Source of the DNA: Chrysophaeum taylorii
Lineage: Eukaryota; Sar; Pelagophyceae; Pelagomonadales; Pelagomonadaceae
Direction: 5' to 3'
Length of the DNA: 64,000 nt
Assembly: GCA_029834535.1 (NCBI GenBank)
Contig: JAQMWT010000011.1
Span: forward strand, 1 to 64,000
Both the position numbers and the translations under genes were made by a program. The notes beneath the pieces are model-generated. The model was not told the origin of the DNA, ran no database searches, and was given only the letters and a program-made list of their open reading frames with translations. Of this stretch, positions 1-64,000 are shown piece by piece. How positions within the stretch are numbered: the stretch's first letter is position 1; each line of letters begins with the position of its first letter.

Positions 1-448
1 TTTCTGATGACCGCCACTCCACAACTTTCCGCTCGGCTCTACTTCCGCTCGCTGCTTTTCTTTTGTTGCTGGCTCTATGATCGCCTACTGCTCCCGCTCG
101 CAGTACTTACTTGCTCGCTCTTCTTTTGAAGCTGAATTGCTCGCTCTTTACGCCGCTACTGCTGAGCTCTCTTGGCTTCTCAAACTTTTTGATGACTTTG
201 ATCTCCCTCGTCACACGGTCCCAATGTATGTCGATAATAGCACCACCGTCACCCAAGTCCGTCTCCAATGTCTCACACGGCGCACCCGCCATCTTGACAT
301 TTGCTTTTACAGCACCGCCGAATATCATCGCAACCACATCATTAATCTCCAACACATTACTCGTCTTGACACCCTTAGCGATATTTTCACCCGCCGTACG
401 GAAGCTCCTTCCTTCCTCCGGCTTCGTGCTCGTTACCTCACTTCGTGA
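1..448 (+). mobile_element. Copia-type retrotransposon, 3' end of pol (RNase H)
   Basis: The open frame from base 11 to the stop at 446-448 translates to the RNase H tail of a Ty1/Copia polyprotein: S-x2-EAE-x-L-A-L (residues that normally read S-x-EAEY-x-A), then a WL-x-L-L segment, Y-x-DN, and RTRHLDI, the counterpart of the conserved RTKHIDI, followed by the L-x-DI-x-TR terminal motif. Two stop codons in the same frame at 5-10 mean either that the copy is broken just upstream or that the reading frame shifts there. Reverse transcriptase would lie left of the window. The pyrimidine-rich stretch and short tandem repeat that follow fit a polypurine/polypyrimidine region and LTR start, but no LTR pair can be shown because the 5' end is missing. 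Confidence 0.8.
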
Positions 449-514
449 TCTTCGCCCTGATCTCTGTTGTCTCTTTCTGCCACAATGCCTTTCCTGACGT
501 CTTCCTTCAAGCTT

Positions 515-640
515 CTCCTCTGTGAGGATCTCACTTACCCCTTTTTTTCCTTTTCTTTCTTTTCCAGCACCTGTGTGAGGACCTCACTTACCCCTTTTTC
601 CTTTTCTTTCTTTTCCAGCACCTGTGTGAGGAAGCTATGA
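515..640. repeat. Two-copy pyrimidine-rich tandem repeat of about 65 bp
   Basis: A unit made of CTGTGAGGA-x-CTCACTTACCCC, a T/C run and TTTTCCAGCACCTGTGTGAGG is present twice in a row, directly after the Copia RNase H stop codon. The location suggests the beginning of the element's LTR, but that is an inference from position only. Confidence 0.55.
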
Positions 641-1111
641 CAATTACCCCTGCACCACGTATCCAGTATCCCTACGTCATTCTCTTATCGCTAGTCTAAC
701 GCCTCATTCCATTCGTAACATCATGGGTCGTCGACACAACAAAAATGGTTGGGATAGTAGTAGGGGCAGACGTAGTAGTAGTCTTCGTAGTACCAAGTCG
801 GCACTTCTTCTTCTTCTTCTCGCGAATCCTTGACGACGTAGGTGTGGTAGTCGTCGTTCTTCGAACCGGCAAGTCTGAAGAGCGTCCGTCGTCGTCGTCG
901 TCGCCTTGGTGGTCTCGAATTACGTAGCTCGGAGGCCGTCTCTACACTCCTTGATCCCAGGCGCTGTCAGTGGGTGCCTAACGCAGCGAGCGCCGGTCGC
1001 GGTTGAGCAGAGAACAACGTTGTCCAGGCACTCGCACCAAGGGGAGTGAGCGCCGAGAGTCTCAAGGAGACGTCAATGCGGGAGAACTACTATTCGATGC
1101 GTCGACAACTA

Positions 1112-1147
<36 letters not shown>

Positions 1148-1786
1148 TTGGAACTCTCTCATCTAACCGACGTTGTGCCGCTGCGGCATACCCAAACAAA
1201 CCAACCCCACCGGGGGACCTCTGGGAATGGACTGGCAGTAGTGTGCCGCTGCGACCCGTGTCGACGAGATCAAGTACGCCCCAAGAGAAGTGCCATCTCG
1301 AAGAAGAAGGTCCCCGCGCCTACAAAGTGAGTGCCAAACAAACGGCCACCTCCGTTGTTCGTTCACAGAGGAAAATCCTGATGCGGGCCACCCCATGGGA
1401 TTCACGAGGTGACTTGCAACGGCGCAAGTTGCGTCCTCGTCGAGGCCCTCCCTTTCTTAAGGGGGCGGGCACTAATGTAACTAGTGGGTCGTCGGCGAGA
1501 CGAAGGGAAAGTGCGACGAGTCGAGGTTCTCGTAGCGGCCGCCTCGTCGTTGGGCGCGGTATCCTTTAAGAGGCGATACGCCCCAGACCGTGGTGTCACC
1601 TCCACCTCACCAAGGTCCGCCCCGCCTATCGGAGGAAGGCGCCGGCACTTGATCATCTCCAGCGCGTGTCCTTGATTTAAATAATAAAGTCCAATGTCTC
1701 CCTCAATATCCACTACACGGACGGACGGACGGACGGACGGACGGCCCCTCCGACAGACACGGAAAAGTTTGAAGTTTGTCTTCTTC
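641..1786. other. Intergenic stretch, no supported gene; GGC and ACGG runs
   Basis: I see no credible gene here. The stretch holds a (GGC)n run at 1112-1147 and an (ACGG)n run at 1715-1744. Open frames crossing the GGC run are low-complexity arginine or glycine tracts and lack protein-like composition. The last part is the likely 3' flank of the eL24 gene. Confidence 0.6.
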
Positions 1787-2311
1787 TTAACGCTTCGAGC
1801 CGCCGCGGGCGTTCTTGTTGTAGCCCTTGGAGCTCTTGGAAGAGACGTTGGCCTTGGCCTGGGCGGCCGCCGCCTTCTGCTTGGCCTTCTCAGCCTTGTT
1901 GGCCTTGGAGCGCTCCTTGACCTCGCGCAATGCGGCTTCACGCTGCGCGCTACGGACCTCCGGCTTTTGATTCCGGAGCTTCTTGATGTCGTCGGCCGAG
2001 GTCCCGACGATGGCGCGCTGGACCTTGACGACGCGCCGGCTCTTCTTCTTCGCGCCCTCCTCGACCTTGCCCTTCTTGTTCATGATCCGCCACCGCAGCG
2101 TCCAGGTCAACTTCGCAGGCTTCTTGCGCTGCTGCATCAGGCCTGTGAACACGACGCCGACGTGACGACAATCAATTTCCTATAGAAACGCACTCTTGCT
2201 CTTTCGGTTGATGAGCATGAGCGGGGTCCCGTCCCGCTTCACGAACTTCATCCCGTGCCCCGGGAAGATGTTAAACTCAGAGAACGCGCACTTGTCCGTC
2301 TTGACGACCAT
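1787..2311 (-). CDS. RPL24: 60S ribosomal protein eL24, two exons
   Basis: Ribosomal protein of the large cytosolic subunit. Reading on the minus strand, exon 1 (2311-2194) gives MVVKTDKCAFSEFNIFPGHG, the eL24 N-terminus with its F-x-IFPGHG signature; the intron (2193-2143, 51 bases, GTGCGT...CACAG) joins K-S-K-S to LMQQRKKPAKLTWT, and exon 2 (2142-1787) carries the conserved NQKPEVRxAQREAA block and an Ala/Lys/Ser-rich basic tail. The spliced product is 157 residues, the usual eL24 length. The family's first zinc-binding cysteine region is reduced to one Cys here (C8). It is divergently arranged with the IQ-repeat gene, whose ATG lies 65 bases away, so the two probably share a promoter region. 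Splice sites are inferred by homology and reading frame. Confidence 0.93.
2143..2193 (-). other. 51-base intron of eL24
   Basis: Donor GTGCGT and acceptor CACAG flank the segment on the minus strand. Removing it restores the eL24 frame between SKS and LMQQ; left in, the frame meets a stop almost at once. Confidence 0.85.
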
Positions 2312-2376
2312 ATCGGCGACAGTCTAGGGTAAGGCTCTCTAACTCTGTTCGGCCGCAGGATACGCCAGATACCACG
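2312..2376. promoter_or_regulatory. 65-bp divergent promoter region, eL24 / IQ protein
   Basis: The whole space between the two divergent ATGs is 65 bases, so core promoter and 5' UTRs of both genes must lie here or overlap coding sequence. No TATA box is visible. Confidence 0.5.
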
Positions 2377-5300
2377 ATGGCTTCTTCTTCTTCTTCTTCG
2401 GAAGAAGTCGTCGCGATGGTCGGCTTTTTGCGGGGGGATGAGCTCCAGGCGCTCGTCAACAAGAAGACCTCGAAGGCACTTGTGCGCGCCGCGCTCAAGG
2501 GCCGCCGCCGCCGCGCGAGACTGCGAACGACGCGCGCGCGGACGCTACCCGTGCTCCGGGCCGAGGTGCGGTCCATTGCCCGAGCGGTGGGAGTATCGGA
2601 GGAGCGCGGTCTCGAGCTCCACGGGGCGCAAGGAGCCTGGGCGCTCCCTCGCCGGGGCCTCGGCGACGACAGAAATCTGGAACGGGCACTCGCCCGTCTG
2701 CCGCCGTTGCCGCGCCGAACGGTAGCGACCGTGTCCGCGCGCCTCGAGCGCAAGAGACGCCTCCTCGCCTTCGCGCGCTGGTGCCGCCACGCCCAACTCG
2801 CACGGAACGCGGCGGAATTGACAGCGTGGGTTAGGTTCGTCGCCGCGCGTCGCATCGCGCGAGCGCTGTTCCTCGCCGACGCGAGGGCGGACTTGAGTCG
2901 ATGGCGCGTCGCTACTCTCAGGGCAAAGCGCGCGACGTTTGGCGCCGCGGCGACAGCCTGCGAGCGCGTTGCGCGCGGCTTTCTCGCCCGCCGCCGCATC
3001 TCGCGCCTTCGCAGGGTTTTGGCGGCAACGGTGCTGCAGACATGGATGCGCGAGCGAGCCCGATGCTCGCTCGCCGCGCAGACCATACGACGCCGCGTCA
3101 CATGCCAATTTATATCTAACGCGCGAAGTCGTCACGGGTGTGCCGCCGCCAAGGTTCCTACTATGCAGCGAGAGGCCGACGGGCGCCGCCACTCGGCCGC
3201 TTGTGCTATCCAGCGCTCGATGCGAAAGCGTCGATGCGAGCAAACGCCGCCGCCGCCGCCGCCAGAGGAAGCGCCACCCAGGAGTGTAATTGTCGTGGAG
3301 GCGCCGGCGCCGCCGGAGCCGCCGAGCTTTTTCGAGGAAGGAGAAGTAACGGCTGCGGAGCTGCAGTTGGTCGCGCGACGCGGTGCGGTGCGGCGCCGCG
3401 CGCGAGCTGCCACGAGGCTGCAGCGGGCCTACCGAGCCTACGCGATGCGCGGCGCTGCGGTCAAGATGTGTGTCCAGCGCACCCGCCGCGGCTACGAGAC
3501 GCGCACGAGTCTGGACACCCGCGCGAGGGCAGCTGCCACTGCCTCTGCAAAGACGCTCCAGCGGACCTTCCGTGGCTACAAGGCGCGCAAACGGCACACC
3601 ATCATTGAGAAGCAGGCAAAGGCTGCGGACGCAGCGTCTGCCGAGACGCTCCAACGTTCATACCGCGGGTTCAAGGCGCGCAAACAGCACACCATCATTG
3701 AGAAGCAGGCACAGGCTGCGGTCGCAGCGTCTGCCGAGACACTCCAACGAACGTACCGCGGGTTCAAGGCGCGCAAACAGCACACCATCATTGAGAAGCA
3801 GGCAAAGGCTGCGGTCGCAGCGTCTGCCGAGACGCTCCAACGAACGTACCGCGGCTACAAGGCGCGCAAACGGCACACCATCATTGAGAAGCAGGCAAAG
3901 GCTGCGGTCGCAGCGTCTGCCGAGACGCTCCAACGAACGTACCGCGGGTTCAAGGCGCGCAAACGGCACACCATCATTGAGAAGCAGGCAAAGGCTGCGG
4001 ACGCAGCGTCTGCCGAGACGCTCCAACGTTCATACCGCGGGTTCAAGGCGCGCAAACAGCACACCATCATTGAGAAGCAGGCACAGGCTGCGGTCGCAGC
4101 GTCTGCCGAGACACTCCAACGAACGTACCGCGGGTTCAAGGCGCGCAAACAACACACCATCATTGAGAAGCAGGCAAAGGCTGCGGTCGCAGCGTCTGCC
4201 GAGACGCTCCAACGAACGTACCGCGGCTACAAGGCGCGCAAACGGCACACCATCATTGAGAAGCAGGCAAAGGCTGCGGTCGCAGCGTCTGCCGAGACGC
4301 TCCAACGAACGTACCGCGGGTTCAAGGCGCGCAAACAGCACACCATCATTGAGAAGCAGGCAAAGGCTGCGGTCGCAGCGTCTGCCGAGACGCTCCAACG
4401 AACGTACCGCGGGTTCAAGGCGCGCAAACGGCACACCATCATTGAGAAGCAGGCACAGGCTGCGGTCGCAGCGTCTGCCGAGACGCTCCAACGAACGTAC
4501 CGCGGGTTCAAGGCGCGCAAACGGCACACCATCATTGAGAAACAGGCTGCGGTCGCAGCGTCTGCCGAGACGCTCCAACGAACGTACCGCGGGTTCAAGG
4601 CGCGCAAACAGCACACCATCATTGAGAAGCAGGCACAGGCTGCGGTCGCAGCGTCTGCCGAGACGCTCCAACGAACGTACCGCGGGTTCAAGGCGCGCAA
4701 ACAGCACACCATCATTGAGAAGCAGGCAAAGGCTGCGGTCGCAGCGTCTGCCGAGACGCTCCAACGAACGTACCGCGGGTTCAAGGCGCGCAAACAGCAC
4801 ACCATCATTGAGAAGCAGGCACAGGCTGTGGTCGCAGCGTCTGCGGAGACGCTCCAACGAACGTACCGCGGGTTCAAGGCGCGCAAACAGCACACCATCA
4901 TTGAGAAGCAGGCACAGGCTGCGGTCGCAGCGTCTGCCGAGACGCTCCAACGAACGTACCGCGGGTTCAAGGCGCGCAAACAGCACACCATCATTGAGAA
5001 GCAGGCACAGGCTGTAGTCGAGGCTGGGGCGAAGAAGGTGCAGCGCGCGTATCGAGGGTTAATGATGCGCAAAAATCGGCACGCTATCGAGAAGCGGGCA
5101 AAAGAGGCCATTGAAGCTGGCGCGAAGAAGGTCCAGGGCGTATATCGGGGATTCGCGACACGCAAGCATCTGGCGATCCACGCGATCTCGACCACTGATT
5201 CCGCGGTCTTGACAGTCCGGCGCACGCGCCGCGGTTTGAAGGCAAGCAAACGGCTGGGTATCGAGGAAGAGGCGATCTCGACAGTGCAGCGCGCATATCG

Positions 5301-6645
5301 CGGTAGCCGCGACAGGGCGGTGGCGACAGTCAAGCGCGCGCGTCGTAGTTCGTCCCTCGAGCCGGTGGAGGTCGCAACGCCGAGGCACGAGGTGGCGACT
5401 CAGACGCCACCTTCAGCAGGCGTAGCCATCCAGACGACGACACCGAGGCTCGCGACGCAGACCGCGTCCACCGCAGTGGAGGTATCGTCATCGGCGACGC
5501 AAACGCTGTGGGATGTGTCGAGCTACCACGAGATGCGCGCGGCGTACGCGGCGGCGCAAGACGCGCGGCACGGAGAAGTCGCGGCCCGCATCCAGCGGGC
5601 GTGGCGACGGGGGCTGCGGGCAGTCGCGCGGGCGCGCGCGTGCGCTCGTATCCAGCGGCTCGCGCGAAAAAGGGCGCGGCGGCGCCGAGTCCGGCGCGCG
5701 CGTGCCGTGGTCGCGCTCCAGCGGCGACAGCGACGGCGCCTCGCTTCGCGAGCTGTGGAGGTCAGGCGCGCCGAAAAGCGTTGTGAAATTCGCGAGCGAC
5801 GCGTAGCCGACCGCGCGGCGGCGTACATCCAGGCGCGAGTGCGCGGATCGCTCGTGCGGATCGGCCTCTCGCTCGAGGCCGAGGACCGGCGACAAAAAGC
5901 GCGGGCTGCGCTCCGTTCGCGGCGCGAGGCGAGGGTCGTCGCGCTCCAGTGCTGGACGCGCCGGCTCGCCGCGAAGGTCGTCGCGCGCCGGTTGCGGCAA
6001 GAACGGCGCGCTGCCGACGAGGTCCGGGAAAAAGAGCTCGAACTCGAGGCCGTGCTCGACCAGATGAAACGCGAGCTCGAAGTCGAGCTGATGACGTCGC
6101 GAGTGCAGAACGCGTACCGCAGACGAATGGCGCGGCGGCGTGTCGACGCGCAGATGCGCGCCCTCGTCGACGCCGAGCGCGCGCGCGTGCTCGCGGTCAA
6201 CTTCGCGGGCGCGAGTCGGATACAGGCGCTCGCGCGAGGCGCGTACCAGCGTGCTTTGTACGCGCGGGAAAGGCCAAAGCTCGAGGAGTGCAAGATCATC
6301 CGCGACGCGCTCATCAAGATGCGCGCGCGCTCCGAGGAGGACATCCAGCGCATCGAGGCGCGCCTCGCTCACCTCGACCGTTTTGGGCCTTCGGAGTATC
6401 TCTGGAGCGGTGTCCGCAAGCACGTCCAAGAAGAGCAGGAGCCAACGGACGCCTGGATTCGAGCTTACGATGCTTCGGCTCAGGCGTACTACTACTACAA
6501 CACGATCACGGGCGAGGCGAGCTGGCTCGACCCGTCGACGCACGACACCGGTGACACCAACCCCGACGCTCTCTACGCCGCCTACGACGCCGCCTTCTGC
6601 GAGTGGCAGCAGAATTCGAATTCGACGACGGTCCGTTGGAGTTAG
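2377..6645 (+). CDS. IQ-motif repeat protein with C-terminal WW domain (1422 aa)
   Basis: A single-exon, very basic protein built around calmodulin/light-chain-binding IQ motifs of the form LQRTYRGFKARK. After a Ser-rich N-terminus (residues 1-10) come isolated IQ-like motifs (about 215-400), then 16 nearly identical 31-residue units (402-895), then more diverged IQ units (to about 990), a Thr/Val-rich spacer, further helical IQ-like segments (about 1070-1310), and a WW domain near residues 1365-1395 (W-x-RAYDA...YYYYNTITGEASW-x-DP). Architecture resembles spindle or cilium scaffold proteins with long IQ helices (ASPM-like), but the WW module at the C-terminus and absence of calponin-homology domains argue against true ASPM. 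I infer a calmodulin-regulated cytoskeletal scaffold. The ATG at 2377 is the first in frame and lies 65 bases from the divergent eL24 start. Confidence 0.85.
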   Translation: MASSSSSSEEVVAMVGFLRGDELQALVNKKTSKALVRAALKGRRRRARLRTTRARTLPVLRAEVRSIARAVGVSEERGLELHGAQGAWALPRRGLGDDRNLERALARLPPLPRRTVATVSARLERKRRLLAFARWCRHAQLARNAAELTAWVRFVAARRIARALFLADARADLSRWRVATLRAKRATFGAAATACERVARGFLARRRISRLRRVLAATVLQTWMRERARCSLAAQTIRRRVTCQFISNARSRHGCAAAKVPTMQREADGRRHSAACAIQRSMRKRRCEQTPPPPPPEEAPPRSVIVVEAPAPPEPPSFFEEGEVTAAELQLVARRGAVRRRARAATRLQRAYRAYAMRGAAVKMCVQRTRRGYETRTSLDTRARAAATASAKTLQRTFRGYKARKRHTIIEKQAKAADAASAETLQRSYRGFKARKQHTIIEKQAQAAVAASAETLQRTYRGFKARKQHTIIEKQAKAAVAASAETLQRTYRGYKARKRHTIIEKQAKAAVAASAETLQRTYRGFKARKRHTIIEKQAKAADAASAETLQRSYRGFKARKQHTIIEKQAQAAVAASAETLQRTYRGFKARKQHTIIEKQAKAAVAASAETLQRTYRGYKARKRHTIIEKQAKAAVAASAETLQRTYRGFKARKQHTIIEKQAKAAVAASAETLQRTYRGFKARKRHTIIEKQAQAAVAASAETLQRTYRGFKARKRHTIIEKQAAVAASAETLQRTYRGFKARKQHTIIEKQAQAAVAASAETLQRTYRGFKARKQHTIIEKQAKAAVAASAETLQRTYRGFKARKQHTIIEKQAQAVVAASAETLQRTYRGFKARKQHTIIEKQAQAAVAASAETLQRTYRGFKARKQHTIIEKQAQAVVEAGAKKVQRAYRGLMMRKNRHAIEKRAKEAIEAGAKKVQGVYRGFATRKHLAIHAISTTDSAVLTVRRTRRGLKASKRLGIEEEAISTVQRAYRGSRDRAVATVKRARRSSSLEPVEVATPRHEVATQTPPSAGVAIQTTTPRLATQTASTAVEVSSSATQTLWDVSSYHEMRAAYAAAQDARHGEVAARIQRAWRRGLRAVARARACARIQRLARKRARRRRVRRARAVVALQRRQRRRLASRAVEVRRAEKRCEIRERRVADRAAAYIQARVRGSLVRIGLSLEAEDRRQKARAALRSRREARVVALQCWTRRLAAKVVARRLRQERRAADEVREKELELEAVLDQMKRELEVELMTSRVQNAYRRRMARRRVDAQMRALVDAERARVLAVNFAGASRIQALARGAYQRALYARERPKLEECKIIRDALIKMRARSEEDIQRIEARLAHLDRFGPSEYLWSGVRKHVQEEQEPTDAWIRAYDASAQAYYYYNTITGEASWLDPSTHDTGDTNPDALYAAYDAAFCEWQQNSNSTTVRWS
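3580..5061 (+). repeat. 16-copy 93-bp in-frame repeat coding IQ motifs
   Basis: Sixteen head-to-tail 93-bp units encode 31 residues each (one unit, about 4519-4605, lacks two codons). Variation is confined to a few sites: Q/R after KARK, K/Q after EKQA, V/D or V/V, T/S and F/Y. Units 1-4 and 5-8 show the same order of variants, so a 372-bp block (from about 3601 and again from 3973) was duplicated as a whole. Near-identity at DNA level implies recent expansion or gene conversion. Confidence 0.95.
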
Positions 6646-7181
6646 AAAGTGTCCAGCTAGAGTCAGTCAAGGGTTTTTTTTCCTTTACCCTAGCGAACTG
6701 GGCATGGTCTCTACACGAAGATGTTGCGAGAAAGACAGACACCAAGTGCGCGCGGCTTCCTCCGCAAGCTCGCCAGATCTTCACGCGGCTCCATCGGCAC
6801 GCTGCCTGCCGAGAGCTCTCTCAAGGAATTGGCCACCTCGGCCGGCAACATGGTTCTTCTGTGTCGCGACGAAAATCAGCATACATGCTCGTCCTGTTGC
6901 GAGTGAACCGCGGTTCCACGGCGTGGGCCCGAAGCAAGACCTTTCAAACCTCGCGAGCGCGACGACAATCCCCGCGTAGACAGACGGCTTGCGACGATGG
7001 CTTGTAGTCGAGAGTTTTGTGTATATTGGCTTGCGAAAGCCGTTTCGGTTCGGCAGTTACAACAACAAGTATATCGTAATTTAGTTTACGTGTTGACTTT
7101 ACATTCTGCAGCAGAGTAAATTTTAAATTTGCTTTACCCCGAAGAAAATTGTAGATAACGCTGCTAACCATTATCGTTATT
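6646..7181. other. Intergenic, one weak 61-residue frame
   Basis: The first half is GC-rich and contains a short ATG-led frame (6721-6906, + strand, ending CSSCCE) that resembles nothing I recognise; it could be a tiny gene or chance. From about 7010 the sequence turns AT-rich and is probably the promoter of the downstream sulfotransferase-like gene. Confidence 0.4.
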
Positions 7182-8042
7182 ATGGCCATGTTGTGGTGGG
7201 CGTTGGTTGTCGTCGCGCGTGCCTATGGCGAGTCGACCGGTTTGGTGTGGCTGGCAGAGGGGTGCTCGGGGTCGACGGCGCTGCTGAAGATAAGCACGCA
7301 GCTTGTGAAGGCGGCCTCGCCGAGGACACCCGTGGTGGGGCTTGGCGAAGTGTGGCATACGAGGGACAATCCGCTCGAGCAGGTAATGTTGAACGAGTCC
7401 AAGTATAGCATCGCCAAGATCCAGCCGATGTATCTGAAGAAGGAGTCACCCGTTGATTTCCGCAAGAGGCCGTTGCCATTCACCTTGGTCGCCATGGCGA
7501 GATCCAACGTATTGGACTTTCTCGTGTGCGCACTTCGCGACGACTCCGCCCACGGCATGTGCGACAGTTTCAAACTTTACAGCAAGGAGTGCCTCCACGC
7601 GGCGGGGCATTTGGTGGACGAGGCTGGCCGCGCCGTCGAACCCTCCAAGAGCTGGTTCGAGAACCGTCACAAGCTCAAGGCGGATCGGCGCGTCCATCTC
7701 AACACGACCACCTTGATCTCCGCCCTCGAGCTCGCCTACCTCACGCAACGCAACGACTTCGCGCGCATCCTCAACCGCTTTGGGGCCCCCACCACCGTCT
7801 TCGAGTCATCCGACCTCCTCGACTGGTCTAGCGACGCCAAAGTCGAGACGAGCGCTCGCGCTTGGCAGATGATCTTGACCCTCGCGGGCTTGCACCTCGA
7901 GCTCGACGATATCCTCGCCGAGCTCGTGGCAATGGCCCTCCATCCTCCCGAGTGCGCCATTGCCCCCAAGATAGCCAACTACGAAGAAGTCGCCTCCACG
8001 ATACGGCGACACAAATCCTGGACCCACGTCCTTGACTGCTAA
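7182..8042 (+). CDS. Putative secretory-pathway sulfotransferase-like protein (286 aa)
   Basis: The protein starts with a hydrophobic signal or anchor (residues 2-15), directly followed by a strand and glycine-rich loop EGCSGSTAL (26-34), which matches the PAPS-binding 5'-phosphosulfate loop of sulfotransferases. About 80 residues later, LVAMARSNVLDFLVC resembles the 3'-phosphate-binding R-x-N-x2-D/R region of NodH/Stf0-type enzymes, and the C-terminal NYEEVASTIRRHKSWTHVLD resembles the closing helix of algal members. These enzymes move sulfate from PAPS to carbohydrates or lipids, typically in the Golgi lumen. Length (286) fits the family. Substrate cannot be deduced; the fold assignment rests on motif order only. 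Upstream 160 bases are AT-rich, unlike the gene body. Confidence 0.6.
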   Translation: MAMLWWALVVVARAYGESTGLVWLAEGCSGSTALLKISTQLVKAASPRTPVVGLGEVWHTRDNPLEQVMLNESKYSIAKIQPMYLKKESPVDFRKRPLPFTLVAMARSNVLDFLVCALRDDSAHGMCDSFKLYSKECLHAAGHLVDEAGRAVEPSKSWFENRHKLKADRRVHLNTTTLISALELAYLTQRNDFARILNRFGAPTTVFESSDLLDWSSDAKVETSARAWQMILTLAGLHLELDDILAELVAMALHPPECAIAPKIANYEEVASTIRRHKSWTHVLDC

Positions 8043-8085
8043 CGCCTTAGTTCTACGAACGCCTTTTTATTTTTCTAATCACCAT

Positions 8086-8119
<34 letters not shown>

Positions 8120-8560
8120 GGGACCCTTCTTTCGCGACACGACGTCTCTCCTCCTGCTCCTCCTCATCTTAGGACTGGGTTTTTGAACAAGAGTAATCAA
8201 TCATTGTTTGAACCATCACAGCTTCCGTAGCAACAAACAACGAGAAAGGGCCGCCGCCGCCGCCGCCGCCGATCGCAAAAAGGAGAACGACATCACGTTC
8301 CAAGCCCACCTCGGCCGTGTGTTGGGACAACGAAGGGGACGAACAACGCTGCTGATTTATTATTAGGGAATGATGGATCTGCCACGACTCTGGGGAAGAC
8401 GTGCGGGCGGGCGGCAAGAGGAGGAGGAGGAGGAAATGTGGGGGAGAAGCAGGAGGGTAAGAAAGTATGTCTTCATCACGTCTCCTCATCATCATCATCA
8501 GAATAAAAAGAAGAAGAACGAGGAAACGGAACTTGAAGGAAGTCGGTCGGTCGTCAAATC
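8043..8560. repeat. Intergenic with several triplet runs
   Basis: No gene seen. Holds a (GTC)n run near 8088-8120, a (GCC)n run near 8250-8271, a GGA run near 8418-8436 and an ATC run near 8487. These flank the 3' end of Ran. Confidence 0.6.
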
Positions 8561-9199
8561 TTAGAGGTCGTCGTCGTCGTCGGGAAGCGGAATGTTGGCC
8601 GCTTCTTGAAGCTCTTGTTCGTAGCGCTGGGCATCGCGAGGGTCGATGTGGAACTCGGGGGGGGCGAGAGCGGGGGCCTCGACGAAGTGAAGATTATTGT
8701 CTCCGGTGAGCTTCCGAGCCAACCACAAAAATGCTTTTTCAAAATTATAGTTTGACTTTGCCGATATGTCGTAGTACTGCAAATTTTTCTTGCGATGGAA
8801 AGTAATTTGCTTGGCCTTGACTTTGCGGTCCTTGATCTCGACCTTGTTTCCGCACAACACGATCGGAATGTTTTCGCAGACGCGCGTGAGGTCGCGATGC
8901 CAGTTCGGGACGTTTTTGTAGGTGATTCGCGACGTGACGTCGAACATGATGATTGCGCACTGCCCTTGGATGTAGTACCCGTCCCGGAGTCCCCCGAACC
9001 GCTCCTGGCCCGCAGTGTCCCATACGTTGAATTTTATCGGTCCCCGATTCGTATGGAAGACGAGGGGGTGCACCTCAACCCCAAGGGTTGCGACATACTT
9101 CTTCTCGAACTCGCCCGTCAGATGCCGCTTCACGAAGGTCGTCTTCCCAACGCCACCGTCCCCCACGAGAATCAGCTTAAACTCGGGACAACCTTCCAT
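8561..9199 (-). CDS. RAN: Ran small GTPase, with NKxE in the G4 motif
   Basis: Nuclear transport GTPase. The 212-residue product has the P-loop GDGGVGKT (13-20), switch [31 protein letters not shown] (switch II, 60-77), the Ran-specific basic patch [20 protein letters not shown], and the acidic C-terminus ending PDDDDDL, equivalent to the DEDDDL tail that binds Ran-binding proteins. The G4 guanine-specificity motif reads NKVE (N118-E121; codon GAG at 8837-8839) instead of the nearly invariant NKVD. The first ATG in frame is at 9199, matching the family's start; the frame is open a few codons further up but without ATG. It is divergent from the eL21 gene, 96 bases away. Confidence 0.95.
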
Positions 9200-9295
9200 G
9201 CCTTTCGCGAGCGCCAAAGGCTGGCTCTAAGAATAACCACCACCACTCCCTAACGCAGCAGAGAGGGTTCGGATTAGCTCGCATCGCCAAGCAAG
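9200..9295. promoter_or_regulatory. 96-bp divergent promoter region, Ran / eL21
   Basis: Two constitutive housekeeping genes start back to back with only 96 bases between their ATGs, so this segment must contain both promoters. No clear TATA motif is seen. Confidence 0.5.
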
Positions 9296-9775
9296 ATGCC
9301 TCACGCCTTTGGGTACCGCGCGCGTACGCGCGACATGTTCTCGCGGCCCTTCCGGCAGCGCGGTCTGATCAAGCTCTCGACCTACCTGACGACCTACAAG
9401 GTTGGGGACTACGTCGATATCAAGTGCAACCCCGCGCAAGTCAAGGGGATGCCCTTCAAGCACTACCACGGTCGCACGGGGGTGATTTACAACATCACCA
9501 AGCGCGCCGTTGGGGTGCGGGTCGCCAAGCAAGTCAACGGTCGGATCATCAACAAGCACCTGAATGTCCGCGTCGAGCACGTGCAGCCTTCCAAGTGCCG
9601 GAACGAGCTCATCGGCCGCGTCAAGGCGAACGAGCTCGCCAAGAAAAAAGCCAAGGAGACCGGCGAGAAGGTGACGCTCAAGCGCGTGCCGACGCAGCCC
9701 AAGCCGGGCTTTGTGATCGCCGTGCCGGACCAGCCCGAGACCATCCAGCCCATCCCCTTCTCCGACCTGGTCTAA
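9296..9775 (+). CDS. RPL21: 60S ribosomal protein eL21
   Basis: Large-subunit ribosomal protein of 159 residues (human 160). It starts [20 protein letters not shown], the typical eL21 N-terminus, and carries the conserved GD-x-VDI core, MP-x-K-x-YHGRTG-x-V-x-N segment and the QPSKCR-x-E block, ending in a [12 protein letters not shown]-like tail. Single exon. An AATAAA overlaps the stop codon region (9774-9779), followed by an ATC triplet run (9787-9815) and then, 58 bases after the stop, the end of the convergent SET-like gene. Confidence 0.97.
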
Positions 9776-9785
9776 TAAATATAAG

Positions 9786-9816
<31 letters not shown>

Positions 9817-9833
9817 GGGTGATTTTTTTTCTT

Positions 9834-11240
9834 CTAAGAAAAAGAAGAAGAAGAAAGGGGCATGCCGGCGAAGCGGATTGCGCCGCCGGGCGTAGAGGGG
9901 CTGGACGCGACGAGGAGCTCGGTGCGACGGACCCGGGGCTTGGGCTGGCCGGGGCGGACGCGGAGGGGGACGGGGGACTCGGGGGGGATGTAGACGGGGA
10001 TACCGTCGAAGAGGCCCGAGGGGTCCGAGAGGAGGATGCCCTTGGTGGGGGTGGGCTTCTCCTTCTTCTTGTTCGAATTTTCGTCGTCTTGGATGACGTC
10101 GTCCTCGACGACCGTGGGAGCGTTGTAATCGTCGTCGTCGTCGTCGATTTGGTGTTGTTCGACGAGGTCGCCGTCGTAGACGCAGAGGAGTTCCTGGCCC
10201 TCAAGAACCGGAGTCAAGACCTTCAAACCAAGAACGGGTCTCGAACCGTCGTGGCTGCGGACGTAGGCGACGTTGGGGCGCTGATCGCGGGCTTCGTTGA
10301 TGAGAAACGAGTACGAAACTTTGCGGATAGGATCGTCGCGGAAAAAATGTATCTTAAAAAATCCATCGAAGATCCGAACGAATGTTTCCTCGAGCTTACC
10401 CTCGAGCTGAGACTCCGGCGGACTGCCCGCCACGTAGAGACTCGTTGGGTCCGGAAACACCTCTCCCTGCTTTAAGTTCCGATTCGCGACGACGCCGACG
10501 CCGTGGATAACGCCCTCTCGCGTCGGCTTGATGGCTTTGAGAAGCGCCTTTAGGCAACTCTCGAAGTGCGCGAGCTTTGCCGAGGTCCGAGACGACACCA
10601 TTCCTAGCACGTCCTCGGCGCCGTACACGCGAGGCATCCCATCGCTCTCGACCTCGGCGCTCGCGGCGCGCAGCGGCTGCTTGGGAGCCGAGTGTCGCCG
10701 TCGCTTCTCTTTGGGGGTGGGGGGGCCTTTTTTTTTCGACGGCGGCGACTCGCTCTTCCGTTTTTCGCCCTTCTTCTTCGCCTCCGGCGGCGGCGGCGGC
10801 GACTCGCTCTTCCGTTTTTCCCCCTTCTTCTTTGCCTCCGGCGGCTCGCTCTTCCGCTTCTCGCCCTTCTTCTTCGCCCCCGGCGGCTCGCTCTTCCGTT
10901 TTTCGCCCTTCTTCTTCGCCCCCGGCGGCGGCGGCTCGCTCTTCCGCTTCTCGCCCTTCTCCGCATCCTGCGCCGACCGCACGGCTTCGGCGGCGAGCGC
11001 TTTCATCGTCTCCACATCGTCGCGAACTTCGTCCAACTCAAACAGACTTTCGGTTCCATCGGTCCAACGGACTAACCAGTCGTCCTCGAGACGCACGCAG
11101 TACATCGGCCGCGACCCGCGGGACCGCGGCGTCTTCCATTCGCCGTTCCACAGCACGGCCTTGTGCACCACGCCGTTGGGCGGGAGCTTCTTCATCACAC
11201 ACTCGGCGGTCACGAAACCCTTAAAATTTGAACCCCTCAT
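9834..11240 (-). CDS. SET-domain-like protein with lysine-rich KRKSEPP repeats (468 aa)
   Basis: N-terminal part (1-90) has a small beta-barrel-like segment with WLVRWTDGTESLFEL, resembling Tudor/chromo-type readers in algal chromatin proteins. A linker (about 100-200) repeats the motif GEKRKSEPP-x-AKKK five to six times and is highly basic, suggesting DNA or nuclear binding. The C-terminal part (about 255-400) has features of a SET fold: GVIHGVGVVANRNLKQGE at the start, SYSFLINEA-x-DQRPNVAYV (the N-H-like position of SET), and a closing LEGQELLCVYDG, equivalent to GEEL-x-x-YG. I infer a histone or ribosomal-protein lysine methyltransferase, but the catalytic NHS core is not canonical. Start chosen at ATG 11240, which places the gene 42 bases from the divergent plastid protein; the frame is open further up without good cause. 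Confidence 0.6.
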   Translation of the reverse strand: MRGSNFKGFVTAECVMKKLPPNGVVHKAVLWNGEWKTPRSRGSRPMYCVRLEDDWLVRWTDGTESLFELDEVRDDVETMKALAAEAVRSAQDAEKGEKRKSEPPPPGAKKKGEKRKSEPPGAKKKGEKRKSEPPEAKKKGEKRKSESPPPPPEAKKKGEKRKSESPPSKKKGPPTPKEKRRRHSAPKQPLRAASAEVESDGMPRVYGAEDVLGMVSSRTSAKLAHFESCLKALLKAIKPTREGVIHGVGVVANRNLKQGEVFPDPTSLYVAGSPPESQLEGKLEETFVRIFDGFFKIHFFRDDPIRKVSYSFLINEARDQRPNVAYVRSHDGSRPVLGLKVLTPVLEGQELLCVYDGDLVEQHQIDDDDDDYNAPTVVEDDVIQDDENSNKKKEKPTPTKGILLSDPSGLFDGIPVYIPPESPVPLRVRPGQPKPRVRRTELLVASSPSTPGGAIRFAGMPLSSSSFS

Positions 11241-11282
11241 CCTCCCTCCACCTAATTGAAGAGCGATCTTGAAACAACAAAA

Positions 11283-11670
11283 ATGATGAAATACGCCCTC
11301 GTCGCCCTCGTCGCTCTGGTCGCGGTCACGGTAGGTAGCTCGAAGATTTCGACAACAACACTTGGTGGTGGTCGCAGGAGGCCTTCGCGCCGCCCTCGAC
11401 GACGCTCTCCACCGCACGCAGCGGTGAGGATTTTTGATTCGTGACGAACTTCATGCCTCAGTGCGCGTCGCCGCGAGCGCCCCCAAGATGGAAGCATGGT
11501 CCGAGAAGAACATTCGGTTCACTCTCCTCGCGGGCATCGGTCTTCCCATCCTCGGCGTCGTCACCCCCCCCGACAACACCCTGGCCGCCTTCTCCCTCCC
11601 GCTGGCGATCGCCGCCGTGTGGATCTACATATTCGTCGATCTCCTCAAGGCCGCCGCGCCCGCCGAGTAA
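11283..11670 (+). CDS. Small plastid-targeted membrane protein, three exons (100 aa)
   Basis: Exons 11283-11330, 11378-11423 and 11462-11670 are joined by introns of 47 and 38 bases (GTAGGT...CGCAG and GTGAGG...CTCAG). The spliced product starts with a signal peptide (MMKYALVALVALVAV), then TEAFAPP, a textbook ASAFAP-type cleavage motif of algae with secondary red plastids, and a Ser/Thr/Arg-rich transit peptide. The mature part starts near KMEAWSEKN and has two hydrophobic segments (LLAGIGLPILGVV and AAFSLPLAIAAVWIYIFVDLL). That is the shape of a small thylakoid subunit or assembly factor, but I do not recognise the family. Introns were placed by frame and splice consensus; alternatives for exon 2 give worse proteins. 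Divergent from the SET-like gene by 42 bases. Confidence 0.7.
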
Positions 11671-11761
11671 CTTCGTATGATTAAAGCTCCCACCGGCTGA
11701 TACATATTTCGTCGGAAATATAAGAAGCCCGCCGCGTCCACCGAGTACCTTCTTATAATAA

Positions 11762-12457
11762 TTAAAGCTCCGGGCGCCACCGGCTGAAGAGCAGGTGCTT
11801 CGCCCTCGCGCCCAGCCGACGCATCACGCTCATAAATTTGCGCCACGGCGCGCCGCGACCGCGATACAGCTTCTGGAGGGTTCCCACGAGGGGCTTTTTT
11901 GCAGGTGGCGGGGCACTTTCTTCTTCTTCTTCTTCTTCTTCTTCTTCTTCTGGGACCTTTGGCGGCGGTAGCGGTGCGTTGTCTTCTTCGGTGGCGGGCG
12001 GCTCCGCGTCTTCTGCTACCGCCTCTTCTATGGTCTCGTCCTCTGGCATGATGGTCTCCTCGAGGCTTTCTTTTACGGCTTGTTCCACCTCTTCCTCGTA
12101 AATCTTCCAGCCGTTTGGCGCGAACAGCTCGCCGTCGACCGTCGCAAAAATCCTGATCAACACGCCCACCGGCGGCGCCACAGATTGACCTTGGTGGCCT
12201 GTCCAACCCTCCGGCCGCGTGTGCGGCTTCCACCAACTCACCGCACTCGGGAGCAGCCCTTTCTCGACAATTCGGACGTCGAACTCTGCCGCCGTGACGA
12301 GGTCGTAGTGCCCTTCGCGCTTCTCCACGACGCTCTCCTCGACGCTTACCACTTCCCCGACCACAATCGTATCCGCCCTCTCGAGCGCCTCCTCCGACAA
12401 CGCCGGCACCGCCGCCCGCGCGACCCCAGCAGCGATTACCAACAACCGCAACAACAT
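11762..12457 (-). CDS. Secreted or lumenal acidic protein of unknown function (231 aa)
   Basis: Begins with a signal peptide (MLLRLLVIAAGVARA). Residues 20-120 form a compact domain with ADTIVVGEVVSVEES and a W-W-K-P-H-T-R-P-x-GWTGH-x-G segment, reminiscent of beta-rich secreted domains; the second half is a Glu/Pro-rich linker with a run of 14 Glu (encoded by a CTT/TTC triplet run at 11920-11951), then a basic amphipathic C-terminus (GRGAPWRKFMSVMRRLGARAKH) that could bind membrane or nucleic acid. I do not recognise a family. ATG at 12457 is the only start that keeps the signal peptide. Converges with the small plastid protein (91 bases between stops). Confidence 0.6.
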   Translation of the reverse strand: MLLRLLVIAAGVARAAVPALSEEALERADTIVVGEVVSVEESVVEKREGHYDLVTAAEFDVRIVEKGLLPSAVSWWKPHTRPEGWTGHQGQSVAPPVGVLIRIFATVDGELFAPNGWKIYEEEVEQAVKESLEETIMPEDETIEEAVAEDAEPPATEEDNAPLPPPKVPEEEEEEEEEEESAPPPAKKPLVGTLQKLYRGRGAPWRKFMSVMRRLGARAKHLLFSRWRPEL

Positions 12458-12759
12458 TCGAAGGCAAATAAATAAATAAATAAATAAATCCGTTAATATT
12501 ATCTCTTTGAACGTCGCCTTCTTATAATCCTAACCCAAATTGGTGGTGCTTACTCAGGTACTTCGTTTCGGCCAGAGCGAGTCAATTCCTGGTGTGGGCT
12601 GGACGGATCTCAGCGCCCAGCCCCGCCAGCGGGAAATGCTAGCTCTCTTCTATACGTTTCATTCAGATTGTGCCAGGCGGCAGGGCTCCCAAACAATCCC
12701 GGCGGTAATTTGTAATTTGCCGCAACAAGTGTCGCGCTCGTATTATAATACCGAAAGAC

Positions 12760-12798
<39 letters not shown>

Positions 12799-13932
12799 GT
12801 GCGCGATCCGATCTACGGCGCTAGCACCATCGTAATTTGGAGCTAGTTGATTCTTAGGCTTCGAGAACTGGGGGGTGTCGGTCCCGCGACGCACCCAATA
12901 AAAGTCTGAGTCCTGGCAAGCAGATGCCCTCGGGAAAGCCACACTTTTCGGGGCGCCTCGAGATTCCGCCAATAGAAAAAAGGGACTTCAATGGCTGCTT
13001 TACTACAATTCGGCGGGTCAGCGCGGAGCTCCTGCCAACTGTTGCGGAGTCAATCGAGCTAAACGGCGGAGGACCCGATGTCTTTGTCCACGTCGTAGAG
13101 ACAGAACCTAAACGCGCGCGAAAATGTTGTGTCTTTAGATGCAACGCAAGCTTATGAGGCCAGCTCTTCGTCGTTCGACGTCAAAGCCACAAAACTTGAG
13201 GAGATAGAAGAATAGTATCCTCGCGGTGAAGCAGGTCCGTGTCTTTTGAGCTTGACGCCACCGTCGAACCAGAGGCCGGCCTCTTCGGCAGTCATCTGAG
13301 CGTCGCCTGGCTCCGAGAGCTTTCGGAACAAATCCGAAAGGCAGCGCGAGGAGCGTTCAGGAAAGGGTGTCTTGTAATCGTTGGGGAACTTGTTGTCGAT
13401 CCTCCCCCGGCGTCTTTCGTCTCGGAAACACTGCTTCACAAATTCAGGACGTTCGGCGACCCAGTCACGGACTGCATTCTCCGAACTAAAACCAGGGGCG
13501 ATAATCTCCGCCGTCGATTCGAGCATTTTTCCAACAGAGTTTGAGGCCGCGCGTTGCTAAGCTCCCTCGATCGTTGAGCCCGCACCTGCGATGTGATCGC
13601 TTATACCTCATCCACCAGCTTGAGTTGGGAATTTATGATGTCGTCTTTCGAAATCAGAAGGAGCCGCATGTTCTCCGATTGAGCAAGTGACACCCAGTTA
13701 GTTATCCGAGAATTGGCGGACCAGATGGCGTTTTTCCACCTTCCGGACGGTGGGCACCGGCCCGAACGCCCGAATAAAGGTCGCCAAAACTCAAAACTCT
13801 CAACATCGCTGAGCCCCGAAAAGTGTATTCTCTTGGTGCCGTTGTAACGACGAGATAAGTCGTTGACGTTATACAATATCCTTTGGTTGAAGAACTACCC
13901 CTCTCGAAGATCTTAAGACCGTCATCGCCAGC
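12458..13932. other. Repeat-flanked intergenic stretch with unassigned open frames
   Basis: Contains an (AAAT)n run at about 12464-12489 and an (ATT)n run at about 12758-12798. Several frames of 75-125 codons are open on the minus strand (13152-13526 with VRDWVAERPEFVKQCF and a Lys/Arg-rich middle; 13601-13876) and one on the plus strand (12924-13157). Their composition is protein-like, but none is recognisable; they may be relics of a mobile element next to the Copia-like integrase. This is where reverse transcriptase would be expected for the element at 13933-20150, and it is not present. Confidence 0.4.
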
Positions 13933-15652
13933 TCATTTTTTCTGGATGTTGGATACTAAACGGCCCGGAAAAACGGGAAGTTCGTCGTGTGCGTCTGTCT
14001 GTCTGGAGGGTTCCAGCTTGTGACTTTGAGGGTAGACAAAAGTGACAGGTTCGCCAAAGGGGAGAAGCTTCAAGAGCGGTGCCATGGGTGACATGATACG
14101 CCGGGAAACGGTGCGTGGTATGTTTGTGCGCGAGGGCAGTCCATGAGAGCGCTGGTTGTCGGCTTGGATCTTATGCAGGAGAGCAAATGGGTGATAATAC
14201 TCAGCGGCAATAGATTTTCCTTCGATGCGTACACTGCGAAGGTTGAGGAGACGAACTACGGTGCCTCGGGTGCTTTCCTTGATAATGTTTTCAGCAAAGT
14301 TCCGCTGATGGAGGTGGCGACCAAGGATTTGGAATTGGAGACTAAGCTGCACCTCGAGGGGGTGGAAAGCTTCAGAGCGAAAAGTTGAGAAGGCATCAGA
14401 GGATATGATCTTCACATTGACATCGAATTCGACTTTGATTACGTTAACCACATAGAGGATGCCGGCCAGAACATCTTGTGCGTCTAATTTCCGTAGGAAA
14501 TAGACCCATTTGTGTGCTGAGATGATACACACGAAATGCATGATGTAACGAAATCCACCGTAGCACTTGTGGATGCTCGGGTATGACACATCCATGTGGA
14601 GGTGTTGCCCAGAAGCATAGGCCAGTTCGTCCTGTGACCAGGAAATGTTCTTGTGACGGAAGCTGACATGCGATTGACAGCGCTTGCATTCGCTGCAGTC
14701 TTGCAGATACCGATCATCACCTGGGCGGAGATTCGTTACATTAGCGGCAATCGTGCGGCGAAGAATCTCTGGTTGCTGGTGGTGTGTGCGGTGCCAGCGA
14801 GTGACCAAAAGCACTCTTTTGGCGTGCTGAGTGGTGCCGGGCTGGTGCGAGGGAGGCAGAGCGGCGGTCGAAGCGCTGGGGGGGCTGGGTCGCTTGTCGA
14901 CTCGGATTTTAGCGACGGTTGCCTCGGCAAGAAGCGTCTCGAGGTTTTTTGTCGATTTGCTTGGTGTGCGGATCGCATCATGGTGAGCATCTGCAACGGC
15001 ATTGAAGAGGGAGGTGAGGTTCAGGTCTTCCTCTGCTAGGAGACGGCTGGAGATGGCTGAGAAGAATTCTGCAACCTGGTTGATGTCTCCAGGGCTGCGG
15101 ATGCCATTGCGCATCGTGACCCATTCGACGTGAAGGTTCACGTGGTGGTGCGATTCGTGGAATGCGAGGACAGCGCTGTACTTTGCCTGCAACATGTGGT
15201 GCGGGACGGCGTTGGCCAGTGCCTTGAACGCGAAGTACGGCGGGTGCTGTTTGAATAGTCGGAGCAGTTCCGGGTCCGAGTGGTGTCCAAACTTTGCGAT
15301 TTCGTTGAGGGTCGCATAGCGGATGTGGTCTGGAGAGATCAGCAGCAAGGCATTGGAGTAGCTCGTGTTGGTGGGGTACGAGCCAGTGACCGAGTAGCAC
15401 TTGGTGCTCTTCTGAAGCGTGTCTCCGATGTGACCGACATAGTCCGCGTAAGTGGGGCGTGCTTTGGACATTAGGAGTCCCTTGGGGTCATCGAGAGCAA
15501 TTCGCCCTTGTGAGTCGATCGCGGAAAAGCCAGGATGCGAACGATTCATATAGTAGACCCAAGTGGACGGGCGCGAACAGCTGTGAGCGGCGGCCAAGGA
15601 GGTGGTATAAGCGACGACTAGAAAGGCGGTGCCCTTGGGAACATCCAGGGAA
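13933..15652 (-). pseudogene. Copia-type integrase with upstream connector
   Basis: The frame encodes an N-terminal zinc-binding H-x3-H...C-x2-C (WHRTHH to CSECKRCQ, about 14800-14690) and a DDE core: D in HMDVSYP (14590-14592), D in ISSDAF (14395-14397), and E in AENIIKES (14290-14292), about 35 residues after the second Asp as in retroviral-type integrases. The core is followed by FGEPVTFVYPQ, equivalent to the Copia FGC-x-AYV-x-VP segment. About 250 residues upstream of the zinc finger are helical and unassigned. The catalytic triad is intact, so the domain could be active if expressed, but the frame is disconnected from the methyltransferase frame and no RT follows. The protein stops at 13933. 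Confidence 0.75.
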
Positions 15653-16130
15653 AAGGAGTGCGTTGGGAGAAGACTGCGGGTTGATGGGAACAGTCCAAAA
15701 TCTGATGGGGCCTGGAATGTAGGGTGAGGGAGGCGCGCGAGAAGTATCCACATGCGACGGCAGTAGCGGCGGTGCCGATGATGGCTCCATCCAAATGGTA
15801 AGCACATTGAGACTCTGAGGCATGAAAACAGCGGATGGTGTTCCAAGCGGCGAGAGTGGGGTGTTGCGACAAATGGATGTGCAGGAGCGCGAAAACCAGG
15901 AGGTGGGATATGGACGCCATCGCGGCGTAGGGGGTACCGTCGGCATCTAGACCGAGATCCGTGAAGGGCTTGGTGAGACGTGCGAGCATTTGGCAGATGC
16001 GGGCATTTTCGGAAATCGAGACTTCCGAGGCGTTGGCGGGCTTGTAGGAGTAGGTAGCTTGTGCTGGTAGTAGTCCAATGTGGAGCGGGGCACTGTACCA
16101 CGAAGGGCGGGTTTGGCGATCCATAGATCG
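15653..16130 (-). pseudogene. Connector between methyltransferase and integrase, shifted frame
   Basis: The best protein-like frame here (SISENARICQMLARL... LVFALLHIHLSQ ... AYHLDGAIIGTAATAV) is shifted relative to both neighbours, so at least two frameshifts separate the methyltransferase from the integrase, or ribosomal shifting is used. The H-x-DGA segment is faintly like RNase H but too little remains to assign it. Confidence 0.4.
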
Positions 16131-17626
16131 TCCGGGATGGTGTGACTGGGGTCCAGGAGAGGAACCATGCTCGGAGGCGAGGTTAACCAAGGAGAGACGG
16201 TTTGCTCGAGGTTGTAGCCGGTGAGCGGGTGCCGGGCATACACAGCGAGATAGCGCGTCTTGCTGATGACGTCACCAAAAGCAGAGGCATTGTAGACGCC
16301 GGAGTGGCGGGAGTAGCACAAGCGCTGATAACCCTTGGCGAGTTGAGCATACTCGTGGTGAGTTCGGGGGTTGGGAGGTACGTTCTCGACAATGGCATAG
16401 GTCGGGAGCGTGCAACGAACGAAGCGGATTTGTTCTTTGACGAAGAGGTCGGCGGTGACCGGAGTGGCATAGCCGTCGTAGTCTTTCATTACACTCAGAT
16501 GTTGGCAGGGCAATGTGAAAACTGCCAGGTCGAATGTAGGGAGTCGTATTTTGCCGGTTTGGAGTGCGGCATTGAGTTTTCTGAGGTCCGCATAGTGCTG
16601 GACGTGCGGGAAGAGTTCTTGCGCACGGGTGCGCAGGATATCGTTGATTTCGCAGGTGACCACGACAGTAAGGCGTTTGTCGAATCGTTTGCGAAAAGTA
16701 TCGAAACCTTCCTGGTGGAGTCCACCTGCAATAATGGCTGTTTTGAGCAGAGGGGTTTGTGACTGCGCAGAGAGGTCTGCTGAGCCATTGAAGGCGTAGT
16801 GGACGACAGGATGTTGGAGGTTGAGCAGTTCGTTGAGATACAGAGAATGGTTTTGTAACTTCGCGAAGTCAAGCATGTGCGATTGTGAGCGTGTCTTTGC
16901 GACATGCTGTGTGATGTGTGCAATCTCATCCTTGAGTGACATTCGTTGTCTTGTGTGAAAACTGACCACAGTGGCGAATGTTTGCTTTGGATGGGATGGC
17001 AGGGACAACAGGCCGTTTGGCTTGCGAGTGGCAAGTACGACGGCGGTCTTTCCTATAAGTGTTGCATAATCGTGGGGGTCTGAGGTTGAGGACTTGAGAA
17101 GCTCGTAGAGGTAGGGCTCGTGGGGCAGTGGCGGGTCGGTTGCTTGTACATGCAGAGCTTTGAGCTGAGATGTTGCGATAACTTGAAGACCTTGCCTGAA
17201 TTGCGGGACTACCATAAATACGAGACATAAAGCGTAACCGGTTTTGTCGTGTGTATCCTTTGAAGATGGACCTGCAGCCTGCAGATACAACGGTTTAACA
17301 CCGATGAAGTGGCTGGTGAGAGTGCCTCGTCCCATATGAATGGTGTGTTCGGGAATTCGGCGTATGGTCTCAGGAACAAAATTTTGAATTGTGCGCGTAA
17401 AGCAAAAAGATGCGCCACCGTCAATCAAGGAGGTTTCGGTGCCGGGTCCATTGCATCCGTGCAGCGAGTTAGTCTTCTTTGAGGTCTTTTCTGGGGTGTA
17501 AGCTGCACAAAGAAAATCTGCGACTCTTGGGGAAATAGTTGATGAGGTCGGGAAATTCGTCATCTTGAGGTTTGGTGCCTGATGAAGTAAGATGTGGTTG
17601 GCGGCACAGGCGTCGTCGGCAACCAT
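15947..17626 (-). CDS. Retroelement protease plus cytosine-5 DNA methyltransferase
   Basis: A 559-codon open frame. Residues 65-75 read SLIDGGASF, the active-site loop of a Copia-type aspartic protease (usually D-S-G-A). From about residue 290 a cytosine-5 methyltransferase domain follows: motif I-like IIAGGLHQEGF (SAM-binding glycines), VVTCEIND (acidic residue binding the SAM ribose, motif II), ADLRKL (motif III), FTLPCQHLSV with the catalytic Cys (motif IV, PCQ at 16502-16510), YAIVENV (motif VI, ENV at 16379-16387) and FGDVISKTRYLAVYA (motif VIII-like). The C-terminal motifs IX-X are not clear. All main catalytic residues (PCQ, ENV) are intact. Such domains are known in a few algal and dinoflagellate retrotransposons; I infer a self- or host-methylating role. 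The C-terminal 50 residues are probably out of the true frame. Confidence 0.8.
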   Translation of the reverse strand: MVADDACAANHILLHQAPNLKMTNFPTSSTISPRVADFLCAAYTPEKTSKKTNSLHGCNGPGTETSLIDGGASFCFTRTIQNFVPETIRRIPEHTIHMGRGTLTSHFIGVKPLYLQAAGPSSKDTHDKTGYALCLVFMVVPQFRQGLQVIATSQLKALHVQATDPPLPHEPYLYELLKSSTSDPHDYATLIGKTAVVLATRKPNGLLSLPSHPKQTFATVVSFHTRQRMSLKDEIAHITQHVAKTRSQSHMLDFAKLQNHSLYLNELLNLQHPVVHYAFNGSADLSAQSQTPLLKTAIIAGGLHQEGFDTFRKRFDKRLTVVVTCEINDILRTRAQELFPHVQHYADLRKLNAALQTGKIRLPTFDLAVFTLPCQHLSVMKDYDGYATPVTADLFVKEQIRFVRCTLPTYAIVENVPPNPRTHHEYAQLAKGYQRLCYSRHSGVYNASAFGDVISKTRYLAVYARHPLTGYNLEQTVSPWLTSPPSMVPLLDPSHTIPDDLWIAKPALRGTVPRSTLDYYQHKLPTPTSPPTPRKSRFPKMPASAKCSHVSPSPSRISV

Positions 17627-17850
17627 CAGCGAAAAAGCCGACTCTGGTGGAGAGCACGCATGTAGTCACTGTGGCGTTTGGCGTAGCCTTCGGCGGAGTC
17701 ATCTTCATCATTGGTTTCGGGAATGGTGTAATCGTAGAGGTTAATCTGACCGTTGTCGTCGTAGAAACCGAGGTGTCCGTTGTCGTCTTGTTCATCGGTT
17801 TCGGCTTCGCCCTCATCAGGTTGATCGTCTTGGGGATCGGACGTTAACAT
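17627..17850 (-). pseudogene. Acidic linker of the retroelement polyprotein
   Basis: Short frame rich in Asp/Glu (DEGEAETDEQDDNGHLGFYDD) followed by EGYAKRHSDYMRALHQSR, ending at a stop just before the protease frame starts. It probably belongs to the gag-pol junction; a frameshift near 17630 separates it from the protease. Confidence 0.5.
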
Positions 17851-18360
17851 CTGGAGGAATTCGGCGGCGTCACGCCGACCCCGTCGCTGTTTTTCTCACG
17901 GAGGCCAACCTTGATCAAGAGGAAGACAATGACCTCATTCACCAACTCCACGCCTACCGCAAGAAGCAAACTTCGCGGCACCTCAAAAAGCCCCCTCCAG
18001 GCAAAAAGCCTCCTAATCCTCGCTCCCCGTCTTACTACGACGTCAATGACAGTCCTAAGCCCAAGGCCACCCCTGTCACCCCACCGAAGAAAATGCACCG
18101 TCCCCGCGCTCCTCCTGTCACCCCTGACAAACGCGAGCACCCGCATCTTTTTTCTTCGCAAGGTCACCTTCCCCACACAACCTCATCCACCCTAACCATC
18201 TACTCCAGACCAACGCTTCAAGGTCCCCCTTCGTGAAGTCCGTCGCAAGCTCCAAACCATACGGAATCTTAGCCAAGCCGGTCGCCAACATACGTCCAGC
18301 TCCGAGCGCATGAACAAGCTAATCAACCTCATCACCACAATTTCCGATGAGATACTTCTT
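17851..18360 (+). mobile_element. Inverted retroelement segment, coding on the opposite strand
   Basis: Between the minus-strand gag and pol frames lies about 500 bases that read as good protein only on the plus strand: first DPVAVFLTEANLDQEEDND, a Lys/Pro-rich tract (KKPPPGKKPPNPRSPSYY), then in another frame VPLREVRRKLQTIRNLSQ and ERMNKLINLITTISDEILL. Both flanks are minus-strand coding. The simplest reading is a local inversion or an insertion of a second related element in the opposite direction. Confidence 0.5.
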
Positions 18361-19807
18361 TCCGAAATTCAACGGGGTCCGGTGGGGTGTCGTCTTCAGA
18401 GGGAGAGGTGTCACCATCGTCTTCGGTGAGGTGGAGACCATGACGGCGGGAGCGAAAGCGGGGGTTGTCTTTGTCCTTTGTTGGCAGACGACCGAAGTCG
18501 GTGACGAAGCGTAAAGGCTTGAAGTTGAGAGTTGGGTGAGGCTTGAGGTGAGCCCAATCAAGCCTCACCCAAAAGTTGCGCTCAAACGTGGAAATGACGG
18601 TGATGCGAACGATGAGCTTAGGAAGGTGGTGGATGGCTTCCTTGTCTTCGTAGAGTAACAGCGAGTCGTTGGGATTGCGCAGACAGTTGGCAAGACGTGC
18701 AAAGCCCTTGATGTGTGTTGGGGCGCGGGAGTCAAGCAAGCTTGGGGGGTACTTGAAGCCGAGAATTTGGTGAATTTCTTCGATGGTCTTGTCGTCGGGA
18801 AGTTGGAGAGAAGCGTCCGTGGTGATCTGGCGCAGTTGCTGCTGGACATGACGCATGTAGTCGATGTAGTGAGCTGGTTCATGTATTCCAGGGTTGAACG
18901 GCGTGTCCAGAAAGGCATTGTAAACATAATGCGCGTGGTGGATGTGGTTCTGGCCCGCGTGCTTGTCGAGTGCTAGGCGAACTTGAAGCACGAATTCGAG
19001 TCCTATCGGGTCGGTGGATCCGAGTGCATCGATTTCGTCGTATGCTGGGTGCTTGACGGAGTCGCTACCGGCATGTAGGAAACGGTGAAATAGGGGGTAT
19101 ACGGTCTCGCGGAGATATACGATGAAGTTGAGTGATCAGATATAACTTGCATTTTGTCATATCGGTCGGGTCCTTGTCTTGGTCTTTGAGTTCTTGGAGC
19201 TTTGGCTCGTGTTGTCCAGGAAGTGCCTGCCGAACTTGCGGTAGACACCCTTGTAGTAGACGTAACGGCCTTGGAAATCTGGCGTGTTCCCGGCGGTAGA
19301 GTGGTTGTCGGGGTCCTTTTCGTATTCGTCGATACAGTGGCTTAGGAGAGCGTCAGCGAGATCGTTAGATCCGCGCAGGACGGATTCCCACGTGTAGAGG
19401 CCCTGTAGGAAGTACTGAGTTATGCCTGTTTCCGGCATCAGATGTTCGACGAACAATTGCATGACGCGAAATGAAAGCATCTGGGGTGTGACTTGAGCGT
19501 TGTCCATCGACTTGAGGACGGCGCTAGGGGGGTCAGTAAAGGTGTTAACCTTGGACTTGGGATCTTGTTGAGCCGGAGTGGGAGGCGGAGCCGCAGCAGC
19601 GACGGCAGGTGGTGGTGCTTGCGTTGCTTGCACTTGGGTGGCCAACGCGCTTAATTGAGCATTGAATTGGGCCATCAAGCGAGTTTCTTGGTCTTGCATC
19701 TCTTGTTTATGCCGAGCTTCGTACGCTTGAGCTTGTTGTTGCATGTCTCTTTTGAAACGAACTTCTTGTTCTTTCATCTCCTTCTGGAGTTCTTGATTGG
19801 TTGGCAT
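18332..19807 (-). pseudogene. Gag-like protein of the retroelement, frameshifted
   Basis: ATG at 19807 opens a frame with a coiled coil rich in Gln/Glu/Lys (about residues 5-65), a Pro/Ala linker, and a globular part with SFRVMQLFVEHLMPETG; the frame ends at 19157. The continuation lies in another frame: FIVYLRETVYPLFHRFLHAG, then LALDKHAGQNHIHHAHYVYN through DFGRLPTKDKDNPRF to about 18370. At least one frameshift near 19160-19110 breaks the gene. The overall design (coiled coil, then helical globular domain) fits Copia-type gag, and no zinc knuckle is visible. Confidence 0.55.
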
Positions 19808-19861
19808 TTTGCTTGGGTTCAGGAACGTCAGTGAGCGGGGCTTGTCTGGGAATCCTGAGGC

Positions 19862-19880
19862 TCCCCTGATACCGGGACTG
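19862..19880 (-). other. Possible primer binding site of the retroelement
   Basis: On the minus strand upstream of gag the sequence CGGTATCAGGGGAGC resembles the TGGTATCAGAGC complement of initiator tRNA-Met used by many Copia elements. It has mismatches, so this is only a candidate. Confidence 0.3.
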
Positions 19881-20150
19881 GTGCCCAATACCTAGAGAAC
19901 AGTAATCACAACTGTGTTGCCCTTCAGCAGAGCGTGAGAACAGTGGTAGTATGTCCTCGAATCTGTCTCTTAATCGAGGACAGCCGGTGTGAATAACACA
20001 GCGTTTTCTTAAATCAACGAGTTGAGAGGCGCAGACTTTATATTTTCCCCAGTACCCATACATCTGCTTTTTTGATATACACGTCTTCTTTATGATACTT
20101 AGAGCTCCACTGACGTAGACTCTAGATTTGTTTTGTGGAGCCACGGCTCG

Positions 20151-20280
20151 TCAGGTCTTTAAAGGTCGACTGCTAAGAGGGGGGTGTGTGTGTGGTGCAT
20201 GAAGGATGTGGGTGGTTTCGCGGGGTAGGAGGGGTGTGCCTGACGGGCGTAGATGTGGCTGGTCAGGTAGTTAGTTAGTT
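20151..20280. other. LTR-flank segment, shared with array unit 8
   Basis: GT-rich stretch with GTTA repeats near 20265-20278. Its part at about 20176-20256 recurs, inverted, at 34481-34550 inside the last unit of the helicase tandem array. No gene. Confidence 0.5.
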
Positions 20281-20956
20281 ATATTTGCATGGGGGGTGTG
20301 AGGGGCTCATAGCCGTGGCACGCTTGAAGTAGTGGTGTGAGTGCGAGCATCTCGTGCTTGGTGTCGTATAGCGCGATATCTTTTGTCTCGTGGACTTTGG
20401 CCGCAGTGTCTTGCGGTTCGCACCGCAACAACGGTGACGTTGTATATGACGACGATGGCCTCCGGTATGATGCAGATCACAAGATCTTTGTTTCGTGGAC
20501 TTTGGCAGCTGGGTCTTGCGGTTCTCGCCGCAACAAAAGATGATACCCATACATATCCATACAGACGATGGCCCCCGCCATGGTGCAGCCTCCGCCCTGC
20601 GACGCGATCGCGAGTCCCACGCATTTCTTACGCTCGGCGTTGTGACCCCAACGCTGGCGACGCTTGTGCCAGGTCGCGATCGCCGTAGAGGTTGGCGACT
20701 GGTCCCGTCGCGCCGCACCGTGGTTGTCATCCACTACCTGGTTGTCATCCTCGCATTCATTCACCGCATCATTTTCGCCGGTGGTGGTGAACGCATTGTC
20801 GTCTTTGGCTGCGATCGTGGAACGTGCGTCGCCGGGACTTGCCACGTTGCATTCCTCGTCCTTGCACCTCGTGGCGACCGCAGCCTGGTTGTCATAATCG
20901 AATTCATCTACGGCATCACTTTCGCTGCCTGTGCCGAGCTTGCGTCTCTCCCTTGA
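20281..20956 (-). pseudogene. Unassigned coding relic with internal tandem duplication
   Basis: Minus-strand frames give protein-like sequence: acidic DDNQVVDDNH tract, then GLAIASQGGGCTMAG, MYGYHLLLRREPQD, and a repeated block EPQD-x-AAKVHETK occurring twice about 100 bases apart (around 20490-20535 and 20390-20435). The second copy continues as DIALYDTKHEMLALTPLLQA to a stop at 20281-20283. A stop after the first copy means either an intron or decay. I do not recognise the family. Confidence 0.4.
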
Positions 20957-21049
20957 TCGCGGGAGAGACCGACTCCTCTCCCCTTGAAGTTGGAACCTTG
21001 CTCAAACATGCCGTTTAACGGCTAGCTTCACGGAACCACATCACCAGGA

Positions 21050-21370
21050 GTTCCGGATGAACTGGATCTCGGACCGGCTCGACCAGCTCTACAAACTCGA
21101 GGACCCTCCTCACAACTTGCGCATTGTGGCCACTCCCCAAAACTTCGCCGACTTTCGCGCGGCCTCCCGGTCGGAGAACGCCCGCGCAGCCAAAAGGCAA
21201 AGGACCTCTTCCTGAAGTGTCTCTGCTCAGCCGCGGTTCTCCCTCCTCGTTTGCCCCCGAGTTCGGGATGAACAACTGGATCTCGGACTGCCTCGACCAG
21301 CTCCACGAGCTCTAGGACCCTCCTCGCAACTTGCGCATTCTTTCCACTCCCCAAACCTTCGCTTCAAGAG
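21050..21370 (+). repeat. Two direct repeats of about 105 bp
   Basis: A segment starting GTTCCGGATGAAC-x-TGGATCTCGGAC is present at about 21050-21160 and again at 21261-21370, differing by a 3-base insertion and scattered changes. The first copy is open as MNWISDRLDQLYKLEDPPHN-like protein of 52 residues; the second has a stop in the middle. This looks like a duplicated exon fragment of an unknown protein. Confidence 0.5.
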
Positions 21371-22253
21371 CGCGCTCCTCAAGACTCAAGAAAAAGTGAA
21401 AAGCCAACGGCTCCGACATAACGGCGTGATTTTCGTTGTCGCAGGTAGAGAACCTGTCAACGGCTCGCACGACGTATGTTTTCGACCGTTCTCGGAATCT
21501 TTTTCAGACGTTATTGGCAACGGCTAGCAGTTGCATAATTCAAAATTGTCAACGGCTAGCTTTATACGACAAAAAAATAAAATCGCGAAAGCGATTGGAA
21601 CGTCAAACATACCGAAATTTTGTATTCGGACTAACAATACATACCGATATTTTGTATATTCGTACTAACATTTACGTCCGTTTCGGCGTCCGTTTTGAGT
21701 ACTTTTCAGTATATGAGGACACCAATGGCCTCCGATTATTTATGTATGGGTATGTATAAGGTGGCAAAGTTAAGTGAGTTCACTAATCCTATATATAATA
21801 GGAGATACTAACCTTAATTCAGATTTTCTGTCTCTGACGAGTTAAAAATCGTATTATGGTGTTCATTCCACCTCCTCTTCACCTCCATCTCCCCAAGTCA
21901 ATTTTTTTTTCGAGCTTTCTTTCGCCATACGGCTCCATCCAGAATGCTCTACATATTCTTGTTGATGGCAAAGTTCTACCTGCTTACAATTTAGTCCAGA
22001 TTTCGCTCAATTTTTGAAAGCCTAGAAAACTCCCATCTAGGGTTATTATTATCACACCACGCACTAAAAAAAAATCAGAAATCACTATGTTATACAACAC
22101 ACCGTGCTGTCCTTCCTTGAAAGAGCCTGGGACCTCGGAATGAAGAGAAACTAAAAAGAGACCTCTTTATCATCATCACCATCATCACCGAAGGGGTCCT
22201 CGCGACAATTGCGGCCCCAGGGGTCGTCCTAGCCTTGCCTAGGCTCGCCTAGG
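21371..22253. other. AT-rich intergenic stretch
   Basis: No gene seen. The motif AACGGCT(A/C)GC recurs near 21018, 21459, 21519 and 21551, and a related copy near 21406. The rest is AT-rich, with ATC-type runs near 22165-22190 before the LUC7-like gene's 3' end. Confidence 0.5.
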
Positions 22254-23191
22254 CTAGCGACGATGGTAATAGCGGTTGCGGTCGTCACGGGGTGGGTCGT
22301 CCCGGCGACGGCGACGGCGTCGATCGCGGTCAGAGTCCGGGGACCTGTCTCTGGGGCGTCGATGCTTCCGAAGCTCGGGATGGAATTCGGGGTCCTTGCG
22401 CCAGTCGTAGTGGGGGATGGGTCTTGGGGGCTTGCCGTTGAACTTGGTCCGGAGCTCGGCGAGCTTGTCCCTCACGCCCTTCCAACTCAAGTAGATTCGG
22501 CCAGAGTAGTGCTCTTGGATTCTGACGTCCGTATTTTGAACAACGTTCCCGGACACTTCGCAGACTAAAACTTTTTGAACTCGCGCGTCCTGCGGCTTGA
22601 TGATCGCCTCTTTTTGCTTGTTGAGGTCCTCGACGCGCGTCATCAGCGATAAACTGCCGTCGACGTCACCCTCCTCGCCCGCGGCTTCTGCTTCTTTAGT
22701 CAACAAAGAAATTTCGGACTCGACGGCACGCAGCCGTTCGGCGTCGGCGTCCGTTATCTCGCAGGCCTTGGCCTCGTGGGCCTGCCGCGCTCGCATTACA
22801 GTGCGATCGTTGTTCCGCACGAGCTCGTCCAGAAACTGATACAACTGTCCCTCGTAACCGTACTTCTCCTTGGCCTTCTCGGGCAGCTCGGCCCACTGGC
22901 TCAAAACCTCCTTGGGCTGGGACTTCTCGCCCCCATACTCCTTCCCGATGGCGCGCCGGTAGATGTCGGGGAGCCGCGTGCTCCAAGGCGTATTCCGGAA
23001 CATGTCGAACGGATTCATCCCGACGAGCCAGAACCTACGTTCGCAACTCAACGTCGAGAGACAGACAGACAGACAACGCCGCCTCACTTGTCGATCTCGG
23101 GCTCGTCGAACTTGATCTCCCGGCGCTGGGACTCGGGAATGTCGCGCTGCGGACCCATAAGCTCGTCGAGCAACGCCCTCTGCGCGTCCAT
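22254..23191 (-). CDS. LUC7-like U1 snRNP protein, zinc-finger cysteines lost; two exons
   Basis: Exon 1 (23191-23088) encodes MDAQRALLDELMGPQRDIPE, the LUC7 N-terminus; intron 23087-23035 (53 bases, GTGAGG...CGTAG) contains GACA repeats; exon 2 (23034-22254) continues KFWLVGMNPFDMF-x-NT, where normal LUC7 has C-x-F-x-LVG-x-CPHDLF-x-NT. A long coiled coil (about 100-190) with the typical G-x-VD-x-SL-x-L motif follows, then VLVCEVSGNVVQNTD-x-RIQEHYSGRIYLSW, the second zinc-finger region, where only one Cys and the EH(Y/F)-x-G-(K/R) core remain, and an Arg/Asp-rich tail (RRRRRRDDPPRDDR) instead of RS repeats. LUC7 helps U1 choose 5' splice sites. Product 294 residues. The fold seems kept but zinc binding is probably lost. 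Confidence 0.88.
23035..23087 (-). other. 53-base intron of the LUC7-like gene
   Basis: GTGAGG donor and CGTAG acceptor; splicing restores the LUC7 frame (EIDK to FWLVG). The intron interior is a (CTGT)n run, unusual for so small an intron. Confidence 0.85.
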
Positions 23192-24476
23192 TCCTGCACA
23201 ACTTATTGCTTACCCAAATCGTGAGGAAAGGGGCACAGGGGTATATATAGCCCCGGGCACTCGCACACGCCAGGACCGGCATTCCTACCCTCGCCTTTCG
23301 GTTATGAGCCCCTAAAGCGCTCGAGGTGGTTCGCGCGTTCGAATCCGCCCCACCGCTGCGCCGCAAGGAGTGTGTGAGTGAGTGCCTTCGAAGCAGGTGC
23401 CGTCGCCAACTGCTTCCTGCCTCACGTTTCGAGGGGGTCCGGCCCTCGTCTAGAGACGACGACATCGTGTGAGGGAGGGCAAGGATGAATAAACCTGCCC
23501 ATTAAATTTTGGGAACGTTCGCAGTGGGACGGGGTATGGCCGGGGGGCGCAGACGGAAGGAAGGTTATCGACGAGTTGGTTGTCAGTCACATCGCGGTCT
23601 CCTCGTCGCATGGCGACAAGCTTGATGGTCACTCTCCGCCGACCCACCTTTCGGCGCCCCTCGTCTACAGGTCCGTGATTCCGGACTGGCTCCTGTCGGT
23701 CCGGCCTGGCTCCCATGCTCGGGAGAGGTCTGAAGTTAGTTAGTTAGTTATTAAATTTTGGGTTCTATTCACATCACTGCCACTGGTTCTTGAGGTGTGA
23801 GGTCACAACACTGGAACAAAGTTCAAAGTGCTTCAGACTTACGCCGGCAGTTTCCTATCGGTGCACAGCTGCAAACAGGCCGGGGTGAGTGAGACGCGCG
23901 CTTTCTTCTGGTGCTGGTCCCGCGGGATCTTGGACGGTCGGTAGACTCTCGTGAGGGTGTCGGCGTCTCGGGAGAGCGTCGATAGCCTAATGACCATCTC
24001 GAACACATTAAGAGAATATTATGGAGGCGTTGTCGCGACTCAAATGGTGGAAGGCCCAGACTCCGACGCCGAGGAGGAGGATGGAGGGCCCGAGGACACG
24101 CGGCGGGGCGGGGCCGCTGAACGGAGTCTCGGCGAAGGAGCGCAAGGCGGAGCGTCGAAAGGCAAGGACTGAGGCATCAGAGCCGAGAACGCCCGCTACG
24201 AGGGCTCGAACCAGCCGATGCCGCGAAAACTGGCGCAAATCCCGCACGACGACAAACTCGAAATCGTAGCACTCACTCGAGTCGGGCCGACGCATTACTC
24301 CATGCGACCGAATTGGCTGCGAGGACAGCGAGATTTTGCTCGCGAAATGACCCCCCGCCGGTTCAGAGCCACGCTTCGGGCGCGAATATGAAGCCGAAAA
24401 AGAACGGTAGTAGGCTCGCGCGCTGCGGTGGGTGTGACAGTTTCTTCGTTATCATAAGGCGCACGGACTGCGAGAG
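23192..24476. other. Intergenic, no supported gene
   Basis: Mixed GC-rich sequence. GTTA repeats at about 23733-23750 resemble those at 20265. Short open frames on both strands have no recognisable features. Confidence 0.45.
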
Positions 24477-24965
24477 TTGGGTTCTCCACTATGCCCAGGA
24501 TCATGCTATCGATTGCTCGAATCACCTGTCAATGACTGTCTCGTCACGCCAGCCGCGGAATGGCGGGCCTTCGAACGACCATCGAAAACAGCACGCCTAC
24601 ACCGCGCATCAGCTGCTTCTATCCGCCTAGCTTCACGACCTCAACCAGAAGAAGAAGCAAGACTGCAAAGAAGGCCGAGCCATTTGCTGCTGCTTTCAAT
24701 TTTAGAAGAAGACTACGTTCATCGGGAAATAGGCGTCGAATTCGCGCACCGGCAGCTGAAACGCGCGCGGGCTGTGATATACGGGAAGCCAGAGGAGGAA
24801 GATGATGTTAGGGCAGTACGTCATCTCGAGCAAGCACGTGCCGCTCCTAGCATCAATCTCGAATTCATCTTGGTAAACGCAGCCAAGGCGAAATCCATGC
24901 ATCTAGATGCCGAGAAGCTCAAAAAATTATTCGGGCGGCGGAAACAGGAGCGCCCGTTGTTGTGA
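24477..24965 (+). other. Open frame of 162 codons, unassigned
   Basis: The C-terminal half (ILEEDYVHREIGVEFAHRQL, then NLEFILVNAAKAKSMHLDAE) is protein-like and helical; the N-terminal half is not. It may be a relic of a transposable element gene. No family recognised; no good promoter or start context. Confidence 0.3.
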
Positions 24966-25109
24966 CAGGGAAGCTCATCAAGGAGTAGGCGTACGACTGC
25001 TCCTCTCCAAATGTATGGCGATCTGGGCGAGGACACACGATACGCTATCGCCTACTCGATGAGCTTCTAATTCGCAAACGAGTCCCTTCCAGATATAGCT
25101 CGAACGTGA

Positions 25110-25583
25110 GTGAACTTTGGTGATTTTACCCACATCAAGGCGAGCGAGCTGCTTGGGCGGGATTATCAAGCTGGATCCGAGCCAGCAGGTCGTGTCTGTG
25201 GCCTTCTTGGGCTTTGCTGGGATGAACGAAAGCATGGAAACCAATGGCATGCTCTTACCAAAACGGCGCAGAAGTATCATAGCGAAGCGTACAACAACAA
25301 CGACGCCGGGACGCTGGTTCTCGACAAATCTCCCTCCGATCTCGTATCGATTCGCGAGAATCTCGGCTCCCTGCAGATGCTCCATGCGTCGCATGATCAC
25401 AGTGTCGACTGGTGGCCCGGCCCCAAGGAGATCGCGGACGAGTACGACAACACCGCCACCAGCGCGCGAAATCCGGCCCAGCTCGAGCTCGCCGAGCCAG
25501 AAAATACGTCGCCAAAGTTGTTGTTGCACGCATTGGTTTCGGCTTTGCTCGAGACGTTCAGGCTCTTCCATTCGCCCGTGTGA
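25110..25583 (+). other. Open frame of 157 codons, unassigned
   Basis: Residues after about 60 (NNNDAGTLVLDKSPSDLVSI, HDHSVDWWPGPKEIADEYDN) read as real protein by composition and codon use. The opposite strand is open too (24978-25598), so strand is uncertain. I recognise no family. Possibly an exon or decayed transposon gene. Confidence 0.35.
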
Positions 25584-26649
25584 AGAAAAAAAAAGCACTC
25601 AGCTGCGCTTAGAAGCAGGCGAGAAGTGCGCAGATGCTGGGTGCTTCGTGGGACTGCCATCGCAGAACGAGCGTTCGCGCTTCCGGCAGTTTATTCGCCT
25701 ACAGAGTGCGCGCGCTCAGGGAGTTGATGTAGGCGACCAGCAAAACAACCGCCGAGAATCCAAGCCAATTCGCAACCCACCGCGCCAAGTTGAACGCCGC
25801 CGTGGCAAATAGCTCTTCAGAACCATATGCTGCGCTGGCCCATTATGTCCCGCTGAGGGCAAGGCGCTGTTCGTACAGTGGTAGTTTCCACTCAGCCGCC
25901 AAGGTGCGGCGTGCTTTTCTTTCGCATGTGACGATCTTTCTTATTCTTGCGCGCATGCGGCGGCCCTTGTTCTTTCGCACGCGACCATCTCCTTAATACC
26001 TCGCACGTTTGCCATCATCTGTGCACTCGAATGCCCCCATTCACACTAGTTGCACGCATAATTCCCTTGGCTTGCAAAATTAAGGCGCCTCGGGGGAGGC
26101 CTCAATTGGCCATTCAGCCGAAGAACGGCGCCTTATCTCGGAAGTTCACCGACGGAAAGCACTGGGTGACCAGCAGCAGTGCCCCGCAGCACGGCACCAA
26201 GGCCCCGCGTCTATTGTCACGGCGCAATTGACCGAAGAGCAGTCGAGGATCGCCGCGCGTGCGAAGTACGCGTATGTTGGCACGAGCAACTCACCAGGCC
26301 CGGCGACCGTTCGCAACATCCATTGCGCTGGTAACAACACAGGCGCGCACCGCCCGTGGGCCCGGCGGGGCGGGCATCAAAAATACAAGAATTGTTTGAA
26401 ATAATAATAAATAACACCAGTGATGTGACATTTTTTCCCTCATAAAAAAAAAAATCCTTGGTCAACGACAACCTTCGAGTCACATCACTGGTTCCGCCTT
26501 GGGCAAGAGCAGGGTCACATTACTGGTTTCTAATAAGAAGAACCAGTGATGTGAAGGGTTTTTTCGTGTCGCGCTGAGCTCCGTCCTGGAACGACCCGAC
26601 GATTGATGTAGAGAACAAAAGTAATATGCAAGAAGCATGTGACATTTAT
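25584..26649. other. Intergenic, with inverted-repeat hairpin cluster at the right end
   Basis: No gene seen. The right end holds the inverted repeats described separately (26416-26554) and leads into the helicase tandem array. Confidence 0.45.
26416..26554. repeat. Cluster of ACCAGTGATGTGA inverted repeats with a hairpin
   Basis: The 13-base motif occurs at 26416-26428 (+), its complement at 26480-26493 and 26515-26528, and again (+) at 26541-26554. The last two form a hairpin, TCACATTACTGGTT, 12-base loop, AACCAGTGATGTGA, with one mismatch in 14 pairs. A related TCACATCACTG-x-CACTGGTTC lies near 23770-23791. It could be the terminal hairpin of a small transposon. Confidence 0.6.
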
Positions 26650-26799
26650 CCTAACTACTAATCGACAGATCCTAACTACTAATCGACAGATGTTTGTCTG
26701 TCTGTCTGTTTGTCTGTTTGTCTGTTTGTCCCTCGATTTAGGGTAAGGATCAGGTAGGCGCGAGAGTCAGGATCAGGTAGGCGCGAGAGCCAGACAGTG

Positions 26800-27395
26800 A
26801 TCCTCCAAACCGTCTACGGCGACCTCGCAGACTATTTCCACGACCCGCGGCGGCTCTTTCGGCGCGCCATTCTCACGCCCCGTCGAAACGATGCTGTCGA
26901 TGCTGACAACGCGCGCATGACCGCGGCCTTTTTTTCCCGGAGACGAGGCGTCGGAGTTCTTTTCGGCCGACTAGGCTGGGTCGGAAGACGACGCCTCGCT
27001 CTTTACAGTAGAGTTTTCAACTCCCTGACAACCAACGGGATGCTGGCTTTGAGCGCGAGCTTAATGTCTTCGCAACCTCGACCCGTCGCACGCCCACTGC
27101 GACGGTACCAGATACATGATCGATAGTGTCGTTGTCACCGAGGCTCCTCCAACCTGTATCCCGTAAGGCCCGCCGACGCCAAACGATCACCAAGAGCCAG
27201 GGCCAGACGCCCCGCGAGGTCGGCGTCCTCTTTCCCAAGCCCGTCTTCTGCCACGTCCAGCTCTACGTGGCTCTCTGTCGATCGGCAACCCCGAGGAGAT
27301 ATACTCATCTGGGTCGACGACTCCACCCTACCCCACACGTGCTGCGCAATACCGATAAGCCCCCTCCCGGCGTCTACACGCGCACGGTAGGTGAA
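26800..27395 (+). pseudogene. Array unit 1: C-terminal PIF1/Helitron helicase fragment
   Basis: Read across frames, the segment gives VYGDLADYFHDPRRLF, RAILTPRRND (the RAIL-x-P motif of PIF1-like helicases), a SAD-like block ending in a stop, NSLTTNGM, then LDPS[12 protein letters not shown] (the LRNLD...CNGTR motif; here the copy reads HCDGTR), and [14 protein letters not shown] followed by [16 protein letters not shown] (helicase motif VI region, TINKSQGQT...VALSR). That is the C-terminal third of a Helitron-type RepHel or PIF1 helicase. Stops and frameshifts make it non-functional. Confidence 0.8.
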
Positions 27396-27818
27396 CTTAC
27401 TGGGACCACGTGAACTTACTGAGGTTTGAGATTGGGACTAGGTGAACTAAGTGACCAGGTGAACTTACTGGGACCAAGTGAACTTACTGGGGTTTTTAGA
27501 GTGAACGCAAGGGCTAGCGGCGTGTGCGGATCAAAGCAGCTTAGATTGGCGGAGGTGAGAGCGACGAGCTCGAAGGAGAGTGGGGTGAGTGGATGTGAGC
27601 ACGAGTGGGCTTACGCCGAACTTACTGGGGTTAGAGATTGGGACTAGGTGAACTTACTGGGACCAGGTGAACTTACTGGGGTTAGAGATTGGGACCAGGT
27701 GAACTTACTGGCCTGCACTTGTCTTCCTAACTACTAATCGACAGATGTTTGTCTGTCTGTCTGTTTGTTTGTCCCTCGATTTAGGGTAAGGATCATGTAG
27801 GCCCGCGAGCCAGACATT

Positions 27819-28402
27819 GATCCTCCAAGCCGTCTACGGCGACCTCGCAGACTATTTCCACGACCCGCGGCGGCTCTTTCAGCGCGCCATTCTCACGCCC
27901 CGTCGAAACGATGTTGTCGATGCTGACAACGCGCGCATGACCGCGGCCTTTTTTTCCCGGAGACGAGGCGTCGGAGTTCTTTTCGGCCGACTAGGTTGGG
28001 TCGGAAGACGACGCCTCGCTCTTTACAGTCGAGTTTTCAACTCCCTGACAACCAACGGCATGCTGACTTTGATCGCGAGCTTAAAGTCTTCGCAACCTCG
28101 ACCCGTCGCACGGCCACTGCAACGGTACCAGATACATGATCGATCGTGTCGTGTCACCGAGGCTCCTCCAACCTGTATCCCTTAAGGCCCGCCGACGCCA
28201 AACGATCAACAAGAGCCAGGGCCAGACGCCCCGCGAGGTCGGCGTCCTCTTGCCCAAGCCCGTCTTCTGCCACGTCCAGCTCTACGTGGCTCTCTGTCGA
28301 TCGGCAACCCCGAGGATATGCTCTTCTGAGTCGACGACTCCACCCTACCCCACACGTGCTGCGCAATACCGATAAGCCCCCTCCCGGCGTCTACACGCGC
28401 AC
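27819..28402 (+). pseudogene. Array unit 2: helicase fragment
   Basis: Same motif order as unit 1, with CNGTRYMID intact and TINKSQGQT intact. A one-base loss near 28150 (GTGTCGTGTCACC, where others have GTGTCGTTGTCACC) adds a further frameshift. Confidence 0.8.
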
Positions 28403-28910
28403 TGTAGGTGAACTTACTGGGACCAGGTGAACTTACTGGAACCAGGTGAACTTACTGGGGTTAGAGATTGGGACTAGGTGAACTTAGTGACCAGGTGAAC
28501 TTACTGAGACCAAGTGTGAACTTACTGGGGCTTTTAGAGTAAACTCAAAGCTTAGCGGCGTGTGCGGATCAAAGCAGCTTAGATTGGCGGGGGTGAGAGC
28601 GACGAGCTCGAAGGAGAGTGGGGTGAGTGGGTGCGGGTTTACGCCGAACTTACTGGGGTTAGAGATTGGGTTTACGCCGAATTTACTGGGGTTAGAGATT
28701 GGGACTAGGTGAACTTACTGGGACCAGGTGTAAACTTACTAGGGTTGGAGATTGGGACTAGGTGAACTTACTGGCCTGCACTTGTATCTTCCTAACTACT
28801 AATCGACAGATGTTTGTCTGTTTGTTTGTCTGTCTGTTTGTCCCTCGATTTAGGGTAAGGATCAGGTAGGCGCGAGAGTAAGGATCACGTAGGCGCGAGA
28901 GCCAGACAGT

Positions 28911-29500
28911 GATCCTCCAAGCCGTCTACGGCGACCTCGCAGACTATTTCCACGACCCGCGGCGGCTCTTTCAGCGCGCCATTCTCACGCCCCGTCGAAA
29001 CGATGTTGTCGATGCTGACAACGCGCGCATGACCGCGGCCTTTTTTTTTCCGGAGACGAGGCGTCGGAGTTCTTTTCGGCTGACTAGGCTGGGTCGGAAG
29101 ACGACGCCTCGCTCTTTACAGTAGAGTTTTCAACTCCCTGACAACCAACGGCATGCTGACTTTGATCGCGAGCTTAATGTCTTCGCAACCTCGACCCGTC
29201 GCACGGCCACTGCAACGGTACCAGATACATGATCGATCGTGTCGTTGTCACCGAGGCTCCTCCAACCTGTATCCCGTAAGGCCCGCCGACGCCAAACGAT
29301 CAACAAGAGCCAGGGCCAGACGCCCCGCGAGGTCGGCGTCCTCTTGCCCAAGCCCGTCTTCTGCCACGTCCAGCTCTACGTGGCTCTCTGTCGATCGGCA
29401 ACCCCGAGGATATGCTCTTCTGAGTCGACGACTCCACCCTACCCCACACGTGCTGCGCAATACCGATAAGCCCCCTCCCGGCGTCTACACGCGCACTATA
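28911..29500 (+). pseudogene. Array unit 3: helicase fragment
   Basis: Same content; the poly-T tract inside the fragment is longer (nine T), showing length change at a homopolymer. The in-frame TAG in SAD-TAG-AGSEDD is shared with the other units. Confidence 0.8.
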
Positions 29501-29846
29501 GGTTAACTTACTGGGACCAGGTGAACTTACTGGAACCAGGTGAACTTACTGAGGTTAGAGATTGGGACTAGGTGAACTTAGTGACCAGGTGAACTTACTG
29601 AGACCAAGTGTGAACTTACTGGGGCTTTTAGAGTAAACTCAAAGCTTAGCGGCGTGTGCGGATCAAAGCAGCTTAGATTGGCGGGGGTGAGAGCGACGAG
29701 CTCGAAGGAGAGTGGGGTGAGTGTGGGTTTACGCCGAACTTACTGGGGTTAGAGATTCGGTTTACGCCGAATTTACTGGGGTTAGAGATTGGGACTAGGT
29801 GAACTTACTGGCCTGCACTTGTCCTAACTACTAATCGACAGATGTT

Positions 29847-29877
<31 letters not shown>

Positions 29878-29950
29878 TTGTCCCTCGATTTAGGGTAAGG
29901 ATCAGGTAGGAGCGAGAGTAAGGATTAGGTAGGCGCGAGAGCCAGACAGT

Positions 29951-30540
29951 GATCCTCCAAGCCGTCTACGGCGACCTCGCAGACTATTTCCACGAGCCGC
30001 GGCGGCTCTTTCAGCGCGCCATTCTCACGCCCCGTCGAAACGATGTTGTCGATGCTGACAACGCGCGCATGACCGCGGCCTTTTTTTCCCGGAGACGAGG
30101 CGTCGGAGTTCTTTTCGGCTGACTAGGCTGGGTCGGAAGACGACGCCTCGCTCTTTACAGTAGAGTTTTCAACTCCCTGACAACCAACGGCATGCTGACT
30201 TTGATCGCGAGCTTAAAGTCTTCGCAACCTCGACCCGTCGCACGGCCACTGCAACGGTACCAGATACATGATCGATCGTGTCGTTGTCACCGAGGCTCCT
30301 CCAGCCTGTATCCCTTAAGGCCCGCCGACGCCAAACGATCACCAAGAGCCAGGGCCAGACGCCCCGCGAGGTCGGCATCCTCTTGGCGAAGCCCGTCTTC
30401 TGCCACGTCCAGCTCTACGTGGCTCTCTGTCGATCGGCAACCCCGAGGATATCCTCTTCTGAGTCGACGACTCCACCCTACCCCACACGTGCTGCGCAAT
30501 ACCGATAAGCCCCCTCCCGGCGTCTACACGCGCACGGTAG
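29951..30540 (+). pseudogene. Array unit 4: helicase fragment
   Basis: Same content. It shares with unit 7 the change CTCTTGGCGAAGCCC in place of CTCTTGCCCAAGCCC, so these two copies are closer to each other than to their neighbours. Confidence 0.8.
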
Positions 30541-31008
30541 GTGAACTTACTGGGACCAGGTGAACTTACTGGGGTTTGAGATTGGGACTAGGTGAACTTA
30601 GTGACCAGGTGAACTTACTGAGACCAAGTGAACTTACTGGGGTTTTTAGAGTGAACGCAAAGGCTAGCGGCGTGTGCGGATCAAAGCAGCTTAGATTGGC
30701 GGAGGTGAGAGCGACGAGCTCGAAGGAGAGTGGGGTGAGTGGGTGTGAGCACGAGTGGGCTTACGCCGAACTTACTGGGGTTAGAGATTGGGACTAGGTG
30801 AACTTACTGGGACCAGGTGAACTTACTGGGGTTAGAGATTGGGACTAGGTGAACTTACTGGCGAACTTACTGGCCTGCACTTGTCCTAACTACTAATCGA
30901 CAGATGTTTGTCTGTCTGTCTGTTTGTCTGTTTGTTTGTCCCTCGATTTAGGGTAAGGATCAGGTAGGCGCGAGAGTAAGGATCAGGTAGGCGCGAGAGC
31001 CAGACAGT

Positions 31009-31588
31009 GATCCTCCAAGCCGTCTACGGCGACCTCGCAGACTATTTCCACGACCCGCGGCGGCTCTTTCAGCGCGCCATTCTCACGCCCCGTCGAAACG
31101 ATGTTGTCGATGCTGACAACGCGCGCATGACCGCGGCCTTTTTTCCGGAGACGAGGCGTCGGAGTTCTTTTCGGCTGACTAGGCTGGGTCGGAAGACGAC
31201 GCCTCGCTCTTTACAGTAGAGTTTTCAACTCCTGACAACCTACGGCATGCTGACTTTGAGCGCGAGCTTAAGGTCTTCGCAACCTCGACCCGTCGCACGG
31301 CCACTGCAACGGTACCAGATACATGATCGATCGTGTCGTTGTCACCGAGGCTCCTCCAACCTGTATCCCTAAGGCCCGCCGACGCAAAACGATCAACAAG
31401 AGCCAGGGCCAGACGCCCCGCGAGGTCGGCGTCCTCTTGCCCAAGCCCGTCTTCTGCCACGTCCAGCTCTACGTGGCTCTCTGTCGATCGGCAACCCCGA
31501 GGATATCCTCTTCTGAGTCGACGACTCCACCCTACCCACGTGCTGCGCAATACCGATAAGCCCCCCCGGCGTCTACACGCGCACTGTA
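31009..31588 (+). pseudogene. Array unit 5: helicase fragment
   Basis: Same content with several small deletions (a shorter T tract, loss in CAACTCCTGACAACC, loss in CCTACCCACG), so it is a more decayed copy. Confidence 0.8.
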
Positions 31589-32058
31589 GGTGAACTTACT
31601 GGGACCAGGTGAACTTACTGGGGTGTGAGATTGGGACTAGGTGAACTTAGTGACCAGGTGAACTTACTGAGACCAAGTGAACTTACTGGGGGTTTTAGAG
31701 TGAACGCAAAGGCTAGCGGCGTGTACGGATCAAAGCAGCTTAGATTGGCGGAGGTGAGAGCGACGAGCTCGAAGGAGTGGGGTGAGTGGGTGTGAGCTGA
31801 GTGGGCTTACGCCGAATTTACTGGGGTTAGAGATTGGGACTAGGTGAACTTGACTAGGTGAACTTACTGGGGTTAGAGTGGGACTAGGTGAACTTACTGG
31901 CGAACTTACTGGCCTGCACTTGTCCTAACTACTAATCGACAGATGTTGGTCTGTCTGTCTGTCTGTCTGCCTGCTTTTCTGTTTGTTTGTCCCTCGATTT
32001 AGGGTAAGGGTTAAGGTAGGCGCGAGTAAGGATCAGGTAGGCGCGAGAGCCAGACAGT

Positions 32059-32532
32059 GATCCTCCAAGCCGTCTACGGCGACCTCGCAGACTATTTCCA
32101 CGACCCGCGGCGGCTCTTTCAGCGCGCCATTCTCACGCCCCGTCGAAACGATGTTGTCGATGCTGACAACGCGCGCATGACCGCGGCCTTTTTCCCGGAG
32201 ACGAGGCGTCGGAGTTCTTTTCGGCTGACTAGGCTGGGTCGGAAGACGACGCCTCGCTCTTTACAGTCGAGTTTTCAACTCCCTGACAACCAACGGCATG
32301 CTGACTTTGATCGCGAGCTTAATGTCTTCGCAACCTCGACCCGTCGCACGGCCACTGCAACGGTACCAGATACATGATCGATCGTGTCGTTGTCACCGAG
32401 GCTCCTCCAACCTGTATCCCTCAAGGCCCGCCGACGCCAAACGATCAACAAGAGCCAGGGCCAGACGCCCCGCGAGGTCGGCGTCCTCTTGCCCAAGCCC
32501 GTCTTCTGCCACGTCCAGCTCTACGTGGCTCT
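32059..32532 (+). pseudogene. Array unit 6: helicase fragment, internally deleted
   Basis: Starts like the others but jumps from TACGTGGCTC directly to TTTTAGAGTGAACGC near 32528, removing the end of the helicase and the first minisatellite block. This explains the 849-base unit length. Confidence 0.8.
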
Positions 32533-32792
32533 TTTAGAGTGAACGCAAAGGCGAGCGGCGTGTACGGATCAAAGCAGCTTCGATTGGCGGAGGTGAGAGC
32601 GACGAGCTCGAAGGAGAGTGGGGTGAGTGGGTGTGAGCACGAGTGGGCTTACGCCGAATTTACTGGGGTTAGAGATTGGGACTAGGTGAACTTACTGGGA
32701 CCAGGTGAACTTACTGGGGTTAGAGATTGGGACTAGGTGAACTTACTGGCGAACTTACTGGCCTGCACTTGTCCTAACTACTAATCGACAGA

Positions 32793-32831
<39 letters not shown>

Positions 32832-32911
32832 TTGTTTGTCCCTCGATTTAGGGTAAGGATCAGGTAGGCGCGAGAGTAAGGATCAGGTAGGCGCGCGAGC
32901 CACAGACAGTG

Positions 32912-33496
32912 ATCCTCCAAGCCGTCTACGGCGACCTCGCAGACTATTTCCACGACCCGCGGCGGCTCTTTCAGCGCGCCATTCTCACGCCCCGTCGAAA
33001 CGATGTTGTCGATGCTGACAACGCGCGTATGACCGCGGCCTTTTTTTCCCGGAGACGAGGCGTCGGAGTTCTTTTCGGCTGACTAGGCTGGGTCGGAAGA
33101 CGACGCCTCGCTCTCAAGAGTCGAGTTTTGAACTCCCTGACAACCAACGGCATGCTGACTTTGATCGCGAGCTTAAAGTCTTCGCAACCTCGACCCGTCG
33201 CACGGCCACTGCAACGGTACCAGATACATGATCGATCGTGTCGTTGTCACCGAGGCTCCTCCAACCTGTATCCCGTAAGGCCCGCCGACGCCAAACGATC
33301 ACCAAGAGCCAGGGCCAGACGCCCCGCGAGGTCGGCGTCCTCTTGGCGAAGCCCGTCTTCTGCCACGTCCAGCTCTACGTGGCTCTCTGTCGATCGGCAA
33401 CCCCGAGGATATCCTCTTCTGAGTCGACGACTCCACCCTACCCACACGTGCTGCGCAATACCGATAAGCCCCCTCCCGGCGTCTACACGCACTGTA
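32912..33496 (+). pseudogene. Array unit 7: helicase fragment
   Basis: Full helicase part, but the minisatellite after it is reduced and scrambled (33500-33690), giving a 920-base unit. Carries the TTGGCGAAGCCC variant seen in unit 4. Confidence 0.8.
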
Positions 33497-33715
33497 GGTG
33501 AACTTACTGGGACCAGGTGAACTTACTGGGGTTGGAGCAGGATGATCTTACTGGGTTTTAGAGTAAAGGGTTTTAGAGCAAACTCAAAGGTTATCGGCGT
33601 GTGCGGATCGAAGCGCCTTAGATTGGCGGAGGCGAGAGCGACGAGCTCAAAGGAGTTGGTGTGAGCTAGGTGAACTTACTGGCCTGCACTTGTTAACTAC
33701 TAATCGACAGATGTT

Positions 33716-33746
<31 letters not shown>

Positions 33747-33826
33747 TTGTTTGTCCCTCGATTTAGGGTAAGGATCAGGGTGGCGCGAGAGTAAGGATCA
33801 GGTAGGCGCGAGAGCCAGATAGTGAT

Positions 33827-34372
33827 CCTCCAAGCCGTCTACGGCGACCTCGCAGACTATTTCCACGACCCGCGGCGGCTCTTTCAGCGCGCCATTCTCA
33901 CGCCCCGTCGAAACGATGTTGTCGATGCTGACAACGCGCGCATGACCGCGGCCTTTTTTTCCCGGAGACGAGGCGTCGGAGTTCTTTTCGGCTGACTAGG
34001 CTGGGTCGGAAGACGACGCCTCGCTCTTTACAGTAGAGTTTTCAACTCCCTGACAACCAACGGCATGCTGACTTTGATCGCGAGCTTAATGTCTTCGCAA
34101 CCTCGACCCGTAGCACGGCCACTGCAACGGTACCAGATACATGATCGATCGTGTCGTTGTCACCGAGGCTCCTCCAACCTGTATCGCTTAAGGCCCGCCT
34201 ACGCCAAACGATCAACAAGAGCCAGGGCCAGACGCCCCGCGAGGTCGGCGTCCTCTTTCCCAAGCCCGTCTTCTGCCACGTCCAGCTCTACGTGGCTCTC
34301 TGTCGATCGGCATCCCCGACGACTCCACCCTACCCCACACGTGCTGCGCAATACCGATAAGCCCCACCCTTC
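33827..34372 (+). pseudogene. Array unit 8: helicase fragment, last copy
   Basis: Helicase part as in other units except that a short piece before CGACTCCACCC is missing near 34315. Just after it, about 34370-34550 is foreign sequence, part of which matches the retroelement flank at 20176-20256 in inverted orientation, and then the normal CCCTCCCGGCGTCTACAC end resumes. Confidence 0.8.
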
Positions 34373-34730
34373 GTCGCACATACGTCCGGCGGCAGCATGC
34401 GTACGACCTACGGGCGGGGCCCGTCCTCTCTTCGCCTGCCCCACGCCTCGGCGATGACCCCGACTAGGTCCCGCGTACTTATCTCCGCCCGTCAGGCACA
34501 TCCCTCATACCCCACAAACCCACCCACATCCTTCATGCCCCCCTCCCGGCGTCTACACACGCACTATAAGTGAACTTACTGGGACCACGTGACCAGGTGA
34601 ACTTACTGGGGTTAGAGATTGGGAGTAGGTGAACTTACTGGCCTGCACTTGTTTACCCTTAAATTAAAAGTGCAAAAAACACGTTCTCTCTCTGTGAAGC
34701 GTCGATTGCGTTCTCAAGAGGCGCTCAGTC

Positions 34731-35492
34731 ATGTGTCGCGTGGCGGTGGTGACGGGTGCGAACAAGGGGATCGGATTCTATGTCGCGCAGCAGCTGCTGC
34801 CGACGGTGAGCGTGGTGGTATTGGCCTGCCGCGACGTGTCGAAAGGGGAGGCGGCTGCGCGCGAACTGGGCTCGGATAAAATTCGTGTGGAGGAACTCGA
34901 CATATCTGACTCGGAGTCGATTCGCAAGTTCGCAAAGCGGCAGACGCGGGTCGACGTGCTCGTGAACAACGCCGCGATGGCCTTCAAGGCCGCGGATCCG
35001 ACGCCCTTCGTGGCGCAAGCCGGACCGACGCTCAAAACGAATTTTTTTGGGACGGTCGAACTCACGGAAGCTTTGAAGCCTGTCCTCACCGAGGACGCGC
35101 GGATTGTCAACGTCGCGAGCTTGACCGGGAGGCTCGCCCAGGTGTCGCCGGAACGACAGGAACAATTCAAGAACGTTCCCGACCTCGGGAGTCTCGAGGA
35201 TTTGGTGCGCGAGTTTCAGGCCGACGTCGAGGCCGGGTGCCACCTGAGTAAGGGCTGGGGGAACTCGAATTACGGCTTTTCCAAGCTCGCCGTCATTGCC
35301 TACACCAAGCTTCTCGCGCGCACTGGCTTCAAGGCTAACTGCTGCTGCCCGGGCTTTTGCCGGACGGACATGTCCTCCCATCAGGGCACCCGGACGGCCG
35401 AAGAAGGGGCTCGCAACGCGGTTATGCTCGCACTCCCCGACTGTGACCTCAACGGTGCCTACATCCGGGACGAGGCGGTCGCCGAGTGGTAA
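34731..35492 (+). CDS. Carbonyl-reductase-like short-chain dehydrogenase (253 aa)
   Basis: An NADPH-dependent SDR. The cofactor motif TGANKGIG is at residues 8-15, NNAA at 79-82, the catalytic Ser at 130 (NVASLTG) and Y-x3-K at 181-185 (YGFSKLAV), followed by CCPGFCRTDM, the P-G motif for cofactor binding. The insertion between Ser and Tyr (about 140-175) and the overall length of 253 match the CBR1/carbonyl reductase branch, which reduces reactive carbonyls and quinones in the cytosol. No targeting sequence is visible. ATG at 34731 begins the first strand directly and is the natural start. It lies just right of the helicase array and converges with IspG (170 bases between the stops). Confidence 0.9.
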   Translation: MCRVAVVTGANKGIGFYVAQQLLPTVSVVVLACRDVSKGEAAARELGSDKIRVEELDISDSESIRKFAKRQTRVDVLVNNAAMAFKAADPTPFVAQAGPTLKTNFFGTVELTEALKPVLTEDARIVNVASLTGRLAQVSPERQEQFKNVPDLGSLEDLVREFQADVEAGCHLSKGWGNSNYGFSKLAVIAYTKLLARTGFKANCCCPGFCRTDMSSHQGTRTAEEGARNAVMLALPDCDLNGAYIRDEAVAEW

Positions 35493-35662
35493 GGGTAGGT
35501 AGGTAAAAGATAAGGCGTGGTGGTGGTGGCATCCACGCGCGTCGTCTCGTCTCGTCCCTGCCCCTGCCCCTGCCTGCTGGACGTGGTAGAAGAGGAAGGT
35601 ACAGTCCTACACCAACTCACTCGCTCACGCGGCGGCGGCGGCGGCGTGGAAGAAACGAAGCA
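35493..35662. other. 170-bp convergent spacer, SDR / IspG
   Basis: The space between the two convergent stops; contains a GGC run near 35631-35646. No gene. Confidence 0.6.
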
Positions 35663-37810
35663 TCAGGCAGCAGCGAGGAGGTCCTCTTCTTCGGAATCGT
35701 GGGTCGGCTCGACCCAGCGGTCGTTGTCCTTGATAAGCTGGATGAGCGCGTCGCAGGCGACCTCGTTGGGGATGCCTCTTTGGACGACTTCCTTCCCGAC
35801 GTAGAGATCGACCTTGCCCGGGGCCCCGCCGACGTAGCCGAAGTCGGCGTCGGCCATCTCGCCCGGGCCGTTAACGATACAACCCATGATCGCGATGGTG
35901 ACTCCCGGGAGATGGCCGGTGCGCTCTGAAATTTGGGCCGTGACTTCCTGGAGATCAAAGAGGGTGCGACCACAGGACGGGCACGAAACGAATTCGGTTT
36001 TTACGTTTCTCATCCGACACCCCTGGAGCAGGCCGAACGAAGCCGATCGGAGGAAGTCGAGGTCGAACGGCGCGTCGACCATGACGCCGTCACCGAGGCC
36101 GTCCACCAGAAGCGAGCCGCCGTCCATGCCCATTCGGAGAATGAAAAGGTCTTTCCGGAGGAGGCCAGAGTCCGGAGCTTTGGCGGCTCGGGCGTCGTAC
36201 GCGAGACGATGAATAACGGGAAACGTCGCGCCTCGGGTCTTCAGAATATGGAAAATGCGGCGCGAAGCGTGAAGTTGCGACAGCGAGGGATCGATGTCGA
36301 GAACCGCGAAGACGGGGTCGACGAGTTTCGCTAGGGTTTCCTCGGTCTCCAAGCCCGTCAGCCTCGCGGCCTTGAGGCGAAAATCAGATTTCGAATAATC
36401 GTCGGCGTCCACCAAAGCAATCAGAGTCTCGTAAGTGTCGTCAGCCGTAATTTTGTCGAAAGGCACCAGGATCCCGACCCCCGCCCCGGCAAGACGGCCG
36501 AGGATCCGCTTTTCGTTCTTCTGCACGGGCAGTTCGCGCAGAAAAATCGAATCCGACGACGCGACGTCTCTGATCGGCATGCCGACCGCCGTCCGCAACC
36601 CGAGCCGGGCGTACAGCTCTTGTTCCGAGGAGGAGGACAAATCTTCCACCACCGATATCACCGAACCGTCGCGGTGAAGCGCCGAGATGCGATCGTTGTG
36701 GATAGACGAAGGTATCTGCACGCGGCGCTTCTCGAAACTCACTACCGAACGCGTCGTCGAGTCGTCGTATGAGGGCACGAGCTTCGCTTTCTCGCGTCGC
36801 TCGGGCCCAACGGCCTCCCTCCCGAGGGCCGCCAGGGTCCTGCAGGGCTCGAGCTCGAACTCGGGGTCTTCGGTCAGCGAGACGCGGATCGTGTCGCCCA
36901 AGCCGTCTGCCAGAAGAGCGCCGATGCCTATGGCGCTCTTCATCCTCCCGTCCTCGCCCTCGCCCGCTTCCGTCACGCCCAGATGCAGCGGGTAGTCCCA
37001 CCCCAGCTCGTACATCTTCGCCGCCAGCAGCCGGTACGCCTGGACCATCACCACCGGATTGCTGGCTTTCATCGAGAACACGAAGTTGTGGTAGTCGTTC
37101 TTCCGACAGATATGCGCGAACTCGAGCGCCGACTCGACCATGCCCGACGGCGAATCGCCGTAAAACGACATGATCCGCGCCGAGAGGCTCCCGTGGTTCG
37201 TGCCGATGCGCATCGCCCGATTCTTCTCCTTGCACTTGAGGACGAGGGGCGTGAATATCTCTTCGATATACGCGCGCTCGGCCTCGAACTCCTCGGGACT
37301 GTCGTAATTTATCTCGTCGAACTTCTTCCGACCGTCGGCAAAGTTCCCGGGGTTCACGCGGATCTTCTCGAACGCTTCGGCCACGAGCAGCGCCGCCTTG
37401 GGGTGGAAGTGGATGTCGGCGACCAAGGGGATGTCCACGCCCTCCGCGTCCAACTTGGCGCGGATCTCCGCCGCCTTCTTCGCCTCGTTCAGGCCCTGCA
37501 CCGTCAGCCGCACCATATCGGCGCCGGCCTCCTTGCACCGGAGAATCTGGGCCACCGACGCCTCCACGTCGCGGGTGTCGGTGGTCGACATCGTCTGGCA
37601 CACCAACGAATGCCCATCGGACCCGATCGCGACCGGTCCCACGCTCACGCTACGAGTCTCGCGCCGCGTCGGCACCGTCCGCGACACGCAGTACTTCTCT
37701 TCCTCCACGGCACTCATGCGGATCGACGACGACGACGACCTCGTCGTGGTCGTCGTCAAGTGGAACGCAGACCCCACGCAACAACACAAAAAAAGCCACC
37801 ACCTCATCAT
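35663..37810 (-). CDS. ispG: Plastid 4-hydroxy-3-methylbut-2-enyl diphosphate synthase (IspG/HDS), 715 aa
   Basis: Sixth step of the MEP isoprenoid pathway: reduces methylerythritol cyclodiphosphate to HMBPP with a [4Fe-4S] cluster. The N-terminus MMRWWLFLCCCVGSAFHL is a signal peptide ending in an S-A-F plastid motif, followed by a Ser/Thr-rich transit peptide. The TIM barrel begins near SVGPVAIGSDGHSLVCQTM, with MVRLTVQGLNEAKKA and PLVADIHFHPKAAL. A central insertion (about 340-560) makes the protein the long plant/algal type. The C-terminal domain carries the cluster ligands C610, C613, C644 and E651 (CPSC, GCIVNGPGE). Single exon, tandem ATGs at 37810 and 37807. Electrons would come from plastid ferredoxin. 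Confidence 0.96.
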   Translation of the reverse strand: MMRWWLFLCCCVGSAFHLTTTTTRSSSSSIRMSAVEEEKYCVSRTVPTRRETRSVSVGPVAIGSDGHSLVCQTMSTTDTRDVEASVAQILRCKEAGADMVRLTVQGLNEAKKAAEIRAKLDAEGVDIPLVADIHFHPKAALLVAEAFEKIRVNPGNFADGRKKFDEINYDSPEEFEAERAYIEEIFTPLVLKCKEKNRAMRIGTNHGSLSARIMSFYGDSPSGMVESALEFAHICRKNDYHNFVFSMKASNPVVMVQAYRLLAAKMYELGWDYPLHLGVTEAGEGEDGRMKSAIGIGALLADGLGDTIRVSLTEDPEFELEPCRTLAALGREAVGPERREKAKLVPSYDDSTTRSVVSFEKRRVQIPSSIHNDRISALHRDGSVISVVEDLSSSSEQELYARLGLRTAVGMPIRDVASSDSIFLRELPVQKNEKRILGRLAGAGVGILVPFDKITADDTYETLIALVDADDYSKSDFRLKAARLTGLETEETLAKLVDPVFAVLDIDPSLSQLHASRRIFHILKTRGATFPVIHRLAYDARAAKAPDSGLLRKDLFILRMGMDGGSLLVDGLGDGVMVDAPFDLDFLRSASFGLLQGCRMRNVKTEFVSCPSCGRTLFDLQEVTAQISERTGHLPGVTIAIMGCIVNGPGEMADADFGYVGGAPGKVDLYVGKEVVQRGIPNEVACDALIQLIKDNDRWVEPTHDSEEEDLLAAA

Positions 37811-39631
37811 CCTTGTGCCTGCCTGCTGGCGGTTGTTGAAGCGACGAGGCCTACATCTTAATGCTTACCCTTACTTGCTCCGTCTTCTTCTTCGAGCATC
37901 ATCCAAAGCCGCCACGAAACCAAAATGACGAACCGGGATCGTTTCCTTGCGCCGGCCTTGTTGTGGATGTTGTTCTGCGAGCGTTCGCGTGGTGATGCAT
38001 GTGCATACTCAAACGTGGGAGCGCTTTGCATTGTGACCACCAAACATCGTGATCTGATCACACTTTGTGATCAAATGGTGTGATCAAACTTCGAACGAGA
38101 CACATCAAAAACTTTTGTTATTTGTTTGAGACTCGTACTGCTGGCGAAGCCGCGCGTCTTGACTACTACGTCAAACTCCTCGCGTATCCACTCTCTTAGG
38201 ATCTCCTTCGAAGGCGGTCACGGCAGGGTGCGCGCGCCGCGCGTGTACCGCCGCGGTGAAATCTGCGTAGCCGCACCACCTAACTTGTAGCATTTTCGCA
38301 CCCCGTATAGCTAGCGCTCACGCCCCCCCTTAAACAACGTTGAGTTTGGTTGTCAGAGCCAAAGTTTTTTTTATCAATCAATGCCCTTGTGGAACTTACT
38401 TTGAGACGAAGAAGAAGAAGTGATCAAACAAACTTGTTGACCAAGCTTTGATTGAAATGATCAAACTCAGAGAGTTCTCTCTATGATCAAAATCTTTAGA
38501 GCAACTTGAGAATGAATGACCAAAAACTTGTTTGATCAAACTTTTGCAACCACGATGAAACTTCAAAAAGAAGTTGATTACGATCAAGGTTTGCAACTCC
38601 CGGGCTCAAAGACCGAGCCAGAGTTGGATGAGCGCAGGAGGATGAAAGCTAGAACGTAAAGAGGGGTAGTAGTAGAAGCGGGAAGGTGGGGGAGCAGGGC
38701 AGGAAGCAAGGAGCTCTAGAAGAGGCCTAAAGAAAAGAAGACGAAAGAGTAGTAGCGGCAGGCGTGGTTATGAAGAAAGACACTGATAAGACGATTCTAA
38801 AAGACGGCCGCGGCCTAATGCCGGACCTTGTAAAAATGGCCGCCTCCTTGCACTATCGTGGCCGTTGGTTTTCCCATCTGCTTCTCCATTTCAGTGCTTT
38901 GGGTTCTCTTTTCTCTGTCCACAACATGCGTTCAACCTGCGCTGAGCGGGATCACTCTCCCGCCTGAGTACGAGTCCTATGCTTTCTCACCCCCAAACAC
39001 TCGATTTACCTTGTCTTGGTGTTTTATCTTTGTGCACTCACCCAACACGCGCTGTGCGGGATCACTCTGCCGCCTCCGAAAAAAACATGCGGCGGCGGCG
39101 GCGGCGGCCTCGGATTCCCCCGCCGCCTCCCCCGGTGGTAGCGGCGACAACGGCGGTTGTGCGGCCCTGCCTCTGAACCTAGTCCTCTCTCTCCTCGACC
39201 ACCACGTTCCTTTGCCTCTCGTTCTTCTTCTTCTTCTTCTTCTTCTTCGCTGTTCTCACCATTATGCTTCTCTCTGTGTTTCCGTCGCTCCCGTCTGCTT
39301 TTTTTGCTTTCTCCACTACGTCTACGGTCGTCTTCTCTCCTCGCCTCGCCCGGCCAATTGATTGTCGGTCGCGAGAACACAAGGTTCCAAAAAACCACGC
39401 GTCGTCTCCCATCAACATCACCAGCAACAAGGATGTCAATCAATAAGCTCCGCCGGCGGTAAACGACCGTGCACGAGCAGCGTCGGCGACGTATGCAAGG
39501 GGAAGGACAGACGAACGTCGCGGTCGGAAAATCAATAGTGGAGTAGTAGGCGTCCAGTCCTGAATGACGTCATTCATTCCGTGACCCTACAACAACAACG
39601 AATTCCAAAAGGACTAGCAGGACCTAGGTAC
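37811..39631. other. Intergenic stretch with TGATCAAA motif cluster
   Basis: No convincing gene. From about 38060 to 38590 the motif TGATCAAA(A/C/T) occurs six or more times in AT-rich DNA. A 23-base element with GCGGGATCACTCT recurs near 38944 and 39056. A CTT run lies near 39223-39250. Frames over 38858-39440 are Ser/Arg low complexity on both strands. Confidence 0.5.
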
Positions 39632-40753
39632 ATGTTCTTCATTTTGCAATTGGTGGGCGTCGTCGTCGTGTCTCAGCTCGACGAACGCGTCGATCGGGTC
39701 CTGGGCAAGGTGTTGCCCGCGGAGCTCGAGCAGTGCGTCCTGTCGCATCTGTACTTGTTGCGATGGGACCACAAGGGCATTCCCAGCGCGTACGGTCTCC
39801 AATCGCAGCGGAACTGCGTCGGCACCGCGGACAACCATAAGCGCGACAGGAAGCTCGGGTGGACGAAGAAGACGATCCAGCGAGTGCGCGAGGCGACGTC
39901 GGTGTACACGGAGGACACGCCATTGGTGCCCATCGCGCGGCGATTAAGCAACAAGGCAAGTCTGTGGTGGGCCGACGACTTTTTGCTTTGGGTGAACAAT
40001 TTAGAATGCGTGGCGCGCATTTTCGTTTTTACGGCAAACGTATCGCAACCGTGCCAGGTTCTCGTCCCGGCGCTGTTTGAGTACGATCTCGCGCAAGAGC
40101 AGGTTTATCGACTGCGGCGGAGCGACGAGATTGGCGTTCCGTGGGTTTCGCGACGGCCGCAACTCTTTTACCGAGGTAAGGACTACGCGCCCGAGTCGTG
40201 CGCGATGTTCTTTCCGTCGGGGTATCGTCCGCGACGTAAATTAGAATTGCTGTCCCGACGATATCCCGAGATCATCAACGCGTCCATCCACAAGGAGGAC
40301 GCGGTTGATCTCGCCCGCTTCGCTCGCTACCGCTATATCATGGATATCGGCGGGGTCAGTTGTACGACCTGGTCGGCGCTCCACTGGAAGCTCAGTTCCG
40401 GCTCGCTTGTTTTGGTCGTCGAGCACCCGGGGGGGCTCCTGAATTGGTGGATGCGCCATCGGCTCAAACCGTGGATTCACTACGTCCCCGTGAAACCCGA
40501 CTACTCGGACCTTTTTACGACGATCAAGTACTTCGAGCACAATGTCGACGAGGCGATTAAGATCGCGGCGAGTGGCCAACGCGCAGCCCTCGAGTACACG
40601 CAAACGGCGGCTTTTGGGGCGCTCGCCGGGATCCTCCTCGACTCCCTGGCAGGCCCCGATCCGCCCCTCCTTCACTACCCCGGCGAACCGAGCCGCGAGA
40701 CCTGGTACTGCGCCATCGGCCCGGACCCCGCCTGCGAAATTCGACACGTCTAG
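39632..40753 (+). CDS. GT90 (CAP10/POGLUT-like) glycosyltransferase, 373 aa
   Basis: A secretory-pathway glycosyltransferase. The N-terminus MFFILQLVGVVVVSQL is a signal anchor. The C-terminal half carries the CAP10-type signature: RYRYIMDIGGVSCTTWSA, GSLVLVVEHPGG, WWMRHRLKPWIHYVPVKPDY-like and SDLFTTIKYFEHN with IAASGQRAA, which match the conserved D-x-G-x3-S, GS-x-V, L-x-P-x-x-HY-x-PV and DL motifs of protein O-glucosyl/xylosyl- and capsule-xylosyltransferases. Length fits the catalytic unit alone. Start at ATG 39632 is chosen because it begins at the hydrophobic segment; the frame is open 17 codons further up without ATG. Acceptor unknown. Gene is well separated from neighbours. Confidence 0.82.
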   Translation: MFFILQLVGVVVVSQLDERVDRVLGKVLPAELEQCVLSHLYLLRWDHKGIPSAYGLQSQRNCVGTADNHKRDRKLGWTKKTIQRVREATSVYTEDTPLVPIARRLSNKASLWWADDFLLWVNNLECVARIFVFTANVSQPCQVLVPALFEYDLAQEQVYRLRRSDEIGVPWVSRRPQLFYRGKDYAPESCAMFFPSGYRPRRKLELLSRRYPEIINASIHKEDAVDLARFARYRYIMDIGGVSCTTWSALHWKLSSGSLVLVVEHPGGLLNWWMRHRLKPWIHYVPVKPDYSDLFTTIKYFEHNVDEAIKIAASGQRAALEYTQTAAFGALAGILLDSLAGPDPPLLHYPGEPSRETWYCAIGPDPACEIRHV

Positions 40754-41589
40754 CCCCAACAACCGGATTGCTGGTGGTGGTCGCGCGGCACGCATACGTG
40801 TCCGTAGAGGCGCGAGTAGTCAGGATCCGTTGTGTCCTGAATAGAGATGGAGAACTACAATCCGCGTGCGATGCATGCCACACAAGTCGAGGGATTTGTT
40901 GGTGCGTGCGTAGTTTCCGCTATTATATGCCCTGGCAACGCTCAGGATATTAACAACTATTCCCAGAAGATCACCGGCGCGCGAACGAAGAGTTGACGTA
41001 TTTTTTGATGTCGGGAGCAGCAGAGGGTGTGTTTGATAACGTCGCGGCCTTTCGTTTGGTCGATGCCGTTTGTCAGAGTGTGTGACTGACACCCCGAGGC
41101 GAAGGAAGGTCGGCGCGGCCAAAAGTAGTAAAGTCAATCTCCACCATCCTTTCGCGAGAAGCAGCATAAGAGCGCGAGTAGTAGTTTATTCGCTTGCAGA
41201 GGGAGGAGGTGCCCGCGCGTGCCACATCATGCTCGTCCTTGCGGTTCAACGCGTTTGTTTCCACCACGTGCTGCACTCGCGACCTCGGAAGCTCTAGCGC
41301 GCCTCGAGCTCCGGATATTGGTCGGAAGTAAGGTGAGCTCTCGACCGTGCCCTCTCTTGCTTCTATATTCCTTGCTACGACACAAACTCGTTGCGTACGA
41401 GCCCGTCATGATGCGTGTCCTTCCATTATTCGTCTCCGATTCGCGGTCGACACGGAAGCGTCTCTGTCGTGCACTCGTTTTCGTTGAAGAGCCTCCCTCC
41501 TTGAACAACTCATCAAGCGCGCAGCAGCAGCAGGCAGAGCTCGTGGCTCGCGAGTGGCGGCGGCGGGGTTATTTTTTGTTCTAAGGGTG

Positions 41590-41625
<36 letters not shown>

Positions 41626-41761
41626 CCGTTAAGCACCAAGAGGGGTTAGTTATCAAATCAAATAAAATCAAAAGAAACCCTTGGTTACTGGTGTATAAGC
41701 AAAAAAAACCCTCGAATTGAATTGAAATGAAAAAAAATCATAAGCATTACCCCTCCTGGTG
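40754..41761. other. Intergenic, with (TGCC)n run
   Basis: No gene seen. Contains a CTGC/TGCC tetranucleotide run at 41589-41627 and an AT-rich end (41650-41750) that may be the EHD promoter. Confidence 0.5.
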
Positions 41762-43057
41762 ATGATGATGCTATTGTTGCTGATCGCTGGCGGCGGCCCG
41801 AAAACGGCTGTCGCGTCGAGCGAGCGGCCGTCGATGGCCGGGTTCGGGGTGCCCGTGCGCACCGGGACAGCGCCGGAGGACGCGTTCGACCCGAAGAAGT
41901 TTGATCAGGCGTACTTCTTGCAGGAATTGAAGAAGATGTACAAGCGCAAGATGCTGCCGCTGGAACTGGGGAGCAAGTACTCCCACTTTAGCCAGAGCCC
42001 GCCCTTGGGGCCGGCAGACTTTGAGGCCAAGCCAATGGTCCTGTTGATTGGGCAGTACTCCGTGGGGAAGACGTCGTTCATCAGATCGTTGCTCGGCAGA
42101 GACTTCCCCGGACAGAGGATAGGCCCGGAACCGACAACCGACCGGTTCGTTGCCGTGATGCACGGCGACCAGGACCGGACGATTCCTGGGAACGCTTTGG
42201 CGATGCGCGCCGACCGACCGTTCTGCGGACTCCAGGGGTTTGGGAACTCCTTTTTGGAAAAGCTGCAAGGCGCCGAGCTGGACGCGCCCATCCTTCGGAA
42301 TATAACCCTCGTCGACACGCCGGGGGTGTTGAGCGGGGAGAAGCAGCGGCAGCGGGACTACGATTTTCAGGCAGTGGTCCGTTGGTTTGCCGACCGTTCC
42401 GATTTGATTGTTTTGATGTTCGACGCGCACAAGCTGGATATTTCGGACGAACTTCGCGCCACGATCGATGCCCTCCGACCCCACTACGCCAAGCTCCGGG
42501 TCGTGCTGAACAAGGCCGACGCGATCTCGCCGCAGCAGCTTCTTCGAGTTTACGGAGCTCTAATGTGGCAGCTCGGACGTGTCGTCGCGAGTCCCGAGGT
42601 CGTGAGAGTTCATCTGGGGAGCTTCTCCGGCCCCGCAAGACCCTCCATGCTCCAGGACCTCCTGCTCACCGAACGCGCCGATCTCGTGGCCGAGATGGTC
42701 AGCCTCCCGAAGCACGCCGTCATCCGGAAGATCAACGACTTGTCCAAGCGCGGCAGATTTTTAAAGGTCCACTGCTATCTGATCCACTACCTCCGCAAGC
42801 AGATGCCCTACGTCTTTGGGAAGGACGAGAAACGGACCCACATCCTCAACAACCTCCACCACCTCTTCCAGGCCTGCGCCCACCGCTACGGCCTCTCCCT
42901 CGGCGACTTTCCGGACGTCCTCGACTTCCGCGCAGCCCTCGCCCAAATCCAGGACATCCGGGCCTTCCCTAAACTCGACAAAACTATCGTCGCCGACATG
43001 GACAAGATGTTCGCCGTCGACATTCCCCGCCTCCTCGACAAAGCCTCCCTTCATTAA
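41762..43057 (+). CDS. EHD-type dynamin-like ATPase without EH domain (431 aa)
   Basis: Membrane-remodelling ATPase of endocytic recycling. P-loop GQYSVGKT at residues 97-104, RIGPEPTTDRFVAVMHG (the EHD switch I signature), DTPGVLSGEKQRQRDYDF (switch II), NKAD for nucleotide specificity, then the helical membrane-binding part with SLPKHAVIRKINDLSKR and a middle region closing with IPRLLDK. Metazoan EHDs carry an EH domain after this point and plant EHDs before it; here neither is present. Instead the N-terminus is MMMLLLLIAGGG, a short hydrophobic stretch. An ATG at 41834 would remove it and give a soluble form. Ends 19 bases from the stop of the convergent DCN1-like gene. Confidence 0.88.
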   Translation: MMMLLLLIAGGGPKTAVASSERPSMAGFGVPVRTGTAPEDAFDPKKFDQAYFLQELKKMYKRKMLPLELGSKYSHFSQSPPLGPADFEAKPMVLLIGQYSVGKTSFIRSLLGRDFPGQRIGPEPTTDRFVAVMHGDQDRTIPGNALAMRADRPFCGLQGFGNSFLEKLQGAELDAPILRNITLVDTPGVLSGEKQRQRDYDFQAVVRWFADRSDLIVLMFDAHKLDISDELRATIDALRPHYAKLRVVLNKADAISPQQLLRVYGALMWQLGRVVASPEVVRVHLGSFSGPARPSMLQDLLLTERADLVAEMVSLPKHAVIRKINDLSKRGRFLKVHCYLIHYLRKQMPYVFGKDEKRTHILNNLHHLFQACAHRYGLSLGDFPDVLDFRAALAQIQDIRAFPKLDKTIVADMDKMFAVDIPRLLDKASLH

Positions 43058-43076
43058 TGTTAATAATATACACTTT
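43058..43076. terminator. 19-bp convergent spacer, EHD / DCN1-like
   Basis: Only 19 bases separate the two stop codons, so 3' UTRs and cleavage sites must overlap the opposite coding sequence. Confidence 0.5.
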
Positions 43077-43715
43077 TTAGTCCCCGCGCTTTGCCTTGGC
43101 GTACTCGACATACTCGTCCAACAACAAAGGCCAGGCGGAAGAGTCTTCCTCGTACCCCTCAAAGTCCGTCGTCACCTTGTCCGAAAACTCCAGGAAAGAA
43201 CACCACTGGTCTAAGGTCACGCGCGTCGTCGTCGACGCGGCCTCGTCGAGAAAGGCAACGAAGGGTACCGTGTGCAGGCTCCGCCCGCAGATCGCGATCG
43301 GCAGCAGACTCACCACGATGTCCTTCTCGATCGTGCGGTGCGTGCCCTCGCGCGAGAACAAGAACACGAACTTGAAGAAGTCCCTAAAGCTCCGCGCGTC
43401 CAGCTCCGCAGGGTCCAGCGTCGGCACCAACCCCTTCAGCTTCTCCACGGAATCGCACGCCAGCCCCTCCATCCCAACCTCCCACTCCTCCATATCGATC
43501 TGCGCCGGCTTCTTCGCCCCGAGTCGCCAACACAGAGCGAGGACGCGAACGTCCGTCTCGGGGTCCAGCCCCAACTCACCCGCCATCCGCGCGATCCCCT
43601 CCAGACTCATCAACCCCGGCTCGTCTGACCACTTCTCGAACAACGATTTTATCGCGCGCTTGTCCACCTTGGCCGTCTCCTTCCGCCGCGGCACCGCGCC
43701 GAGCCGACGCCGCAT
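43077..43715 (-). CDS. DCN1-like neddylation factor (212 aa)
   Basis: Helps NEDD8 ligation to cullins in ubiquitin ligases. The protein is nearly all PONY/DCUN1 domain: LFEKWSDEPG-x-MSLEGI (first EF-like helix pair), ALCWRLGAKKPAQIDMEEW (hydrophobic pocket for the acetylated E2 N-terminus), FKFVFLFSREGTHRTIEKDI, and the closing DQWCSFLEFS...WPLLLDEYVEYAK, matching W-x-x-FLEF and the DAD-patch WP-x-LLDEFVE motif. No UBA domain at the N-terminus (the first 20 residues are basic). Single exon; ATG at 43715. Convergent with the EHD gene. Confidence 0.9.
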   Translation of the reverse strand: MRRRLGAVPRRKETAKVDKRAIKSLFEKWSDEPGLMSLEGIARMAGELGLDPETDVRVLALCWRLGAKKPAQIDMEEWEVGMEGLACDSVEKLKGLVPTLDPAELDARSFRDFFKFVFLFSREGTHRTIEKDIVVSLLPIAICGRSLHTVPFVAFLDEAASTTTRVTLDQWCSFLEFSDKVTTDFEGYEEDSSAWPLLLDEYVEYAKAKRGD

Positions 43716-46546
43716 GCTTTACGTACTACGTCCGCTCAACGGAACTCATTTCTTCGTCGTGGTCGTGGGACGTGTGCGTCGAGGCGCAGGCTGGTGGCGG
43801 GCGCAGAGATTTGATTGATTGGCACGCACATAAGGATCTCCTAAGAAACTTCCAGAAGTGCGCGCGGGTCAAGACAACAAAAGGCGGTGAGCACGGCAGC
43901 AGCAGCAGCAGCAGCAGAGGGAATGCGCGCTTGATACAAAGAGTGCGAGGCACACCTCGCGGCAGGTCCGAGGAGGAGGCAAATCAAATTAAACTCGGGG
44001 TGGCGGTGCCGATCGGAAGCTACGCGCGGGAGTCATCAGCGAGACGCGAGTCCGCAAGAACTTCTTAAGCCGGGCAGCGACGACGACGGCGGCAGATATT
44101 ATTCTTCCCGTGCCGACGAGCTCTGCCGAAATTCAGGGGCTCGACTGCCCGATCGTGTGAAAACAAACCGATTGTGTTTTAGGGGGGGGCGTGTTTTGAC
44201 GAGCGAGCGCATTTGCACCGACCGCCGCGATGATGACAAACTCGTAGCCCGTTGGACGAGGCATTTCGTTACGAGAGTGGCTTGTAGTTGTACCGACAGG
44301 CGTCTTTCTTTCATTCTTTCTTTATTTCTGTGCGGCGGGCTGGTACGCACGTGCTAATACTAGAATTTCGGCTCTGGGACTCGGCACGGAGCGCCATCTC
44401 TGCGTGTTTCGCGACGCGAACGTTTTCGTATCCGTCTTTCAGCGTCGAGCCCGGCACGACGCCGCACGGAATTGAAAAAAGGCGCCTAGGAAGGGTGGGT
44501 GAGATAATGCCGAAATTTCGACGTCTCGACAGAGCGTCCAGTATATCGGACACGATCATGCAGCTGAGAGGCGAAGCAGACACCAACGTCGCTCCAGACG
44601 ATGTCGGTCTCGAGCGCGACGCACGATCGTAGAAGAGATGATGATCGAGGAGAAGATTAAACCAAATCTCTTCTGCAGCAACAAAGTTAGCACAGAAGAA
44701 CGAGAGCGGCTTCTTGTCAGATGAGTTCGCCGCACTGCTCACCCCGGCAGAGCAAGCAGGTACCCCTCCTCGCTCAACCGAGAGTGCGGGACCACCCCAC
44801 CAGCCTCCTCCTCCTCGACGAGCACTTCGTCGGCGCCGCCGGGTTGTTTGTCCCACGAAGCTGCTAGTTTACGCGCAGCCGTAGATGCGCGTTCGAAACA
44901 ACATATCCGTCGCCCACCGATGGCCAATGCATATGGAGGGAGTTGCATTGACTGGTCCTCCGCGTTCTTTAAACGTTGGTCATCTCACAAAAATCCGCGC
45001 GGGCAACCTCTGAGACGCACGAAAGGCGCAAGACAACGCCAAAAAAACCGTCACCGCACGGATCCTGACAAGCCAGGAGAACCGCACCTCAGGCCACCTT
45101 TTGTTCGGCGACTCCAACCGCAGAGGGCGAGCCGTCGGCGCTTGCCGAATACTACGCGCTGACAGCCAGAGTCGATAAACGTGATCAGGCGTCGATCGTC
45201 AAAGAAAGACTCGGCAGCCAAAACTAAAATGAGTCGACGTGGCTATGAACAGCTTGACTCTGTGCGGCTCAGCTCATCATCGTAGGCCGGCTCGCTGCGC
45301 GAAGGGGGACGGTGGTGTCGGCACCGAGCTCGACGTGATGATCTCAAGACCGTCGATCACCGGGATGATAGCCGATGCCTTTGCTGCCGTGGTTGGGACT
45401 CTCGTGCGAATGTGCGTCCAGCAAAGTGTCATCACCTACACGTTCAACTCCGACAACTACGCTGTACTCGTGTGGACCTTTCATCCCTGGGACGTCCGAC
45501 AAAACAGACAGGGCTAACACGATGGCGCTTACTACCGACCCATCCAGCCGTCGCACGAGGAGGAGGGTCCATTCCTGACGAACCGGGACCAACCACCGAC
45601 GCATTCACAAAAACGCGGCTTTGCCACAATGCTTGGATTTCAAACCCCAGGACACGCCCTCCTTGTCGATGCCCTCCTTCCCGTTGACCAAACGGGCGCC
45701 TTCTACTTCTTCAGAGGCTTCATTGACCTCCTCCTGTCGATGATAACCAGGTCGTCGTCGTCGTCGTCGTCTGTCAGGGACTTGCATACTACAGTCCTAC
45801 CCGAGCTCTTCACCAACAGAAGAGCGCGGGCGGCTTCCTGGTCAACGTCGCGCGGCGGTGACGACGACAACACGGTGCAGCGGGTTCTTGCGCCTGCCCG
45901 TCTTCATTAAGATGTTCGACGCACGGATCAAGCGCGCATGAGGGTCTTGGTCCAGGGACGCGGCGTCGAACTCACGCAAGGCGATGGCGCGGCTCGACAA
46001 GCTCGCGTGACCCACTCTCGCGTTCTATAGCAACAAATAATATTCCGCGCCGCCGCTATCCGTTAAAGGAATCCAATAGTACCGTTGCACAGGTTCTTCG
46101 TGAGGCCGGAGACGGCCCTCTGATGAGGGCGACGGGCGGCCAGGGTGCTCGGGTGGTGACGCACAGAAGGGGGTTGAGCCGCACGAAATTAAAATATCTG
46201 CTGCGCCATGTGTACGAGGTGTCGGCGGACTTGTTATAGGGTTCCGCTGGGGCAGAGAACCCGGTGGGTCAGGTCAGACAACCCTAAATAATAAAGAGTG
46301 GTAGCGACGCCGTAACTCAACAAAATTGTTCCGATTTTTCTCGGCCAGTAGTGATTCTTGTTTTAGTACTATTAAAGAGACGGTTCTGACCCTTTTCCTC
46401 GCAGTTTCCGAAATGGGCAGATAATTCTCTCATCAAAGTTGGGATCCAAAATATTTCGCACATTAATAAATAAGGACTACCTACCTACTGGTAGCTTATT
46501 TTATTTAATTCAGGAGGAGAACGAACGTGGTCCAGGTGCAGGGAAG
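43716..46546. other. 2.8 kb stretch without a convincing gene
   Basis: A CAG run lies at about 43898-43917. Weak open frames include 44288-44632 (+), and 45239-45517 (+; IADAFAAVVGTLVRMCVQQS reads like protein). From 45600 to 45910 another short frame includes a Ser run from a GTC repeat (45751-45775). None is recognised; these may be remnants of dead genes. The last 200 bases are AT-rich and could hold the promoter of the next gene. Confidence 0.4.
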
Positions 46547-48619
46547 ATGACGACGACGACCATGACGGCTACGCGGGGGCGACTGACAACGGCACCGCGA
46601 GTGTCGTCGTCGCCCTCGACGTCGCCCCCTCCCGAGCGTCGAGACGATGTGAGCGCCGAGCAGCTGTGGCAGGCCTTTGACGAGAAGGCCGCCAAGGATA
46701 AGCTGGCGTTGCGGTCGGAGACGGAGCGCGCGGAACGACTTCAAGCAGAGGTCGAGGAGTACGCCGGCCGCGAGAAGGGTCTGAAAGAGGAGCTGCGGCG
46801 CGCCGTCGCCGAGAAGGAGCGGCTCGAGTCTGCGCGGAGTCTGAGGGTCCAAGCGGAGCGAGCGAGGACGTCGGCGGGGCTGGGCACGTCGAGCGATGCG
46901 CGAGTCCAAGAGCTGAGCAAGCAGGTCGAGGAGCTGACGAGCGAACTCGAGTCGACCAAGGAACAGGTGCGGGACCTCGAGGCCGCTGCGGCCCACGCGA
47001 CGGAGCGCGCCGACCTCATGCAGGTCGAGCGCGATCTCGAAGCTCGCGATCTCCGGGAGCGCGAGGAGTGCCAGGCCGAGTACGGCGACGCGGCGTGGGA
47101 GCTGCTGAGGACCGAGGTCGCGCTGCAGGCGGCGCTCGCCGCACACGAGGCCGCCGTCGACCAGCGCGAGGACGCGGAGCTCGAGGCGGCGGCCAAGCTC
47201 GAGGCGGAGATCGAGGCGGCGCGCAAGGCGACGGACGAGGCCGTGGTGGCGGCGCGCTCCGAAGAGCGCGAGCGCGTGATGGCCGACCTCGAACAAACGC
47301 TCGAGGCGGCGCGACGCGAAGAACGCGAGCGCGTGGCGAAGGAGTCGCGCGCTGCCGATTCGGACGCTCGAGAACGGATAATCGCCGAGTTCGCGGAAGA
47401 GCGCCGAGCATTGGACGAGGAGCGGAAGCGCCTGGCGGCCGAGTTTGCGGAGGAGCAGAAGATGCTGGAGGAGGAGAGGAAGCGCCTGGCTGCCGAGTTT
47501 GCGGTGGAGCGCAGGGCGCTCGAGGCGGAGCGGGACGCGGCGAACGTTCGGGCGAAATGTGCGGAGTTAAACGAGACGAACGCGACTGCGATGCACGCGC
47601 GAGTCTCGAAGATCATCGACGAGCGCGACGCGGCGATCGCGTCGCGGCAAGCGGCCCTGCAGAGTCTCGAAGTGACGAAACACAAGGACATAAAGAACCA
47701 GCTGCGCGCGGCCCTCGAAGATCGAGAAGACGCTCTCCGTAAACTCAAGCGCACCGAGGCGTCGGCCGCGCAAAGAACGGAGGAGATCGAGGCCGAGCGC
47801 GACGCGGCCTTGGCCCGGTGTGCAGCCCTCCTGGTCAAGCACAAGGACCTCGAGGCCGAGCGCCAAAAGATGGCGGACGAGCGCGACGCGGCGGGAGTTC
47901 GAGCCGAAGTCAAATTTCAAGAAACTCTCAAGGAGCGCGACGCCGCCGTGCGCCGAGCCGAGCGTGCCCTGACCGACGTCAGTACCGCCGCTAAGACGCA
48001 CAGCGAGACGGCCTCCCGCGACGTGGCCGACCTGCGCGACAAGTGCGAGAGGCTCGAGGCGGAGGTCGACGAGCTCCGTCGCGCCGCCTACAAGTCGCGC
48101 GCCGCTGGCTCGTCGTCGGAGGATGATCCTCATCATCCCGAGGAGCAAGAGGGCAGGCTCTCGCACCGCTCGGCTCGACTTTCGGCGCTGCGCGAGAAGC
48201 TCGACGACCGACGCAAGGAGGCCGAAGACGCCGTCGCGAAACTTCGAGCCGAGCGCGACGCTGCCCTCGAGAAGGCCAAGGAGACCGAGAGCAGACTTAC
48301 GCAGCGCTCGAGCAGACTGCACGAGCTACGCGGGAAGCTCGACAACCGGCGCAAGGAAGCCGACTCGGACAACGCGATAATGACGTCGAAGCAGACGAAC
48401 GACGAAAACTTCAACGTTAGCCATATTCAGGAACTCGAGGGTGATCTCTGCGCTGCCAAGCTCAAGATCGCCGAGCTTGCGACCGAGCTCGACCAAACGC
48501 GCCACAGTCTCGCCAAGTGTACCAAATCTGCCGACTCGACGCCCCAAAAACCGATGCGCTGGCCCGCGACGATGACGCCGCCATCGATGTCGGAGATTCT
48601 GCTTAACATCCGAAGATAG
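46547..48619 (+). CDS. Long coiled-coil protein (690 aa)
   Basis: After a Thr/Ser/Pro-rich N-terminus (1-40), essentially the whole protein (about 45-620) is heptad-type coiled coil, rich in Glu, Ala, Arg and Lys, with repeats such as EERRALDEERKRLAAEFAEE (three consecutive variants, about 295-360) and ERDAA. Near the C-terminus a block of about 45 residues, RSARLSALREKLDDRRKEAE, is repeated as RSSRLHELRGKLDNRRKEAD. It ends with MRWPATMTPPSMSEILLNIR. Function is not deducible; likely a structural or centrosome/cytoskeleton-linked protein. ATG at 46547 is the first in frame after AT-rich DNA. No transmembrane segment. Confidence 0.72.
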   Translation: MTTTTMTATRGRLTTAPRVSSSPSTSPPPERRDDVSAEQLWQAFDEKAAKDKLALRSETERAERLQAEVEEYAGREKGLKEELRRAVAEKERLESARSLRVQAERARTSAGLGTSSDARVQELSKQVEELTSELESTKEQVRDLEAAAAHATERADLMQVERDLEARDLREREECQAEYGDAAWELLRTEVALQAALAAHEAAVDQREDAELEAAAKLEAEIEAARKATDEAVVAARSEERERVMADLEQTLEAARREERERVAKESRAADSDARERIIAEFAEERRALDEERKRLAAEFAEEQKMLEEERKRLAAEFAVERRALEAERDAANVRAKCAELNETNATAMHARVSKIIDERDAAIASRQAALQSLEVTKHKDIKNQLRAALEDREDALRKLKRTEASAAQRTEEIEAERDAALARCAALLVKHKDLEAERQKMADERDAAGVRAEVKFQETLKERDAAVRRAERALTDVSTAAKTHSETASRDVADLRDKCERLEAEVDELRRAAYKSRAAGSSSEDDPHHPEEQEGRLSHRSARLSALREKLDDRRKEAEDAVAKLRAERDAALEKAKETESRLTQRSSRLHELRGKLDNRRKEADSDNAIMTSKQTNDENFNVSHIQELEGDLCAAKLKIAELATELDQTRHSLAKCTKSADSTPQKPMRWPATMTPPSMSEILLNIRR

Positions 48620-49193
48620 GCCACAATTTTTGCCCAGTTTATTTTTTTTTGGGGGGCGTGGCGACACGAAGCCCGAAGCACGCCGCAGCCCCCAACGAAC
48701 TCACAATCAGTCGTCGCTCCACCCCCCCCCCCCTTTTTTTTTGTTGTCGTCGGGGTTGTTGTTGTTGTTCTTCTTAGATGATATAGTTTATGATATAACA
48801 GGACTCTCTAGTTTTTTCTTCTTTTTCTACGCGTATAGGGTCCGAGGATGGATGACGTCATTCACAGTATCCCCTAACACTCCCCCCAAACCTCCGCCTA
48901 AATCTAACAATACATGCCGCGTTTCGCTTAATTGACGTTCAGCCTACAATGCTGTAAAATCCCAAATGTAGGTTTCTCGGACAATTAATAGGGTGATTTT
49001 GTCACCACAGTCACCGCGAACGCACGCACGCGCGTGTGGGAGGACCGCCTGCCTGCATAATATTATGCCACAAGGAGGAGGAGGAGGAGGCTAGACGCAC
49101 CCGGATCCTCCTCGAGACGCACGAAAGGTGTTTTTTATTTGCGAGGACGACGACGAACAAAGCAAAGCAAAGCAAAGACGGCACCTCCTTTGT
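48620..49193. other. Intergenic between convergent genes
   Basis: No gene seen. Contains C and T runs (48721-48745), GTT and GGA triplet runs, and CAAAG repeats (49159-49176). Confidence 0.5.
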
Positions 49194-50850
49194 TCATAGG
49201 GTCGTAGTTCCCTCCAGGCTCCTCGAGGAGTGAGTAGCCGGTGATGCGATTTCGAGGCCCGCGCGGCGCCCTCGTCGTCGCAGCAGAAGGGTCGTCGATC
49301 TAGTGACTGCCGAGAAGTTGTCGCAGGAAGTCCGGTCGTCGAAGCAGAGGACGTGCGGGTCCTCTGGGCGCGCGGTCGCGTACTGGCGCCTTCTTCTTTC
49401 GGCGGCAAGCTTGGTCGTGCGCATCCGTCGTAGCATTTCGGAGGACGGATCGACGTCGCAACGATTAATGATTGATCTCGACGATCGGAGGAGAAGAACG
49501 GGGTCGCGCGCGAATTTTAAGCGGGGAGGTCGCGCCCCGAGACCCCCGATCGCGATCCCAACCGCGTCGTGGATCCCACTGCGGTCTTTTTCGGCGACGT
49601 CGCCGCCCGCGAGCGGAGGCAGACCCGCCTGCAGCCTCTTGTCGTGGTCCGCGTCGAGAACGACGGGTGGTACGTCGGGAGGGTGGGCCGGGCGGCCATA
49701 CGTGGCGCTCCTCTGGCGGCGCGCGGGCTCCGCGCCCCAAAGAACCCGCGATCTCTGGATTTCGTAGCCCGGATCTCTGAGTCGCTCGACGGCCGTTCCG
49801 GAGCGCGAGCGGCTCTGTTCGAGGGCCGCCATCTCTCTCGTTCGGACGGGGTCCACGCCGCCGCTGCTGCACGGCACGAGCAGCGGAGTCTCGGCCGCGG
49901 CGCGGAGAGTTCGGGGCGAGGGGATCGGGACCTCCGCGGGAAGATCCACGGCCGCGAGCCGTCGCGCGGGCTCGCGATCGTACGGTCCCGGCGCCACGAA
50001 CGACCCGAGGCTTCCTGTCGCGAGGATTGCCATCGACGCCCGAAGCCGCTCGGCCGGTTTCGAGGGGGAGGGCGCCTTGAGCTGCGCCGTTGTTTCGACG
50101 GTGCTGCCCGCGTAAAAGGAGGCGTCCGAGCTTCTCGCGGCCCCGGCCGTCCAGAGGCGGTAGTAGCGGCCGCGGGCAACTGGAGTCGTTGTCAAAACAC
50201 CCCCCTCCCGTCGCTCGCGGCACCGCAGGGCCCGTCGCTCGTCGAGCCAGAGGTCCCGGAGCCGCGCGTTCTCTTCCAAAGCCGCGCGCTCGGCGGCGCG
50301 AGTCCGCAGGAGGCGGCGGAGCGCGTTGGCCGGGACCCAAAGAACGCGCGACCTCGTCTTCGCGACGACGCGCATCCTGCTCGTCCCGCCGAGGACGACC
50401 GGGATGTCCGTCAGGACCGCCGGCGCCGGGAGCGTGGCGAGGCCTACGCTATCGAAGAACAAGCCCGCGGCCATCGCGGCGCGGACTCCGTCGTCGTCCT
50501 CCTCGTCGAGCTCGCGCAACCGCGAGACCACGACCTCTCCGGAGAGCGTCACGAGCACTGCCTCGGGGGATTCGCCCTCCTCGCAGAGCGACGCGCCCGC
50601 CTCGACTGTCCGCACGCTCGCCGCCCCCAACACAAACCCGAGACCGCGGGCACGCAATGCCAGCACGTCAAACGCGTTGAGAGCGTCGTCGGAGACCGTC
50701 GTCGCCCGCGCCCAAAACGCCTCCATCTCGGACGACGGAGGATACATCTCGAGCGACAGGTATTCGGTGTCGACGGAAAACGTCGCCCGGCCATAGCCCT
50801 CCCACGTCCAGTCCCTCTTCTCTACCAACGACTCCTCCAGATCGGGGGGG

Positions 50851-50892
<42 letters not shown>

Positions 50893-51794
50893 AACGAGTA
50901 TGCCTCCTCCTCCTCCTCCTCCTCCTCCTCCTCCTGCTCCGGTTGTTGTTGTTGTTGTTGTTTTTCTCTTCTGAAGGCCTCGACGGCCAGAGCAATCTCC
51001 GAGAGCTCGAGTTCCCCGTCGGCATTGCGGTCAAAGGCGAAGAAGTTTCTCATCAGATAGGCTTTGAAGTCGCCGCGATCGCGCAGGCAGGCTTGGAGCT
51101 CGGCGCGCGACAGCAGCTCGTTGCGGTCGAATCCGTCGGCCAGGCGCATAATCTCCGAGGCCTCGAGCACCGGGGGTGGCAACGGCTCGCGCGCGGCGGC
51201 GGCGGTGGTGGTGGTGGTGTTTCTTCTCACGACGCGGCGCGTCCTCCTCCTGTCGAGTTCTCGTCGCATAAAAGCTCCGAGGCGTTTCGCCTCGCGTCGC
51301 GCTTCGATCAGCGCCTTCCTGACGGCCTCCGGCATCTCGAAAGCTCCAAAGACGTGCGAGGATCCCCGGACGTCCTCCTCGACACCCCTCTCCCGGAGAA
51401 TAGGCTCGTCGAGCATTGCGCGGTCGGGGACGCGCGTTGTCGGCGGGAATTCGGAGTCGAGTCTCGCGGCTCCGCGCACGACGACGCAAAACCCAGAACA
51501 GACGGCGGGCGCGCGCTTCAGGACGAACCATCCGCAGAGATCCCGCTGCGCCGCGGGCGGCAAGCACAGCCAGAATTCGGTTTCCTGGGAAATGTGCGTC
51601 TGGGACGCGACGTAGGCTCGAACTGTCTCCTTGGAATTTCCGGCCCGCAACGCGTTCATCAGGTGCCACCGCGCCGCGAAGCGGAGCGCGAGGTGCGCGG
51701 CGACCACCTTGGGCGCGGCGACCACCCCGCGCTCGGCGAGCCACTTCACCGTGTCCCGCGTCATCGCTCGGCTCGCCTCGGAGAAGAACCCCAT
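49194..51794 (-). CDS. EF-hand plus cyclic-nucleotide-binding-like protein (866 aa)
   Basis: A soluble protein starting MGFFSEASRAMTRD. An EF-hand lies near residues 245-290: DRNADGELELSE is a canonical calcium loop (D-x-N-x-D-G-x-L-x-x-x-E), preceded by a helix and a weaker partner loop (DGFDRNELLSRAEL). Next are low-complexity Gln, Glu (12) and Asp (12) runs coded by triplet repeats (50850-50960). Residues about 390-500 resemble a cNMP-binding roll (VRTVEAGASLCEEGESPEAVLVTLSGEVVVSR ... RVVAKTRSRVLWVPANALRRLL), though the phosphate-binding cassette is not clear. The rest is Arg-rich and unassigned. I infer a calcium-responsive signalling protein, possibly flagellar. ATG 51794 chosen; the frame is open 7 codons upstream without ATG. 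Confidence 0.7.
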
Positions 51795-52171
51795 AGTGTG
51801 ATTAAACAACAACACAGTATCTTTCTTTCTTCTGTAGGATTTTATTATGATTCTAGATGAAAAACTGATGGTTCACTCAGGATCATATAATATCCATATC
51901 GACGACAGCATACGACGGCGACGTAGTAGTTAGTATATATGGCCGCCTAGTTGGAGAGGGGGCGCCATTGTATTGTGTTGAGTGATGACCGGGAGGCGAG
52001 GGGGAGCACGCGCGCGTGTCAAGGTACGCATGACGATGGGTCGCAACGAGGAGGTAATAATATCCGCGGTGGTCGAGAGACAGGCAGTCCCATCGGTGGT
52101 TTATGTTCGACGCGTCGTTGTTCCTCCAAAGGCGGCAAGATCACACACCTTCTAGATTAATAGGGCGAAAA
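51795..52171. other. Intergenic, no gene seen
   Basis: AT-rich near 51800-51950 (probable promoter of the EF-hand gene), then GC-rich 3' flank of the FIST gene. Confidence 0.5.
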
Positions 52172-53611
52172 TTATGAAGAAGAGCCCTCCTTCCTAGTCG
52201 GCTGGTGCCAGTCGTGCGTGTCGTAGAGGAAAGCGAAGACCGAGGTGAAGCCGTGGAGGTGCGTGTGGACGCCGGTGGAGGTGGCGTCGCGGGGTCTCCT
52301 CGAAGAAGAAGAAGAAGAAGAAGAAGTCTTCTCGTTGTTCGATCCGCCGGGCAAGCGCGCGCCGATGGGCCCGATCTCGCCGTTGGCAAAGAAGCCGGCG
52401 AGGGGTGTATCGGGGAAGAGGTCTTTTGCGACGTTGGAGTCGTGGCCCGTGACCCCATACATCGCGTGGCCGCGGCCCGCGCAGGAGAACAGAAAGGCGG
52501 CGAACGGCGGCGCGTCGCAGCCGCGAAAGGTACGCTCGAGCGAGTAGCGTCCGAGCATCGCGTCCAAATCGTGCTTGGCGGCCTGGGCGTCGCGGACGTG
52601 GACCCGCAAGGCACGGCCGGGCTTGACGCTGTCGTCGCCGATCGCCACGGCACCATCTGGCGTCGCTCCGACGACGGTTCGAACGAGAAAGTCGTCGGAG
52701 GACGCGTCGACGGCGAGGCCGACCAAAAGCGACGACTGGAGGAGACGCGCGAGCCGAGGACTTCGCTCGGCCGCCTGGATCGCGACCTTCCGGAGTCTAT
52801 CGAGGGCGGGTTCGTCGTCCAGAGCAGCGACGAGGTTGACGCGTCCGCGAGTTATCTTCATCGTCGGTCCGACGCCTACCGCGCCTTGGGCCGTAACGGC
52901 GTGGAGCTCGAGGCGGGACCCCCGGAGTGCGACCCCCGCCACCGAGCCGCAGGGCAGGAGGTCGCCGTTGACGGCGAGGCTCGAGACCCCTGACCTCGTG
53001 GGGCAAGAGACGCCGCCGACGACGACGGCCGACGGCGCGCATTCGTCGACAAAACTCGTCGCGTCGCCGAGAGGAGATAACGGATCGCCGAACAGCAGAA
53101 AGTTCGGCGCTTCGAGGCTCCGGAAGAGCTCGGCCGTCGCGCGCCAGGCGGCCTCGTTGTAGGCGCCGCGCCTGGTACCGAGAATAAACGGCGAAGCTCC
53201 GCAGTCGGGCGGAAAATTCCCGGCCAGCAGCGCTACCGCTGCCGTGTTCTCGAGCTCGCGCCCACCGCCAATCACGCCCCCTCCCACCACGGAGATCAGC
53301 ACCTTGGGCCCGAGCTCGGACTGCGCGACCTCCACAATCTCCTTGAACGACGACTCGAACGCAGACCCCACCGTCATGACGCAGAGCTCGATGGGCTCGT
53401 CGGCGCTCCCGGCCCACTTCCGCTCGAGCTTGAGCACGGCGAGGGCCTCCTCGACGGCCTTCAACGGCTCGGCGGGGTGCGGCTGCGAGCACGTCGAGTG
53501 CCACACGACGCCGAGCCCGCTCGCGCTCACCATGACGAGAGGCAGGAGGAGGAACGGCATGAGGGTAACACTCAAAGGAACTTCGACGCGGGTTAGGATT
53601 TTCTGATTCAT
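52172..53611 (-). CDS. FIST-domain protein (479 aa), possibly secreted or anchored
   Basis: FIST domains are ligand-sensing modules found in bacterial signal proteins and eukaryotic F-box proteins. The N-terminal FIST_N part has the SFKEIVEVAQSELGPKVLISV and GGGVIGGGRELEN region (the typical G-C-S-x-x-G-like stretch), and the FIST_C part has FLFSCAGRGHAMYG, then DTPLAGFFANGEIGPIG and a terminal HLHGFTSVFAFLYD, which match the F-SC-x-GR, P-x-x-GF-x-x-GEIGP and HG-x-TS motifs. A Ser run (AGA/TCT repeat at 52304-52325) interrupts near residue 440. No F-box is seen. The first ATG (53611) overlaps the start codon of the CMC4 gene on the other strand; ATG at 53560 gives a cleaner signal peptide (MPFLLLPLVMVSASG). 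Confidence 0.85.
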   Translation of the reverse strand: MNQKILTRVEVPLSVTLMPFLLLPLVMVSASGLGVVWHSTCSQPHPAEPLKAVEEALAVLKLERKWAGSADEPIELCVMTVGSAFESSFKEIVEVAQSELGPKVLISVVGGGVIGGGRELENTAAVALLAGNFPPDCGASPFILGTRRGAYNEAAWRATAELFRSLEAPNFLLFGDPLSPLGDATSFVDECAPSAVVVGGVSCPTRSGVSSLAVNGDLLPCGSVAGVALRGSRLELHAVTAQGAVGVGPTMKITRGRVNLVAALDDEPALDRLRKVAIQAAERSPRLARLLQSSLLVGLAVDASSDDFLVRTVVGATPDGAVAIGDDSVKPGRALRVHVRDAQAAKHDLDAMLGRYSLERTFRGCDAPPFAAFLFSCAGRGHAMYGVTGHDSNVAKDLFPDTPLAGFFANGEIGPIGARLPGGSNNEKTSSSSSSSSRRPRDATSTGVHTHLHGFTSVFAFLYDTHDWHQPTRKEGSSS

Positions 53612-53816
53612 GTCGCGTCACACGGGCGCCTTCGTCTACCGCGGCGCCGGCAAGCGTCAGGAAGACGACGCACCGCCCGAGCAGCGCCTCTGCGCGAAGG
53701 AAGCCTGCGCGATCCAGCTCTGCCTCGCGCGACACAATCACAACGAAAAGTGGTGCCAGGACACGATACGAGCGTGGAAACAATGCTGCGACCGCGTCAA
53801 GCAGCACGCCGCATAA
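53610..53816 (+). CDS. CMC4: CMC4-like twin CX9C mitochondrial protein (68 aa)
   Basis: Small protein of the mitochondrial intermembrane space imported through the Mia40 disulfide relay. The core is CAKEACAIQLCLARHNHNE followed by KWCQDTIRAWKQCC: two C-x9-C pairs (LC-x9-LC and WC-x9-QC), plus the extra Cys between (KEAC) that is typical of CMC4, whose human form reads C-x4-C-x4-C in the first helix. Length 68 equals the family. The ATG at 53610-53612 shares bases with the opposite ATG of the FIST gene. There is no other possible Met. Confidence 0.93.
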   Translation: MSRHTGAFVYRGAGKRQEDDAPPEQRLCAKEACAIQLCLARHNHNEKWCQDTIRAWKQCCDRVKQHAA

Positions 53817-54090
53817 TTTATTATTTTTATAATTTAAAAAACTTTGACCTACTACTCAGTATAAAAGTCGTGCTCCGTGGTCGGCCGCCGCCCAAAAAAC
53901 AGAGTGTTATTTATTTATTAATGCCCGCCGCCGCCGAGATTCGCGTTTATAGTTCATTCCTATTCCTGTGTGGTGACATTCCATCCATCCATCCATCTTC
54001 TTTCTTTTGGCGCGGGCGCGTCGAGGACCTCCCTCTTATCAAAAAAGACAGGCCCTAACAACAATTTTGGGGAAGGAGGGAGTTCCTCAC
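53817..54090. other. AT-rich convergent spacer
   Basis: Separates the CMC4 stop from the stop of the small plastid protein. No gene. Confidence 0.5.
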
Positions 54091-54426
54091 TCAATCCTTC
54101 TTGGGAGGCGCGAGGATTGCCTGGAGTTTCTTGGTATCAGTGTTCAAGATGCCGAGCTCGCCAACCTCGGCGACAAGCTTTGTCTTTGCGGTGTCGGCAT
54201 CCATGCTCATGCCCTGGACCGCGGCGGCGACCTTGGCGTCGATCGCCGCACCGTTCGCAGACAGGAAGGCAGCGTCGAGCTGAGAGGGGTCCACGTTGAC
54301 CGTCGAGTAGTAGTCCTGCTCCCAGCCGCCGATCGACGACTGCAATCGCGTCACCGGCTGCGCGTGCGGCGCGAGAAACGCCGCGACGCCAGTGAACAGA
54401 GCGGCGACGATCCCGATGCGCATCAT
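54091..54426 (-). CDS. Small plastid-targeted protein of unknown function (111 aa)
   Basis: MMRIGIVAALFTGVAAFLAP is a signal peptide ending in a VAAF-LAP cleavage motif, the plastid-entry signal of algae with secondary red plastids; HAQPVTRLQSS would be the transit peptide. The mature part (about 80 residues) is soluble and helical: WEQDYYSTVNVDPSQLDAAF, then IDAKVAAAVQGMSMDADTAK and KLVAEVGELGILNTDTKKLQ, ending PPKKD. It has no cysteine or transmembrane segment. I do not recognise it; a lumenal or stromal photosystem- or antenna-associated protein is possible. Tandem ATG at 54426 and 54423. Confidence 0.75.
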   Translation of the reverse strand: MMRIGIVAALFTGVAAFLAPHAQPVTRLQSSIGGWEQDYYSTVNVDPSQLDAAFLSANGAAIDAKVAAAVQGMSMDADTAKTKLVAEVGELGILNTDTKKLQAILAPPKKD

Positions 54427-56192
54427 TTTTACTGTTTGCGATCAAAAGGTTCAACTGCACCCCTCGCGATACTCCCAACTCAAGGGGGGAAGGTGTGTGT
54501 GGGTCGACACTAAAAATTACCCGCTCTTCAGCTGCTCTGCTCCAGCAAAGAGGAAGGAAGGCCACCAGATTTGATTTCAAGCCGTCTAGGCGCGCGCCCC
54601 AAGGCGTGGAAGGAGCCTGGGCGGGCGGGCCCCTACGAATGACAGACAGACAGACAGCCCGGGAGATGCGGCAGCGAGAACAAACGGCTCCTAAGACGCG
54701 AGTTTTCAACAAGGCGGCGTTGGAGACAGTCGGAAAAGAACGCCAGCAGCAGCAGCAGCAGCAGCAGCAGAAAGTTTTTTTGTTCTTCGCGGAGAAGGCC
54801 TTAGCATATTAAGGAAGGAAGGAAGGGAGGAAGGAGTAGGGGCCAAGAAGTGCATGACTGACCACCCAGAGTGGATTGAGCTCATCATCGCCTGGAGACG
54901 ACGTCTCGACGATAGACTGAAGGAGCGCGTTTTGTTTGATGAAAGAGCCGCGACGCACGCTCCAACTCGGACCGGATGTTGCGAAGGAGGAGCAGGCAGG
55001 CGCCTGTGAAATGGATTGTTGAGAGCGAGCAACAAGGCCCGCGCCGCTCCAAAGGTGCGAAGAGATTGGAGTCGAAGCGCGCCATATTTTACTCCTCAAA
55101 TCGTCGACTTCTTCAGAACTGGCACGGCGGCCGCCGCAAGAAAGTCCCATTCAACAACGCCGACTACAAACTTGTGTGCGGCCATTTTTTCGCCCTCGTG
55201 GAAGAATTGTTCATAGATTTTTTCTTCGCCCGCAATTCGCGCCACCGGATCAGCACGAAGATGATCGAACAAAACAATAATCGAGGCGAAGCGTGCCTGC
55301 CGCCTTGAACTGCGACGAGATGGTCGAGGAGGACGTGCTTTACTTTGCGGGAATCAATCCACGGAGTCTCGTCGCGCCGAGCTCGAGGCGGCGGGAATTA
55401 TGGACGGCGCCGTATCGGTCGGACCTCCGCCTCGTCTCCTGAACCTCGACGAGACGTCCCAGTCTTTTTATTTTCGCGCCGACAACAACAAAGGGAATGC
55501 CAAGACCAAGTTTGGGGCCGGCAACAAGGGTGATGTCTGCTGCTGGGCTGCAGGCCTATGACTACCGCGAGTGCAAAACACTGTCATGATGTGCCGCGGG
55601 CCGCGATTGATACGCGGCATGCTTCTTCGAGGCGTGGCAGCGCTGCAAGTACGTCCGAGTCTGCGGTCTCGACAACTTCGCCGTGCAAAAAGGCGCTGGA
55701 GGATCTTGCATTTGCCGTGCCGGAAGATGATGATGAGGAGAAGGAGGAGGAGGAGAGCGGCGCCGAATTCGGGTCGCCGCCGTCGGCGACCCCAGCCACG
55801 AACCAACCAGGTACCTGAGACCCGCCCCAAAGCAGCGACCCAGACACCGACACTCCGGGAGTCATAATGCTTATTTCGATACCTCGCTCGCCATCCTTCC
55901 TCCTACGTGGTAATTTCGGGTACTGCTAGACAGAAATTATTACCCCACACCATGCCACGATTAATTAATTAATTAATTAAACACGCGAAAAACTGGGGTG
56001 CCCCAGGTCCACGACCGAAAGGAGAGTGGAAGAGCAGAGTACTCCTGAGCGCCTCACATCTCTCGCTCGTTGGTCGTCGAGTTCGGTCCACGGGACGGAC
56101 GGACGGACGGACGGACGGACGGCCCTTGCAGTAATTTTTAGTGTCGAGAAACCTGTACTCTCTCTCCTAGAAGAACAAGAAGAAGAGTGTTA
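54427..56192. other. Intergenic region with transposon relic and simple repeats
   Basis: Contains GACA repeats (54639-54657), a CAG run (54748-54772), a GGAA run (54813-54837), an AATT run (55958-55980) and an ACGG run (56094-56123). A transposase-like relic lies within (see 55080-55565). No intact gene seen. Confidence 0.5.
55080..55565 (+). pseudogene. DDE-transposase-like relic
   Basis: Assembled over two frames, the segment gives DEMVEEDVLYFAGINPRSL, SRRAELEAAGIMDGAVS and then LLNLDETSQSFYF-x-ADNNKG with GAGNKGDVCCWAAG before a stop. The N-L-D-E-T-S block followed by NNKG and GKG-like residues is characteristic of DDE-type transposase cores (first catalytic Asp in L-x-DET). The upstream part is broken by frameshifts and the downstream catalytic Asp/Glu are not found. 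Family cannot be named from this. Confidence 0.45.
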
Positions 56193-59100
56193 TTATTTTC
56201 TGCGTCTGCGTCGCTTCTGTGCATCTTTTTCCACGTCCTCATTCCGCTTGAGGTCGACCTTGCGCTTGCCCGTGCCCAGCCACTTGGCGGCCTCGGCCTG
56301 CCACCTGGCCTCGTCGTGCTTGATCTTGCCTGCCACCTCGGCGCGCACGTCTCGAATGAGATTGACGGCCGAGACGCGGCGGTCGACGATCGCTTGTTGG
56401 GCGAGGCGTTCCTCGCGGTCGAAGAAGAGGCGCTGGTCGTTCTCGTACTTGAATTTCGCCGCGTCACGGTCTTGCTGTTCCCGTCTGATCTCGTCGTCGA
56501 TCTCCTCCAGCACCTGGCGATGGCGCTCGAGGAGTTCTGTCGACGGAGCGCCGTCGTCCAAACGCGCTTGTTTCTCCTCCTCGTCGCAGCGCTTGCGACG
56601 CTCGTCGCGTTCGCGTTCGAGCTCGCGCGTTCGAAGCTCGAGCTCTCTCTGCGCATTGTCGGCCTTGTCGGCGAGTGATTTTTCGAAGGCGTCGCGCGCG
56701 GCGTCGACGGCCGCGCGTTTGTCCTTCTCGAAGGCGGCGAAGTCCGCCTCGACGCGTCGGATGCGGACGGCAGCCTCCGCCTCGAGCGTGAGTTGCGCGT
56801 TCTGGAGATCCTCGCCTTGGCGAACGATCTCCCGCCCGGCGTAGACCAGGTCGGCTCCGTAGAACCACTCGTCCTCGGGCGGCATGCGCGCGAGCGTCTT
56901 GCTGCAGTCGGCGCGGAGTTGCTTGCCTTTGTCGGCGAAGCGCCTCGCGATCGAGTCCTGGGCCGCGCGCAACCATCGTCGCGCGAGCGCGGTCGAGGCC
57001 GCGTTCAGCCGGATCACGCGCGCGGCGCCGAAGCGAGAATCGGCGGCCTCGCGGTCGTCGTCGGCGGCGGCAGCACCTTTTTGTGCTGCGCCCGCGATTT
57101 TCTGCTTGCCGCCCTGGAGCTTGCGCTCGCGCATCTTCTCCGCGTACCGCTCCATGTCGGCGCGCGCGTCGGGGCGCGGGAATACCCCGCCCAGGCGCTT
57201 GCGCGCGGCGGCGAGCCACTTGCTCAGCATGCGACCCTCGGGCGACGACCGGACGACGACGAGCGGGTCGAAGGCCACGTCTTCGTCGGATTCGTCCGAG
57301 CTGACGTCGTCGGCGCGCGTCTTGCGCTCGGCGCCCGGCGGCCGCATCCCGAGCCTCGCGATTCTATCGCGCTCGCGCGCGTCGAGGATGGCCTGGTCGA
57401 GCGTGACGAACTCGGCGTTGGCGCGGAAGTAGGCCTTCCACAGGTTGGCGTCCCTTTCGCGCGCGCCGTACGCGTCCTCGAAGCCCGCGACGAGCGCGTC
57501 GATCGCGTGCTTGTCGGGCTTGCCGTTTTTGGCGAGCGTGCAGACCAGCACGGCGCCCATCGCCTCGGTGCGACCCGTCGCGGCGCATCGGTCGGCCTTG
57601 TTTGCTTGGATGATGCCCGCGACGTGTTTCATAAACGCGCGGCGCTTCCGCGCCTTTTCGAGCCAGAGCTTGGCGATCAGCAACGACGCGCCCCGGAGCG
57701 GAGCTCGCGACCAGCGAGCCGCGCGGTTCTTTTTTTCCTGGTCGTCGTCGTCCTCGTCCGACGAGATGTCCGCGCGGTCGTTGGCCCGGCGCGCCCCTTC
57801 GCCCATCGCCACGAGCTCGGCGTAGACGTCGCGGATGTATTCGACGACGGGCCGGCCGTCGGGGCCGGGCGCCTGGAGCGATCGCGGCGTCAGGAGTTCG
57901 ACGAGATGTTGAAGAATCCAGGGCCGGTTGCGCTCGAGGAACCGGTGCCTGAATCGTTCCGAGTTGAGGGCTTGAAGTTCGAGCCTTTCCTGTTCGAGGT
58001 CGGCTTGACGACCTTCGCCGATCGCGAGCTTGACGGCGACGTCGTCGTCGACGGTGCCCTCGATCTGCTTGGTCATCCACAAGCCGCGCCACCCGAGTCG
58101 CCTGACCTTGAGGTCGGCGAGCCGGAACAGCAGCTTTGAAATCAGGTCGCCCAGGAAGCAAATAAAACAGACGACGAGCGGCATCGCCGGATCCGCCAAG
58201 GGATTGTACTTTGTTCGCAAAAAGACGGTCGTGCCCATCAAGCACAGCAAGACGGCGAAAGACGTCAGCGAGAGCACGAAATAGTACTGAGACGAAAAGC
58301 ATAATAGATCGAGCGTCTGCATGCCCTCGGCGATCGACTCGTCGAGGATCTTGCTGTTCATCATCCACCGAAAATTCCTGACCGAGAATCGGTACTTCTG
58401 GTAGCTCACGTAGTCGTACACCTTCCAGCCAAAGACGAGCTCCTGGGTATTCAAGACGAAGACGTCGGCGGCGAACAAAAATAAGGGCGTGTAGATGGCG
58501 AAGAGAAAATACTTGCTCATGAAATTTTTGATGTTGTACTTCTCCGTGATTTGAAGCTCTTCGGGAAAGTACATCATGAAGAGGTTGATGGCAGGTCCGA
58601 TCAAGATTGCGGTGACTTCCTCCGAGTAGGACGAGTACGCGTCCAAAAGCGGCTCGACGCCTTCGTTGGCGAGTTCGATCTCCTCGTTGATTCGTCGCCA
58701 TTCCAATTCCTCCTTGGCCTTTTCCTCGCGCGTCATGCGTCGCCTCGACTTGAACTTGCGCCGGAGCATCATTCTCCACCGGGGCCACAGCGTCGTGATC
58801 CACGATATGCCGGGGCCCAAATACAATCGATCGATCATCGTAACCGAGAGGTCGATCATGAACGACACGGTGAATTCGACGAAGCTTGCGGCGCCCATGG
58901 TCATTACCGACTCGACGACGCTGATCGTCGTCGTGAACGGCGCGATCATCAGCTTCTCGCAAAACGTGTCCTCCAACACCATCCCGATGCCGATGTCGGC
59001 CAAGTAAAACACCAACAGAAACATGTAGACGGCCGACCCAAAGACCTCCGAATACGAAAATTCCAACAGGACCATCAGGTAGAACATGAGCACGACCAGC

Positions 59101-61274
59101 CCAAAGGCCCAGTGGGCGCGTTTCCACGTCTTTGGGGCCCACGTCGGCGACGCCGGAAGCGGCTCGTCGTCAAAGTCGTCGTCGTCGTCAAAGTCGTCGT
59201 CGTCGTCATCAACGTCAACATCAACATCGTCGTCGTTAGTGGTTTTCATTTTCTTTTCTCGGCGGCGGCGGCGGCGGTCGTCGTCGTTTGCCGCGGGAAG
59301 ATCCCAGTTCGGGATGATCAGCTTGGCGCAGACGTACAACGCGTACAAGCCAATCGCGACGAAGCACAATCCCGACCTCCCTCTGCGCCAGAGGACCTTT
59401 TGGTCGAAGCCGGGGTCCCCGGACGCGGCCCACGAGGCAGGATAGTTCTCGAGGGCAATCAAGTCCGGCGGTTTGTCCTTGGGTTTCTCCGATGCCACCG
59501 CAGTCTTGAGGAAGATTTCCGCAAATAGTTCGATCTTCTGGTTCGAGGGGCTGAACCACTGGTACACGACGACGAGCGCGAGCGTCAACGGAACGGCGGC
59601 GAGCAAAACGCCGTAAGTCGGCGCCTCGGCGATCGCATAAAACAGAGTCGTCCCGTGGAACAACGGCGGGTGCCGGAGCCTCGTGAGGAGTCTGTTGATA
59701 CCCCAGACCACGAACCCCTCGAAGATTGTCACGACGCCGACGACGGTGTAGAACAGAAAGTACAGCACGTCGGGGAACTCGAAGTAGTTGAGGAGTTCGA
59801 ACCACCGGAGGGGCTCGTATATGACTTCAAAGTCGTAAATTTGCCGCTCGGAGACGAGCGTGTTTTGGTCGTTGTACACCGCTTCGCACTTGGGAATGTC
59901 GCCGACGTCCTCGCCGTCGTCGACGCGCGCTTCGACTTGGCATTTGTCTCGAAACTGGACTTGGGCGGCGACGATGCGCTTTTTCGAAACTGCTGTTTGA
60001 AAGTAAAAAATGCTCAAAATAATCCGAGCCGGCAACGTGCCTTTTTGACCCGAAAAGGAGCTGTCGACGACGACGGCGATCAGCTCCTTGGTCCCTCGGA
60101 GCTGGCCGACGCGGTCGTCGCGGCCCCATTTGGTGGTTGACGCGGTCGAAAATTTGCGCCTTCCTATTGGTTTGGCCGTCAGGTAGAACAAGGTCGTCCC
60201 GGGCGGCGCCTCGTACCACCGGATATACTTGGCCGATTGGTCGGTCAGTTCTTCCTCGTATTGGCATTTGAGGGCGACCCCTTTCCACGTCGTCCAACCG
60301 CCGTCGTCGCTGCTTAAATCCCCAGTCCCGGCGAGATTCGAGGTGGCGTCGTGGCACTGGTCCGCGGACGGATCCGACGCCCAGGGCGCGTACCAATAGA
60401 TGGGCTGGGTCTTGCCGCGGGCTTTGAGCGTGCAGTTCGGGTGCGTCTCCAGCAGCTTGCTTATTGACGTTTGCGAATCGAAACCTCTGCAGTTCGACAA
60501 AAACGGAAACCACGGCATTGCGATAAACGTAGAATCCGCGTAATTTTCCCAAAATTCGGACGGTGTGATTTTCTGCCCTTCGGCGTCGACCGACGCGTCG
60601 AGAAAACTGTCCGCGACGCCGTACAGGCCGTCGAACGCGTCGTCGTCAACGGGATACACTGTTTCAGCGACCCTCCGATCACTACTATCATCCGACGACG
60701 ACATCACTTCCTCCTCCGTCGCGTTCAGCCGGAGCGCCGCGCGCTTGACGAACCCGTACGTCCCGAGGGGCTGCAGCCGCGCGAGCGGATTGCCGCGCCG
60801 CGTCGGGCAGCTGTCGGGGTTCGCCGATCGACAATCTGGATCAGAAATCTCGATGTCCGACGGCCGATTTATCACGAGCTTTTCTTCGAGAAAGGGAGCG
60901 GGCGACGCCCGCGAGGTCGTCAGCGGCATGTTCAACGGCATCGCGATCCCGGCATCCTCGATTTGCGACTCGGTGAGCACGGCGAGAAACGACTTGGGGG
61001 CAGGGTCTGCGCGCGACGGCCTGTGCACCAGCAAGTCCCCCTTGTCGTAGAGCTCCTCGAACTCCCTGTAGTGGAGTCCGTTCAAAAGCTCCCACGTCAC
61101 CGTCAAATCCAGCCCCCGGACGGCCGTGAACGACGTCTGCACCAGGACGTGCATGTTGTCGGGGAACCCGGGATTCGCGGTTTTCTTCCGGAAGAAGCGC
61201 GGTAATCTCCGCGCCTCGCACTCGCAGCATCCGGCTTGCTCGATGGCGTTCCCAAAGTCGTGAGACCCCAACCA

Positions 61275-61305
<31 letters not shown>

Positions 61306-64000
61306 TCTTGGAGGCGATCGTCGTCGTCGTCCGAGTCGTCGCGCCGACACGAGGCGACCCCCGGCGTGTCCTCGTTCTCGTCAAAGCTCGCAATAAACGC
61401 CTCCTCGTCCTGGCTGCTGCTGCTGCTGCTGCTGCTGCAATAATGTGTTTCGGTCGACTCGAGCTCGACGAGCGCCTCGTAGGCCGCCTCGGCCAATTCT
61501 GCGGGCGTCCCGAGGTACATGGACGTTGTTGTTCCCGAGGACTCGAGGGGCAACGCCTCCGCGCCGACGAAGGGCGCGTGCGTTTTCGTCGAGCAGTAGA
61601 AGGGCGTTCTCGCGCACGCGGCGCGATCGGGCATCTTGAAGCGGCGCACCCCCGGGCCCGCGGTCGCGACGCGGAGACACGCGTCGGCGTTGGTGGCGTT
61701 GCACGTCCTGTAGTTCTCGCATCTCTTGCCGGTAGAGATGAGGTTAAAAGGCCAAGAGGCGTTGACGCACGTCCAGACGAAGCGCGTCGCGAGACAGTGC
61801 TCGTAGTTGGCCGCTCCCTGGTCCGTCGGGATCGAACAGTCGTAGCTTCCGGCGTCGTTCGTCGCCGAATAATCGCACGAATAATCCACGGGACACGGCT
61901 TGCAGTCCTCGTAGACGCTCAAGCGGTAGTGCTCGCCGTAGGTAAGGTTGTTCGAAATCGCGCGCAGATCAAAGGTGAGCGACGCGACGTCGTACGTCTG
62001 GAGCCTCGCGTGCCCGAGCGAACGCGACGCCGTCCCCGTCAGTTCGGTAAAGTTGAGATTCGGGTCCGCATCGAGCTCGGACCGCTTGTGCACGATGCCC
62101 GTGTTGGCGTAGTTTTCGATGCTCCAGGTCGGGAGCGCGTCGATGCGTTTCAACACGACCGCGCCGCCTCGGGACGAGCAGGTCGTCGTCGCGCTCCAAC
62201 ACTCGGACGCGGTTTCGTCCGACGAGCCGCTGCAGCACGGCTTGCAGTCGAATATCGACGTCGACCCCTCGGGCGACGACGTCCCGTTCGGACACCGGAG
62301 CAAGTGCTGGCACTCGCACAGGTCAAGCCGCGTCGGCTCGCGGGACGCGTACGCGTCGTCGACGGCGGTAGTAATCTCCTTTTTCTTCTTCTTCTTGCGC
62401 AGCTCGATCAACTGTTCGAGATACTCGCCGTGTTCCTCGACGTGGGACACGGCCGCGTGGAGGTCGAAGGTGAAGGGGTCGAGGGCCTCGCGTTCGGGTG
62501 GGTCCGCGAGCCGCTCGGCGAGCTGCGTCGCGTACTCTTCCTCGACGGCCTCAGAGAGTTCCCGGTAAGTCCGAAACGTGAGTTCGCTCGACGACGTCAG
62601 CCGCAGCCGAATGCCCTTGGTCAGATTCAAGGCGCCATTCTTCCCGAGACCCGCCGGCAGTTTTCCGTGCGTCAAGTTGATGACCGAATCTGACGACGAC
62701 GACGACGAAAACGACGAGCGGTCGAAGAGGCAGACGCGTTCTGTTCTGTTCGCGCGCTCTTGGAACCAGTAATCGCGACCGCCCCAGTAGGCGGAGGTCG
62801 AGTCGCCGACGTCCGAGGCCTTCAACGAGGCGAGCCCCAGGTTCAAGATGGTGCCGTTGTTCGTGCACTTCCAGAGCCGGTAGACGGCGACGACGACGTA
62901 GGTCTGGCGCTCGCAATCGCACGCGTACCGTTGAATCGCCGACTCGACCAGCGCCCACTTGTGGTCTCGCGCGCACCCGACGTCGCGGAGCACGGCTTGG
63001 TTCAGCAGCTGCGGTTTCGCCACGTCGACCGACGCGACGACGGCCGGCTGGTTGCCAGCGCGCGGCTGGCGCACGACGGCGGCCTCGAACCTGCCTCCTC
63101 GTCGATCATCGTCGTCGTCCTCGACGGTTGTTGTTGTTGTTGTTGTGTCCCATCGCACCAGCAAATCCGCGTCGACGCCGTCGAAGCAACGCGCGTCGTG
63201 GTCCCCGATCAAGCGAAGATCGTTGTCGGCGAGATACTTGAGGTTGCGCCTTCGGCTCGACGGATTGGCATCCGCGAGGCCTCGGTTGACGGCGTCGTCG
63301 GCCATCGCGCCGACGCGGGGCTCGGCAGTGCCGGTCGGACAAAAATAGTCCTCGTCGCACGTCGTCCGCAGCGACTGTCCGAGGCCCGTGCCGTCGGCGC
63401 AAACGTAGCCCGCGGGACACGCGTGTTTGTACTGCGATTGCGGCGCGTGGAGGTCGCGGTCGGGCGTGCTTCCGAAATCACACGCGTAGCCTTCTCGACA
63501 CGGGTGGAACATGCCCTCCGAGGAGTTGGAGGACTCGTCGCACACGTAGCCCTCGCTGCACGCCTCGGCCTGCGCCTCGACGTCGGCGTCGCAGATAATG
63601 TCGGCCTCGCAGGTCCCCGGATACCACTGGTCCTCCCCTCGCTCGACGTACCTGTTGCCGGCGCCGTTGACGTCGTACCGCGGCGACGTGTAGACCATCT
63701 CTGCGGCCGTCGTCCGCGGGAGCAGCGTTTCGTTCATCAATTTGTATCCTCGGCTACAGTTTTGAGAAGGTTCGAAATTCCGAAAGTGGAGCAAGTCGAT
63801 CGCCAAGGACCCGCGCCCGTAGAATCCCGCGTACGTCTCGGCGCCGTACCCCTGGTGCGGCACGCCCGTTTGCCCGTCCATCGCCGGCCCGTAATAGTCC
63901 TTGAGCCGCTGGTACAGCCTGCTTCCGTATCGTTGCGGATTGTAGTAGCATTGCCCGCTCGTCGCGGTCGCTGCCCCCGGTGGATACGATCCGTACTTCA
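56193..64000 (-). CDS. Giant multi-spanning membrane protein with cysteine-rich ectodomain, 5' partial (>2600 aa)
   Basis: The frame runs without a stop from 56193 to the right edge, so the N-terminus is outside the window. The visible N-terminal 1400 residues are extracellular-type: clusters of CPAGYVCADGTG-like motifs (63340-63640) and a second cluster near 62230-62340 (CRCPNGTSSPEGS-like), which match ephrin-receptor-like/GCC2-GCC3 Cys repeats, with Asp/Ser/Thr runs from triplet repeats. From about 59770 down to 58120 there are eight or nine hydrophobic segments (for example FLFYTVVGVVTIFEGFVVWG, LLAAVPLTLALVVVY, YFLFAIYTPLFLFAADVFVL, PLVVCFICFLGDLISKLLF), with an acidic loop (DDDFDDDD) between. 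The last 640 residues are cytosolic, charged, and end in a coiled coil (about 56840-56230) and a Lys/Arg tail. Proteins of this design are common in unicellular algae and oomycetes; ligand and role are unknown. Single exon as far as seen. Confidence 0.85.

Follow-up and report, generated by a model that had tools for sequence, protein, structure and literature searches.

An open reading frame in the window, the 64-kb stretch of contig C11 analysed here from a 70.8 Mb assembly, raises the question of whether a retrotransposon has made a DNA methyltransferase part of its polyprotein. A sequence-only reading had described the frame as the fusion of an aspartic-protease loop, IDGGAS, to a methyltransferase with PCQ, ENV and SAM-binding motifs inside a Copia-like element. 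The frame itself was recovered by an ORF check (15947-17626, minus strand, 559 aa), and IDGGAS, PCQ, ENV and a motif I-like AGG are all present in it. The methyltransferase, however, is incomplete in this frame and runs on to about 15200. The proposed comparison with the Pfam DNA_methylase profile (PF00145) gave a match with an E value of 1.3e-6 (28.5 bits, cut-off 22), and the corresponding score for C96, the copy to which the window was compared, was 35.3 bits (cut-off 22). Scanned singly, 9 of 11 copies matched the profile (E 0.01). Only about the N-terminal half of the profile is covered by the match, and the domain has an unusual motif I.

The domain in the window occupies 15170-16740 on the minus strand, with approximate ends placed from PF00145, the alignment to C96 and the motif positions, motifs IX and X being taken from 11 copies. 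Under the names used for cytosine-5 methyltransferases (IV, VI, VIII, IX and X), the sequence contains motif IV (FTLPCQ) at 16502-16519, motif VI (IVENV) at 16379-16393, motif VIII (KTR) at 16247-16267, motif IX at 15289-15318 and just above, and motif X at 15202-15222, all on the minus strand, as is the motif I-like AGG at 16703-16738. Frameshifts near 16.06-16.10 and 15.62-15.67 kb break the enzyme; the 559-aa frame stops at a frameshift, and the remainder, which includes motifs IX and X, continues in two other frames to about 15200. These last two motifs (RYATLNE and ANAVP, about 300 residues downstream, at about 780-836 of the C96 pol) were located by eye and through the alignment with a second family, B, described below. 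RCFHASES and TGTAAT were rejected as candidates for them, since the family B comparison points to RYATLNE and ANAVP. Modelled from its single sequence, the methyltransferase piece of the window gave an unusable structure (pLDDT 31).

The window copy is a dead element, with a split LTR, an inverted piece of gag, frameshifts in the enzyme, and neither reverse transcriptase (RT) nor 3' LTR. The inner part of its 5' LTR (C96 LTR positions 87-208) is at 19893-20014 on the minus strand (blastn, 97.5% to the C96 LTR). The outer part of the same LTR lies at 21759-21836, also minus, with its outer end placed by eye; it aligns collinearly to the C96 LTR in two blocks, one of 19 bp and exact (E 4e-5), the other of 20 bp at 90% (E 0.62, weak by itself). 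The two parts are separated by about 1.74 kb of other sequence (20015-21758), in which we looked for long inverted repeats and saw none. The gag region (C96 element positions 715-1933) follows at 18368-19567, minus strand, with 90% blastn identity to C96; neither the window copy nor C96 gave a Pfam gag match in this region. A 495-bp piece from the 3' part of gag, 95% identical to C96 by blastn, is inverted and occupies 17872-18366 on the plus strand. On the minus strand, the pol start and the protease-like region cover 17017-17626 (lower bound approximate, assigned from the sequence), with IDGGAS at 17408-17425, and the pol ATG overlaps the gag stop (TGATG). The integrase (14130-14830, minus strand, ends approximate) contains CSECKRC at 14677-14697, aspartates within 14584-14601 and 14389-14406, and a glutamate within 14284-14301. 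Similarity to the C96 element ends at 14003 at the DNA level and at 13963 at the protein level (13963-14003, minus strand). Compared with C96, the copy lacks everything beyond an element position of about 6.3 kb, including RT, RNase H and the 3' LTR. Elsewhere in the window, a frame at 2377-6645 encodes 1422 aa and contains IQ motifs together with a WW domain.

The search for further genome copies, which the earlier reading had suggested, returned at least 90 places matching the 559-aa frame (78 scored of 734 candidates). Three contig pairs (C10/C297, C25/C521 and C93/C36) gave identical match rows, suggesting duplicates or second haplotypes; copy counts are therefore inflated and do not represent independent insertions. 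We retrieved ten copies together with their flanking sequence and searched them for LTRs. LTR pairs of about 193-208 bp were found in six of these ten (C96, C104, C514, C681, C4 and C315) and bound elements of 9.1-9.8 kb; two others (C314 and C524) had only shorter repeats at LTR-like distances, and the flanked copies of C582 and C668 yielded no LTR pair. The LTRs end in TAGAGA...TCTCTA, not TG...CA, and diverge by 2.0-5.6% within pairs. Exact 5-bp target duplications flank five copies (CTCAC, AACGC, GTATA, GTCAT and GTTAG), and C104, in which the LTR start is changed, has the duplication TATCC provided that TT is assumed for the first bases of its LTR.

The order of domains in this family, A, is gag, protease-like region, methyltransferase, integrase and reverse transcriptase. 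In C96 an upstream gag frame terminates at the pol ATG, and pol is a single frame of 1952 aa with matches to DNA_methylase at residues 349-475 (1.1e-7), to rve at 1016-1110 (0.006, under the cut-off) and to RVT_2, the Copia-type RT, at 1686-1933 (1.6e-38; 9.1e-40 in C104). The integrase precedes the RT in the C96 pol, as in Copia. An RNase H-like sequence, recognised by eye, follows after one stop in C96 and had no Pfam match. The RT box is SVDG in C96 versus SVDD in 5/5 other family A copies with sequence; given this box and the stop before RNase H, we do not claim that C96 is active.

Identification of the integrase leans on the spacing D-x64-D-x34-E in C96, because rve scores stay under the cut-off (0.034 for the window copy, 7e-4 on the C96 piece). 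The two aspartates and the glutamate are kept in 9/9, 9/9 and 8/8 copies with sequence, bearing out the claim that an integrase follows on the same strand. In a genome search the rve profile gave at least 150 matches among those listed, seemingly from another repeat. The active site of retropepsins is D-[ST]-G. Here, the loop reads DGGA in 16/16 copies with sequence and the region had no Pfam protease match; its place and motif suggest that it is a protease.

Taken with the LTRs and 5-bp duplications, the RVT_2 match after the integrase upholds the assignment to Copia, and the notable position described for the methyltransferase, between the protease-like region and the integrase, recurs in repeated copies. 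We are highly confident, on these sequence comparisons, that the family is a Copia-type LTR retrotransposon carrying a C5 methyltransferase in Pol between those two regions, and that the window copy is a dead member of it. That a host methyltransferase gene dropped by chance into one element copy has a probability close to nil: the shared order in repeated copies refutes it and makes the domain part of the repeated element. Nor is the domain related to the DNMT5 and DNMT2 of the host, and the purifying selection described below likewise speaks against a chance insertion.

The presence of the domain across copies was assessed from the RT. At least 120 RT matches were found in the genome (116 scored of 1497 candidates), and the best 54 were considered. 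Among the matches listed for the 559-aa frame and for PF00145, a methyltransferase match lies within 7.5 kb upstream in 28 of these 54; of the remaining 26, 12 were examined at the expected place, where the methyltransferase was present in eight and missing in four (L037, L038, L043 and L044). L043 belongs to another Copia family.

That second family, B (L043, L060 and L061), is very uniform, with many rows 98% identical in RT. Its RT is about 35% identical to that of family A and gave at least 130 matches (all those scored of 1920 candidates) that were 93-100% identical to the query, a uniformity which suggests that family B is young. A single copy, C367, was examined, and upstream of its integrase a stretch of 200 aa contains PPCT, EMTPP and QSRER, followed by RYPTRPE and NALP; ENV is replaced by EMT, while Cys, Glu and QSRER are kept. 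The stretch is collinear with the family A methyltransferase: its first piece scored 69 against a maximum of 58 in 500 shuffles, and its second piece scored 65, a value reached in 1 of 500 shuffles. BLASTP against the family A methyltransferase gave 4e-4 and 0.001. The stretch reached 0.031 in Pfam (under the cut-off) and 0.13 in PHROG, and profile comparison of the two families was weak (0.032 and 0.46).

The family B stretch matches at least 151 places in the genome (150 scored of 1069 candidates). Using 56 of the 151 rows, from contigs also bearing RT rows, we found it 3.3-4.3 kb upstream in at least 23 of the top 50 family B RT rows. The stretch and the part following it are in different frames in C367; in C42 the listed frame length of 1691 aa is identical for stretch and RT, which probably means one shared frame. 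From these sequence similarities, we take the stretch to be the same domain, diverged and perhaps weaker in catalysis. Since the corresponding position in family B holds this diverged form of the enzyme, the capture looks old, and the methyltransferase probably predates the split of the two Copia families.

Median pairwise dN/dS, with pairs of dS outside 0.03-0.8 excluded in all regions, was 0.228 for methyltransferase motifs I-VIII (20 copies, 133 pairs), 0.223 for the middle part of the enzyme (21 copies, 176 pairs) and 0.263 for the C-terminal part with motifs IX and X (11 copies, 54 pairs). The values for the other regions were 0.138 for the protease-like region (17 copies, 102 pairs), 0.176 for gag (12 copies, 59 pairs), 0.081 for integrase (9 copies, 36 pairs) and 0.146 for RT (9 rows, 28 pairs; one row, C582, is a family B RT). 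The methyltransferase is under purifying selection, somewhat looser than that on RT and integrase. All of these values are well under 1, and the enzyme has been retained by selection during element replication.

Selection of this kind could also act on a domain that has no more need to methylate and instead binds DNA or RNA as a module of the polyprotein, helping to package the element, to bind cDNA or to choose the target, while only some lineages retain catalysis. A dN/dS above that of RT and integrase would fit such a module, as would the PPCT, and the EMT in place of ENV, of the copy read from family B, which is uniform and has many matches. The residues kept in family A argue the other way. 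The full PCQ of motif IV is present in 17/20 copies and its cysteine in 19/20 (L045 has it within a shifted stretch, L041 has a serine); the glutamate of motif VI is present in 17/19 copies with sequence; and motifs IX and X are nearly unchanged, with the motif IX arginine in 10/11 copies and NAVP in 11/11. Even the family B copy retains Cys, Glu and QSRER, and we regard a purely binding role as rather doubtful.

A catalytic methyltransferase could have come from the host or from elsewhere. The genome search with PF00145 gave at least 57 matches (123 scored of 474 candidates), 38 of which coincide with matches of the 559-aa frame or are at most 1.6 kb away from one. Two of the 57 are host genes, namely DNMT2 on contig C634 (L033; PDB 1g55, 3.9e-39) and DNMT5 on contig C621 (L034 and L049; PDB 7r76, 3e-143), whose frame of 2086 aa also shows SNF2-like motifs on visual inspection. 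PDB 7r76, labelled Rad8 in the table, we take to be Cryptococcus DNMT5. Eight of the other 17 matches were examined, and all eight are element copies. No DNMT1, DNMT3 or DNMT6 was recognised among the matches examined. A genome search with the DNMT1-RFD profile gave no match, but the control genomes gave none either. One SRA and five MBD domain matches are present in the host genome. DNMT6 is known from Pelagophyceae and other ochrophytes according to the available part of one report (PMC9998398).

Capture of host DNMT5 or DNMT2 was rejected as the source, as neither is the closest relative when compared with a phage enzyme. In hhalign, profile A1 matched a caudovirus DNA methyltransferase at 4e-8, versus 0.84 for host DNMT5 and 0.14 for host DNMT2; BLASTP with the same element protein gave 2e-13 for the caudovirus enzyme, versus 0.090 and 0.37 for the two host enzymes, respectively. 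The caudovirus enzyme is also the best tblastn match among phages (2e-6) and the closest outside relative found, and PHROG 363 (5.5e-9) and PHROG 116 (6.1e-8) also match. A phmmer search of the element enzyme against all PDB chains returned nothing, and profile A1 against all PDB chains returned just a single cytosine methyltransferase, with an E value of 0.6. Scans of viral and prokaryotic contigs turned up nothing related to the methyltransferase or to the RTs used as queries, and plasmids gave only weak matches (best listed E 0.01). These comparisons support descent from a C5 enzyme like those of prokaryotes or phages, not from host DNMT5 or DNMT2.

This ancestry also bears on the substrate. 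DNMT2 acts on tRNA, and in the portion of the Symbiodinium study available to us the SymbioLINE enzyme methylated no DNA in yeast, with RNA suggested instead (PMC5890265); by analogy, the present enzyme could methylate RNA, either the genomic RNA of the element or the primer tRNA, and not DNA. Its nearest relatives found are annotated phage DNA methyltransferases, however, and it does not resemble host DNMT2, which makes an RNA substrate quite unlikely.

The host is probably an ochrophyte. The assembly includes a plastid contig with psaA/psaB, and the entries nearest in the PsaB ranking are, presumably, partly cryptophyte, red-algal and diatom. The plastid rpl36 encodes a 37-aa protein of the p-type; c-type rpl36 occurs in haptophyte and cryptophyte plastids, as far as the available text of PMC1570145 goes. 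The p-type rpl36 together with DNMT5 fits an ochrophyte host, and these features, with the PsaB ranking, are consistent with the stramenopile alga suggested by the sequence-only reading. Ribosomal L36 has a further match, 43 residues long, off the plastid contig at C323:117528-117656.

In base composition, the CpG observed/expected ratio was 1.01-1.04 in six elements versus 1.03-1.30 in their flanks. C/T differences among 28 pairs of eight copies were 0.108 at CpG, 0.105 at CpT, 0.080 at CpC and 0.063 at CpA. Within LTR pairs they affected 6/69 CpG versus 18/430 other C sites, too few to decide. Weak CpG decay of this kind neither shows nor excludes methylation, because coding constraint and age confound it; self-methylation or escape from silencing, as suggested in the sequence-only reading, is a conjecture.

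For the element as a whole, we propose, with about an even chance of being right, that the window holds a dead copy of a Copia element whose methyltransferase is selected, phage-like and old, and that the enzyme acts on new cDNA. It would be packaged in the virus-like particle together with RT and integrase and would methylate fresh double-stranded cDNA de novo, such that new copies would already be marked on entering the genome. Host DNMT5, termed a maintenance methyltransferase in the accessible part of PMC10538959, would afterwards maintain the marks. The benefit might be cDNA that resembles host DNA, or a chromatin state set at insertion. The same marks could also serve self-restraint, with the element labelling new copies for silencing, lessening harm to the host and gaining in the long run. 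In a diatom, full-length Copia elements are expressed more strongly when DNMT5 is lost (PMC9998398, from the sections available), and the idea was raised in the Symbiodinium study (PMC5890265, likewise). Family B has the domain yet exists in many near-identical copies, so no restraint is evident, and we consider self-restraint improbable.

A broader picture may be drawn, which we offer only tentatively: a whole deep clade of algal Copia elements might owe its C5 methyltransferase to one capture, from a prokaryote or a phage, that preceded the split of families A and B, and might supply de novo methylation where DNMT5 is the host's only DNA C5 methyltransferase of its own. Should the host be without DNMT1 and DNMT3, the source of new methylation in such genomes would become directly testable. 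The element may thereby illustrate how transposable DNA deals with the marks on its host's DNA, or is even a source of them.

Published retrotransposons with DNMTs comprise LINE and DIRS elements of Symbiodinium and a Gypsy element of Klebsormidium, whereas Symbiodinium Copia lacks a DNMT domain, and de novo CG methylation by a retrotransposon DNMT has been demonstrated for a Symbiodinium element (PMC5890265, in its available text). As far as these sources show, the present element differs from the published cases, in line with the sequence-only reading, which had placed them in a dinoflagellate and a charophyte alga. A later paper that cites this work names "LTR Copia and DIRS" in its accessible part (PMC12344493), which conflicts with the Gypsy assignment in PMC5890265. 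DAM- and DCM-encoding Gypsy/DIRS elements occur in stramenopiles among others, with the part available of PMC6338049 leaving unspecified which enzyme occurs where. Our literature search, which had most subscription journals and bioRxiv outside its coverage, returned no paper reporting, in its title or displayed abstract, a stramenopile Copia with a C5 methyltransferase, and the available portions of PMC9998398 and PMC3145265 mention no DNMT within a stramenopile retrotransposon. Copia would join LINE, DIRS and Gypsy as carriers of cytosine methyltransferases, in a probable ochrophyte and with an enzyme of other origin; such repeated capture by unrelated elements argues for a transposition advantage from the enzyme.

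Judged from the available parts of the sources, a close parallel is KnitGypsy-Dnmt3 of Klebsormidium nitens, which likewise has a C5 methyltransferase in the Pol of an LTR element, repeated copies and purifying selection; it is a Gypsy element with a Dnmt3, whereas the present element is a Copia with a phage-like enzyme that had no sequence match to any solved DNMT3 (PMC5890265). SymbioDIRS-Dnmt3 and SymbioLINE-Dnmt of Symbiodinium are similar as C5 methyltransferases borne by retrotransposons in an alga, and the SymbioLINE enzyme is, like the present one, of an orphan lineage. They differ in being DIRS and LINE elements, with the DNMT in the ORF of the RT or in an upstream ORF (PMC5890265). 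DIRS elements with Dam-like enzymes also combine a DNA methyltransferase with a retrotransposon, but theirs is a structurally unrelated adenine enzyme in another element class (PMC5890265, PMC6338049). The Copia-like CoDi elements of diatoms share the superfamily and its occurrence in ochrophyte algae, and in P. tricornutum their methylation depends on DNMT5; no methyltransferase domain is mentioned for them in the available text (PMC9998398, PMC3145265). Among all of these, the present family is the first Copia case that we found, with a phage-like enzyme, signs of an old capture and a putative role in marking the element's own new copies.
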